DNA from: Myxococcales bacterium
GTDB taxonomy: Bacteria > Myxococcota > Myxococcia > Myxococcales > JAJYLH01
Length of the DNA stretch: 53,635 nt
Assembly: GCA_021787845.1 (NCBI GenBank)
Contig: JAJYLH010000041.1
Coordinates: forward strand, 1 to 53,635
Direction of reading: 5' to 3'
Both the position numbers and the translations under genes were made by a program. Positions 1 through 53,635 of the stretch are shown one piece after another (positions within the stretch are counted from its first letter, which is position 1; every line of letters starts with the position of its first letter). The notes under the pieces were generated by a model, which saw only the letters and a list, made by a program, of their open reading frames with translations, did not search any database and was not told where the DNA came from.

Positions 1-99
1 CTGTGCCGAGCCCTCACGGCCCTTCGAGGGCCGGGCACGAGGGCGGTGGCAACGAGCGAGGTCCGTGGGCCCGGCCGCCTCAGGGCGAGCGGGAACGAC

Positions 100-157
100 A
101 ACCTGAGATGTCTGGATACCCAGCCTGCCGTGACGGGGTATCCAGACGTCGCAGGTT
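100..157. repeat. 22-bp inverted repeat, stem-loop
   Basis: The left arm at 100-121 and the right arm at 136-157 are reverse complements over 22 positions with two mismatches. The core GTCTGGATACCC pairs perfectly with GGGTATCCAGAC, and the arms are capped by AACCTG and CAGGTT. The loop is 14 nt. It could be a small inverted-repeat element or a structured terminator. It shares no sequence with the other repeat families in this window. Confidence 0.6.
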
Positions 158-472
158 AACCGCCATGAACCGGGCGTGGAGCGGGCCGCTCTTCGGCGCG
201 TGGAGCAACCCGCATGCCGGCAGCTCGATGGCCCCGAAGGCTCGCGGTCGGCCCGGACGACCGTCGGGTGCGACACTTGCTTCGGAGTCGTGTGCCCGAA
301 CGGTACGAACGCCACGGGACGGGCTCGGGCCCGCAAACAAGCTCGAGCTCGGGAACGGGATCGTGGCACGAGCGTCCTCGCAGCGTTCTCGCCCGGAAAA
401 CCTTCGTTGTGTGTTAGGCTATCGCAAGCGAGGATGCCTGCCGCGCCCGCGACGACCGGGCACACTTCGGGT

Positions 473-541
473 GGGTGGAGCGAAGCGGCACCCATCGTTC
501 CCATGGCTGTTCGCCCGACGGGCTCCGCTGTCGCTCCACCC
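473..541. terminator. GGGTGGAGCGAAGC palindromic element at a gene 3' end
   Basis: GGGTGGAGCGAAGCGG at 473-488 pairs with a near-complementary arm at 525-541. The element lies immediately beyond the stop codon of the minus-strand lipoprotein gene ending at 544. Related palindromes occur near 13510-13585 and between the convergent genes at 33184-33254. Position suggests a factor-independent terminator or mRNA 3'-end structure, although there is no clear T tract. Confidence 0.45.
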
Positions 542-543
542 CC

Positions 544-3500
544 CTACTGCACGGTCAGATTCACGCTCACCGAGTCAACCTTGGTCTGGTCGCCGATCGA
601 ATACGCGCTGACGATGACCTTCGCCGTCCCGCTGGCGTTGCTCGGCGCGGTGATCACGATGGCATGGCTCGAGCTCGCGTTCGCCGCCTGGGGACCGACC
701 ACCTGCGGCCCGGTCTTCCCGTCGATGGTGTACGTGTACCCCGGAGGCGGAATCACGGCGAGCTCGTAGCTGTCGCTGACGGTGCCGGTGTTCTTGAGCT
801 CGACCGTCGAGGTCGCCGTGCCGCTCGCCACGATGCTCAGCGCGCTCGTCCCGCCGAGGCCGTTCGTCAAGGTCCCGATGCGCCCGGCGCCGTTCCCGTC
901 GGCCACCAGATCGACCCCGTGCGTCGCCGCGTAGGCAATCTTCACGTCGGTGACCGACGGCGTGTCGGTCACCGTGCTGCTCAACTGGACCTGATACTGG
1001 ACCCAGCGGTCGTTCGAACCGTCCGCCGCGGCCGAGTTGACAGTGCCGGCGGAGGGGTCGGCGTACCAGTCGCTGGTGCCGGTCGGGCCCATCCACGGCC
1101 CCCAGGTTCCGGGGCCGGTGCCGCTATTCGGCGCGGTCCGGAGCTGGAGCTGGGCGAGGGTGCCGGTCGGCAGGCCCTGAGTCCACTTCAAAGACGAGAT
1201 CGCAACCGTGTCGTCGCCGGTGTCGAACGGCGAGCTGACGAGGACCAGCGGCGACTGGCGCACGCCGACCTCGACCTCGATGGAGTCCAGCGTCGGCGAG
1301 ATGGTCCCATTGCCGGTGAACGAGATCTGCCACTCGAGGTACCGATCGCCGAGCGCCTGGTCGCACAGGTTCTCGCCGGAAGGACTGTAGTAGGTGCTCG
1401 TCGAGCAATCCGGTCCGAGGAACGGGCCGAACGTCGTGCCGTCCTTGCTGCTCGCGATCTGGACCTGGATCTTCGTGCCCTGCGGGATGTTGGCCGCGAA
1501 CGTCACCGGCCCCACCTGGACGATGGGCGCACCGGCGTCGTGGGCTGCCGAGACGTACGTGCCGCTGTTGGAGAAGGTCCCGAGCTTGCCCTGATAGATG
1601 GTCCCCGCCAGCGTGCCGCTCCCCGCGGTGACTCCCGAGGGCAGAGGCACTGGGCTCGTCCCTCCAACCGCCTGCCCGTTCAACGCGTCCGCATGGAACG
1701 CGATGCGCCCGCCACCGCCAGCGGCACCATTACCCGAACCGGGTCCTCCGCTCACGTTGATGATGGCGCTCGGTCCGATCGTGATGGCCGGCGCGTCAAT
1801 TCGCACGCCACCACCTGCACCACCTCCATTGCTCCAGTTCCAGGCACCCTGGCCCCACCCGTCGATGGCACCCTCCAGCGACACATCGCTCGCCGAAAGG
1901 TAGACGCCGCCCCCTCCTTGGCCGCCGCTACAATTGCCGCCACCCCCGGCGCCGATCGAGAGCAGAGCCAAGGAATCCGTTCCCCAGGGCACGCCGGCGT
2001 TGCCACCCGCACCTTTGACGCCGTGACCCCCACCGCTGCCATCATCGCCGCCGCCGCTGAACAGTGCGGAACTGAACCCTCCCGGTTGACCTTCATAGCT
2101 CCAGCCTTGGGTCGGCCAGTTGTTCCATCCGCAGCCGTTCGCCCCCGACCCGTTGCCACCACCGCCGCCCGGGTAGCCGCGGCCCGCGACGTTGATCAAC
2201 GAGGTGGAATCGATGCTGATGGTGCCCAGGCTGCGGATGACGGCGCGGCCGTAGGCTTCCCCGTTGCAGTCGGTGCAAGGTGCGCCCTTGTTTGGACTCG
2301 CGAGGGTGTCGAGGCAGGTGGTGCCGGTGGTATCGCAGACCAGCGACGGGTCGGCGAAGCTACCGTTGACGCCGCGGTAGACATGGTAGCCCATCGCCCA
2401 GGGGATGGCCGGCCAACTCAAGCGCACGCCGCTGTCGGTTTGGGTGACGGGGACTGTCGCCAATGGCCCGGTGCGTGCCTCGATCCCCGCGTAATCCACC
2501 GACTTCACTTCGTACGTGTAGGTCACGCCAGGTGGAACTGCACCCGCGCCAGGAGCGACGACTCCCGAAAGCCCAGCGTGGGTCGACAGGTCCTGAACGC
2601 CGATCACGTCGATTGCGCCACAGTTCTGGACGGTCAACTGCGTCACGTCCAGCGGGCGATCGGCCATAAAGGGGTTGCCGCTGGAATCGGAGTCGTTTGC
2701 GGTCCAGGGTGGGTTGGCGTAGCCGTCACACTGTACCTCTTGAATCGTCGTGGATGTTCCGTCGTCGCGGAATACCAGAGGCGAATTAGAGACCTGGCCG
2801 ATCTCATCCCAACCGTAGGCCGTCGATTCACACCTTCCTCTGTGCCACCTGCCACACCAGCTTCGCAGCCTGAAGATATCGTATCCCATCGCGCAGCCAA
2901 TCGCGTTCCACGTCAGAGAAATCGCACCGTTCGCCGCGACCGTCGCATTCGCTGAGGGCGTATTGTTCAAGCTCGTCCGACCGACTGCGCTAGCGGGAGT
3001 GACCTTATAGGTGTACGTCCCAGCGGCGAGGGCTCCGCCGCCCTGCGCAGTCGCCGTCAACGAGCTGATGTTCCCGAGCCACCACGGGTGCGCTTGCCCG
3101 TCGGTGCTCTGGCTCGGCGTTTGCCCGTCGATGCGGAGCGCTCCGTCGGAGCCGTTGCCGTAGTCCGTTCCTCCGGCGAGGCTCAGGTAGGCGGCGGTTC
3201 CGGTGCCGTCGATCGTCAGACTGGTCGTCGTGCCGGCCTGGAAATCGGCGTCGGTCGTGTCGGTCAGGTCGACCGTCTGCGGGTGCATCGACAAACCCGA
3301 GCGCGCATTGACGCCGCTGGAAGCGGTCGAGAACTCGTTCCAGCTCGTCTCGTCTTGTGGGCTGTGCGCCTCGGTCGGATCCGGATCGATCGGGTGGTTC
3401 GTCCAGGAGCTCTGGTCCCAGGTTCCCGCAGTGACTGGAGTGCAGTAACCACCGACGCAGTCGAGCGACAGGCAACCTCCGTTGCCGGTGCAGACGTTGC

Positions 3501-6500
3501 CGTTGGCACAGGCTGGACAGGAGCCGCCGCAGTCGATGCCCGTCTCGGTGCCATTCTGAACGCCATCGGTGCACGTCGGGGGCTTGCAAAGGCCACCCGT
3601 GCAGACGCCGCTCTGGCAATCCGAGGCGGCGAGGCAGCTCTTCCCGACCGCGCAGGTCTGGCAGGTTCCGCCGCCGCAGTCGATGTCGGTCTCCGCGCCG
3701 TCCTTGACGCCGTCCGAGCAGGTCGCGGTGCAGACTCCGGTCAGCCCGCTCATCACGCAGTTCCCGTTGTAGCAGTCGGTGCCCAGGTGGCAGGTCTTCC
3801 CTTCGCCGCAGACGGGGCACGTCCCGCCACCGCAGTCCACGTCGGTCTCGGCGCCGTTCTTCACCTTGTCGGTGCAGGTCGCCGCCGCGCACTGGCCCTG
3901 GATGCAGACGCCCGACTGGCAGTCGCTTCCCACCTTGCACTGCGCGATCGGCCCGCACGGCGAACAGATCGGTCCGCCACAGTCGACGCCGGTCTCCTCG
4001 CCGTTCTTGACGCCGTCGGAGCAGGTCGGCGCCTGACAGAGGTTGCCCTTGCAAACTCCGGAGGTGCAATCGGTGGCCACGAGGCAGGCATTGCCATCCG
4101 CGCACTGGAGACAGACCGGGCCACCGCAATCGACGTCGGTCTCCTGGCCGTTCCGGATGGCGTCGGTGCAGGTCCCGACGTTGCAAACGCCGTTGACGCA
4201 CGACCGGGTGGCGCAATCGGTGTAGGTCGAACAAGCTTGGCCGATGGCGCAGGCCGCGCAGTCGGGACCGCCGCAATCGACGTCGGTCTCCGAACCGTTC
4301 TTCACGCCGTCGGTGCAGCTCGCCTTCTGGCAGACGTTGTTCGTGCACACGCCGCTCTGGCAGTCGGAGTCGACCTTGCATGCCTTGGTGTCCGCGCAAG
4401 CCGGACAGGTTCCGCCGCCGCAATCGACATCGGTCTCGTTGCCGTTGGTGATGGTATCGGTGCAGGTCCCGACCGTGCAGGCGCCGTCGGTGCACGAGCG
4501 CGTCGCGCAGTCACGCCACGAGTTGCAGACCTGGCCGAGCGCGCAGCCGGGGCACGAGCCACCGCAATCGGTGTCGGTCTCGTCGCCGTCCTTGAGCTGA
4601 TCGGTGCAGGTCGGGTTCTGGCAGACGCCGTTCTGGCAAGCGCCATCGCCGCAGTCGGCCTGCACATCGCACTTCTGGCCGGCCTTACAGGCGGGGCAGG
4701 TGCCGCCACAGTCGATGTCCGTCTCGGTGCCGTCTTGCTTCCCGTTCTTGCAGTCGCCTGGCGCGCACGTTCCGCCGGTGCAGGCGTTGCTCGTGCAGTC
4801 GCGCCCGGCGAGGCAGACCTTGCCCGCGGCGCACGGCTGGCAGTCGGGACCGCCGCAGTCGACGTCGGTCTCGGAGCCGTCCTCGATGCCGTCGCTGCAG
4901 CTCCCGCAGGTTCCGCCGCGACAAGAGAGATCGGTCGCGCAGTCGGAATCGGACTGGCAGGTCGCGCCGACCGAGCCCTTGCAGGCGTCGCTGACGCAGG
5001 TCAAACCGGTCGCGCAGGAGACGGCCGACCCGCACGTGCCGTTGAGCGTCGCGTCGCAGGTGTTGGCGACGCAGGAGAAGGCGGGCAGACACGGGGCCTG
5101 CGGGGAGCAGGCCGAGCCGCCCTCGCCGGAGCAGACGCCATCGTTGCAGTCGGAGCCCGTTGTGCACTGCGATCCGGTCGTGCAGGCGGTACCGATCGAG
5201 TCCTTGCACACGCCGTTGTCGCACGTCAGGCCCGAGCCGCAAGGCACCTGGGCGCTGCACGCGCCGCCGAACCCCAGGCTGCAGGTGCTCTGGAAACACG
5301 TGAATCCAGACACGCAGTCGCTATCCAAGAGGCACGTGGCGCCGCCCGAGCCCAGGCAGGCGTCCCCCACGCACTGGTAGTTCGTCGCGCAGTCGGAAGG
5401 GAAGTGGCAGGCATAGCCGAGAGTGCCCCGGCAACTGCCATTGTCGCAGGTCTCGTTCGCCGCGCAGTCGGTCGGCAGGCTGCAGGTGCCGCCGACGACC
5501 GCTCTACAGACGCTAGTCTCGCAGACGAATCCGGTGGTGCAAGGAGCGTCATCGGTGCAGGTCGAGCCGCCCTCGCCCGCGCACGCGCCCGCATGGCAGT
5601 CGTAGCCAGGAATGCAGTCATCAGAGTTGCTGCAAGTGGCTCCTGGCCCTCCCTTGCAGGACCCGTTCAGGCACGTGAGGCCGCTTGCGCAGGCGACCTG
5701 GGTATTGCACGTGCTGTCCAGGTCCGCATCGCAGACCCCCGCCTCGCAGGTGAACCCCGGCATGCAGGGATTCTGATCCGTGCAGGCCGCCCCGCCCTCT
5801 CCCGCGCACTTGTTGCCGCCGCAGCCGAAGCCCGGCTCGCAGTCGCCGTCCACCTGGCAGGCCGATCCGACCGTGCCCTTGCAGACGTTGTTGACGCAGG
5901 TCGCCCCCGTCGCGCACGCTCCATCGTTCTGGCATGAACCGTTGATGTTCGAAAGGCACTTGCCCTTCGTGCAGGACAAGGCGGGCCCGCAAGGCTCGGT
6001 GCTGGAGCACCCGGCGCCGGAGCTCCCCACGCATTGGCCGTTGGGGCACTCGGAGCCGGGGGCGCAGTCGCCGTCGCTCGTGCAGGGCCCGTTGCGACTC
6101 GTCAGGCACTCCCCGCTGATGCAAGTCAGGTCAGGCCCGCAGATGGCCTGCGCGTTATCGCAAGAGCCGTGGATCGCGACCCGGCAGACGTCCTCGACAC
6201 ACTCGGCCCCGGGAGCGCAGGGCAACTCCAGCTCGCCGCCGCAGGCCATCCCGGGTCCCGGGTCGCAGATGCTGGTTGGCTTGCCGGCGCCGGCGCTGCC
6301 GCTGGCGACGCAGACGGCGCCCTGTTCACAGCCGATCGTCGCCGCGTTCGTTTGCGGGCCGCACGTCTCGCTCACGAGCGCGACGCACTTGAGCGACTGG
6401 CAGGTCGAGCCGGGCACGCAGGCGGCGACGTGCGGGTCGCAGGCGTAGCCGGGTAGCGGATGGCACTCGTTCTGGAAGCAGATGTCGCCCGTGATGCAGG

Positions 6501-6600
6501 TGTCGCCCTGGGTGCAGCTCGCTCCGGAGGCAAGGTTGTGCGAGTTGGCACAGGCTGCGAGGGCCAGAGCCGCCGCGAGTGCAACCAAGGGGATGCGCAT
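544..6600 (-). CDS. Giant Cys-rich repeat lipoprotein (about 2,018 aa)
   Basis: I chose the ATG at 6600 because it gives a lipoprotein signal peptide: MR, a hydrophobic stretch, then LALAAC with Cys17 as the lipidated residue. The open frame extends upstream to 6795 but has no signal peptide there. The first half is two kinds of Cys-rich repeat. Short CxxGxxC units come first. Then follow ten units of about 46 residues, each carrying a variant of C-x-DG-x-NG-x-ETDVDCGG. After these come two fibronectin-III-like segments ending in AMGYDIFR and AMGYHVYR, a Gly-rich stretch resembling a beta-helix, and C-terminal beta domains ending in a CARDB-like segment. It is probably a cell-surface protein held by disulfides. 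Function, such as adhesion or calcium binding, is not shown by the sequence. Confidence 0.9.
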   Translation of the reverse strand: MRIPLVALAAALALAACANSHNLASGASCTQGDTCITGDICFQNECHPLPGYACDPHVAACVPGSTCQSLKCVALVSETCGPQTNAATIGCEQGAVCVASGSAGAGKPTSICDPGPGMACGGELELPCAPGAECVEDVCRVAIHGSCDNAQAICGPDLTCISGECLTSRNGPCTSDGDCAPGSECPNGQCVGSSGAGCSSTEPCGPALSCTKGKCLSNINGSCQNDGACATGATCVNNVCKGTVGSACQVDGDCEPGFGCGGNKCAGEGGAACTDQNPCMPGFTCEAGVCDADLDSTCNTQVACASGLTCLNGSCKGGPGATCSNSDDCIPGYDCHAGACAGEGGSTCTDDAPCTTGFVCETSVCRAVVGGTCSLPTDCAANETCDNGSCRGTLGYACHFPSDCATNYQCVGDACLGSGGATCLLDSDCVSGFTCFQSTCSLGFGGACSAQVPCGSGLTCDNGVCKDSIGTACTTGSQCTTGSDCNDGVCSGEGGSACSPQAPCLPAFSCVANTCDATLNGTCGSAVSCATGLTCVSDACKGSVGATCQSDSDCATDLSCRGGTCGSCSDGIEDGSETDVDCGGPDCQPCAAGKVCLAGRDCTSNACTGGTCAPGDCKNGKQDGTETDIDCGGTCPACKAGQKCDVQADCGDGACQNGVCQNPTCTDQLKDGDETDTDCGGSCPGCALGQVCNSWRDCATRSCTDGACTVGTCTDTITNGNETDVDCGGGTCPACADTKACKVDSDCQSGVCTNNVCQKASCTDGVKNGSETDVDCGGPDCAACAIGQACSTYTDCATRSCVNGVCNVGTCTDAIRNGQETDVDCGGPVCLQCADGNACLVATDCTSGVCKGNLCQAPTCSDGVKNGEETGVDCGGPICSPCGPIAQCKVGSDCQSGVCIQGQCAAATCTDKVKNGAETDVDCGGGTCPVCGEGKTCHLGTDCYNGNCVMSGLTGVCTATCSDGVKDGAETDIDCGGGTCQTCAVGKSCLAASDCQSGVCTGGLCKPPTCTDGVQNGTETGIDCGGSCPACANGNVCTGNGGCLSLDCVGGYCTPVTAGTWDQSSWTNHPIDPDPTEAHSPQDETSWNEFSTASSGVNARSGLSMHPQTVDLTDTTDADFQAGTTTSLTIDGTGTAAYLSLAGGTDYGNGSDGALRIDGQTPSQSTDGQAHPWWLGNISSLTATAQGGGALAAGTYTYKVTPASAVGRTSLNNTPSANATVAANGAISLTWNAIGCAMGYDIFRLRSWCGRWHRGRCESTAYGWDEIGQVSNSPLVFRDDGTSTTIQEVQCDGYANPPWTANDSDSSGNPFMADRPLDVTQLTVQNCGAIDVIGVQDLSTHAGLSGVVAPGAGAVPPGVTYTYEVKSVDYAGIEARTGPLATVPVTQTDSGVRLSWPAIPWAMGYHVYRGVNGSFADPSLVCDTTGTTCLDTLASPNKGAPCTDCNGEAYGRAVIRSLGTISIDSTSLINVAGRGYPGGGGGNGSGANGCGWNNWPTQGWSYEGQPGGFSSALFSGGGDDGSGGGHGVKGAGGNAGVPWGTDSLALLSIGAGGGGNCSGGQGGGGVYLSASDVSLEGAIDGWGQGAWNWSNGGGAGGGVRIDAPAITIGPSAIINVSGGPGSGNGAAGGGGRIAFHADALNGQAVGGTSPVPLPSGVTAGSGTLAGTIYQGKLGTFSNSGTYVSAAHDAGAPIVQVGPVTFAANIPQGTKIQVQIASSKDGTTFGPFLGPDCSTSTYYSPSGENLCDQALGDRYLEWQISFTGNGTISPTLDSIEVEVGVRQSPLVLVSSPFDTGDDTVAISSLKWTQGLPTGTLAQLQLRTAPNSGTGPGTWGPWMGPTGTSDWYADPSAGTVNSAAADGSNDRWVQYQVQLSSTVTDTPSVTDVKIAYAATHGVDLVADGNGAGRIGTLTNGLGGTSALSIVASGTATSTVELKNTGTVSDSYELAVIPPPGYTYTIDGKTGPQVVGPQAANASSSHAIVITAPSNASGTAKVIVSAYSIGDQTKVDSVSVNLTVQ

Positions 6601-7121
6601 GGCGGCTTGGACACGCGAGCGACGCGAGCGGACGGACGATTCGGCCGGGGTGGGGATGACGACTGGCATGCGCTGCTTACCTCGTGTTGGGTTGCTCAGG
6701 ACGACTCGCGCGGAACACCTTCGGACTCTCCGGCCTCCGGGCATCGCCCGCGAGGTGACGCGAGGGCCAAGAGAGCGGCGAGGACAAGAGCGCAAGGGCG
6801 GTGCCGCCGACCCTGTACCCGGAGACAGGTGTCGGAGAACGGCTCAAGGGCTTGTCGTTTGGTCGACGCTGGCAGGCGCGAGCACGGCGTTCGAGCGGTG
6901 GCGTCGCGTGATGCCGCGGCGGCCGGCGCGCCGCGCCGTGCGGCGGCGCACGATTCAGGGGTCCAGAGCGTGCAGGGCCGCACGACCGCGGACGGCCGAA
7001 CTCTCTGGCCCTTCGACTGCTCGAGGCGAAGTCGCGCGGATCTGGTCGTGCAGCGACGCACGAACGGCCCCGTCCGACGTAGGAGGACACGCCGCGGTCG
7101 AGGCCGTCGGGTCGAAAGAGG
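6601..7121. other. Intergenic region upstream of the giant lipoprotein gene
   Basis: I see no convincing gene. The part next to 6600 must contain the promoter of the minus-strand lipoprotein gene, but no clear -35/-10 pair stands out. Base composition is high-GC throughout. Confidence 0.5.
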
Positions 7122-7185
7122 CGGGCCTATCCGGTTGACGCACTTGCCTCGCGGCGAGCGGCTGGGCTCCGCGAGGCACTCTTTG
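7122..7185 (+). repeat. Solitary left end of the 131-bp element family
   Basis: The sequence CCTATCCGGTTGACGCACTT matches the terminal repeat of the 131-bp element at 28241-28371 at almost every position. An internal hairpin, GCCTCGCGG with CCGCGAGGC, follows directly. No matching right end is visible downstream before 7700, so this looks like a truncated or decayed copy. Confidence 0.5.
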
Positions 7186-7432
7186 AAGAAACGTCACTCA
7201 GCGTGCCGGTCATGGGACCCACCGTCCCCCGCGACCGAAAGAACGAAACCACAACGACAACAAACGCAGCAAAGATCGGAACTGCGGCGGCAGCACTCGC
7301 CATGAGCTTTCCGACACCACCCTGACACTGCTCGAGCCCAACGAGGATGCACACGGCTGAAATGACAAGAAGGCTCCCGATCCCGCCGCGAGCTCCTGGT
7401 CGGCGAAACGAGACTACTCCCGCAACAGCCAT
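7127..7432 (-). CDS. Possible small two-helix membrane protein
   Basis: From the ATG at 7432 the frame encodes 101 residues with two hydrophobic helices, around GIGSLLVISAVCILV and AAAVPIFAAFVVVVVSFF, then a basic/serine tail. Its coding strand is locally less GC-rich than its neighbours. The ribosome binding site is weak. The stop codon falls inside the truncated repeat end at 7122, so the natural C-terminus may have been replaced by that element. I do not recognise a family. It may be a real small membrane protein or a gene remnant. Confidence 0.3.
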   Translation of the reverse strand: MAVAGVVSFRRPGARGGIGSLLVISAVCILVGLEQCQGGVGKLMASAAAAVPIFAAFVVVVVSFFRSRGTVGPMTGTLSDVSSKSASRSPAARREASASTG

Positions 7433-7509
7433 CGTCCAAATCCAGGTTCCGCGCTGCTTCGGGTGGGGTGTGGGCGAACGCAAGGATCGAAAGCCGGGGG
7501 GCTGGAATT

Positions 7510-7633
7510 GGAGCCGGGCACGGGAGTGCCCGGACAAAGCACTGCCGAGGGACATCCGCGAGACAGAGCCCTGACACTGCGTCGCGGACGGTGGGCGCCG
7601 TACTTTCATCCGGGCACTCCCGTGCCCGGCTCC
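7510..7633. repeat. REPIN-like pair of inverted hairpins
   Basis: GGAG is followed by the hairpin CCGGGCACGGGAGTGCCCGG at 7514-7533. The reverse complement of this whole end lies at 7609-7633. Each end is an 8-bp stem with a 4-nt loop, and the loop GGGA is matched by TCCC at the other end, so the ends are true inverted copies. This fits a REP doublet. Confidence 0.6.
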
Positions 7634-7703
7634 TTTAGCTCCCTGGATTCGACGAAGAGTCGAGATAGGTTCTGCGCTGCTTCGCGTGCGTGTGTCCGGC
7701 TCT

Positions 7704-7945
7704 AATTCTTGGGCTCCTCAACAGAATCTGTGCGTGGAAAGCACCTCTCGGGAAGCCGGACACGTGAGTGTCCGGGTTGGGCAGTGCCGTTCGCCGCTCC
7801 CCGACCGTCCTGTCGCCCGACGCGAAGATCTTGACGTGCAGTTCTCGCGATCGACGAACGCGGTGCCTGCACCCGGACACTCACGTGTCCGGCTTCCTTG
7901 TCTCGCCCGTAACCCGCACAGATTCTGTCGGAGAGCCAATTCTTG
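7704..7945. mobile_element. 226-bp MITE-like element, copy 1, with 8-bp target duplication
   Basis: The element spans 7712-7937. Its ends are 23-bp inverted repeats with three mismatches; the left end begins GGCTCCTCAACAGAATCTGT. It is flanked by perfect 8-bp direct repeats, AATTCTTG at 7704-7711 and 7938-7945. A second copy at 50261-50486 has exactly the same length and differs at four positions only. Inside are two inverted hairpins, CCGGACAC/GTGTCCGG with loop GTGA at 7756-7775 and its reverse complement at 7873-7892. It has no coding capacity for a transposase, so it must be moved in trans. Confidence 0.85.
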
Positions 7946-8020
7946 TTACCCGCCTGAAACGGCGCAGAGCCGTAACTCTTCGTCCCCTGCGCGAGGAGCG
8001 ATGCTGCCTCCAGCCGAAGC

Positions 8021-9865
8021 TCAGGGCACCGGGACGCGCCAGAGCCCGCCGCCGGCGCTCGATGCCTTCAGAAAGAAGACCTGGGTCGGCGAGGGGAGGT
8101 CGGCGACGTTCCATCCGACGACTGGATAGCCGTCGAGAAGGCTCTGATCGTTGACCGTGTCGGCGAGAAGCTGGGAGTGGCCGGCGTGGTCGCTCACGAC
8201 GTGGAGATCGTAGCCCGCGGAGCCGGCGGCGCTGGTCGCGTAGACCACCCGATCGCCGATCCAGGCGGCCTGGGTGAGCCCGAAGTTCCCGAACATCGGC
8301 GACGCGACGGTTCCGTCGAGGCATCCGGGGAGCGTCGCGATCACCGCCTTCCCGTCGGCGGCGTAGAGGGCAGGGCTCACGCAGTTGTCGCCGCTCGGAG
8401 TCTCGACGAGGAGCACCGAGCCGCGTGGCTCGTAGGAAGGATGCATGGCCCCGGCGATGGTGCCGCTTGGGGCGCCGCCCGCGGCGCTGGCGACGAGGAC
8501 CTCGGCGGCGCCGCTCGTCGGGTCGAAGACGTGGCCGGCGACGAAGGTCGACGAGCTACCCGAGGAGATCGAGAAGTCGCCGAACGCATCGGCGAAGTTG
8601 GGCAGAGCATGGATGAAGCCGCTGCCGGTGAGCGGGAAGAGCCACAAGCCGACGCCCGGGTCGCTCGCGGCATCGTTCTGGCCGGTGGAGATGGCAATCC
8701 AGAACCAGGTGCCAGAGTCGCTCAGGCCCATCCCCGGGGGTAGCGCGTCAGGCGACGGCGGGAGGTCGCCCTGGAGGTGCTTGTCGGTGCGCTGCGCGAT
8801 GGAGTGGACGACCAGATCGATCGAGCCGCTGAACGCACCGGGATGGAGCGGAGGGGCGGATTGGTCGAAGACGATGGAGCCGCCGCCGATACCGCTGAAC
8901 GAAAGGGTCTCGCAGGAGCAGCCGGTCGCGAGGTCTCGTTGGCCCGTGCCGCCGGCGCCGATTCCGGTCAGCGTCAGGCCGCTGCCGCTCGGGTCGCCAT
9001 GGGCGTAGACGAAGAAGCTGCCGTCGGGGGACCAGGCGCCGTGCACGAAGCGGTCGCTCCCGCCCGGTGTGAGCGTCGTTCGGCCGGTGCCGGAAAGCGA
9101 TTCGAGGTAGGCGTCGCCGCTGCTCGTACCGGTGAAGACGACGCTCGTTCCGGTGGAGTTCTCGACATCGTAGCCGCGGTCGGTCGCCCCGAGATCGACC
9201 GGCGCGCCCGCGGGTGCGACCGCGTAGAGGTTAGGGTCGCCGGAGGTGGTCGTGTCGGCGGTGTAGACGAGGTTGTCGCCAGCGAAGTGGAGCGAGTGAA
9301 CGCGGCTCGCGACGGTGCGCGGCGACGAGCCATCGATGTTCGCGAAGTGGAGGGTCCCGCTGCTCTCCGCTCCGCACGTGTCGGCGTCGTTGTCGATCCA
9401 GGCGAGGTACTTGCTGTCGGGCGAGAACACGGTGGACCACGGCCAGGCCCGATGCGCGAGCGACACGGCCGATCCCGCGCTCGCGCCGGTCGCTACCGCC
9501 CAGAGCTGGACCGCGGGCATCGAGCCCTGATAGGTCGTGCAGGTCGCGTCGGCCCCGGTGGCGCGGCGGACGACGACGAGGTGCTGTTCGTCTGGCGCCA
9601 CCGCGAAGTCGATGTCCGCGCCGTTGTCGACCTCGACCGCGGTGCCGGGGTTCCACGCCCGCTCGCCGCTGCCGCCGTCCTCGGGGGTCGTCCCTGCGTC
9701 GCCGGAGGTTCCGCCGTCCGCGACCCCGCCGTCGCCAGCGGTCCCGCCATCCGGCGGCGCCCCGGCATCGTGCGAGGTCGGCCCTGCATCCGCCGGCGTT
9801 CCAACGTTGCTCTTCGAGCACCCGGCGGCGGCGATGACGATGGCGGCAACAACGAGGCGGCGCAT
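8021..9865 (-). CDS. Beta-propeller (WD40/TolB-like) lipoprotein
   Basis: The chosen ATG at 9865 is preceded by GGGAGG at good spacing and yields a 614-residue protein. It has a lipoprotein signal (MRRLVVAAIVIAAAGC, Cys16), then a linker rich in D, G, A, T and P to about residue 70, a hallmark of myxobacterial lipoproteins. The rest contains repeated SPDSKYLAW- and SPDGSFFVY-like strands of the PD40/TolB propeller type. It probably acts as a surface or periplasmic binding or scaffold protein; no enzymatic residues are evident. It is divergent from the SGNH-like gene starting at 10015, so the 149 bp between them should hold both promoters. Confidence 0.88.
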   Translation of the reverse strand: MRRLVVAAIVIAAAGCSKSNVGTPADAGPTSHDAGAPPDGGTAGDGGVADGGTSGDAGTTPEDGGSGERAWNPGTAVEVDNGADIDFAVAPDEQHLVVVRRATGADATCTTYQGSMPAVQLWAVATGASAGSAVSLAHRAWPWSTVFSPDSKYLAWIDNDADTCGAESSGTLHFANIDGSSPRTVASRVHSLHFAGDNLVYTADTTTSGDPNLYAVAPAGAPVDLGATDRGYDVENSTGTSVVFTGTSSGDAYLESLSGTGRTTLTPGGSDRFVHGAWSPDGSFFVYAHGDPSGSGLTLTGIGAGGTGQRDLATGCSCETLSFSGIGGGSIVFDQSAPPLHPGAFSGSIDLVVHSIAQRTDKHLQGDLPPSPDALPPGMGLSDSGTWFWIAISTGQNDAASDPGVGLWLFPLTGSGFIHALPNFADAFGDFSISSGSSSTFVAGHVFDPTSGAAEVLVASAAGGAPSGTIAGAMHPSYEPRGSVLLVETPSGDNCVSPALYAADGKAVIATLPGCLDGTVASPMFGNFGLTQAAWIGDRVVYATSAAGSAGYDLHVVSDHAGHSQLLADTVNDQSLLDGYPVVGWNVADLPSPTQVFFLKASSAGGGLWRVPVP

Positions 9866-10014
9866 GGCGTCCTCCCAGAAAATCGCTGGCCGGCAGGATG
9901 GCACGTTTCGGCGGGAAAGTGAAGCCCGTCCGGGCGATTCGCAGGCGTCGCCACGCCGCCTCGCGTTCGTCGTATGCTGGCCTCGAGCGGGACCCGGACG
10001 CGGTGAGGTTGGTC

Positions 10015-11121
10015 ATGAGCTCGGAACAGACGCTGCACGCGAAGTGGAGCCGCGCGCTTCTCGCGCTCGCTCTCGGCTTGGGGGCGGCCGCGCTGCTGTT
10101 CGTCGCCATCCGAGCCGTCGGCGAGACCGTGACCGACGTGCTCTTCCGTTCGCCGAGGCTGATCCTCGGCTGGCAGGCTGCGCTGTGGGCGGCGGTGATC
10201 GCGGGCCGCGTCCTCTGGTTCATCGGGTCTCGCGCCCGCGTTCCCCGCCGCGCGGTGGCGCTCTCGTTCCTCGTCGGCGCGGCCGTCTGGGTCGTCCACG
10301 CGATGCTTCCGTCGGTCGGTCGGGGGCGCCCCCAGGGGGCAACTTTCGGCGACCTCCAGGTGCTCCCTGCGAACACCTCGTACGAGGACCGTTTCCCCCA
10401 TCGCCCGACGGTTCACGTCGAGACCAATGCCTTCGGCTTTCGCGGTCCGCCCCTGTCCGAAGCGAAACCCGCGGGCACCACCCGCATCGCTCTCATCGGG
10501 GACTCCTTCGTGTTCGGCAGCGGGGTCGAGTGGCCAGACACGTTGGCGATGACGCTCTCGGCCGCGCTCGAACGGGCCGCGCCGGCGCGTCGCTTCGAGG
10601 TGGTCGACCTGGGGGTTGCCGGCGACCACCTGCTCTCCGAGGTGAGCGAATACCAGGAGGTCGTGCGCCGCTTCGCGCCGGACGCGGTGGTGATGGGCGT
10701 CGGCTACGTCGACTTCGCCCGTCGCGACATCCAGTCGGTTCTCCACGAACAGGCCAATCCCGGGTTCCATCTGGTGACGGTCCTCATGGGAGAACAGTTC
10801 GCGCAATGGGCCTGGATGGTCCAGGCGGAGCCGCCGTCCTTCGCCGAAGCCCGGCAGGTCGCCGAGGAAGGGACCGCCACGCTCGCCCGACTTCGCGCGA
10901 GGGGAGGGCCGCCGCTGTTGTTTCTCGAGTACCATACGCTTCCGCCCGGAATCCGTCTGGCGCTGAGTCGGGTTCCCGGGACGACCTGGGTCGAGATGCC
11001 GCGCGATGATCCCTCGTGGTGGCTTCCGATCGACGGCCATCCGTCGCCCGCCGGCAACCGCGTCTTCGCCGCGGCTCTCGTGCCACCGTTGCTGGCTCGG
11101 CTCCCGCCCGCGGCTCGATAG
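10015..11121 (+). CDS. SGNH-hydrolase-like membrane protein
   Basis: The ATG at 10015 follows a GAGG motif and gives 368 residues. About three hydrophobic segments lie in the first 110 residues and probably place the rest in the periplasm. The C-terminal domain has SGNH block I as GDSFVFGSGV, with the nucleophilic Ser, and block V as DGHPSPAGN, supplying Asp and His. The block III Gly/Asn region is replaced by GVGYVDFAR. Such proteins often act on acyl or acetyl esters of envelope polysaccharides; that role is inferred from the fold. A polytopic membrane protein lies on the opposite strand just downstream. Confidence 0.85.
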   Translation: MSSEQTLHAKWSRALLALALGLGAAALLFVAIRAVGETVTDVLFRSPRLILGWQAALWAAVIAGRVLWFIGSRARVPRRAVALSFLVGAAVWVVHAMLPSVGRGRPQGATFGDLQVLPANTSYEDRFPHRPTVHVETNAFGFRGPPLSEAKPAGTTRIALIGDSFVFGSGVEWPDTLAMTLSAALERAAPARRFEVVDLGVAGDHLLSEVSEYQEVVRRFAPDAVVMGVGYVDFARRDIQSVLHEQANPGFHLVTVLMGEQFAQWAWMVQAEPPSFAEARQVAEEGTATLARLRARGGPPLLFLEYHTLPPGIRLALSRVPGTTWVEMPRDDPSWWLPIDGHPSPAGNRVFAAALVPPLLARLPPAAR

Positions 11122-11193
11122 AGCGGTGAAGGGCTTTGCGGCCTACGCCGCGAAATCTTCGGGTTCTGCGTTGTTTGGACGGGAATCGCAGTT

Positions 11194-11348
11194 GGAGCCG
11201 GACACGTCATTGCCCGGGTGCAGGCAATGCAATCGACATGTCCTCAGTGGTGTCCAGCCGCTGGCCGAGCGCCCGAACAGCGGCCCGGGCTCACCATCGA
11301 TAGCATTCCAGGACGTGCATGAACCCGGACACTGATGTGTCCGGATCC
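11194..11348. repeat. REPIN-like pair of inverted hairpins
   Basis: The left end is GGAG plus CCGGACACGTCATTGCCCGG at 11198-11217. The right end at 11325-11348 is CCGGACACTGATGTGTCCGG followed by ATCC. The outer sequence reads roughly AATTGGA on both ends when reversed. The element fills most of the gap between two convergent genes. No target duplication was visible. Confidence 0.6.
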
Positions 11349-11386
11349 AATTCTGGCGGAGGCTCAGCGGATCAGTGCCCGGCCGG

Positions 11387-13462
11387 TCATCGGGCTCGGA
11401 GTCGGTAGAGGCGCACCGGAATCGGCTGGTCGCCGAAGAACGACCAGGTGGCGTGGGGCGCGGCCTCGCCCGAGGCGACGAGCTCGAAGCGCGGGTCGGT
11501 GCGCAAGAGCGCGCACTCCTGTCGGACGAGGGCGGCCAGGTGGGGATTGCGGCGCTCGGTATCCGCGGTCGGCTCGACGCCGCAAAGCGCGGACTCGTAG
11601 TAGTAGACGTTGGTGTCGGTGACGAACGGGAAGCGTGGCTGCGGCTCGATGGGGAGCTGCTCGAAGACCATGTCGGGGAAGGCGAGCGCGAGCGGGCTGC
11701 GGCCGGGGTCGAGGCAGCAGTCCGGATCGTTGTGCAAGCGGTCGTCGTCCCGGACCGCCAGCGAGAAGACCCGGGCGTTCCGCGGAACGGTCGCGAGAGC
11801 CCGGCGCAGGAACGTGTATTCGTCCTGGAAGGCGTAGCGATAGCCGGCCGCCGAACTGGCCTCGAGACCGATCGCGAGGAGTACCGCCGCGCCCGCCGCG
11901 ATGGGGAACATCCGACCCTTGCGCCACCTCTGGAGAGGCTCGGCCAGAGCCAGGCAGCCGTGCGCCGCGATCAGCGCGAGAAAGGCGAACAGCGGCAAGA
12001 AGTAGCGCGCGCCCACCAGGCCTTCGGCGTTCATCTCCCGGCCGAGCGCCACCTGCATCGCGATGGGAATCAGTAAGAGCCGCGCGAGCAGCCACGGACG
12101 GCGAAACACGAGCACCAGCGCGCCAATCGCGGCCAGCACCGCGGCGGTCAGCGGGAACCAGCGCGGCGGCCCGTCGGCGGGAAGGAAGAACAGTTGCGCC
12201 GCCAAGTCGGCATGCCGCAGATGGAGCGCTCGCGACCCGAGCTCGGCCGCCGACGGAATCGGTAGCCCGAAACGCGCGACGAACAAAGCCGAGACCGACC
12301 ACGCCGCGACGCCGAGCATGAGAACATACGCCGGCAGGAGCGCCAGGCGCCGCCGGAGGCCCGCGCGCTCCAGCGTGAGGAGAGGCAGCGCGGCGGCGAG
12401 GAGCAACGCTTCGACGCGCACGAGCGGCAGGAGCAGCGCCGCCCCGAGGCCGGCGACGACGAGCGCCGGGTCCGCTCTGGTCTCGCCCGCCCGCGCCCAG
12501 GCCCACGCGCCGGCAAAGAAGATCAACGCGACGAGCGGATGCTCCGCGTCCGAGAGCACGACCCGATGCCAGGCGGGAAAGAGCGCCAACATCAGCAGCG
12601 CGAGCAGCGCCGGCGCGCGCTCGACCGACAGCGCTCGAAACAGGAAGTAGGCGAACGCCGCGGCGAGCGAGCCGGCGACGAGGTTCAAGCCGAAGAGGAC
12701 GCGCGGGCTCCATCCGAGCACGGCGCGCAATGTTCCTTGCGCGAGAAAGCCGGCGACGCCGTTCGCCTCTCGAAGCGCGGTGTTCCAGCCTGCGGCCGGG
12801 AGGAGGTCGGCGTACCAGTTGGCCGGCGCGGCGCGGGACAGGACGAGCGCGCAGACGAACGTGGCGAGAGCGGCCCCGCCCGCGGCCAGGAGGTCGAGGC
12901 GTTCGGCTGATCGGCGCCTCGCCAGGGCCCATCCGAGCGGCAACAGGAATAGCAGCCAGGCCACTTCGCTCAACCGCCAGGCGATCGATCGCTCGCGCCC
13001 GGCCACGATGCTCGTCGTCGTTGCGAAGATCCCGCCGGCGTAGCGGTCGAGCATCGCCGCCGCCAATCCGCGCAGGGCGCTCGTCGACGCAGCGTCGCAC
13101 GCGGGAACGCAGCGCACGGTGATGGCGACATCGCGGTCCGGGCGGCGGTCGTAGAAGGCGAGCCGTCCGGGCATCGAGTCGTCCGCCGCGCGCGCCGAGG
13201 GGGGAAGATCGCGAGCCCCGAGCGGCGCCGGCTCGAGTGCGAGGTACGCGTCGCGCCCGGGCGCGTGCAGTTGCGCCACCGCTCGGGTGCCTTCGAGAGA
13301 CGCGCCGACGACGCGGAAGGGACCTGTTTGCCCGTGCCAGGCCGGACCGAACAGCGCCACCACCCGGGACGCGGCATCGCGTCGGAGGACGCGCCGGGTC
13401 ACGTGACAGCCGGATGCCAGGAGCAGCGTAACGATCAGCACGCACCGGTTCGCAAGGGACAA
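11387..13462 (-). CDS. Polytopic membrane protein, GT-C glycosyltransferase-like
   Basis: The frame is clearly coding and rich in membrane helices. It has no nearby ATG, so I favour the TTG at 13462, giving 691 residues; a GTG at 13441 is the alternative. The N-terminus then reads as a signal with a lipobox-like LLASGC at Cys19. A soluble periplasmic segment of about 140 residues follows, and then roughly ten transmembrane helices from about residue 165 to 510. The C-terminal 120 residues are soluble again and contain the acidic cluster DTNVYYYES. The layout resembles large GT-C membrane glycosyltransferases, but I see no diagnostic catalytic motif. A lipobox before a polytopic domain is odd and may be a misread start. 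Confidence 0.78.
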   Translation of the reverse strand: MSLANRCVLIVTLLLASGCHVTRRVLRRDAASRVVALFGPAWHGQTGPFRVVGASLEGTRAVAQLHAPGRDAYLALEPAPLGARDLPPSARAADDSMPGRLAFYDRRPDRDVAITVRCVPACDAASTSALRGLAAAMLDRYAGGIFATTTSIVAGRERSIAWRLSEVAWLLFLLPLGWALARRRSAERLDLLAAGGAALATFVCALVLSRAAPANWYADLLPAAGWNTALREANGVAGFLAQGTLRAVLGWSPRVLFGLNLVAGSLAAAFAYFLFRALSVERAPALLALLMLALFPAWHRVVLSDAEHPLVALIFFAGAWAWARAGETRADPALVVAGLGAALLLPLVRVEALLLAAALPLLTLERAGLRRRLALLPAYVLMLGVAAWSVSALFVARFGLPIPSAAELGSRALHLRHADLAAQLFFLPADGPPRWFPLTAAVLAAIGALVLVFRRPWLLARLLLIPIAMQVALGREMNAEGLVGARYFLPLFAFLALIAAHGCLALAEPLQRWRKGRMFPIAAGAAVLLAIGLEASSAAGYRYAFQDEYTFLRRALATVPRNARVFSLAVRDDDRLHNDPDCCLDPGRSPLALAFPDMVFEQLPIEPQPRFPFVTDTNVYYYESALCGVEPTADTERRNPHLAALVRQECALLRTDPRFELVASGEAAPHATWSFFGDQPIPVRLYRLRAR

Positions 13463-13507
13463 GCGCTGCGCGGTTGGCGTCGGCGGGGACCTCTCCTGGA
13501 GCCGAGG

Positions 13508-13587
13508 TGTGGGGTGGGTGGAGCGACAGCGAAGCCCGTCGTGCCGTCGCCGTGCAGACGATGGGTTTCGCTCCGCTACCCCCATCG
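13508..13587. repeat. GGGTGGAGCGA palindromic element
   Basis: GGGTGGAGCGACAGCGAAGC near 13515 pairs with the arm GTTTCGCTCCGCTACCCC near 13565. It is a cousin of the palindromes at 473-541 and 33184-33254 and lies beside an inverted-repeat element at 13595. Confidence 0.5.
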
Positions 13588-13594
13588 GATGGGA

Positions 13595-13757
13595 ACTGCT
13601 TGTCCGGTTGACCGCGCCTGGACGAGAGCGCCTCCACGGGTCGGTGGTGGCGGGCCGCTCGCCCGCCAGAAATGCACATCTGTCCCCGTCTCGCGGACCA
13701 GCGGCCCGCGACCACCGAGTCAGCGAGTCGCTGGTGGGGTCAACCGGATATGCAGAC
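13595..13757. mobile_element. Short inverted-repeat element of the 131-bp family
   Basis: The left end ACTGCTTGTCCGGTTGACC and the right end, in reverse TCTGCATATCCGGTTGACC, are alike and match the consensus TATCCGGTTGAC of the 131-bp family. The interior contains two inverted GGTGGTGGCGGGCCGC/GCGGCCCGCGACCACC arms. The flanks GGATGGGA and CCGATGGA share 6 of 8 positions, so any target duplication has decayed. Confidence 0.55.
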
Positions 13758-14040
13758 CGATGGAATTCAGGGTTCGCCGGCGAGAGCAGCGGGTCCATCG
13801 CGAGCGAGGCTAGACCCGGCGCGCGAGAAACGTCAAGCGGCGCACCGACTTTACGGGTTCACCATCTTCGTGCGCTACTTTGAACCTTGCTTCCGCGGGC
13901 CGATGCGGCCGTGAGGTCGTTCTGAGCGCGAGGGAAGCTCTTCTCCGCGCGGGAGTCGCGGCCGTCTTGATGCGGGGCCGACCCTGCGGTATCCTCGCCC
14001 GCCTGGAGCCCCGGGAACGGTGGCGAGGAGGTTTTTCGAG

Positions 14041-15462
14041 ATGCGAGCCCTACTGGTCTTCTTGGCCGTCCTGCTCGCCGCGCCGCTCGGGCGCGCAACC
14101 GAAGCTCTGCCGCTCGTGGTTCCCACGCAGGGGCGGCTGCTCGACGCGAGCGACCAGCCGGTGAACGGGACCCTGGACATCACGTTCGCGATCTACGATG
14201 CCGAGGTCGATACCCCCGCGAACCCGGTCCCGCCGCTGTGGACGGGGAAGTACTCGGTCACCGTGTCGAACGGGTTCTATGACGTCGACCTGGGCGACCC
14301 GCGCGGGACGCTTTCCGGTCCGCTCTCCGCCGCGCTGTTCCAGAATCAGTCGCAGCTCTGGCTCGGCATCACCATCGGCACCGGCAGCGAGCTGTCGCCC
14401 CGGCTGCGGCTCGGCGCGGTCCCGTATGCGTACCTCGCCGGCCAGGCCGTCGACGCTGACCATGCGACGCTCGCGGACAACGTGCCCGACGGGGCGATCG
14501 CGACGGCGAAGCTCGCCGACCAGGCGGTCGCCAGCCAAAAGATCGCGGATGGGGCCGTGACGACCGGGCAACTCGCGGCTGGCGCGGTGACCGCGACCCA
14601 GCTCGCCGACCAAGCGGTTTCGACGCCCAAGCTCGCGGACGGTTCGGTGACGCTCCAGAAGCTCGCCCTCACAAACGGCAAGTTCGTCGGCCTCGACGCG
14701 GACACCCTGGACGGTCTCGACTCGTCGGCGTTCGCGCCGGCGGACATCGAAACCACGGTCGATGCGATCAAGACCTCGACCGACCTCCTTCCGGGCATCG
14801 CCACCACGCTCGGCAACGGTTCGAGCGGGCTCGTCGCCGACGTCGCCACCATCCAGGCCTCGACCGCCGCGCTGGGACCCCAGGTCGCGTCGGTGTTGAA
14901 CGACGCCCAGACCCTCGAGACGACGGTCGGCACGCCCGCCTCGTCGAGCCTCGCCGGCGACGTCGCGGCGCTCTCGGCCAAGGTCGACGTGCTCTCGAGC
15001 CAAGTGACGACCCTCACCTCGACGCTCACGACCGTGACCGACCGGCAGACCTTCGACGACAACTGCGATGACAGCGGGCATGGCGGCTGGCCGTCGAAGA
15101 CCGCTTGCCTCGCCGACGGCCGCTGGCACACGGTCTTCCTCGGAACCCTCACGGCGGCGGGCGTGTCCACTCCCAACGAGGTGTGCTCGTTCATCCTGCA
15201 AACGCTCCAGCAGCTCGCGGTTGCGCCGGAGAACGCGACCACGAGTGGTCCGCAAGGCGCCTACTGGGAGGTGCGCTTCGGCTACGATTCCAGCAACACA
15301 CCCTTCCACGGCGAGTGGCACACCCAAGATGCGGTGAACTTGGACCTCTTCGACAGCGCCAACAACCTCGTCGAGTGGACCGACAACTACAGCGTCGGCT
15401 CCTGCAGCATCCCCGCGCCGGCAAGCTATGGCTGGGAGGCGTTTATCGCCGTGCGCAAGTAG
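14041..15462 (+). CDS. Secreted tail-fibre-like protein with decapeptide repeats
   Basis: The ATG at 14041 follows GAGGAGG with 10 nt spacing and gives 473 residues with a cleavable signal peptide (MRALLVFLAVLLAAPLGRA). The N-terminal domain, to about residue 145, has the LPLVVPTQGRLLD... and LRLGAVPYAYLAG pattern common in secreted bacterial fibre-like proteins. Six near-perfect 10-residue repeats follow, of the type DGAVTTGQLA/DQAVSTPKLA. A coiled-coil-like segment comes next, and then a C-terminal domain of about 130 residues with several cysteines. It probably forms an extended surface or secreted fibre. The ligand or function is unknown. Confidence 0.88.
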   Translation: MRALLVFLAVLLAAPLGRATEALPLVVPTQGRLLDASDQPVNGTLDITFAIYDAEVDTPANPVPPLWTGKYSVTVSNGFYDVDLGDPRGTLSGPLSAALFQNQSQLWLGITIGTGSELSPRLRLGAVPYAYLAGQAVDADHATLADNVPDGAIATAKLADQAVASQKIADGAVTTGQLAAGAVTATQLADQAVSTPKLADGSVTLQKLALTNGKFVGLDADTLDGLDSSAFAPADIETTVDAIKTSTDLLPGIATTLGNGSSGLVADVATIQASTAALGPQVASVLNDAQTLETTVGTPASSSLAGDVAALSAKVDVLSSQVTTLTSTLTTVTDRQTFDDNCDDSGHGGWPSKTACLADGRWHTVFLGTLTAAGVSTPNEVCSFILQTLQQLAVAPENATTSGPQGAYWEVRFGYDSSNTPFHGEWHTQDAVNLDLFDSANNLVEWTDNYSVGSCSIPAPASYGWEAFIAVRK

Positions 15463-15546
15463 GCCCGGCAGGTCGCGACTGCGACGCCTCCAGAGGAAAT
15501 GGTCGTTCGCTGCCGCCTCGCCGACGCGCGACGAGAGCCCTGCGCG

Positions 15547-15662
15547 TTGCGACGGGACCTCGGGGCTCCGCGATGCTCGATCCGGGCGTCGTGATGTCGA
15601 GTTCGACTCTTGCGACGCGACTTCCGGAGCCTGCCCCGCTCGATCCGGCTGATGCGACGTGA
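15547..15662. repeat. Imperfect direct repeat of about 65 bp period
   Basis: Two imperfect copies of a 40-bp block begin TGCGACGGGACCTCGG near 15547 and TGCGACGCGACTTCCG near 15611. A shorter GCGACTGCGACGCC near 15476 may be a third remnant. The region lies between the fibre-like gene and the SDR gene and holds no gene. Confidence 0.4.
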
Positions 15663-15757
15663 GCAAAGCACGCCGGAGCCGATCAACAGCGCGAAGTCCC
15701 GCGGGTTGAGGATGATGAAGAGAAGCCCAGGGCGCCAGACCCCCGGCTCCGGCGGGG

Positions 15758-16528
15758 CTATCCGATCGTCCAGCCGCCGTCGACAACGAGGGTCTCGCCG
15801 GTGACGAAGCTCGACGCGTCGCTCGCGAGGTAGAGCGCGGCGCCGGCGATTTCCTCGGGCATGCCGACGCGCCCGAGCGGGGTCGCGGAGACGACGTGGT
15901 CGCGAATCGCGTCGTTCGTCGTCAGCGCTGCCGAGAAGCGGGTGTCGATGAGCCCCGGAGCGATGGCGTTGACCCGGATGCCCGCGGAGCCCAGCTCCAC
16001 CGCCAGGGTCCGGGTCATCGAGAGCACCGCCGCCTTGGTCATGCCGTAGACGCCCTGGAGCGGCGCCGCGCGGATGCCGGCGACCGACGCCATCTGGACG
16101 AGGCTCCCCTTCGCGTTGCGCTCGATGAGGTGCCGGGCGACGGCGCGGTTCATCGCGAAGTAGCCCTTCAGGTTGACCTCGAAGATCTTGTCCCAGGCGG
16201 CCCACTCGGTGTCGAGCATCGGGCCGAAGTAGACGTTGGTCGCCGCGTTGTTGACGAGCACGTCGACCTTGCCGTAGCGCTCGATCGCCGCCCGCACGAG
16301 CGCGTCGCACTCCTCTGGATGGCCGGTGTGAGCGGCGTGCCAGAACGCCTCTCCGCCCGCCGCGACGATCGACTCCGCGACCTGCGAGAGCGCTTCGGGC
16401 TTTCGCGCGGCGAGGACGACCTTCGCACCCGCGCCCGCGAACGCGCGCGCGATGGCCTCGCCGATGCCTCGGCTCGCGCCGGTGACGATGGCGACCTTTC
16501 CTTCGAGGTGGATGGCGGGCTGGCTCAT
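15758..16528 (-). CDS. SDR-family oxidoreductase (FabG-like)
   Basis: This 256-residue protein has the full short-chain dehydrogenase layout. There is a TGASRGIG dinucleotide-binding motif at 16-23, NNA at 93-95, and the catalytic Ser148, Tyr161 and Lys165 (YGMTK). Asn and Asp residues near 110-120 complete the tetrad region, and the C-terminus reads VVDGGWTIG. It should reduce a carbonyl or oxidise an alcohol with NAD(P)H in the cytoplasm. The substrate cannot be told from sequence, and no fatty-acid synthesis genes are adjacent. The ATG at 16528 is natural, with length typical of the family. Confidence 0.93.
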   Translation of the reverse strand: MSQPAIHLEGKVAIVTGASRGIGEAIARAFAGAGAKVVLAARKPEALSQVAESIVAAGGEAFWHAAHTGHPEECDALVRAAIERYGKVDVLVNNAATNVYFGPMLDTEWAAWDKIFEVNLKGYFAMNRAVARHLIERNAKGSLVQMASVAGIRAAPLQGVYGMTKAAVLSMTRTLAVELGSAGIRVNAIAPGLIDTRFSAALTTNDAIRDHVVSATPLGRVGMPEEIAGAALYLASDASSFVTGETLVVDGGWTIG

Positions 16529-16617
16529 GCGTCGCTCCAGCGAAGTGGCGGGCGCATCCTCGCGTCGAAGCGGCGGGGACGCAAGCGGGACGTGCGAAAC
16601 GCCGCGGTTGGAGGATC

Positions 16618-16656
16618 AGACCGATCGGTCGGATCGGTCCGATCGGTCCGATCATG
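16618..16656. repeat. 9-bp palindromic tandem repeat (CCGATCGGT)n
   Basis: Between the SDR gene and the sigma-54 activator gene, GACCGATCGGTC-type units repeat with a 9-bp period for about four units. The same motif recurs at 43918-43952 and 45189-45227, always between genes. Every unit is itself palindromic around GATC, so the block can fold in several registers. Confidence 0.65.
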
Positions 16657-16704
16657 CGGCCATCGGCCGCCGCTCCGCATTCAACTGGACAGGAAGAGCC
16701 CGCT

Positions 16705-18105
16705 CTATTCCGCCGCGGCGGACGCTTCATGGCTCTCGTCGCCGCCAGCGTTGCGTTCGTCCTGTTCCGCGTAGCGGTGGAGCTTGTTGTAGAGCGTCTT
16801 CTCGCTGATGCCGAGCGCCTGGGCGGTCTTCGACTTGTTGCCGCTGAACCGCGACAGGTTCGCCTCGATGTACGCCCGGTCGATTTCGCGCAGCCCCAGC
16901 CCGAGCGGCAGCCGGATCGACGCCTCGCCACCGCGCTCGATCAGCTCGGCCGGCAGATCGCGCTCGGTGATCTGCTCGTCGCAGAGCAGCACCGCCCTCT
17001 CGAGACAGTTGCGCAGCTCCCGGATGTTCCCCGGCCAGGGGTAGTTCGCGAGCCGCTGCCGCGCTTGCGGCGCCACCCGGACCTTCTTCCCCGCGTCCCG
17101 CGCGAACTTGTCGACGAAGTGGTCGACGAGCGGCGGGATGTCCTCCGGCCGGTCGCGCAGCGGCGGGAGCGGAATGTGGAACACGTTCAGCCGGAAGAAG
17201 AGGTCCTCCCGAAACTGCCCGGTGCGGATCTGCCCCTTCAGGTCGCGGTTGGTCGCGGCAATCACCCGCACGTCCACCGTGACCTCGCTCTTCGCGCCCA
17301 GCCGCCGCACCCGCTCCTCCTCCAGCACCCGAAGGAACTTCGCCTGCAGCTCCGGCTGGATCTCGCCGATCTCGTCGAGAAAGAGCGTCCCCTGGTCGGC
17401 CAGCTCGAAGACCCCCAGCCGCCGGGCCTCGGCGCCGGTGAACGCCCCCCGCTCGAACCCGAAGATTTCGCTCTCCAGCAGCGTCGGCGGAATCGCCGAG
17501 CAGTTGATCGCGATGAACGGCTTGTCCCGCCGCGAGCTCGCCTGGTGAATCGCGCGGGCGACCATCTCCTTGCCGGTGCCCGACTGCCCTGTGACCACCA
17601 CCGACGCCTTCGACGGCGCGACCTTGTCGATGAGCTGGAACACCTCGCGCATCGCCCGCGACTGGCCGATGAACGCGCCGCCGCCCGCCTCGCGCTCGCG
17701 CCGGCGCCAGTCGTTCTCCTGCCGCCGCATCTTCTTCGAGATTTCCAGCGCGCCCTGGACGGTCAGCTTCAGCATCGCGGGGTCGAGCGGCTTCTGGATG
17801 AAGTGGTACGCGCCCGCGCGAATCGCCTCCACCGCGCCGTCGACCGTGCCCTGCCCGGTGAGGATGATCACCGGCACGTCCAGCTTCTCCGCCTTGATCT
17901 TCCGGAGCACTTCGAGACCGCTCACGCCCGGCATCACGAGGTCCGTCAGCACCAAGTCCGGCACCTCGCGCTCGAGGGCCTGCACCGCTTCCCGCCCGCT
18001 CGCCGCCGCGACGACGCCGTAGCCCCAGGTGTCGAGAACGGTCGCCAGCGCTTCCAGCGTCGCCGGCTCGTCGTCGATCGCCAGGATGTTCACCGACCGG
18101 TTCAT
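16705..18105 (-). CDS. NtrC-family sigma-54-dependent response regulator
   Basis: The 466-residue protein has three domains. A receiver domain (1-120) carries the acidic pair D11/D12, phospho-acceptor D55 (LTDLVMPG) and K105. An AAA+ sigma-54 activation domain (about 145-385) carries Walker A GQSGTGKE at 173-180, the sigma-54 loop GAFTGA at 220-225, Walker B LFLDEIGE at 241-248 and the arginine-finger region FREDLFFRLNVF. A Fis-type helix-turn-helix lies at about 405-446. It should switch on sigma-54 promoters when phosphorylated. Its gene starts 6 nt after the stop of a histidine-kinase-like gene, so the two form an operon. Targets are unknown. Confidence 0.96.
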   Translation of the reverse strand: MNRSVNILAIDDEPATLEALATVLDTWGYGVVAAASGREAVQALEREVPDLVLTDLVMPGVSGLEVLRKIKAEKLDVPVIILTGQGTVDGAVEAIRAGAYHFIQKPLDPAMLKLTVQGALEISKKMRRQENDWRRREREAGGGAFIGQSRAMREVFQLIDKVAPSKASVVVTGQSGTGKEMVARAIHQASSRRDKPFIAINCSAIPPTLLESEIFGFERGAFTGAEARRLGVFELADQGTLFLDEIGEIQPELQAKFLRVLEEERVRRLGAKSEVTVDVRVIAATNRDLKGQIRTGQFREDLFFRLNVFHIPLPPLRDRPEDIPPLVDHFVDKFARDAGKKVRVAPQARQRLANYPWPGNIRELRNCLERAVLLCDEQITERDLPAELIERGGEASIRLPLGLGLREIDRAYIEANLSRFSGNKSKTAQALGISEKTLYNKLHRYAEQDERNAGGDESHEASAAAE

Positions 18106-18111
18106 CAGGAG

Positions 18112-18861
18112 CTACTCCTCGACGCTTTCCCGAACCGGCGCCGGCGGCAGCTTCACGAATCGCGCGCGCACGAGACGCGCGCTCGCCTCCACCTGCGCGC
18201 CCGCCTGCGTCAGCGCTCGCAACGCCGGCTCGAACGAGAGCCCATCGACGGCGGTTTCGAGGGACAGGAGCGCTTGCGACTCCTCGGCCTCGACGCGAAA
18301 GTCGATGGTCGAGCCGCGCTCCTGGGCGACGGCGGCGGAAAGGAGCAGCACGAGCCCCTGCACGACGAGCTTGGCGTCGGCATCGATGGGAGCGTTCGCG
18401 CAGATGCTCGCCCGGATGTCGACGCCGCGCCGCAGCGCCTCGTGCCGCGCGAACCGGTGCACCACCCGGCCGATCTGCGCGAGGTCGGTCGGCTCGTCGA
18501 TGCGCGGCGCCCACAGGACGCCGAACGCGACCAAAAGCTCGGACATCCGCGTCACCTGGTCGCGGACCTTCGCCAAGAGATAGGTGAGGTTCGGGCCCTC
18601 GTGCTCCACCGCCTCGGCCGCGTGGTTCGAGGCGAGCTCCGCGAAGAGCACGAGCGCGTTCAGGGGGCTGCGCGCCTCGTGGACGAAGGCGCGCGCGAAC
18701 AGCTCCCACGCCTGATCGCGGCACGCGTCGAGCGAAGCGACTCCCTCTTGCCGGGGGCGCTCCTGCTCATCGTCAGCGCTCGCGGCTGGCTGGCGCTCCT
18801 GGGCGAGCTGCTCTTCGCCGCTGCCGCTCTCCTGGGCGGGCGTGGTGCTCGATGCGCTCAA
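18112..18861 (-). CDS. Degenerate histidine kinase, partner of the NtrC-type regulator
   Basis: I chose the TTG at 18861 because GGAGGAGG sits 5 nt upstream. A longer frame would overlap the divergent gene starting at 18986. The 249-residue protein begins with a charged, low-complexity 45 residues. A dimerisation/phospho-acceptor helix follows with the H-box ARAFVHEARSPLNAL (His61). The C-terminal half aligns in layout with a kinase ATP-binding domain, but the N-box is LLLSAAVAQ, without Asn, and there are no DxGxG or GxGLG boxes. It therefore probably cannot bind ATP in the usual way. It might be phosphorylated by another kinase, act as a phosphatase, or serve as an adaptor for the co-transcribed regulator. 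Confidence 0.8.
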   Translation of the reverse strand: MSASSTTPAQESGSGEEQLAQERQPAASADDEQERPRQEGVASLDACRDQAWELFARAFVHEARSPLNALVLFAELASNHAAEAVEHEGPNLTYLLAKVRDQVTRMSELLVAFGVLWAPRIDEPTDLAQIGRVVHRFARHEALRRGVDIRASICANAPIDADAKLVVQGLVLLLSAAVAQERGSTIDFRVEAEESQALLSLETAVDGLSFEPALRALTQAGAQVEASARLVRARFVKLPPAPVRESVEE

Positions 18862-18985
18862 CTCGCCTCCTCCGACGCGCCCCGACTCGGGGCGATCCGA
18901 GAGCCTGTGACCGGCGACCTGCTCTCGCAAGCCTCGCCGGCCGTGCAAAGGGAACGCAGCATGCCCGAAGACGGGGGGCGCTGGG

Positions 18986-20140
18986 GTGCCGGCTCGGGCG
19001 AGACGATGGGCAGCGAACGCTTGTCGGGTCCCGAGCGCGAGCCGTCCGACGCGACAGCTTTCGCGCGTCGTCGCGGCAGGCATCGTTTGCTCGCTGGTCG
19101 CGCCGGTCGCGCGCGCGCACAACGTGGACCTCGCGTACCTGAAGCTCGCGGTGAACGGGCGCGTGATCGCCGGCACGCTCGACGTTCCCGCCGCCCAGCT
19201 CGCGAGCGCGATGCCGCTCGACGCGAACCACGACGGGCGCCTGGAGGTTTCGGACATCGCGGCGGACGCGACGACGCTCGGCAGCTTTCTGTTGTCCAAC
19301 CTGCGGCTCTTCTCGGGCGGTCGTCGCTGCGTGGGGGCCAGCATCGGTGCATTCGTCGATGCCTCCGGTCTGGTCGCGATTCGAGCCCGCTGGCGTTGCG
19401 CCGGCGCCGTGCAGGCGGTCGCCATCCGCTCGACGCTTGCGCACACGCTCGGCGTGGGGCAGTCGACCTTCGTGCGCGCGACCGAGGGCGGGCGGTCAGC
19501 AGAAGCGTTGCTCTCCAGCGACACGCCCAGCGCGACGCTCGACTTCGCCGCTGCTGGTCGGCTCGGGCTCATCGGCCGCTTCGTCTGGCTCGGGATGACG
19601 CACATCTACACCGGCGCCGATCACGTCCTCTTTCTCCTGACGCTGTTGATGCTCGGCGGCAGCCTCCGGCGCATCCTCGGCATCGCGACGGCGTTCACGG
19701 TGGCGCACTCGATCACCCTGTCGCTCACCGCGCTGGGCGTCGTGACCCACCTGTCGAGCCGGATGGTCGAGAGCGCCATCGCGCTGTCGATCGCCTACGT
19801 CGCGTTGGAGAACTTCCTCGTCGCGCGCCGGTCGACCGCGAGCGTCGAGCCGCGGGTGCTGCGCTGGCGGTGGCTCGTCTCCTTCGGCTTCGGCCTGGTG
19901 CACGGCTTCGGCTTCGCGTCGGCGCTCCGGCTGATCGGCCTCCCGGCGGCGCACCTGCCCCTCGCGCTCTTCTCCTTCAACGCGGGCGTCGAGCTCGGGC
20001 AGGCGACCATCATCGTCGCCGCGTGGCCGCTCATCGCGAAGGCGACGCGCACCCGCTGGTACGTCCCCGCCGGCGTGCGCTTCGCCTCGGTCGGCGTCTT
20101 CGGCGTCGCGATGGCCTGGTTCGTCGCCCGCGCGTGGTGA
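18986..20140 (+). CDS. HupE/UreJ-like membrane protein
   Basis: From the GTG at 18986 the frame gives 384 residues. A signal-like helix ends in VARAHNVD, and a periplasmic domain runs to about residue 190. A C-terminal membrane domain has the HupE/UreJ_2 signatures THIYTGADHVLFLLTLL, TVAHSITL and LVHGFGFASALR, whose His and Asp residues suggest metal handling. Family members are linked to nickel or metal supply, or are of unknown function. No hydrogenase or urease genes are nearby, so the role is open. The gene diverges from the kinase-like gene at 18861. A downstream GTG/ATG start is possible but would damage the signal peptide. Confidence 0.85.
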   Translation: MPARARRWAANACRVPSASRPTRQLSRVVAAGIVCSLVAPVARAHNVDLAYLKLAVNGRVIAGTLDVPAAQLASAMPLDANHDGRLEVSDIAADATTLGSFLLSNLRLFSGGRRCVGASIGAFVDASGLVAIRARWRCAGAVQAVAIRSTLAHTLGVGQSTFVRATEGGRSAEALLSSDTPSATLDFAAAGRLGLIGRFVWLGMTHIYTGADHVLFLLTLLMLGGSLRRILGIATAFTVAHSITLSLTALGVVTHLSSRMVESAIALSIAYVALENFLVARRSTASVEPRVLRWRWLVSFGFGLVHGFGFASALRLIGLPAAHLPLALFSFNAGVELGQATIIVAAWPLIAKATRTRWYVPAGVRFASVGVFGVAMAWFVARAW

Positions 20141-20169
20141 GGACGCGTCGGCCGAGCTAAAATGGGAAC

Positions 20170-20391
20170 ATGGATGAGCCTCGCTCGCGTCGGATCGTCG
20201 GCCGGCTCTTTCGCCCAGGAGAGGCGGTCCCGCACCCCGACGCCGATCCCGACGTCGCCGCGCTCTCGCCGGGCGAACGGATGATGCTCGTCGACGAGCT
20301 GATGCGCCTTTGCCTCCTCTGGAACCGTCCCGATGGAAGCGTTCCCAGACTTCAGAGATCTGCTGGCCACCTTCAACGACCACCACGTTGA
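20170..20391 (+). CDS. Small protein overlapping a nucleotidyltransferase gene
   Basis: This 73-residue frame starts at an ATG 30 nt after the HupE-like gene. It contains GEAVPHPDADPD and a helix LSPGERMMLVDELMRLCLLW. Its last 59 nt overlap the start of the nucleotidyltransferase gene in another frame. Short helical proteins with an LSP-x-ER motif often precede AbiEii/MNT-type nucleotidyltransferase genes. The arrangement suggests a translationally coupled two-gene module, possibly toxin-antitoxin-like. The family name is uncertain. Confidence 0.6.
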   Translation: MDEPRSRRIVGRLFRPGEAVPHPDADPDVAALSPGERMMLVDELMRLCLLWNRPDGSVPRLQRSAGHLQRPPR

Positions 20392-20788
20392 GTACCTGGT
20401 CGTCGGTGCGCACGCGGTCGCGGCTCACGGTTTCGTGCGGGCGACCAAGGACCTCGACGTCTGGGTCCACGCAACGCCGGAAAACGCGCCCCGGGTGATG
20501 CGGGCACTGGCGGCGTTCGGCGCGCCGCTCCAGGGCGTGACCGACGCCGATTTCGCCGAGCCGGGAGCCTTCTACCGGATGGGCGTGCCTCCGGTGGGAA
20601 TCGACGTGCTCACGTCGCTCGAGGATGTCGACTTCGACGAGGCCTGGTCGCGGCGCGGCATCTACGAGTACGGAGGCGTGCGCGCGCCGGTTCTCTCGCG
20701 GGAGCTGCTCGTGCGCAACAAGCGAGCCGTCGCGCGCGCGCAGGACCTAGCCGACGTCGAGCGCCTTGAAAAGTCGTCGCCGAAGTAG
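20333..20788 (+). CDS. MNT/AbiEii-like nucleotidyltransferase
   Basis: The 151-residue protein has YLVVGAHAVAAHG at 21-33 followed by RATKDLDVWV. This is the nucleotidyltransferase fold signature, with the metal-binding pair Asp40 and Asp42; a further Asp appears in GIDVLTSL. The size fits stand-alone minimal nucleotidyltransferases such as those in AbiEii or MNT toxin-antitoxin modules. The ATG at 20333 lies inside the preceding small gene, with only a weak GGAA upstream, so translation probably depends on the upstream frame. Activity, such as transferring nucleotides to tRNA or protein, is inferred from the family. Confidence 0.82.
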   Translation: MEAFPDFRDLLATFNDHHVEYLVVGAHAVAAHGFVRATKDLDVWVHATPENAPRVMRALAAFGAPLQGVTDADFAEPGAFYRMGVPPVGIDVLTSLEDVDFDEAWSRRGIYEYGGVRAPVLSRELLVRNKRAVARAQDLADVERLEKSSPK

Positions 20789-20802
20789 GAAGCGGTCGCG
20801 GC

Positions 20803-21690
20803 TCAGGTGCGCGCGTCGACGCTTCCGGGGCGCCTCTCGGTTTCGGGCTCGACGTGGATCACCACCTCGGCGCCGGCGATGGCCGACCGCACCGCGCGCT
20901 CGATGGCGTCGCACTGCTCGTGCGAGCGCTCCACCGTCGTCTGGCCCTGCACCACCAGGTGTAGCTCGATGAACAGCTTCGGTCCTGCTCTCCTCGCTCG
21001 CAGGTCGTGGAACTCGAGCGCCGGACCCATCGCGCTCTTCACCGCGGAGGTGATCCGCTCCAGCTCGGCGGCGGGGACGGTCTCGTCCATCAGCGCTCCC
21101 ACCGAGCCGCGCACGATGCGCCATCCCGCGTAGACGACCTGTACCGCCACCGCGAGCGCCACCAGCGGATCGAGCACCCACCAGCCGGTCGCGCGCGCGA
21201 TGAAGATGCCGACGAGGACGCCCACGGTCGTGAAGACGTCGGCGAGGACGTGGGTGCCATCCGCGACGAGCGCCGGCGAGCAGAGCTTTCGTCCCTGGCG
21301 GTGTAGCCAGAGCCCGAGGGCCAGGTTGCCCGCGGTCGCGGCGAGGGCCACGGCACCGCCCAAGGCGAGCGAGACCGCTTCGGCGGGGTGCAGGAGCCGC
21401 CGGACCGCCTCGCCGATGATCGTGACGGACGCCGCGACGACCAGCAGCCCCTCGGCGACGGCCGAGAAATACTCCGCCTTGCTGTGGCCCCAGGGATGGC
21501 TCCGGTCGGCGGGCTTCGCGGCGACCCAGAGCGCGGTCATCGCGATGCTGGCGGCGAGCACGTTGACGATCGATTCGAGCGCGTCGGAGAAGAGCGCGAC
21601 CGACCCGGTGATCCGCCAGGCGACGAGCTTCGCGGCGAGCACCAGGACGCCGACGACGATGCTCACCCGCGCTGCGCGTACCGTCGTCAT
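20803..21690 (-). CDS. Cation diffusion facilitator (CDF) metal transporter
   Basis: The preferred ATG at 21690 gives 295 residues, the usual CDF length; an upstream ATG at 21744 adds 18 residues without a membrane role. Six hydrophobic helices are visible. Metal-site motifs are FSDALES in helix 2, HPWGHSKAEYF after it, and THVLADVFTT in helix 5. A cytoplasmic ferredoxin-like domain at the C-terminus contains HDLRARRAGPKLFIELHLVV and ends with HVEPE. It should export a divalent metal such as Zn, Fe or Mn by proton antiport. The metal cannot be chosen with confidence; the HxxxD form of helix 5 is compatible with Zn. Confidence 0.92.
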   Translation of the reverse strand: MTTVRAARVSIVVGVLVLAAKLVAWRITGSVALFSDALESIVNVLAASIAMTALWVAAKPADRSHPWGHSKAEYFSAVAEGLLVVAASVTIIGEAVRRLLHPAEAVSLALGGAVALAATAGNLALGLWLHRQGRKLCSPALVADGTHVLADVFTTVGVLVGIFIARATGWWVLDPLVALAVAVQVVYAGWRIVRGSVGALMDETVPAAELERITSAVKSAMGPALEFHDLRARRAGPKLFIELHLVVQGQTTVERSHEQCDAIERAVRSAIAGAEVVIHVEPETERRPGSVDART

Positions 21691-21775
21691 CGCTCGTCCC
21701 GAATGCGCCCGCCCCGACGCGCGGTCGAACATAGCGCGGCGCACTGACGGCTCGGCGAAAAACCGGAAAGGTCAG

Positions 21776-22159
21776 CTATTTGCTCTTTGCGGCGACGAGG
21801 GCGACCTCGACGAGCGCGCCGGCGGGGAGCGCGGCGACCTGGACGGTCGCGCGGGCCGGCTTCACGTCGTGGAAGTGCTGCCCGTAGACCTGGTTAACGG
21901 TTGCGAAGTCGGCGAGGTCCGCGACGTACACGGTCGCCTGCACCACGTCGTCGAACGCGCACCCGGCGGCGTCGAGGACCGCGCGCAGGTTCTTCATCAC
22001 CTGTGCGGTCTGTTCCGCGATGCCGCCCGCCACCAGCTTCCCGGTCTTCGGGTCGAGCGGAATCTGCCCCGAGAGAAAGACGAGCCCGTTCGCCTCCACC
22101 GCTTGCGAGTAGGGCCCGATCGCCGCTGGGGCCTCCGCCGTCGTCACCGCGCGCTTCAT
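21776..22159 (-). CDS. ridA: RidA-family enamine/imine deaminase
   Basis: The ATG at 22159 has GGAGG 5 nt upstream and gives 127 residues, the standard RidA length. The family signature is intact: IGPYSQA with Tyr17, LFLSGQIPLDP-like strand 2, and PARATVQVAALPAGALVEVALVA with Arg103 and Glu118, the residues that position the imine. The protein should hydrolyse reactive 2-aminoacrylate-type intermediates in the cytoplasm as a trimer. It is divergent from the Nudix gene at 22301. The frame continues far upstream, but without any RidA-like sequence. Confidence 0.95.
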   Translation of the reverse strand: MKRAVTTAEAPAAIGPYSQAVEANGLVFLSGQIPLDPKTGKLVAGGIAEQTAQVMKNLRAVLDAAGCAFDDVVQATVYVADLADFATVNQVYGQHFHDVKPARATVQVAALPAGALVEVALVAAKSK

Positions 22160-22300
22160 CGCATCCTCCGCCGGCACCCGGGCCGCGTTCGCGCAAGGTA
22201 GTGAAAGTCGAGGGTCCTGTCTTGCGGTCGGGACGGCGGGTGAGGCCGTCCCGTCTCTCGCTCGCGCCAGCCGGCGCCGCATCCGGTGCATGATGCGCGG

Positions 22301-22978
22301 ATGCCTCGGGTGACGGACATCGAGATCGTGGACGACCGCACCGCGCGGTCCAAGTTGGATGAAGGCTTCCTGCACCTCAAGCGGCTGACGGCGCGCAACC
22401 GCCGCGAGGACGGGAGCGCGTCGCGCGAGTACCCGATCGACGTCATCGATCGCCCGACGCTCGACGCGGTGGCGGTCTGCGTTTGGGCGCGCACGCCGCG
22501 CGGCATCGAGGTGCTGACCCGGGCGGGCTTGCGGCCGGCGGCGCTGATGCGGCGCGGGCGATCGACGGCGCTGCCGGAGAAGCCGTACCTCCTCGTCGAG
22601 GAGATCATCGCGGGCGTCGTTGAGCCGGGCGAGAGCGGCCTTGCTGCCCTCCAGCATCGGGTGGCCGAGGAGGTCCTCGAAGAGGCGGCGCTGGAGGTCG
22701 ATCCCGCTACGGTGGAGCCGCTCGGCGGCGCGCTCTTCATGCTCCCGGGCATCGCGTCGGAGAAGATTCACCTCTTCGCGGTCGAGGTCGCGCGCGGGTC
22801 GGCGCCGGAGGTCTTCGACGCGACCGGGCAGGGCGACGGCTCGCCGCTCGAAGAGGGTGCCATCCTGCGTTGGCGAAATCTCGCGCAGGCGATCGCCCTT
22901 TGCGCACGCGGCGACATCGAGGACGCGAAGACCGAGGTGGCCCTGCGCCGCCTGGCCGACAAGCTCGCGCGTCCCTGA
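22301..22978 (+). CDS. Nudix hydrolase-like protein with altered Nudix box
   Basis: From the ATG at 22301 the protein has 225 residues; a GTG at 22286 in frame is possible. The segment IIAGVVEPGES at 102-112 and the following helix with EEVLEEA at 123-129 match the Nudix fold. The box is not canonical, however: the conserved Arg is Glu123, the closing Gly is Ala130, and the distance from Glu111 is longer than usual. The metal-binding Glu127/Glu128 pair is kept. It probably cleaves a nucleoside diphosphate derivative or is an inactive relative. PlsC follows after 38 nt on the same strand, so the two may be co-transcribed. Confidence 0.82.
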   Translation: MPRVTDIEIVDDRTARSKLDEGFLHLKRLTARNRREDGSASREYPIDVIDRPTLDAVAVCVWARTPRGIEVLTRAGLRPAALMRRGRSTALPEKPYLLVEEIIAGVVEPGESGLAALQHRVAEEVLEEAALEVDPATVEPLGGALFMLPGIASEKIHLFAVEVARGSAPEVFDATGQGDGSPLEEGAILRWRNLAQAIALCARGDIEDAKTEVALRRLADKLARP

Positions 22979-23016
22979 CATCGCCCTGACGTGACGCCCC
23001 CATCGTTGCGTTCGCC

Positions 23017-23826
23017 ATGGGTGCTGTCCTCTTCTCTCTGCGCGTCGCCGTCGTCGTCCTCGCCTGGATCGTCATCACGCTCGCGTTCGCCGTCGTCTCG
23101 CTGCCCTTGTGGGGTTCGCGCTGGCTCGCGAGCGGGTACGCGCGGACGATGAGCTGGGCCGCGATGCGCCTCATCGGCGTGCGCCTGGACGTGCGGCACT
23201 TGGAGCGGGTGCGCCAGAGCCGGCCGTGCATCTTCGTCGCGAACCACCAGTCGAACCTGGACTACCTCTTTCTCGGCGCGGTCTACCCGACGAGGACGGT
23301 GGTCATCGGCAAGCGGTCGGTGGCGCTGGTTCCGTTTTTCGGGCTGCTCTACCTGGCGACCCGGAACATCCTCATCGACCGGCGCGTGCGGGCGAAGGCC
23401 ATCGCGGGGCTCGACCTCGCGGTGCGGGCGATGAAGACCCGCGGCGAGAGCATCTGGATTTTCCCGGAGGGCACGCGCAATCGCACCGGCGACCGGCTGG
23501 GGCCGCTGAAGAAGGGCGCGTTCCACATGGCCCTCGAGGCGCAGGTGCCGCTGGTGCCCATCGTGCTTTCGCCGATCGGCGGCTACGTCGATTTCCGAGC
23601 GAAGCGGATGCGCGGGGGCACGGCGCGCATCGACGTGCTGGAACCGATTCCGACCGCCGGCCTGACCATCGCCGACCTCGATGCCCTCCGCGAGCGCACC
23701 CGCGAGGCGATGTGGCGCGGGCTCGAAGCGATGGAGAAGAAGGACGCCGCGCCGCTGCCCGAGGCCATCGCCCCGCCCGGCGCCGAGCCGCTCCTGCCGC
23801 GCCGCGACGAGGCCCGGGCGACGTAG
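23017..23826 (+). CDS. plsC: 1-acyl-sn-glycerol-3-phosphate acyltransferase (PlsC-like)
   Basis: The 269-residue protein begins with one or two membrane helices and has acyltransferase block I as NHQSNLD (HX4D). The acceptor-phosphate site is FPEGTRNRTG, and a conserved VPLVPIVLSP segment follows. It should transfer an acyl chain to lysophosphatidate at the inner face of the cytoplasmic membrane. It follows the Nudix gene by 38 nt. The 3' end of this gene and its downstream flank are duplicated about 0.9 kb away, at 24478-24840. Confidence 0.92.
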   Translation: MGAVLFSLRVAVVVLAWIVITLAFAVVSLPLWGSRWLASGYARTMSWAAMRLIGVRLDVRHLERVRQSRPCIFVANHQSNLDYLFLGAVYPTRTVVIGKRSVALVPFFGLLYLATRNILIDRRVRAKAIAGLDLAVRAMKTRGESIWIFPEGTRNRTGDRLGPLKKGAFHMALEAQVPLVPIVLSPIGGYVDFRAKRMRGGTARIDVLEPIPTAGLTIADLDALRERTREAMWRGLEAMEKKDAAPLPEAIAPPGAEPLLPRRDEARAT

Positions 23827-23839
23827 ACCGTCTCGCGCA

Positions 23840-24046
23840 TCACCACGCGCACTCCGACCTCGTCCCGCGCACTCCAACACTCGTCGGTCGCACTCCAACG
23901 CTCGCCTCGCGCACCGCCACGCTCGCCTCGAGCTCGCCGCGCTTCTTCTTGTCGAGCCGGCGGCCGCCGTCGAAGCGGAAGAACTCCACCCGCTCGGCGA
24001 GCCCGCCGGCCGAGCCGTCATCCGCGAGGCTGTTCATCGGCCGCAT
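23840..24046 (-). CDS. Possible 68-aa protein ending in heptad repeats
   Basis: An ATG at 24046 is preceded by GGAG at 8 nt. The frame reads MRPMNSLADD, then AERVEFFRFDGGRRLDKKK, then four imperfect 7-residue repeats such as EASVAVR and EASVGVR. The repeats come from 21-bp DNA repeats that also follow the duplicated plsC end, where the minus strand again encodes EASVGLR and STSIGLR. It could be a real small protein, the remnant of a larger one, or simply a reading of repeat DNA. I do not recognise a family. Confidence 0.28.
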   Translation of the reverse strand: MRPMNSLADDGSAGGLAERVEFFRFDGGRRLDKKKRGELEASVAVREASVGVRPTSVGVRGTRSECAW

Positions 24047-24158
24047 CGCAACGCTCCGTCCCGCCGAGGACGGGACGCAATCTGGCTCTGCGCCGTTTCG
24101 CGTGGGTGGCGGGGAAACGAGATGACGTTCATGATCATGCTCCTTCTCGGCCGAAATT

Positions 24159-24343
24159 GGAGCCGGACACGCCAGTGTCCGGGTGCAGGCACGGCAACGC
24201 GAATGAGGATTGTAGAGCGGGGGCTTGTCCCAGGGCTTGTCCCCCGCCGTTGGGGGCGGCGTCAGCATGCGGCGGGGGGCAAGCCCGTGCCCAACGGTTC
24301 TCGAAGTCTCTGCCTGCACCCGGACACTGGCGTGTCCGGCTCC
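24159..24343. repeat. REPIN-like pair of inverted hairpins
   Basis: GGAG at 24159-24162 precedes CCGGACACGCCAGTGTCCGG. The exact reverse complement, closing with CTCC, lies at 24320-24343. Identity extends outward (AAATTGGAG) and inward (GTGCAGGCA), giving inverted ends of over 35 bp with no mismatch in the hairpins. Between them is a second, unrelated GGGCTTG...CAAGCCC inverted repeat at about 24233-24286. Confidence 0.65.
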
Positions 24344-24477
24344 AACTCCAATTTCGATTCCCATTTGAGACAGCGCGGAGCCCGCAATCTAGCAGACGGG
24401 GCGGACACCCTCAAATCTTCTTCGGTGGAACCGGTCTCGCGCCTTCCCTTCGCCATCGAGGCCGCGTTCGCCGCCGA

Positions 24478-24715
24478 TCGATTTCCAGGCGAAGCGGGTG
24501 CGCGGCGGCACGGCACGCTCGACGTGCTGGAGCCAATTCCGACAGCCGGCCTGACCATCGCCGACCTCGATGCCCTCCGCGAGCGCACCCGCCTCCCGAT
24601 GTGGCGCGGGCTCGGAGCGATGGAGGAGAAGGACGCCGGCCAAGCGCCCGACACCGTCGTCACGTCCGACGCGCAGTCGGTCCTGCCGCATCGGGACGAG
24701 GCGCGGGCGACGTAG
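24478..24715 (+). pseudogene. Duplicated, frameshifted 3' end of plsC
   Basis: This segment matches the last 240 bp of plsC (about 23588-23828) closely. DVLEPIPTAGLTIADLDALRERT reads the same in both, and both end in DEARAT and a TAG stop. A single missing base near 24519, relative to plsC, breaks the frame upstream. No start codon, ribosome binding site or acyltransferase motif is present. The duplicate continues past the stop into the same repeat-rich flank (ACCGTCTCGCGC). Confidence 0.85.
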
Positions 24716-24734
24716 AGACCGTCTCGCGCGCACT

Positions 24735-24838
24735 TCAACGCTCCCGGATCGCAGTCCAATGCTCGTCGATCGCAGTCCAACGCTCGCCTCGCGCACCGCA
24801 GCGCGCGCCTCGCGCACCGCTACGTTCGATCGAAGTGT
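24735..24838. repeat. About 21-bp imperfect tandem repeats downstream of the plsC copy
   Basis: Units resembling TCGCAGTCCAACGCTCGCC repeat about five times. The same family lies downstream of the intact plsC at about 23830-23930. The repeats were evidently copied together with the gene end. Confidence 0.6.
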
Positions 24839-24912
24839 TTAGACGTTACTCTTTCGGCTCTGCCCTCGAAGGGCTTTCCGCTTCGCCTGGCGCGCGGCTT
24901 ACGCCCGCAACC

Positions 24913-33256: not shown

Positions 33257-35322
33257 TACGGTTGCGGCGCCGGTGCCGGTGAAGGCTGGGCCGGGAAGAG
33301 TGTCCGCCAGCCCTCGCGGATGGCGCGCTGCTCGCGCACGATCAGCGCCAGCGCGATGAGGGCCAGGAGCGCTTCTACCCACTCGACGATCCAGTCCGCG
33401 ACGAGGAGCACGTGGACGCCGCGTGGCGGGTCGGTCCGGAGCAGCTCCGCGCTGAACCAGGTCGACCGCGCGCCGGGCGGAATCTGAATCTTCGCCGGCA
33501 GGCCCTCATAGGTCTGCGGCGCCGTTGCCGCTGGGCTCGGGGCATTCCCGATGACGACCAAGCCGTTGCTGCCGCGCCAGTCGTAGTTCTTCATGGTCCT
33601 TTCCTTCGCGCCGTAGTAACCCGCCGGGCTGGGCGATCCCGCGAGACCGCTGGTCGCGGCTTCAAACCGGTTCCCACCCATCATCTCGCCGACGACGAAG
33701 AGGAGGACGAAGAACGCGGCGGCGCCGAGAATCGTGCCGAGCCACTTGTGCCCGCGCAGCCGGCGCCAGATCAGCACCAGGGAGAGCGCGGCGTCGGCGA
33801 TGACGACGATCGCCGTCGCCCAGCCCGCGACCAGCACGCAGACGCCGGCGGCGATGGCGAGAAGAATCCGCTTGCGCGGCTTGAAGCCGAGCGACGCCGC
33901 GAGAATCCCCGTCCAGACCGCGATGACGACGAGCCAGAAGAGCGTCGGCGTGCTCGGCACCGCCGTCCGGGTGTCGCCGCGGAAGCTCGCGAAGAGCGGC
34001 AGCCAGTGCTTGGGATACGCGACCTCGATGCTGGCGGAGCTGGCGGGCGTGCCCATCTCGGGAAGCCACAGCGTGCCCCAGGCGAAGCCCAGCCGGCGCT
34101 TCACGTGTTGCCGGTCCTGGACGGTGAGCGTCTGCGTTCCCGCCGACAAGGGGGTCCAGAGGTTCCCGGCGGCGTTCTTCGTCAAGAGTACCGCCTGCCC
34201 ATCGAGAGCGGCGTAGGTCGGCTCAGCCTTCATCGGCAGCGCCAGGTCCGCCGCGCCCTGGTTGTCGATGGCGTACGCGCTCTCGCCGATCGCCTCGCCG
34301 TCCCGCGAGACGTAGAGCTTGTGCTCGGCGCTGGTGATGGCGAAGCTCGTCGTGCGCAGGACCTCGAGCTTCTTCACGCTCCACGAGGTCGTCTCGCCGG
34401 TCGACAGCAGGAACGCTTGCGCTCCCCTGAACCGCGGCGTCATCCCCGACTCTTGCGGGCTGATGCGCCGCGGCGGCTTCGGCACGGTCAGCCGCAGGAG
34501 CGGGTCCGCCTCGAGCAGGAGGTACTGCACGCTCGCGGCGACCGGCGGCGTGAACGAGCTGGCCGAGAGCGTTCCCGTCAAGCTCACGGTCGAATCGCCC
34601 GGCGGGAGGTCGAAGCGGTAGCTGGTGCCCGACACGTCGTAGCCGACCGTCGCGTCCACCTTCTGCACGTGCTCGCCGCTCGAGAGGCTCAGCGTGAACG
34701 GCTGGTGGATGCGGTTCGGGTTCTGCACGTCGACCTCGTACCGGAACCCGGTCTCGCCCGGCCGCAACGTGATCTGGTAGTGACCGGTCGCCGCGAGCTT
34801 GACGACGTCCGTGCTTCCCGCGGTCTTGCGCACGATCGACAAAGTCCGCGAGCCGTCCGCCGCATCGGTCTCGACGAGGTCGCCGTCGGTGACGCTCGAC
34901 TGGACCCAGAGCACCGACGAGGTGGTGGTCAGCTCGAGCCGGTCGTTGGTCGGCGACGCGAGCTGGCACGTCACCGAGAACTTGTCCGCGAGCGGCGTCA
35001 GCGAGAAATCGCTGTCGTCGCGCTGGATGACGCCCGGGCCCTGGCAACCGTAGAGCCGCACCGCTCCTGGGCTCGACAGCACCGGCACCGGCTGCTTCTT
35101 CCCGAACGCTCGCCCGGTGAGCGTCACGGTCAGGTTGCGCGCATCGAAGCTGCCGGCGAGCACGAGCGAGTCGATGACCGTGACCGTCGGCCCCTTCTCT
35201 GCCGCGAGGAGCTTCTGGTACTCGGCGAGCGAGAGCTGGACGCCGACGTCGCTGGCGAACGCCGGCGCCGCGAGCCCAGCGACCAGCAGAGCCACGAGGG
35301 CCGCGCGAAACCGATTCCACAT
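33256..35322 (-). CDS. Exported membrane protein of unknown function (688 aa)
   Basis: The ATG at 35322 has GGAGGTGA 7 nt upstream; the GTG nine bases earlier falls inside that site. A signal peptide (WNRFRAALVALLVAGLAAPAFA) is followed by about 430 residues of beta-rich, hydroxyl-rich periplasmic sequence. Three or four helices follow at about 470-560. A second short periplasmic segment and a last helix (LLVADWIVEWVEALLALIALALIV) complete the protein, which ends in PAPAPQP. I do not recognise a family. It resembles envelope-anchored proteins with an outer domain between membrane segments. Confidence 0.82.
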   Translation of the reverse strand: MWNRFRAALVALLVAGLAAPAFASDVGVQLSLAEYQKLLAAEKGPTVTVIDSLVLAGSFDARNLTVTLTGRAFGKKQPVPVLSSPGAVRLYGCQGPGVIQRDDSDFSLTPLADKFSVTCQLASPTNDRLELTTTSSVLWVQSSVTDGDLVETDAADGSRTLSIVRKTAGSTDVVKLAATGHYQITLRPGETGFRYEVDVQNPNRIHQPFTLSLSSGEHVQKVDATVGYDVSGTSYRFDLPPGDSTVSLTGTLSASSFTPPVAASVQYLLLEADPLLRLTVPKPPRRISPQESGMTPRFRGAQAFLLSTGETTSWSVKKLEVLRTTSFAITSAEHKLYVSRDGEAIGESAYAIDNQGAADLALPMKAEPTYAALDGQAVLLTKNAAGNLWTPLSAGTQTLTVQDRQHVKRRLGFAWGTLWLPEMGTPASSASIEVAYPKHWLPLFASFRGDTRTAVPSTPTLFWLVVIAVWTGILAASLGFKPRKRILLAIAAGVCVLVAGWATAIVVIADAALSLVLIWRRLRGHKWLGTILGAAAFFVLLFVVGEMMGGNRFEAATSGLAGSPSPAGYYGAKERTMKNYDWRGSNGLVVIGNAPSPAATAPQTYEGLPAKIQIPPGARSTWFSAELLRTDPPRGVHVLLVADWIVEWVEALLALIALALIVREQRAIREGWRTLFPAQPSPAPAPQP

Positions 35323-35593
35323 GGTCGTCACCTCCGCGATGCGTTGAAGTGCTTTGAAGCGAGCAGCCTGGCACCGGCGCGATCGGGCGTCAAGCGGCCC
35401 GCGAACCGGAACCGCTCCGGGTAGGCGGCTCGGGATCCGGTGAGCGACACCGCTGCCGTGCCGAAGCCGCCGCGTGAACCAACGCTAGCCGGCCGCCATC
35501 GATCTGAGCCATCGGCCAGGCGACCGACCTTGCCGTTCGGAAGCGGTCGTGAGACCATGCGCCGCCGCTCTTCGGCGGGCTAAGGAGCTGTCG

Positions 35594-38500
35594 ATGCGGA
35601 AGCTGACCGCGAATCCGATTGGAACCCCCGTGCGAACCTGGGCCTTGCGCGCTCTGGTGGCGGCAGCGCTCGTCGCGAGCTCCGCCGGATGCGACTGCGG
35701 TACCAAGGGGCTCGCCCACGCTGGGCCGGTCATCCAGGTCACGCCCTCCTCGGTAGGGCCGCTGCTCGGCGTGCCGGGTCAGGTGATCTCGACCACCTTG
35801 GAGGTCAAGAACGTCGGCACCGGTTCCCTGGTGCTCGACCCGCCGCCGAAGTTCGTGGAGAAGGACAACGACGGCGTCGCCGAGTTCGCGGTCTCGAGCT
35901 TCCTCGAGCTCGACTGCACCGGCAACGCGCGGCCTGCGGCGCATCGGAACACGCTGGATTCGGGCGAGTGCGCGCGGCTCATTTTCCGCTACCTGCCTAA
36001 CGCCGACGGGAACGACGCGACGGACCTGCACATCTATTCGAACGACGACGCGACGCCGGACCTGGTGGTGCCGATCAACGCGAAGGCGGCGACGCCGAAG
36101 CTCCAAGTGTGCGCGTACGACGGCTCGACCAAGATCGACTGCGCGACGCCGGGCAACGACTACAAGGTCGAGTTCGGCACCGCCGCTCCGGGTGACCCCG
36201 TCGCGCGGACGCTGCGGCTGACCTCGGTCGGCTCGACCGCGGTGCAGATTCAGAACCTCACCCTTTCGGGCGACCGCGATTTCACCGTGACGCCGGCACA
36301 GCTCAGCACCTCGCTCGCGCCGGGCAAGTCGACCGACCTGACCGCGAGCTTCAACGCCATCGCGGGCGGCGCGCGCGAGGCCGACCTGCTCATCGCCAAC
36401 GACGACCCGGCGAACGCGAAGCTCCTGGTGCGGCTCGTCGCGACCGGCGACGCGTCCCGCCTGTGCTTCTGCATCGGGCCGAACGCCGACGGGCAGGGCT
36501 GCACCAAGTCGCCGGTGGCGGACTTCGGGCACGTGCCGATCAACGGGCAGGGCACTCTCTATCTCTTGCTCGCCTCGTGCGGCACCAAGCCCTTGACGTT
36601 GACCGAAGCGGACGTGACCACCGGCGGCCCGGTGTTCAGCGCGCAGGCGCCGAGCCTCGGCAGCGGTCTCGTCCTCCAGCCGGGCCAGTCGGTGACGCCG
36701 CCGATTCCCCTCGGCTTCAAGCCGCCCAGCGCCGCCAGCTACACCGGCCAGCTCACGCTCGTGACCGACTCCGAGCACGGGTACATCTCGCTGGCGGGCG
36801 AGGGCGTCCTGAGCGGCTGCGACCTCCAGGCGGCGTCGAACGTCCTCGATTTCGGGCAGGTCGCGGTGGGCGTGACCTCGAAGAAGCCGTACACGGTCGG
36901 CAACCGCGGCACCAAGGATTGCATCTTGCCGTCCGCGCCGCAGATCACCGCCGGCGCCGACGTGAAGTTCGCGCTCGCGAACACGCCGGTCCCGGGGACC
37001 ATCGTGCCGCCGGGGCACACGGTGCAGTTCGCGGTCAGCTACACGCCGCAGGACGCGGTCGGCCCGGACACCGGCGCGATGGCGATTCCGTTCGGCGATG
37101 CCTCCGGCGGCGTCGCGACCAACACATTGACGGTCCAGCTCGAGGGGACGCCGACGGCGGCGCCGAAATGTGTCCTGACCGCGCTCCCCGGCGCCGCCAG
37201 CGCGTTCGGCCGCACGCTCAACTTCGGCGACGTGCGCATCAACACCGAGAAGGTCCTGCCGATCACTTTCCAGGACACCGGCTCCGCGCCGTGCACGCTG
37301 AGCCAGGCGCGGCTCGTCCAGTCGTCCCTGCCGGGCCAGCCGCCGCAGCCGTTCACCATCAAGACCCAGCCCGCGTCGAGCCTGCAACCGGGCGACACGA
37401 CCGAAGTCGACGTCGCGTTCGATCCGGTCAGCGAGGGCGACTTCGGATCTCCGCTGCCGGGGTTCCCGGGCGGCAGCATGTTCGGTGCGAACGTCCAGGT
37501 GACGACCAGCGACACCGCGAGCTTCAACGGTCAAGACTGCGCCGGCTTTGGCGGCGCGGGGACGCCCGGCTGTGTTTCGTGGGCGCTGTCGGGCTCGGGT
37601 GTGGTCAGCGACCTCGTCGTGCTGCCGAGCGATCTCGACTTCGGCACCGTGACGCTCGGTTGCGATTCCCCGGAGCGGACTGTGACACTGTACAACGTCG
37701 GCTCGACCGCCACCGTTCACGTGACGGGATTCACGATCGATCCGGCGCCGCCGCCAGCCATCTTCACAGTGGTTTCGCCCAACCCGGGTCCGACGACCAG
37801 CAATCCGATCTCGATCGGTCCGGGCAAGTCCACCTCGATCACCGTGCGCTTCCAGCCAGCGGCGACGGGTCTGGTCACGGGCGAATTGTACATCGACTCC
37901 GACGCGGCCGGCGGCAGCGGGAGCAACAATCCGTACACGACCGTTCGCCTGACCGGGACGGGCACCACCGACGCATCGCAGACCGATACCTTCAAGCAAC
38001 CCGACCGCCCGGTCGCGGACGTGCTCTGGGTCATCGACATGGATTCGGACTCGATGTCGTCCAAGCAGCAGGCGCTGGCGCAGAACGCGCAGGCGTTCAT
38101 CTCGGCCGCGCAGCAGGACGGAACCGACTACCACTTGGGCGTGGTCGCGAACTACCTGGGCGGGGACCTGAAGCCCAACTGCGGCGGCGGCAGCCCCTTC
38201 GGCGGCTCGACCGGCTGCACGAGCGGGTCGAGCTACAACGACGTCACGATTCAGCCCGGTGTGCTCTACCACGAAAAAGGGACACAGGCTTGGGTCGAGC
38301 GGACCGACTCGAACTCCGTTCAAGAGTTTGCGGGAAACGTCAAGGTCGGTGTCTCGAGCGACGCGACCGGCTACGAGACCGGACTGGAAGCGATGTACCG
38401 GGCGCTGAGCGATCCTCTGATCAACGACCCCAACTCGAACAAGGGGTTCCTGCGGTCGGACGCGCGGCTGGTGGTCATCTCGATTTCCGACGATGATGAC

Positions 38501-38929
38501 ATGTCCAGCAAGGATCCGGACTTCTACGCGGCGTTTTTGCAGTCGCTCAAGCCCAACGCGCCCGACCAGGTGACCTTCGACGACGTCGGCGGCGACATGC
38601 CGAACGGCTGCACCAACGGCGTCGACGGCGACGCGCCGACCCGCTACGACGAGGTGGTCAAGAAGACCAGCGGCAAGCTGTACAGCATCTGCAACGGCGA
38701 CTACTCGACCATCGCCGCGGACCTGTCGCTCGGGTCGTTCGGCGGGCAGACGCGCTGGGTGCTCTCGCGGCCATGCGATCCGTCGACGCTGAAGGTCACG
38801 GTCAACGGCACCCCGGTGCAGGCGGGAAGCGGCTACACCTTCGACGCGGCGACGAACTCGATTACGCTGGCCACCGCCCCGCCGCCCGGCGCGACCATCG
38901 TCGCGACCTACCAAACGGTGTGCCTGTAG
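35594..38929 (+). CDS. Choice-of-anchor/ASH-type lipoprotein with vWA-like C-terminus (1,111 aa)
   Basis: The ATG at 35594 follows AAGGAG and yields a lipoprotein signal with Cys33 (ASSAGCDCG). Residues 40-790 contain about six immunoglobulin-like repeats of the choice-of-anchor D/ASH type, marked by FGxVxVG-like starts (VLDFGQVAVG, LNFGDVRINTEK, LDFGTVTLG) and LxPGxS turns. From about residue 805 the segment ADVLWVIDMDSDSMSSKQQALAQ starts a von Willebrand A-like domain. Its metal-site motif is DMDSDS rather than DxSxS. A short beta domain closes the protein. It is probably a large surface protein with a binding role; metal-dependent binding is doubtful. Confidence 0.88.
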   Translation: MRKLTANPIGTPVRTWALRALVAAALVASSAGCDCGTKGLAHAGPVIQVTPSSVGPLLGVPGQVISTTLEVKNVGTGSLVLDPPPKFVEKDNDGVAEFAVSSFLELDCTGNARPAAHRNTLDSGECARLIFRYLPNADGNDATDLHIYSNDDATPDLVVPINAKAATPKLQVCAYDGSTKIDCATPGNDYKVEFGTAAPGDPVARTLRLTSVGSTAVQIQNLTLSGDRDFTVTPAQLSTSLAPGKSTDLTASFNAIAGGAREADLLIANDDPANAKLLVRLVATGDASRLCFCIGPNADGQGCTKSPVADFGHVPINGQGTLYLLLASCGTKPLTLTEADVTTGGPVFSAQAPSLGSGLVLQPGQSVTPPIPLGFKPPSAASYTGQLTLVTDSEHGYISLAGEGVLSGCDLQAASNVLDFGQVAVGVTSKKPYTVGNRGTKDCILPSAPQITAGADVKFALANTPVPGTIVPPGHTVQFAVSYTPQDAVGPDTGAMAIPFGDASGGVATNTLTVQLEGTPTAAPKCVLTALPGAASAFGRTLNFGDVRINTEKVLPITFQDTGSAPCTLSQARLVQSSLPGQPPQPFTIKTQPASSLQPGDTTEVDVAFDPVSEGDFGSPLPGFPGGSMFGANVQVTTSDTASFNGQDCAGFGGAGTPGCVSWALSGSGVVSDLVVLPSDLDFGTVTLGCDSPERTVTLYNVGSTATVHVTGFTIDPAPPPAIFTVVSPNPGPTTSNPISIGPGKSTSITVRFQPAATGLVTGELYIDSDAAGGSGSNNPYTTVRLTGTGTTDASQTDTFKQPDRPVADVLWVIDMDSDSMSSKQQALAQNAQAFISAAQQDGTDYHLGVVANYLGGDLKPNCGGGSPFGGSTGCTSGSSYNDVTIQPGVLYHEKGTQAWVERTDSNSVQEFAGNVKVGVSSDATGYETGLEAMYRALSDPLINDPNSNKGFLRSDARLVVISISDDDDMSSKDPDFYAAFLQSLKPNAPDQVTFDDVGGDMPNGCTNGVDGDAPTRYDEVVKKTSGKLYSICNGDYSTIAADLSLGSFGGQTRWVLSRPCDPSTLKVTVNGTPVQAGSGYTFDAATNSITLATAPPPGATIVATYQTVCL

Positions 38930-38999
38930 ACAGGCGCGATCGTGCCCGTGCCGTTGGCCGAGGAGCGGCTCGACCTCACCTTCCACCGCCGCGGGCTCA

Positions 39000-41426
39000 T
39001 CAGTACCGGTAGTCGAGCTCGCTGACGTCGAGGTTGCCCCGCGCCTGGAACGTCGCGACCGTCTTGCCGCTGGCCTGAAAGGTGACCTGGGTCATCTGGT
39101 CCTCGCGGACCATGACGAGGCGATGATCGGTATCGAAGCTGACGCACGAAGTCGTTACCGCGTCGCTGCAGGCGGGCAGGGCGGTCGAGGTCGACACCGC
39201 GTCGGGCGCATCGTGGCTCGAGCTGGTCAAAGTGTACTGGGTCCCGTCGAGGTCGGTGAGCTTGCCGTCGGCGCCGGCGAAGAGCAAGAGCGTGCGATCG
39301 TTCTGGACTTGGTCGAGGTCGACCAGCGGCGGTTGGGCGGGCATCAAGGTGTCGAGCGTGTCGGGCAGCATCGGGATGATCGTCCCCGGCGGGACGAACA
39401 TCGGCACTTCGGTCAGCGGCGCGTCGGCGGTCAGGTCCTTCGGTCCCGTCACCTCGTCGCCGCCTTGAAACGGCATCCAACGGCCCGGCGGAATCCACAT
39501 CGAGCGCGAGGTCGCGCCCTGCACGGTCACCGGCGCGACGAGCAGGCTCGGCCCGAAGAGGTACTCGTCGTCGATGGTCCAGGCGCGGTCTTGGCTCGGG
39601 AACGCGAGCGCGAGCTGCCGCATGATCGGCATGCCGTGTTGGTACGCCTCGTTCGCCGCCGCTCGCAGATACGGCCACAGGCGCGCATGGAAGGTCGCCC
39701 AGCGCTTGAAGTGCGCAATCGTGTCCGCGTCCTCGCCGAACCACCAGTTCGTCCGCGCCTTGGTGCCATGATGCGTTCGCATCACCGGCGAGAGCGCGCC
39801 GACCTCGGTCCAGCGGAAGAAGCACTCCTTCGTCGACGGCGGGTAGGTGCCGTTCTGGTAGCCGGCGATGTCGCTGCCATAAATCGCGATGCCGCCGAGC
39901 CCCAGGTTCAAACCCATCGTCACCACCGTCGGCATCCCATCGTCGGGCATGAAGTTCGTCCACTGATCCCCCGCCCACACGACCGGCTGCAACGGCGCGG
40001 TGTGAATCGAGCCCGACCGCACGAAGTAGAGCGAATGCGCAGGATCGTTGGCGTGCTTCATGGCCGCCTGGACCGCCAAGAAGTAGGCGCGCGGGTACGT
40101 GTTGTGATAGGCCTCGGCCTCCTCGCCGTCGTGCAGCACCGCGTCCGCCGGCAGCCATTCCCCGTAGTCGCTCATCCAGCCGTCGAAGCCGTACGACAAC
40201 AGCTTCTCCAGCGCCGTCTCGACGAACGCGACGCCGGCGGGGTTCGTCAGATCGACCATCGTCGTCGGCTCGAAGGTGGGACCGGTGAAGTCGTACTCGC
40301 CGCCGCGGGGCTTCTGAATCGTCACGCCCGCTTTTTCGGCGGCTTGGTAGATCTGCGTGCCCTTGACGAGAAACGTGTTGTTGTACGCGAGAAATCGGAA
40401 CCCTTCCGCGTGCAGGTCCTTCGCGAGCTGTTCGATGTCCGGGTAGAGCGTTGGGTCGACGTCCCACTCGTCGCCGATGCGGTAGTTGTCGCCCTCGTCT
40501 TGCCCGCCGCGAAAGTCCTCCGTCCAGATGACGCCACTGGGAATCTTGTTCGCACGCAAGAGATTCGCGACGGCCCGGACGTGAGCGGACCCGAAGATGG
40601 CGTCGTTCCACGGCGCCAGCGCGACGTCGTTCGCGAGCGGCTGCCGCCCGATGTAGGCCGTCAAGCGGTCGATGGCATCGGCCGGCTGGGGTCCGTCGAA
40701 GATGCGCAGCGTGACCGCATGGTCCCAGGTGACCAACGACCAGGTCTTCGGATCGGTCTTGCACAAGTCGAACACCACCCGGCGCGAGGTGTCGTCGAGG
40801 AACGCCATCCCGCGGTTCGACAGGAACGACGGCAGCGGATACGACGCGGCGTCGCGGGTGCCATGCAGCATCCACACCGGGTCGTCGGGCGGGATTTCGT
40901 CCTGGTCGGTCTTGCCGATGCCGGGCTCGGAAATCCAGACGTGAATCTGGTGCCCGCGCTCGTCGACCGACTGGTCCTGCGAGCCGAAACCGAGGAAATG
41001 GTCGTTCGCGTCGCAGGCGAAGCTCGCGCGCACCCGGTTGTCGCTCGCGGGCGCCTGCAGGCGTAGATCGACCTCGTGCGGTTGGGGGCTCGTGACCGTG
41101 ATGCTCCGCCCGCCGCCGAAGTCGAACGCGACCTCATTGTCGCCGACCGAAGCCGACAGCTTCGTTCCTTGTCCCCACGGGCCGTCCGACTCGGTCAGCT
41201 TGAACGTCCCGAACTGCTCGTCCCAGCTCGCGGTCCCCTGGCACGAGGCGACCGGCGCACCGCTCGTCGACAACAGCTCCCGGCCGTCCGGCGCGTCGAG
41301 CGAAATCGCCGCCGGCGACTCCTTCCAGCGCACCGAAAAGCCGCCGACCGTCGCCTGCGTCGACGAGCACGCGCACCCGAGCGCGAGCGCCACGAGCAGC
41401 AGCGCCTGGCGAGAACGCTCTTGCAC
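39000..41426 (-). CDS. GH31-family glycosidase lipoprotein
   Basis: The GTG at 41426 has AAAGGGG upstream and gives 808 residues beginning with a lipoprotein signal (LALGC, Cys18). The catalytic barrel of glycoside hydrolase family 31 is clear: nucleophile Asp420 in FDGWMSDYGEW, acid/base Asp519 in YGSDIAGYQNG, and WAGDQWTNF and MRTHHGTKARTNWWFG around them. The order of motifs resembles the YihQ sulfoquinovosidase branch. However, positions that I recall as sulfonate contacts (Gln and Trp in YihQ) appear as Glu and Asp, so another alpha-glycoside is more likely. It acts in the periplasm or on the surface. The substrate is unknown. Confidence 0.92.
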   Translation of the reverse strand: MQERSRQALLLVALALGCACSSTQATVGGFSVRWKESPAAISLDAPDGRELLSTSGAPVASCQGTASWDEQFGTFKLTESDGPWGQGTKLSASVGDNEVAFDFGGGRSITVTSPQPHEVDLRLQAPASDNRVRASFACDANDHFLGFGSQDQSVDERGHQIHVWISEPGIGKTDQDEIPPDDPVWMLHGTRDAASYPLPSFLSNRGMAFLDDTSRRVVFDLCKTDPKTWSLVTWDHAVTLRIFDGPQPADAIDRLTAYIGRQPLANDVALAPWNDAIFGSAHVRAVANLLRANKIPSGVIWTEDFRGGQDEGDNYRIGDEWDVDPTLYPDIEQLAKDLHAEGFRFLAYNNTFLVKGTQIYQAAEKAGVTIQKPRGGEYDFTGPTFEPTTMVDLTNPAGVAFVETALEKLLSYGFDGWMSDYGEWLPADAVLHDGEEAEAYHNTYPRAYFLAVQAAMKHANDPAHSLYFVRSGSIHTAPLQPVVWAGDQWTNFMPDDGMPTVVTMGLNLGLGGIAIYGSDIAGYQNGTYPPSTKECFFRWTEVGALSPVMRTHHGTKARTNWWFGEDADTIAHFKRWATFHARLWPYLRAAANEAYQHGMPIMRQLALAFPSQDRAWTIDDEYLFGPSLLVAPVTVQGATSRSMWIPPGRWMPFQGGDEVTGPKDLTADAPLTEVPMFVPPGTIIPMLPDTLDTLMPAQPPLVDLDQVQNDRTLLLFAGADGKLTDLDGTQYTLTSSSHDAPDAVSTSTALPACSDAVTTSCVSFDTDHRLVMVREDQMTQVTFQASGKTVATFQARGNLDVSELDYRY

Positions 41427-41825
41427 GACGAAACCCCTTTCGCCCCCCGCCTCGCGCCCCGGACGGGAGCCGCAGTATCGCACAAGGCGTCGCCCGTCCG
41501 GCGACCATCCGCCGCGCGAGGGGCGCGTCTCACCGAGCCGGTGCGCTCCTGCCGGGCGGCTGGGCTTGCGCCATTCATCGCGGGTCGCGCGGGCGCGAAG
41601 CGGGGCCCTGTCGGTCCCGCCACCGCGAGACGCCGGAAATGCGCCATACGACGCGAGCGCTCGACCGATCCGGAGTCGTCGACGTCGCGGCGAGCCGTGC
41701 TCGATCCAGCCGTCGGATCGCCCGGCACCCGGACCCGGCGCTTTGACACGCAACGGGCGCGGAAACGTACTATCGTGGGCGGCCATGTCGGATGCGAGCT
41801 CGCGGGGGCCACGAGGAGCACGCCG
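41427..41825. other. Divergent promoter region between GH31 and HD-GYP genes
   Basis: No gene is supported in this 399-bp gap. It should contain both promoters. A possible plus-strand promoter is given separately at 41743-41773. Several TGCGCCA/GCGAGCGC-rich stretches show no clear operator symmetry. Confidence 0.45.
41743..41773 (+). promoter_or_regulatory. Possible sigma-70-type promoter of the HD-GYP gene
   Basis: TTGACA at 41743-41748 is followed after 19 nt by TACTAT at 41768-41773. The spacing is longer than ideal, but both hexamers are good for such a GC-rich region. A start near 41780 would leave a 5' leader of about 45 nt before the GTG at 41826. Confidence 0.4.
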
Positions 41826-42908
41826 GTGCCGGTGAACGCAGTGATTCTCCGGTCCCCGGTGCGGCCCGAGGCGCGGGTGCTGGTGGTCGACGACGACGCC
41901 GGCGTGCGCGACGTGCTGCGGGCGGTGCTGCGGGAGGAAGGCTACGACGTCCGGTGCGAGGTCAATGCCGACGCGGCGCTCCAGCGGATGGCGGAGCAGG
42001 TCCCGGAGCTGGTCCTCTCCGACATGCGGATGCCGGACAAGGACGGGCTGTGGCTCCTCGACGAGATCCGGCGGCGGTATCCCGACGTCGCGGTGATCAT
42101 GCTGACCGGCTTCGGGGACACCGAGACCGCGGTCGACTGCTTGAAGCGCGGCGCGCTCGACTACCTGCTCAAGCCGCCGCGGGTGCTGGACCTCGTGCGC
42201 GCCGTGGAACGCGCGCTGGGCCGGCAGCGCAACGACGTCGAACGCCGGCGGTATCAGAACGAGCTGGAAGAGCGGGTGCGGGAGCAGACGCGGGACCTCG
42301 AGCGGGCCTTCGACGAGGTGGCGACGGCGTATCAGTCGACCTTGTCGGCGCTGGTGGCGGCGCTCGACGCCCGGGAGCAGGAGACCGGCGACCACTCGCA
42401 ACGGGTGGTGCGGTTCACCCTCGCCATCGCCGAGCGGATGGGCATCCGCTCTCCGCAGATCGACGACGTGGGGAGGGGAGCGCTCCTGCACGACATCGGG
42501 AAGATCGGCGTGACCGACGCCATCCTCCTGAAGCCGGGCCCGTTGACGCCCGACGAGTGGACGCTGATGCGCAAGCATCCGGAGATCGGCTACGAGATCA
42601 TCCGGCACATCCCGTTCCTCGGCGAGGCCGCGCCGATCGTGCTCTCGCACCAGGAGCGCTGGGACGGCACCGGGTACCCGCGCGGGCTCCGACGCGAGGA
42701 AATCGTGCTGGGGGCGCGCATCTTCGCGGTCGCGGACACGCTCGACGCCATCGTCAGCGACCGGCCGTACCGCAAGGGAAGCCCGTTCGAGACGGCGCGC
42801 CAGGAGATCGTGCGCTGCGCGGGCACGCAGTTCGACCCGGTGGTGGTCGAAGCGTTCTTGTCGGTCGACGACGAGACCTTGCGGGCGCTCCACCGGGCTC
42901 GGATATGA
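41826..42908 (+). CDS. Response regulator with HD-GYP domain
   Basis: The GTG at 41826 has GAGGAG 7 nt upstream; a second GTG at 41832 is less well spaced. The 360-residue protein has a receiver domain (15-130) with phospho-acceptor Asp66 (LSDMRMPD) and Lys116, then a helical linker. An HD-GYP domain follows with AALDAREQETGDHSQRV, LLHDIGKIG (His222/Asp223) and HQERWDGTGYP (GYP at 283-285). It should hydrolyse cyclic di-GMP under control of phosphorylation. The next gene begins inside its stop codon (ATGA), so a Suppressor-of-fused-domain protein is made with it. Confidence 0.95.
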   Translation: MPVNAVILRSPVRPEARVLVVDDDAGVRDVLRAVLREEGYDVRCEVNADAALQRMAEQVPELVLSDMRMPDKDGLWLLDEIRRRYPDVAVIMLTGFGDTETAVDCLKRGALDYLLKPPRVLDLVRAVERALGRQRNDVERRRYQNELEERVREQTRDLERAFDEVATAYQSTLSALVAALDAREQETGDHSQRVVRFTLAIAERMGIRSPQIDDVGRGALLHDIGKIGVTDAILLKPGPLTPDEWTLMRKHPEIGYEIIRHIPFLGEAAPIVLSHQERWDGTGYPRGLRREEIVLGARIFAVADTLDAIVSDRPYRKGSPFETARQEIVRCAGTQFDPVVVEAFLSVDDETLRALHRARI

Positions 42909-43903
42909 GCGCATCGCCGGCGCGCGCCGCGCTCGACCGCGCGCTCGAGTCGCCGGAGGCGTCGGGTGAGGCGGTGCGCTTCGACCTCGAGGCGGAGGAG
43001 GGCGCGCCGGCGATCGAGAGCATCGTCGCCCAGCCGCGCGGCGCGCACTGGCTCTTCGCGACCTATGGCCTCACGCGGCTCGACGAAGAGCCCGCGGCGC
43101 CGAGGCGCGGCTACGAGCTCGTCCTGCGCGTCCCGGTGGACGGGACCGCTTCCGCCGCACCGGAGGGGAGCCCAAGGGTAGAGGCGCCGGCAGCGCCGCT
43201 GTGGCCGGTGGAGCTCCTGCGCGCGGTCGCGAGCTACCTCGAGTCGACCGGTGCCGAGTTGGCGGACGGGCACACCGTCGATGTCGGCGGGCCGATCGCG
43301 CGCGATGTCGAGACGAAGCTGACCGCGGTGGTCGCGGTGAACGATCCGGCGATTGCGCCGTTCGAGACGCCGTTCGGACCGGTGCGCCTCTTGGAGTTGG
43401 TCGGCATCGCCGCCGACGAGCATGACCTCCTGCTGGACTGGAGCGTTGCCGGGCTCATCGAGTTGCTCGCGCGGGACAATCCGCTGCTCGTGACCGACCT
43501 GCGGCGCGAGTCGATCCTCGAGACCGCTCTCGCTTCCGAAGCGCGGGCGCGGGCGGAGCGCGAAGGCTCGTCGCTCGAACGCCTGTCGGCCGACCTGCGG
43601 GTCCAGATGGACGACTCGGGCCGGGTGGCGAGTGTCGCAGTCGGCCCGACCGCGGTGGGCCCCCTCCGGAGGGTGCTCAAGAGCCGTCTCGGTCACCAGA
43701 AGACGGTGACGATCGACGGGAGCGCTGGCGTCCTCCAGATCGTACCCGGCGAGGAGCCGGGCTGGACCGCCACCGACGACGGCGTGCGCCTGACCCTGCC
43801 TGCCGAGGTCGCGCTCGACTGGCAGGAGGAGCTCGCCGAGCAGCCGCCGGAGGTGCCGCGCGCTTTCGTGCAGGACTTCTGGGTGGTCCTGTCGGCGGAC
43901 TGA
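42905..43903 (+). CDS. Suppressor-of-fused (SUFU) domain protein
   Basis: The ATG at 42905 overlaps the TGA of the HD-GYP gene by 4 nt. Of its 332 residues, about 30-215 match the SUFU family: HWLFATYGLTRLDEE, RGYELVLRVP, WPVELLRAVASYLESTG, FETPFGPVRLLELVGIAADEHD and LLARDNPLLVTDL. The C-terminal 110 residues are not assigned. Bacterial SUFU proteins often occur as immunity-like or adaptor proteins, and no toxin is next to this one. Tight coupling to an HD-GYP regulator suggests a protein partner of that regulator; this is inference. Confidence 0.85.
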   Translation: MSASPARAALDRALESPEASGEAVRFDLEAEEGAPAIESIVAQPRGAHWLFATYGLTRLDEEPAAPRRGYELVLRVPVDGTASAAPEGSPRVEAPAAPLWPVELLRAVASYLESTGAELADGHTVDVGGPIARDVETKLTAVVAVNDPAIAPFETPFGPVRLLELVGIAADEHDLLLDWSVAGLIELLARDNPLLVTDLRRESILETALASEARARAEREGSSLERLSADLRVQMDDSGRVASVAVGPTAVGPLRRVLKSRLGHQKTVTIDGSAGVLQIVPGEEPGWTATDDGVRLTLPAEVALDWQEELAEQPPEVPRAFVQDFWVVLSAD

Positions 43904-43917
43904 GCCGCGCGCGATTC

Positions 43918-43952
43918 GACCGATCGGTCCGATCCGACCGATCGGTCCGATC
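43918..43952. repeat. 9-bp palindromic tandem repeat (CCGATCGGT)n
   Basis: GACCGATCGGTCCGATCCG and its continuation lie in the 66-bp gap between the SUFU-domain gene and the rRNA methyltransferase gene. The motif is the same as at 16618-16656 and 45189-45227. Confidence 0.65.
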
Positions 43953-43969
43953 GCGGTTATCTTCCGCCG

Positions 43970-45163
43970 ATGCTGGTTCCGCCTCTGCTCGAGCTGTCGA
44001 AGGACTTGGGCCGCCACCTGCGCGCCGGGCACCCGTGGGTCTTTCGCAAGGCGCTGGTCGAGGTACCGAAAGCGCTCCCGGCCGGCACCGTCGTCGACCT
44101 GGTCGAGCATGGCGCGTTCGTCGCGCGCGGCTACCTCGACCCGCACTCGCCCATCGCGGTCCGCGTGCTCACCCGCAACCCCAGCGAGCGCGTCGACGCC
44201 GCCTTCTGGCGAAAGCGCGTCGGCCAAGCGGTGGCGCTCCGGCAGAGCCTCTTCGCCGCGACCGAGGTCGACGCCTACCGCGTGGTCAACGGCGAGGGCG
44301 ACTTCCTGCCCGGCGTCGTCGCCGACCGCTACGCGGACTTCGCGGTGCTCAAGCTCTACAGCGCCGGTCTCAAGCCCCATCGTCAGGGCATCGTCGGTGC
44401 GCTGATGGAGCTCCTGCCCTTGCGCGGCGTCTGGGGCCGCGACGAGATCGGCGACGAAGACCATGAGCCCGGGAGCGGTGCCGGTCACCTTCTCGCCGGC
44501 GAGGCGCCGCCGGAGCGCCTCTCCGTCCGCGAGCGCGACGTGACGCTCCTGGTCGACGTGCGGCGCGGGCAGAAGACGGGGCTCTTTCTCGACCAGCGGG
44601 AAAATCGCGCGGCGGTGCGGCGCTGGTCGCGGGGCCGCAGCCTGCTCAACTGCTACGCGTTCACCGGCGGGTTCTCGGTGCAGGCGGCGCTCGGTGGCGC
44701 GACGAGCGTGGTCTCGGTCGACCAGGACGCCTTGGCGCTCGAGCTCGCGCGCGAAGTCTTCCAGGCGAACGGTGTCGACCGCGTGCCGCACGAGCTCGTG
44801 CGCGAGGACGTGCCCGAGTTCCTGGCGAGCGCGCGCCGCGAGGGGAAGGGGTTCGGTCTCGTGGTCCTCGACCCGCCGGCGTTCACCAAGTCCAAGCAGA
44901 CCGTCAGCGCTGCCCAGGAGGGGTACGCCAGCCTCAATCGGGCAGCGCTCCAGGTCCTCGAGCCGGGCGGCATCCTCGTCACCGCGTCGTGCAGCGCGCG
45001 GGTGTCGCTCGAGGAGTTCTTCCAGGCGGTGAAAGAAGCTGCGTTCAAGGCGAAAGCGGACGTGCAGCTCCTCGAGACGCACTTGCAGCCCGCCGACCAT
45101 CCGGTGCAGGTGCAGCTTCCCGAGGGCCGGTACCTGAAGCTGCTCGTGCTGCGCAAGGTCTGA
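43970..45163 (+). CDS. RlmI-like 23S rRNA cytosine methyltransferase
   Basis: The 397-residue protein has an N-terminal PUA domain (LSKDLGRHLRAGHPWVFRKALVEV), a central region with YRVVNGEGDFLPGVVADRY, and a Rossmann methyltransferase domain. Motifs include KTGLFLDQRENRAAV, LLNCYAFTGGFSVQAALGGA, VVLDPPAFTKSK and the Cys motif VTASCSARV. The combination is characteristic of the RlmI group, which makes 5-methylcytosine in 23S rRNA from S-adenosylmethionine. The exact target base is not provable here. Cytidylate kinase follows on the same strand. Confidence 0.92.
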   Translation: MLVPPLLELSKDLGRHLRAGHPWVFRKALVEVPKALPAGTVVDLVEHGAFVARGYLDPHSPIAVRVLTRNPSERVDAAFWRKRVGQAVALRQSLFAATEVDAYRVVNGEGDFLPGVVADRYADFAVLKLYSAGLKPHRQGIVGALMELLPLRGVWGRDEIGDEDHEPGSGAGHLLAGEAPPERLSVRERDVTLLVDVRRGQKTGLFLDQRENRAAVRRWSRGRSLLNCYAFTGGFSVQAALGGATSVVSVDQDALALELAREVFQANGVDRVPHELVREDVPEFLASARREGKGFGLVVLDPPAFTKSKQTVSAAQEGYASLNRAALQVLEPGGILVTASCSARVSLEEFFQAVKEAAFKAKADVQLLETHLQPADHPVQVQLPEGRYLKLLVLRKV

Positions 45164-45188
45164 CGGCGCCTGTCCGCTGGCGCCTGAG

Positions 45189-45227
45189 ACGACCGATCGG
45201 ACCGATCCGACCGATCGGTCCGATCGG
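45189..45227. repeat. 9-bp palindromic tandem repeat (CCGATCGGT)n
   Basis: GACCGATCGGACCGATCCG followed by more units fills part of the gap between the methyltransferase gene and cmk. It is a third copy of the intergenic GATC-centred palindrome array. Confidence 0.65.
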
Positions 45228-45280
45228 ACATCTTCCCCGCGCCCGGGGCGATCGCATATGTTCGCGACGGGTCTTGCGCC

Positions 45281-45964
45281 GTGGGCTTCATCCTCGCCAT
45301 CGATGGTCCGGCCGGAGCAGGCAAGAGCACGGTCTCCAAGCTCGCCGCCGAGCGTCTGGGTTTCGCGCTGGTCGACACCGGTGCCATCTACCGCTGCGTC
45401 GCGCTGCTCGCGGCCGAGCGGGGCATCGACTGGACCGCCGATGCCGAGCTGGGCGCGCTCGCGCGCTCGATGCGCATCGAGTTCGAGCTCCAAGCCGACT
45501 TGAACCGGGTGCGCCTGTTCGGCCGCGACGTGACCGACCTCATCCGCGCGCCCGAAATCTCGCGCGCCGCGTCGGCGGTCAGCGCGCGGCCGAGCGTGCG
45601 CGAGGGGCTCCTCGACCTGCAACGGCGGCTCGCCCGCGAGGTGAGCGGCGGCGCTGTCCTGGAGGGTCGCGACATCGGCACCGTCGTCTTCCCCGAGGCG
45701 GACCAGAAGGTGTTCCTCACCGCGAGCCCAGAGGTGCGCGCCCGGCGACGGTTCGAGGAGCTCTGCGAAAGGGGCGCCGCGGTCTCGTTCGACGAGGTGC
45801 TGGCCGACCAGCTCGCGCGCGACCGCGAGGACGAGACCCGCGCCATCGCGCCCTTGAAGCCTGCGCCCGACGCGGTCCTCGTCGACTCCACCGGCCTGCC
45901 CGCCGCGGCGGTGGTCGAGCGCATCGTCGACCTCGTCCGGCATGTCCAGCGTCGCCAGAGCTGA
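45281..45964 (+). CDS. cmk: Cytidylate kinase
   Basis: The 227-residue protein, starting at GTG 45281, has the P-loop IDGPAGAGKST, VDTGAIYRCVALLA, SARPSVREGLLDLQRRLA and VLEGRDIGTVVFPEADQKVFLTAS, with later RRFEEL and DRARE-like residues. These are cmk hallmarks. It phosphorylates CMP and dCMP with ATP. In many bacteria cmk is followed directly by rpsA; here two genes for exported or membrane proteins lie between them, and no clear terminator is seen. Confidence 0.96.
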   Translation: MGFILAIDGPAGAGKSTVSKLAAERLGFALVDTGAIYRCVALLAAERGIDWTADAELGALARSMRIEFELQADLNRVRLFGRDVTDLIRAPEISRAASAVSARPSVREGLLDLQRRLAREVSGGAVLEGRDIGTVVFPEADQKVFLTASPEVRARRRFEELCERGAAVSFDEVLADQLARDREDETRAIAPLKPAPDAVLVDSTGLPAAAVVERIVDLVRHVQRRQS

Positions 45965-46174
45965 GCGGATCGCCGGGCACGGAGCGGAGCGACCGGTCGG
46001 AGCCGGCCGCTCAGTCCGACTCAGCCCGACGCGCATCGCTCGGAGGGCGAGAGCTGAACGTCCGACGCCGAAAGTCAGCCGCCCTTGACCGGGCGCTCGG
46101 TCTTCTGGCACTCTTTCGCGCCCGCTCGATGACGATTGTGGTCATCGTGCCACCAAGCCGCGGGAGCTACCGCC

Positions 46175-47539
46175 ATGAGCCGACCCGGCCTCGTCCTCTC
46201 TCTCTTCTCGGTCGCCCTGCTCGGCCTCGCGCCGGCGCGGGCGGCCGCGTCGACCTCCGGCGATGACATCGTCGTCCCCCGCCTGCGCCACCACGTCGCC
46301 GCCAAGGCGCTCGCCGGCCAGGAGCTCGCGGACGCCGACGGCGATTCCTCGGCCGCGCGCTCCCGGCATTCCCGCTGGCGCCACGAGCGGCATCACGCTC
46401 GCCACGCCAAGGCGCACGACGACAGCAGCAACGATTCCGCCCTCTCCGAGCTCGTCCCCGACCTGCCGGCGAGCGCGGTCCACGGCTCGGCGGCGCCGAG
46501 CCAGGACGACTCCAACGCGGGAGCAAACGCGGACGCCGCCGCCGCCGCGATGGACCTGGTGAGCCATCGGGCGCCGGCGAAGCCGGTTCAGCCCGTCCAG
46601 GCGGCGAGCGACAACACCGCCTCCGAGCCGGACATCGCGATGCCGTCCCCTCCGGTCGTGCACAAGGACAGCGAGGGCCGGGTCCCGGTGACCTCCAGCG
46701 ATTCGGACTCGAGCTCGGACTCGGGCGCGAACGTGGCGATGCCCCAGCCGCAGACGCCGAGCGACAGCGGTGACGCAACCCCGGACCGCTCCGGCGATGC
46801 GGCTGCGGATTCGGATGCCGCGGCGCGACGACCGCGGGCGTCGAGCGACAGCGGCGACGCCGCCCCGGTGCCCTCCAGCGACGGCGACTCCGACTCCGAC
46901 TCCGACGGCGCGGCGCCCCAGGCGGCGAGCGACCCTACCGGCGCGAGGCCGGTGTCTTCGAGCGCCGTCGCGGCGAGCTCGGACATCGTGATGCCGCAGG
47001 TGCCCGCGCGCACGCAGCCCGCGCTGACGCTTCCCGCGCTGAACGCGAGCGGCGAGGAGATTCCGCCGGTCGCGCGCTCGCGCGAGGAGCCGGTGGGCGA
47101 GTCGATTCCGTCGATCCCTCCGCAGGACCTGACCGGCAACCCCCAGCCGATGCGTAACCTCCGCATGGGTCTGGGCTTCGCGATGGTCGCGGTGATGGGG
47201 GCGAACATCGCGACCTCGCAGCTCGACCACGAGGACCACTTCCTCGGCGAGGACAGCGGGCAGTTCTCCGCCCTCCATCACGGCACCGAGTACGCGACGT
47301 TCGGCGGCCTGGGCGCGCTGTCGCTGGTGGAGCTGCTCTCCGAGGACTCGCATTCCGTCCTCCACAAGGTCGGCTTCCTCACCGCCATCGCCGCGACGCT
47401 CGCGCAGGCGGGGCTCCTCTACGAGACGGACGCCCGCGTCGGCTACATCGACCAGATCAACTACTCGCGCGCCCACCTCGCGGCGGCCTGGATCGGAGCG
47501 GCGGCGATGGCGCTCTCCTCGATTTCGCTCGCGTTCTAG
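46175..47539 (+). CDS. Secreted/membrane protein with Ser/Asp-rich linker and four C-terminal helices
   Basis: The ATG at 46175 follows GGGAG and gives 454 residues with a signal peptide (MSRPGLVLSLFSVALLGLAPARA). A His/Arg-rich stretch (RWRHERHHARHAKAHDD) follows, and then about 240 residues of low-complexity sequence rich in Ser, Asp, Ala and Pro. The last 130 residues form four hydrophobic helices with His residues between them (LDHEDHFLGED, ALHHGTEYA). The His pattern could bind metal or haem, as in small cytochrome b-like proteins, but this is speculative. I do not recognise a family. It lies between cmk and rpsA. Confidence 0.78.
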   Translation: MSRPGLVLSLFSVALLGLAPARAAASTSGDDIVVPRLRHHVAAKALAGQELADADGDSSAARSRHSRWRHERHHARHAKAHDDSSNDSALSELVPDLPASAVHGSAAPSQDDSNAGANADAAAAAMDLVSHRAPAKPVQPVQAASDNTASEPDIAMPSPPVVHKDSEGRVPVTSSDSDSSSDSGANVAMPQPQTPSDSGDATPDRSGDAAADSDAAARRPRASSDSGDAAPVPSSDGDSDSDSDGAAPQAASDPTGARPVSSSAVAASSDIVMPQVPARTQPALTLPALNASGEEIPPVARSREEPVGESIPSIPPQDLTGNPQPMRNLRMGLGFAMVAVMGANIATSQLDHEDHFLGEDSGQFSALHHGTEYATFGGLGALSLVELLSEDSHSVLHKVGFLTAIAATLAQAGLLYETDARVGYIDQINYSRAHLAAAWIGAAAMALSSISLAF

Positions 47540-47549
47540 GGGCGTTCGT

Positions 47550-48137
47550 TTGCGCTCGGCTCTAGCGCCTTTGCGGATCGGGCTCGCCGTCCTGCTGGCG
47601 GCGGCGCTCGTCACGCTTCCGGCGCGGGCCTCGGACCCGGCGCCGACCTCGACGGCCAGGACCGACGCGACGTTCGTCGGCTTGAGCCTGGTCGGGTCGG
47701 GCGCGGTCGCCATCGGGACGCTGGGCTATCTCGGGCGGGGCGGCTCGTACGGCGCGGCGCTGGTCGCGGTGCCGGTGCTGGGCCTCATCCAGTACGGGCT
47801 CGGGAAGCTCCTCGGCGTGCGGGTCACCATCGGCAGCGTCACCTGTGGGCTGGTGCTGGGGCTCGCGACCGGTGCTGCTGGGTTCGCGCTGGGGAAGCTC
47901 GCCGGCAGCGAGATGCAGGTCGACAAGCTGAGCCTCGCGGCGGTGGGGCTGGTCGTCGGGACCGCCGTCGGCACGCCGGTCTGGACGCTGGGCGACCCGC
48001 TGCAACTGGCCGACCCGCCGACGCCGACGACCGGGCCGGCGCACGCGGCGTCGGACGTTTCGCTTTCGGGTTCGCCCTTCGCCCGCGCTCGAGGGGAGCG
48101 GATGGTGGTGTTGCCGCTGTGGGGCGGGCGTTTCTAA
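47550..48137 (+). CDS. Small membrane protein of unknown function (195 aa)
   Basis: The TTG at 47550 is preceded by AGGGGC and begins 10 nt after the previous stop, so the pair is probably an operon. The protein has a signal peptide (LRIGLAVLLAAALVTLPARA) and about four Gly/Ala/Val-rich hydrophobic segments resembling glycine-zipper helices (LATGAAGFALGKLAG, VVGTAVGTPVWTLG). A basic tail ends in VLPLWGGRF. The function is unknown. Confidence 0.72.
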   Translation: MRSALAPLRIGLAVLLAAALVTLPARASDPAPTSTARTDATFVGLSLVGSGAVAIGTLGYLGRGGSYGAALVAVPVLGLIQYGLGKLLGVRVTIGSVTCGLVLGLATGAAGFALGKLAGSEMQVDKLSLAAVGLVVGTAVGTPVWTLGDPLQLADPPTPTTGPAHAASDVSLSGSPFARARGERMVVLPLWGGRF

Positions 48138-48178
48138 CGTTAGCGAGAACGAGGCGCGGCGCGGGTGCGCCCCGAGCC

Positions 48179-48208
48179 TTGACAAGAGCGCGGCGCGGCC
48201 ACTAGGGT
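48179..48208 (+). promoter_or_regulatory. Probable rpsA promoter
   Basis: TTGACA at 48179-48184 is followed after 18 nt by TAGGGT at 48203-48208, a good sigma-70-like pair for a high-GC genome. Transcription from here would leave a leader of about 170 nt before the rpsA start at 48387. The leader is long enough for autoregulation by S1, but I found no specific structure. Confidence 0.5.
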
Positions 48209-48386
48209 TCGCGCGCTTTTCAGGGCCCTGCGGTTCGGGACTCTCGAGGCACGGCCGGAAAGGCGGCCCGATGGCGGCGATCCCCACGCTGTCGGGCCGG
48301 CGTTCATCGCGCATGGGGCGCGACCGAGGACGCGCACGTCTTCTTGGGGCGCACGACTTCCAACGGTCAGGCAGGGCTTTCCCAGC

Positions 48387-50114
48387 ATGGAGAACAACCA
48401 AGCGCTCGAACAGCATTCCACGATCTCGGCACCGATTCCCGACGAAGAGAACTTCGCCAAGCTCTACGAGGAGAGCCTCCAGAACCGGGGCGAGATCAAG
48501 GAAGGCGAGGTCGCGAAAGGCACGGTCGTCGCCGTCTACAAGGACTTCGTGGTGGTCGACATCGGCTACAAGTCCGAGGGGCAGGTGGCGCTCAACGAGT
48601 TCGCGACGCCGGCCGGCGAGGTGAGCGTCAAGCCGGGCGACCAGGTGGAAGTGCTGGTCGAGAGCCGCGAGAACGACAACGGGATGGTGGTCCTCTCCAA
48701 GGAGAAGGCCGACAAGATGCGCATCTGGGACGAGATCTCCGCCGCGTGCGAGCGCGACGAGCTCGTCGAGGGGACGGTGCTCGGGCGCGTCAAGGGCGGC
48801 CTCGCGGTGGACATCGGGGTCAAGGCGTTCCTGCCGGGCTCGCAGGTCGACCTCCGGCCGATCCGCAACTTGGACAAGCTCGTCGGCGAGAGGTTCAAGT
48901 TCAAGGTGATCAAGTTCAACAAGAAGCGCGGGAACATCGTCCTGAGCCGCCGGGCGCTGTTGGAGAAGGAGCGCGAGGAGCTCAAGAAGGGGACGCTGGA
49001 GAAGCTGCGCGAAGGCGTGGTGATGCCGGGCGTGGTGAAGAACCTGACCGACTACGGCGCGTTCATCGACCTGGGCGGCATCGACGGGCTCCTGCACATC
49101 ACCGACATGTCGTGGGGGCGGGTGCAGCATCCGAACGAGATGCTCAACGTCGGCGACGAGATCCGGGTGGTGGTGCTGAAGTTCGACCCGGCGAGCGAGC
49201 GCGTGTCGCTGGGCCTCAAGCAGATCCAAGAGGACCCGTGGGCGGTGGCCGAGGAGCGCTTCCCGGCCGGCAGCCGGGTGCGCGGGAAGGTGGTGAGCAT
49301 CACCGACTACGGCGCGTTCATCGAGCTCTATCCGGGCGTCGAGGGGCTGGTGCACGTCAGCGAGATGAGCTGGACCAAGCGGGTCAAGCACCCGTCGAAG
49401 CTGCTCTCCGTCGGCGACCAGGTGGAAGCGCTGGTGCTCGACGTCGATTCCAAGAACAAGCGCATCAGCCTCGGGATGAAGCAGATCGAAGCGAACCCGT
49501 GGACGGTGCTCGAGGACAAGTACCCGATCGGCTCGGTCATCCGCGGCCAGGTGAAGAACGTCACCGACTTCGGCATCTTCGTCGGCGTCGAGGAGGGCAT
49601 CGACGGCCTGGTCCACATCAGCGACATGTCGTGGACGAGGCACATCAAGCAGCCGGCCGACGTCTTCAAGAAGGGCGACGAGGTCGAGGCGGTGGTGCTG
49701 AACATCGACGTCGAGAACGAGCGGTTCAGCCTGGGCATCAAGCAGCTCTCGCCGGACCCGTGGTCGACGTTGACCGAGCGCTTCCCCATCGGTTCGCGGC
49801 TGGGCGGCAAGGTGACGAAGACCACCGACTTCGGCGCCTTCGTCGAGATCGAGCCGGGCATCGAGGGCCTCGTCCACATCTCGGAGCTCCGGGAGGAGCG
49901 CGTCGAGAAGCCGAGCGACGTCGTCAAGGAAGGCGACGAGGTGGCGGTGAAGGTCATCGACATCGACCCGAACGAGCGGAAGGTCTCGCTGTCGATGAAG
50001 CAGGCCGCGCGCGAGGGCGACGGCGACTTCCACGAGTACATGAAGCAGCAGCGGTCGCAGAAGGTCACCGCGCAGATCGGCGACCTGATGAAGAAGTTCA
50101 ACAAGGACAAGTAG
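48387..50114 (+). CDS. rpsA: 30S ribosomal protein S1
   Basis: The 575-residue protein contains six S1 RNA-binding domains, each showing the G-x-V...DFGAFV...GLVHISE pattern. Examples are [53 protein letters not shown] and [24 protein letters not shown]. The first domains are slightly divergent, as usual for the ribosome-binding end. Length and order match Gram-negative S1. It helps mRNA bind the small ribosomal subunit. It is followed by a clear hairpin terminator. Confidence 0.98.
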
Positions 50115-50134
50115 CGACCCGCCGGCTCGCATCG

Positions 50135-50175
50135 AACGCCCCCGACGATCCGGAAGGGTTGCCGGGGGCGTTCTC
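50135..50175 (+). terminator. rpsA intrinsic terminator
   Basis: AACGCCCCCG at 50135-50144 pairs perfectly with CGGGGGCGTT at 50163-50172, with an 18-nt loop, 21 nt after the rpsA stop. The following TCTCGCTTC is only moderately T-rich, as is common in GC-rich genomes. Confidence 0.7.
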
Positions 50176-50252
50176 GCTTCGGCGGTACCGAAGGCGAGAA
50201 CCTCGAGCTCTCCGGTTCGCTCAGGCGGCGGGGGTGAGGCGGGTCGCTGACA

Positions 50253-50494
50253 ACCTAAGTGGCTCCTCAACAGAATCTGTGCGTGGAAAGCACCTCTCGG
50301 GAAGCCGGACACGTGAGTGTCCGGGTTGGGCAGTGCCGTTCGCCGCTCTCCGACCGTCCTGTCGCCCGACGCGAAGATCTTGACGTGCAGTTCTCGCGAT
50401 CGACGAACGCGGTGCATGCACCCGGACACTCACGTGTCCGGCCTCCTTGTCTCGCCCGTAACACGCACAGATTCTGTCGGAGAGCCACCTAAGT
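50253..50494. mobile_element. 226-bp MITE-like element, copy 2, with 8-bp target duplication
   Basis: The element is 50261-50486 and differs from copy 1 (7712-7937) at four positions, with identical length. It is flanked by ACCTAAGT at 50253-50260 and 50487-50494. Its 8-bp duplication differs from that of copy 1 (AATTCTTG), so the two insertions were independent. Its right flank is the left arm of another inverted-repeat element at 50488-50750, so it probably inserted into that element's edge. Confidence 0.85.
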
Positions 50495-50750
50495 AGGCAG
50501 CCCCGGAAGTTCGCTAACGGATTCGACGGCTCCGTTTTCGCGACGCGCGACGGCTTGAGCCGCGTGGCGTCAGCCCGCGGTAGCCAGCAATACCGCGCGG
50601 GCTGACACCACAGCTTCGCTTCGCCGAGCGAGGCGCCGACCCCGCGGTAGCCAGCAAAACCGCGGGCTCACGCCACGCGGCTCAAGCCATGCCAACCTCC
50701 GCGACACGGCCACCCCAACCGTTAGCGAACTTCCGGGGCCGCCTACTAAG
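50488..50750. repeat. 262-bp element with long nested inverted repeats
   Basis: Outer arms of about 32 bp begin with CTAAGTAGGC at the left and contain CCCCGGAAGTTCGCTAACGG; they are matched in reverse at the right end with very few differences. Inner arms of about 30 bp (GGCTTGAGCCGCGTGGCGT) are at 50551-50580 and 50660-50688. No coding potential is seen. The design suggests a MITE or a large cruciform-forming repeat, distinct in sequence from the other families. Confidence 0.7.
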
Positions 50751-50753
50751 CGA

Positions 50754-51039
50754 CAGGCTTTTCGGGTTGACGCAAGTACCACCGGGTTGGCGCGCCGCTC
50801 CCTGACGGTCGCGGTACCGATCAGGCTGCCGCGTTCGCGAGTCAGAAGTCAGCGCCGCTCCCTGACGGTCGCGGTACCGATCAGGCTGCCGCGTTCGCGA
50901 GTCAGAAGTCAGCGCTGCTCCCTGACGGTCGCGGTACCGATCAGGCTGCCGCGTTCGCGAGTCAGAAGTCCGTACCGCGACCGTCAGGGAGCGGCGCTCT
51001 GGGCCAGCGACTCCGGCTTGCATCAACCGGACAAGCAGA
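50754..51039. mobile_element. Element of the 131-bp family carrying a 60-bp tandem repeat
   Basis: The left end GGCTTTTCGGGTTGACGCAAG-like sequence and the right end, in reverse TGCTTGTCCGGTTGATGCAA, form imperfect terminal inverted repeats of the TATCCGGTTGAC family. The interior is almost wholly a 3 x 60-bp direct repeat plus an inverted half unit. Flanks CTAAGCGA and CCGGATCG show no duplication. Confidence 0.5.
50792..50999. repeat. Three 60-bp tandem repeats ending in an inverted copy
   Basis: The 60-bp unit containing GCCGCTCCCTGACGGTCGCG is repeated three times, from 50792 to 50970, with at most one or two changes. The sequence at 50971-50999 is the reverse complement of the first 27 bp of the unit. 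The unit length is a multiple of three, so open frames run through it by chance. There are no spacers, so it is not a CRISPR array. Confidence 0.85.
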
Positions 51040-51125
51040 CCGGATCGAACCGGAAAGCCCTTCGCGCCCCTGGGAGACGCGCGCCAGCCGCGAACAGCCG
51101 GGCTCGTCGCCCGACAGCTTCGTCG

Positions 51126-51515
51126 CTACGGGCAGCTCGCCGTCGAGCCGTTCATCGACGCAACCCCGGTGTAACCGCAGGTGACGTCGCAGCTCGCGTT
51201 GGTGTTGCAGTTCGAGACCGTGCAGTTGCTGGCCGGGCAGGTGACGTGACAGTCGCCGCTGCCGCCGCAGTCCACGCTGCACGAGGTGCTCGTGCTGCAC
51301 TCGACGTGGCAGTCGGTGTCGTGATCGCAGACCACGTGCACCGCGGACGTGCTACCCTGGACATGGCATTCGGACGCGTTGGCCGAGCAGTTCACGGTGC
51401 AGTCGGAGCCCGACGTACAGACACAGTCGTTGCCATTGCAGACGCCGCTGTTGCCGCAGCCGGCGCTCCCCCAGGCAATCGCGACGATGACGACCAGGAT
51501 TCGCAAGGCTCGCAT
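51126..51515 (-). CDS. Small Cys-rich lipoprotein (129 aa)
   Basis: The ATG at 51515 has GAGGAGG upstream. A lipoprotein signal (MRALRILVVIVAIAWGSAGC) is followed by about 105 residues with 19 cysteines in short repeating patterns such as CxxDxDCHVxC and SxSCSVDCGGSGDCHVxC, roughly every 8 to 10 residues. This resembles a parallel, disulfide-laced beta-solenoid. It is probably a surface lipoprotein. No family is recognised. Confidence 0.8.
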   Translation of the reverse strand: MRALRILVVIVAIAWGSAGCGNSGVCNGNDCVCTSGSDCTVNCSANASECHVQGSTSAVHVVCDHDTDCHVECSTSTSCSVDCGGSGDCHVTCPASNCTVSNCNTNASCDVTCGYTGVASMNGSTASCP

Positions 51516-51651
51516 CGATCCTCCTCTCGAGTGACGGCCGAAGTGCCGCATGGAATCGAACGCTAGCACGAGGCGTGTTGGCCGTCAAGCGGTCGGCGTT
51601 CTCCGTCCAGCGTGCTCTCGCCCATCCCTCGACGAAGTCGTCCGGAACCAC

Positions 51652-51795
51652 CGATGCCTTCCGGTCGACGCACATGCCTCGATGCTGGAGCCGGACAGGT
51701 CAGTATCCGGGCTCGCCCGGAACACCGCGCCTCACCCGGACGCTTTCGTGACGGGCTCCAACTGATGGGAAGGGTATGTCAGCCGGACGGGCGCG
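51652..51795. repeat. Decayed inverted-repeat element with hairpin pair
   Basis: A left end like the 131-bp family (GATGCCTTCCGGTCGACGCA) is followed by GGAG plus CCGGACAGGTCAGTATCCGG at 51691-51710. A weaker right hairpin with CTCC lies at 51736-51759, and CAGCCGG near 51780 may mark the right end. The arms have diverged. Confidence 0.4.
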
Positions 51796-51816
51796 GTCCC
51801 TTCTCTTGTCGACGAG

Positions 51817-52242
51817 CTATCTGATGAAGTAGCCGGACACGCGCCATTTGCCGTCCTTGTCGAGCATCGGCGTGACGGTCTCCACCGCGGACTTCTTGTG
51901 GGCGAACGAGGTGTCGAACTGGACGACGACGTACTGCCCGTCCGGGGCGCCGGGGGCGTGCGTCGTGAAGGTTGCGCTCGTCACCCTGCGCGACCCGACC
52001 TTGCCGAGCGGCGCGCGCGCGCCGTTGAGCATCTGCTCCCACTGCTCGCGGGTGACGGCGCCCTTGAAGTACGTGGCCGCTTCTTTCCAGCTCGCGCCGT
52101 ACCTGCCGTGGTCGACGAGCTTGACCCACGCCTCGGCGGCTGCGACCGCGGCCTTCTTCTTGGCGGCCTCGCCGGTCGCGGCGGCACGGGCGAGCGGCAC
52201 CAGCGTCGCAATCATCAACGCCGCCACGAAACTTCTGCGCAT
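51817..52242 (-). CDS. DUF4019-family exported protein
   Basis: The ATG at 52242 follows GGAGGCAGCG and gives 141 residues with a signal peptide (MRRSFVAALMIATLVPLARA). The mature part, AAEAWVKLVDHGRYGASWKEAATYFKGAVTREQWEQML through YVVVQFDTSFAHKKSAVETVTPMLDKDGKWRVSGYFIR, is the full DUF4019 pattern. It is a small periplasmic domain of unknown role. It is probably a single-gene unit. Confidence 0.88.
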   Translation of the reverse strand: MRRSFVAALMIATLVPLARAAATGEAAKKKAAVAAAEAWVKLVDHGRYGASWKEAATYFKGAVTREQWEQMLNGARAPLGKVGSRRVTSATFTTHAPGAPDGQYVVVQFDTSFAHKKSAVETVTPMLDKDGKWRVSGYFIR

Positions 52243-52659
52243 CGCTGCCTCCGATGGGCGCCGACAACGCGCCATCGGGATGTACCGTAGGCCAGGCTCG
52301 TGCTCCCGGTCAAGCTTGGGCTCGACGGGCGGAGTCTGATGTCCATCCCATGCCGAACCTGAGCGCGGAAACCGGCGGGGGCTGCTTGTCCGGTCGACCC
52401 CACCAGCGGCCCGCCACCACGGACTTGCACGCGTTCTCGTCCAGGTGTAGTCAACCGGAAGAGCAGTCCGGCGGGAAATACTCGCGCCCGGATGCTTGTT
52501 CCGCGCGATTGCGCCGGATTTCGGCGCGTCGAGCGAGGAGGTCGCTCGTCGATGGCGTCTGCTTCCCGGACGGATTCGTCGCCCAACGGTCGCGGTTTGC
52601 GCGACGAGTTTCCCGGAGCCGATCGGATTACCGTGGTAGACCTCCGACGAGGAGTCACG
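52243..52659. other. Divergent intergenic region with one short element
   Basis: This 417-bp gap lies between the start codons of the DUF4019 and YdeI-like genes. Apart from the 88-bp inverted-repeat element at 52380-52467 and its flanks, I see no gene and no strong promoter pair. Confidence 0.45.
52372..52475. mobile_element. 88-bp inverted-repeat element of the 131-bp family
   Basis: The ends GCTGCTTGTCCGGTCGACC and, in reverse, ACTGCTCTTCCGGTTGACT belong to the TATCCGGTTGAC family. CCGGCGGG occurs at 52372-52379 and again at 52468-52475, an 8-bp direct repeat, although one extra G separates the left copy from the conserved end. It is the shortest member in the window. Confidence 0.6.
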
Positions 52660-53124
52660 ATGGCCCGCCGCTCGACGACGACACCCTCCCCGCACCCGGA
52701 TGTCACGACCCGCGACCAGTGGCGCGCCTGGCTCGAGCAGAACCACCTCACCACGTTCGATGTCTGGATCGTCACCGGCACCGCCGCACCAGACGAGACC
52801 GTCCTGGGATACGAAGACGCGTTCGAGGAAGCGCTGTACTTCGGCTGGGTCGAGGTCGCGACCCGCCGAGGTCCTCTCGGGCATACGGCTCGGCAATTCC
52901 GGCGGTCCCCGGGCTACTGGCCGGAGGACTATCGACGGCCGGTGACGGAGATGCTCGCCCAGCTCAAGGCGGATTCCAACGCATGGCTGGGGTTTCGGCG
53001 CATGAGCCCCGTGCGTCGGCGCGCGGAGCTGCGCTGGATTCTGCAAGCGAGGAGCGGCGAGGGGCGCAAGCACCGATACTCCCAGGTGGTCGCCCGCCTG
53101 CTCCAAGACGCGCGAGGGGACTGA
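52660..53124 (+). CDS. YdeI/OmpD-associated-family protein
   Basis: The ATG at 52660 has GAGGAG upstream and gives 154 residues. RDQWRAWLEQNHLTTFDVWIVTG and YEDAFEEALYFGWVEV match the N-terminal YdeI pattern (WLEENH... and EALCFGWID in relatives). ARQFRRSPGYWPEDYRRPVTEML corresponds to the QRFTPR...W region. The family is small, cytoplasmic and of unclear function, linked to stress in enterobacteria. The C-terminus is shortened compared with the usual 190 to 200 residues. Confidence 0.75.
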   Translation: MARRSTTTPSPHPDVTTRDQWRAWLEQNHLTTFDVWIVTGTAAPDETVLGYEDAFEEALYFGWVEVATRRGPLGHTARQFRRSPGYWPEDYRRPVTEMLAQLKADSNAWLGFRRMSPVRRRAELRWILQARSGEGRKHRYSQVVARLLQDARGD

Positions 53125-53158
53125 CCGCGCGGCCGGTCATCCCGCAATCAGCGCCGTC

Positions 53159-53635
53159 TTTCCTGGATCGACGAGGCGCGGATCTCGCCCGGACGCCATC
53201 TTCCGCCGATCGGCACCGAGCCGATCCGGCAAAAGTGCCATCTTTCGCGGATCGGCATCGAGCCGATCCGGCTAAAGTGCCATCTTTCGCGGATCGACGA
53301 GGCGTGGATCTCGCTCGGACGCCATCTTTCGCGGATCGTCGTCGAGCCGATCCGGCAAAGGTGGCGTCTTCCGCGGATCGACGACGCGCGGATCTCGCCC
53401 GGACGCCATCTTTCGCGGATCGTCGTCGAGCCGATCCGGCAAAGGTGGCGTCTTTCGCGGATCGACGAGGCGCCGATCTCGCCCGGACGCCATCTTCCGC
53501 GGATCGTCGTCGAGCCGATCCGGCAAAGGTGGCGTCTTTCGCGGATCGACGTCGAGCCGATCCGGCAAAGGTGGCGTCTTTCGCGGATCGACGAGGCGTG
53601 GATCTCGCCCGGACGCCATCTTCCGCGGATCGTCG
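53159..53635. repeat. 42-bp tandem repeat array running off the window
   Basis: Eleven full 42-bp units and 15 bp of a twelfth are present. Two main types alternate: one contains ATCGACGAGGCGCGGATCTC, the other ATCGTCGTCGAGCCGATCCG. All start TTTCGCGG or a close variant. The unit is a multiple of three, so several frames stay open; on the minus strand it would read DPRKMASGRDPRLV and DPRKTPPLPDRLDD from 53619 to 53272, with a TAG there. The array starts about 35 bp after the YdeI-like gene. The right border is outside the window. Confidence 0.9.

Follow-up and report, generated by a model that had tools for sequence, protein, structure and literature searches.

A 226-bp MITE (MITE A), present in two near-identical copies in the stretch of DNA analysed here, is very probably a non-autonomous derivative of an insertion sequence of the ISL3 family, as judged from its ends and target duplications. 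The stretch, called the window, comprises 53,635 nucleotides and is contig C152 of a draft assembly of 153 contigs and 6.24 Mb. A preliminary description of the window had read the element as a MITE. This holds for the element as a whole, but the interior, which had been missed as such, is a separate REPIN-like repeat that is also found alone.

The two copies and their ends

The coordinates and lengths of the two copies, and the four differences between them, were confirmed by alignment (Table 1). Both copies are 226 bp long, and the differences are at element positions 89, 156, 183 and 203. Each copy is enclosed by its own perfect 8-bp target-site duplication (TSD), as had been described: AATTCTTG is private to copy 1 and ACCTAAGT to copy 2. 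The sequences outside the TSDs are unrelated, with an identity of 23-40%, which is about the chance level. The terminal inverted repeats, given earlier as 23 bp long, do start with GGCTC and contain ACAGAATCTGTGCG, but they are imperfect, with 20 of the 23 positions pairing and 3 mismatches. The end sequence is GGCTCCTCAACAGAATCTGTGCG, and the end pattern can be written as GGCTC...ACAGAATCTGTG. The element is short, contains no transposase gene and has no space for one. Both copies appear to be intergenic, judged without a systematic calling of genes. Copy 2 is found about 150 bp downstream of a gene for a protein with six S1 domains, which is probably ribosomal protein S1.

Table 1. Positions of MITE A, MITE B and their parts in the window
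Feature	Position	Strand	Evidence
MITE A copy 1 (226 bp), ISL3-type ends and REPIN-like core	7712..7937	+	genome-wide search, alignment
Left TSD of copy 1, AATTCTTG	7704..7711	.	8/8 identity with 7938-7945
Right TSD of copy 1, AATTCTTG	7938..7945	.	sequence
Left terminal inverted repeat of copy 1, GGCTCCTCAACAGAATCTGTGCGTG	7712..7736	+	25/25 identity with right end of C16 ISL3 relic
Right terminal inverted repeat of copy 1, GGCTCTCCGACAGAATCTGTGCGGG on - strand	7913..7937	-	sequence
REPIN-like core of copy 1: two inverted REP-like palindromes CCGGACACnnnnGTGTCCGG with unique middle between	7754..7894	+	palindrome count; bare occurrence elsewhere
MITE A copy 2 (226 bp), 4 substitutions relative to copy 1	50261..50486	+	alignment
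Left TSD of copy 2, ACCTAAGT	50253..50260	.	sequence
Right TSD of copy 2, ACCTAAGT	50487..50494	.	sequence
Third, divergent MITE A (359 bp), no TSD, enlarged by nested MITE B	28199..28557	+	ends GGCTCCTCAACAGAATCGGTGC / GGCTCCCCGACAGAATCGGTGC
MITE B (131 bp), TIR CATGCCTATCCGGTTGACACACTTG, with its own REPIN-like core, inside third MITE A	28241..28371	+	TSD GATCGAGG at 28233-28240 and 28372-28379

Copies in the genome and an empty site

A search of the genome with the 226-bp sequence gave 110 matching stretches: about 20 near-full elements and, for the remainder, fragments. The census is based on sequence searches and on retrieved contig stretches. Some copies are aligned in mixed orientations, which does not affect the readings of the ends and the TSDs. 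Perfect 8-bp TSDs are present in nine of the about 20 near-full elements: AATTCTTG, ACCTAAGT, CGAAATCG, GGAATCAA, TGGAAAGG, CTGGAAAC, GAGAAGAT, GCCCGCTG and GTCTTTCG. Eight of these are seen as aligned; the ninth, GTCTTTCG of the copy on contig C46, was read by inspection, allowing for a degenerate left end. Three further copies have imperfect TSDs, with 7/8 matches on C133, 6/8 on C56 and a match shifted by one base on C12. An intact 8-bp TSD is absent from about half of the roughly 20 near-full copies examined. The lack of an intact TSD in several copies fits decay or recombination.

The chance expectation for an 8/8 flank match is 4^-8 per element. Since nine of about 20 elements have such a match and an empty site is known, the TSDs are not due to chance. 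The A+T content of the nine TSDs is 53%, compared to 31% for the 8-mers of the window. The empty site is provided by a copy on C65, which is inserted within another dispersed repeat, an uninterrupted paralogue of which is found on C5. The junction reads CTACGAAATCG-(226 bp)-CGAAATCGGGAGC on C65 and CTACGAAATCGGGAGC, with a single 8-mer, on C5; the uninterrupted C5 sequence CACCAAGATCTACGAAATCGGGAGCG corresponds to CACCAAGATCTACGAAATCG-(226 bp)-CGAAATCGGGAGCG on C65. The two paralogues are 96% identical over 160 bp spanning the junction. This pair is direct evidence that insertion gives rise to the 8-bp repeats.

Some bare or half copies (L016, L012) resemble products of recombination at the palindromes, and the copies could be regarded as segmental duplications or products of homologous recombination rather than of transposition. 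Such an origin is scarcely credible given the private TSDs of the window copies, their unrelated flanks and the single 8-mer of the empty site. Matching flanks, which would be a sign of segmental duplication, were looked for at copies 1 and 2 and are absent; segmental duplication was rejected on the basis of the unrelated flanks and the empty site. The copies, the private TSDs and the empty site support the original view of a MITE that transposed recently and generated 8-bp TSDs.

In 116 genomes of the same order, the search for MITE A gave nothing beyond weak matches of 29-39 bp in two of them, and the TIR patterns of MITE A and of MITE B, a second family described below, do not occur in any of 194 further genomes from the same phylum. 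The set searched includes no other genome of the same family or genus.

Relation to the ISL3 family

The ends of MITE A and its 8-bp duplication point to the ISL3 family, and the transposase of this one family (PF01610, DDE_Tnp_ISL3) was searched for throughout the genome. The genome contains a single PF01610 match, at C16:41165-41434 (E 7e-20). It is a 5'-truncated relic of an ISL3 transposase with an in-frame TGA. The C-terminus of the relic reads LPEPEFTHRFC*, and the stop codon is located within the terminal repeat. The last 25 bp of the relic are identical to the left end of MITE A at 25 of 25 positions. An intact ISL3 transposase was not detected in the genome, a draft of 153 contigs in which full copies may be missed. 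We infer that an active ISL3 transposase existed recently, and such an enzyme would have moved MITE A.

In plasmids, the search gave ISL3 relatives with C-termini that are about 60% identical. When three Paraburkholderia copies were compared, the left end could be placed at GGCTCGTCGGCGGAATCTGTGGGTG, and two of the three have 8-bp TSDs, ATTCTGAA and GAATTTTT. Contigs were also scanned for ISL3 C-termini with a two-row seed, the second row of which, a stitched chimera of two relatives, was used for searching only. The scan of GTDB genomes gave 80 ISL3 loci. In many of them the right end resembles GGYTCNTCAGCAGAATCTGTGGGT and includes the stop codon. At eight of the loci, a left end is paired with the right one and the 8-bp TSD is perfect (CAATTTCC, GGTTTTCC, TATTTTCC, GTTTCTTC, GAAAAGGC, ATTTTTCT, ATTTAAGG and TTCTTCAC), and several loci had no left end detected in the TIR search. 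A related genome of the same order, G002, carries an ISL3 match.

The better ends of the full-length ISL3 relatives agree with the MITE A end at 19-22 of 25 positions. Their weaker ends agree at 16-17 of 25 and are uninformative on their own, because a chance 25-mer of the window outside the elements reaches 18/25. Past about 25 bp, the shell of MITE A gave no demonstrated match to any ISL3 element. Among ISL3 insertion sequences, of which an element on a plasmid of Paraburkholderia aromaticivorans BN5 is one example, the nearest subgroup has an end sequence like that of MITE A, and there the stop codon of the transposase falls within the right end, which is also the case for the C16 relic. 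Both the insertion sequences and MITE A have 8-bp, A/T-rich target duplications. The insertion sequences encode a transposase, whereas MITE A does not, and only the ends are common to the two. The classical direct-repeat length of ISL3 is 8 bp, and A/T-rich examples have been given (PMC7643977). CLJ-ISL3, an isoform of ISPst2, has ends GGGTATCCGG... and belongs to a different subgroup than MITE A (PMC7643977).

The ISL3 ancestry of MITE A is well supported because the end of the relic, the ends of the relatives and the 8-bp A/T-rich duplications all speak for it. Transposases of the IS6, IS66, IS256 and IS1595 families also make 8-bp duplications and had been proposed earlier as possible mobilisers. 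The length of the duplication is compatible with each of them. They are not the best match, however, as the end of the ISL3 relic is identical over 25 bp and the ISL3 relatives have similar ends, the same duplication length and A/T-rich targets; with ISL3 as the only family searched genome-wide, it is very unlikely that one of these four families moved MITE A.

In the proposed mechanism, the ends of about 25 bp would be recognised by an ISL3 DDE transposase acting in trans. The enzyme would join MITE A to a staggered cut in the target, giving rise to the 8-bp duplications, and the targets would be mostly A/T-rich 8-mers within a GC-rich genome.

The REPIN-like core

The shell of MITE A accounts for about 43 bp on each side. 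The 141-bp interior (element positions 43-183) is bounded by an inverted pair of the palindrome CCGGACACnnnnGTGTCCGG. This palindrome, with at most 2 mismatches, occurs 417 times in the genome, compared to 0 for the reversed control. A sample of 51 perfect palindromes was taken in contig order. Of these, 7 are enclosed by a full MITE A shell and 5 by a full MITE B shell; a further 10 have a single MITE end close by, and the other 29 have none. Because these 29 have no MITE end nearby, the REPIN-like unit exists independently. The boundaries of the bare units are typically TTGGAG...CTCCAA.

The core has the structure of a REPIN, an inverted pair of palindromic REPs in many copies, and known REPINs likewise occur in hundreds of copies (PMC3116915, PMC2817692). 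Their REPs have the head GT(A/G)G, whereas the head in this genome is mostly TTGGAG, and one REP adjacent to the RAYT-like gene described below has GTAGGAG. Because of this head, the core is named REPIN-like by its structure and is not called a GTAG REP. Of the 40 cores placed in a tree, 15 have both MITE ends, and all but one of these 15 (14) form a group together with one bare and one half-shelled copy. Most of the bare cores are diverse and have long branches. The simplest reading of the tree would be one main capture of the REPIN-like unit by MITE A and subsequent amplification of the composite. The core of the copy on C8 (L021) is divergent; it may stem from a second capture or belong to an older branch.

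RAYT-like genes

A Y1/HUH-type ORF (L103, C84:47203-47679, minus strand) has six REP palindromes around it, spaced in 51-bp steps: four in direct orientation upstream and two inverted ones downstream. Such an arrangement, with the same REPs around a Y1/HUH gene, has been described for RAYTs (PMC2817692). The matches of the ORF to known families are weak, with a Pfam score of 21.5 against a cut-off of 23 and 17.6 bits for the NCBIfam RAYT model. The predicted protein has His where the one homologue compared has Tyr (LAHVLEGQ versus CQYTNDMQ), and the gene may be inactive.

The REPIN-like core and this gene, surrounded as it is by the same REPs, could suggest that the whole 226-bp unit was moved by a RAYT/REPIN system and that the GGCTC ends are extra sequence only. 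The 8-bp TSDs, however, are found exactly outside the GGCTC ends, whereas HUH/Y1 transposition is not known to make a target duplication. With the Tyr to His difference of the RAYT-like protein as a further point against it, such a movement is most improbable. In the preferred mechanism, with an ISL3 transposase as the mover, the REPIN-like unit, which is otherwise dispersed alone and associated with the RAYT-like HUH gene, would have entered the MITE shell through the action of RAYT and would then have been amplified with it.

A second HUH gene (L102, C24:50422-50640) scores 81.2 bits against a cut-off of 80 for the NCBIfam REP-associated tyrosine transposase. No CCGGACAC palindromes are present within about 1.5 kb of this gene. 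Its translated flanks on either side look similar, as if the gene had a repeat family of its own.

MITE family B

The third member of MITE A in the window was absent from the preliminary description. It contains a copy of MITE B, a family that is unrelated to MITE A. The 25-bp ends of MITE B, CATGCCTATCCGGTTGACACACTTG, are found at 116 sites in the genome and at none in the control. Perfect 8-bp TSDs are present in 12 of the 27 end pairs examined, and 16 of the 27 match at 7/8 or better. A second MITE A entered by MITE B is located on C52, with the duplication CGTGCTTC. At least one REP palindrome is present in 22 of the 27 MITE B elements. Where both B ends are present, the cores belong to several interior lineages, other than those of MITE A; these sets were selected via their ends, so that the counts are biased, and the contig-order sample of 51 palindromes is closer to unbiased.

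The REPIN-like unit could also be the ancestral interior of the MITE, with the bare REPs as MITE remnants that have no ends, which would be compatible with the ISL3 explanation. For QMITE2 of Coxiella, a loss of MITE ends that leaves REP-like remnants has been described (PMC10969869), and some of the bare cores have a single MITE end. This origin is nevertheless unlikely: the bare units are diverse and include many interior lineages not seen in shells, the unrelated shells A and B carry different core lineages, no MITE end lies near 29 of the 51 REPs sampled, and the RAYT-like gene is flanked by REPs. Beyond the capture of the unit by MITE A, we tentatively consider the possibility, itself rather doubtful, that DDE-type MITEs of this genome repeatedly pick up REPIN-like units as cargo. 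Shells A and B, which are unrelated, would each have acquired units of several interior lineages and spread them by a second mechanism of transposition, and the single-strand (HUH) repeat would hitch-hike on double-strand (DDE) elements, perhaps following decay of its own transposase.

Known parallels

A REP within a MITE is already known from QMITE2 of Coxiella burnetii, a bacterial MITE of 150-190 bp, which has a REP inside as does MITE A (PMC5896051). The REP-in-MITE principle is therefore not new, since QMITE2 was described earlier. QMITE2 has long direct repeats of 7-11 nt, compared to 8 bp in MITE A. The REP of QMITE2 is of the GTAG type, and the paper makes no mention of ISL3 (PMC5896051). 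MITE A differs from QMITE2 in that its core is an inverted REP pair, which is abundant outside the MITE and is present in a second MITE family. Compared to REPINs and RAYTs as described, the unit in this genome travels also inside DDE-type MITEs. With respect to the open-licence literature searched, it is new that a MITE of this kind is assigned to ISL3, that its core is an inverted REP pair and that cores of this type occur in two MITE families that are unrelated but share a genome; earlier reports may exist. An orphan MITE family is in this way assigned, with high probability, to one transposase family, with an empty site in the same genome. A genome with REPIN-type hairpins in two MITE families would also be a natural test of the spread of REPs by MITEs independent of RAYT.

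Other repeats

A 32-bp inverted repeat, CTAAGTAGGCAGCCCCGGAAGTTCGCTAACGG (window 50489-50750), directly adjoins copy 2 of MITE A. It surrounds another palindrome, GGCTTGAGCCGCGTGGCG; a MITE B on C52 contains a relative of this palindrome. A recurring 14-mer, ACAGAATCCGTGCC, which is like the motif of the MITE TIR, occurs at six sites (L069-L074, on C5, C18, C25, C44, C95 and C148), and these sites are possibly another repeat family. Tandem repeats in the window include three 60-bp units (50792-50978) and a 42-bp array (53113-53635) that runs off the end of the window. Short arrays of 9-bp units of the GATCGGTCC type are located at 16590-16654, 43898-43962 and 45180-45235.
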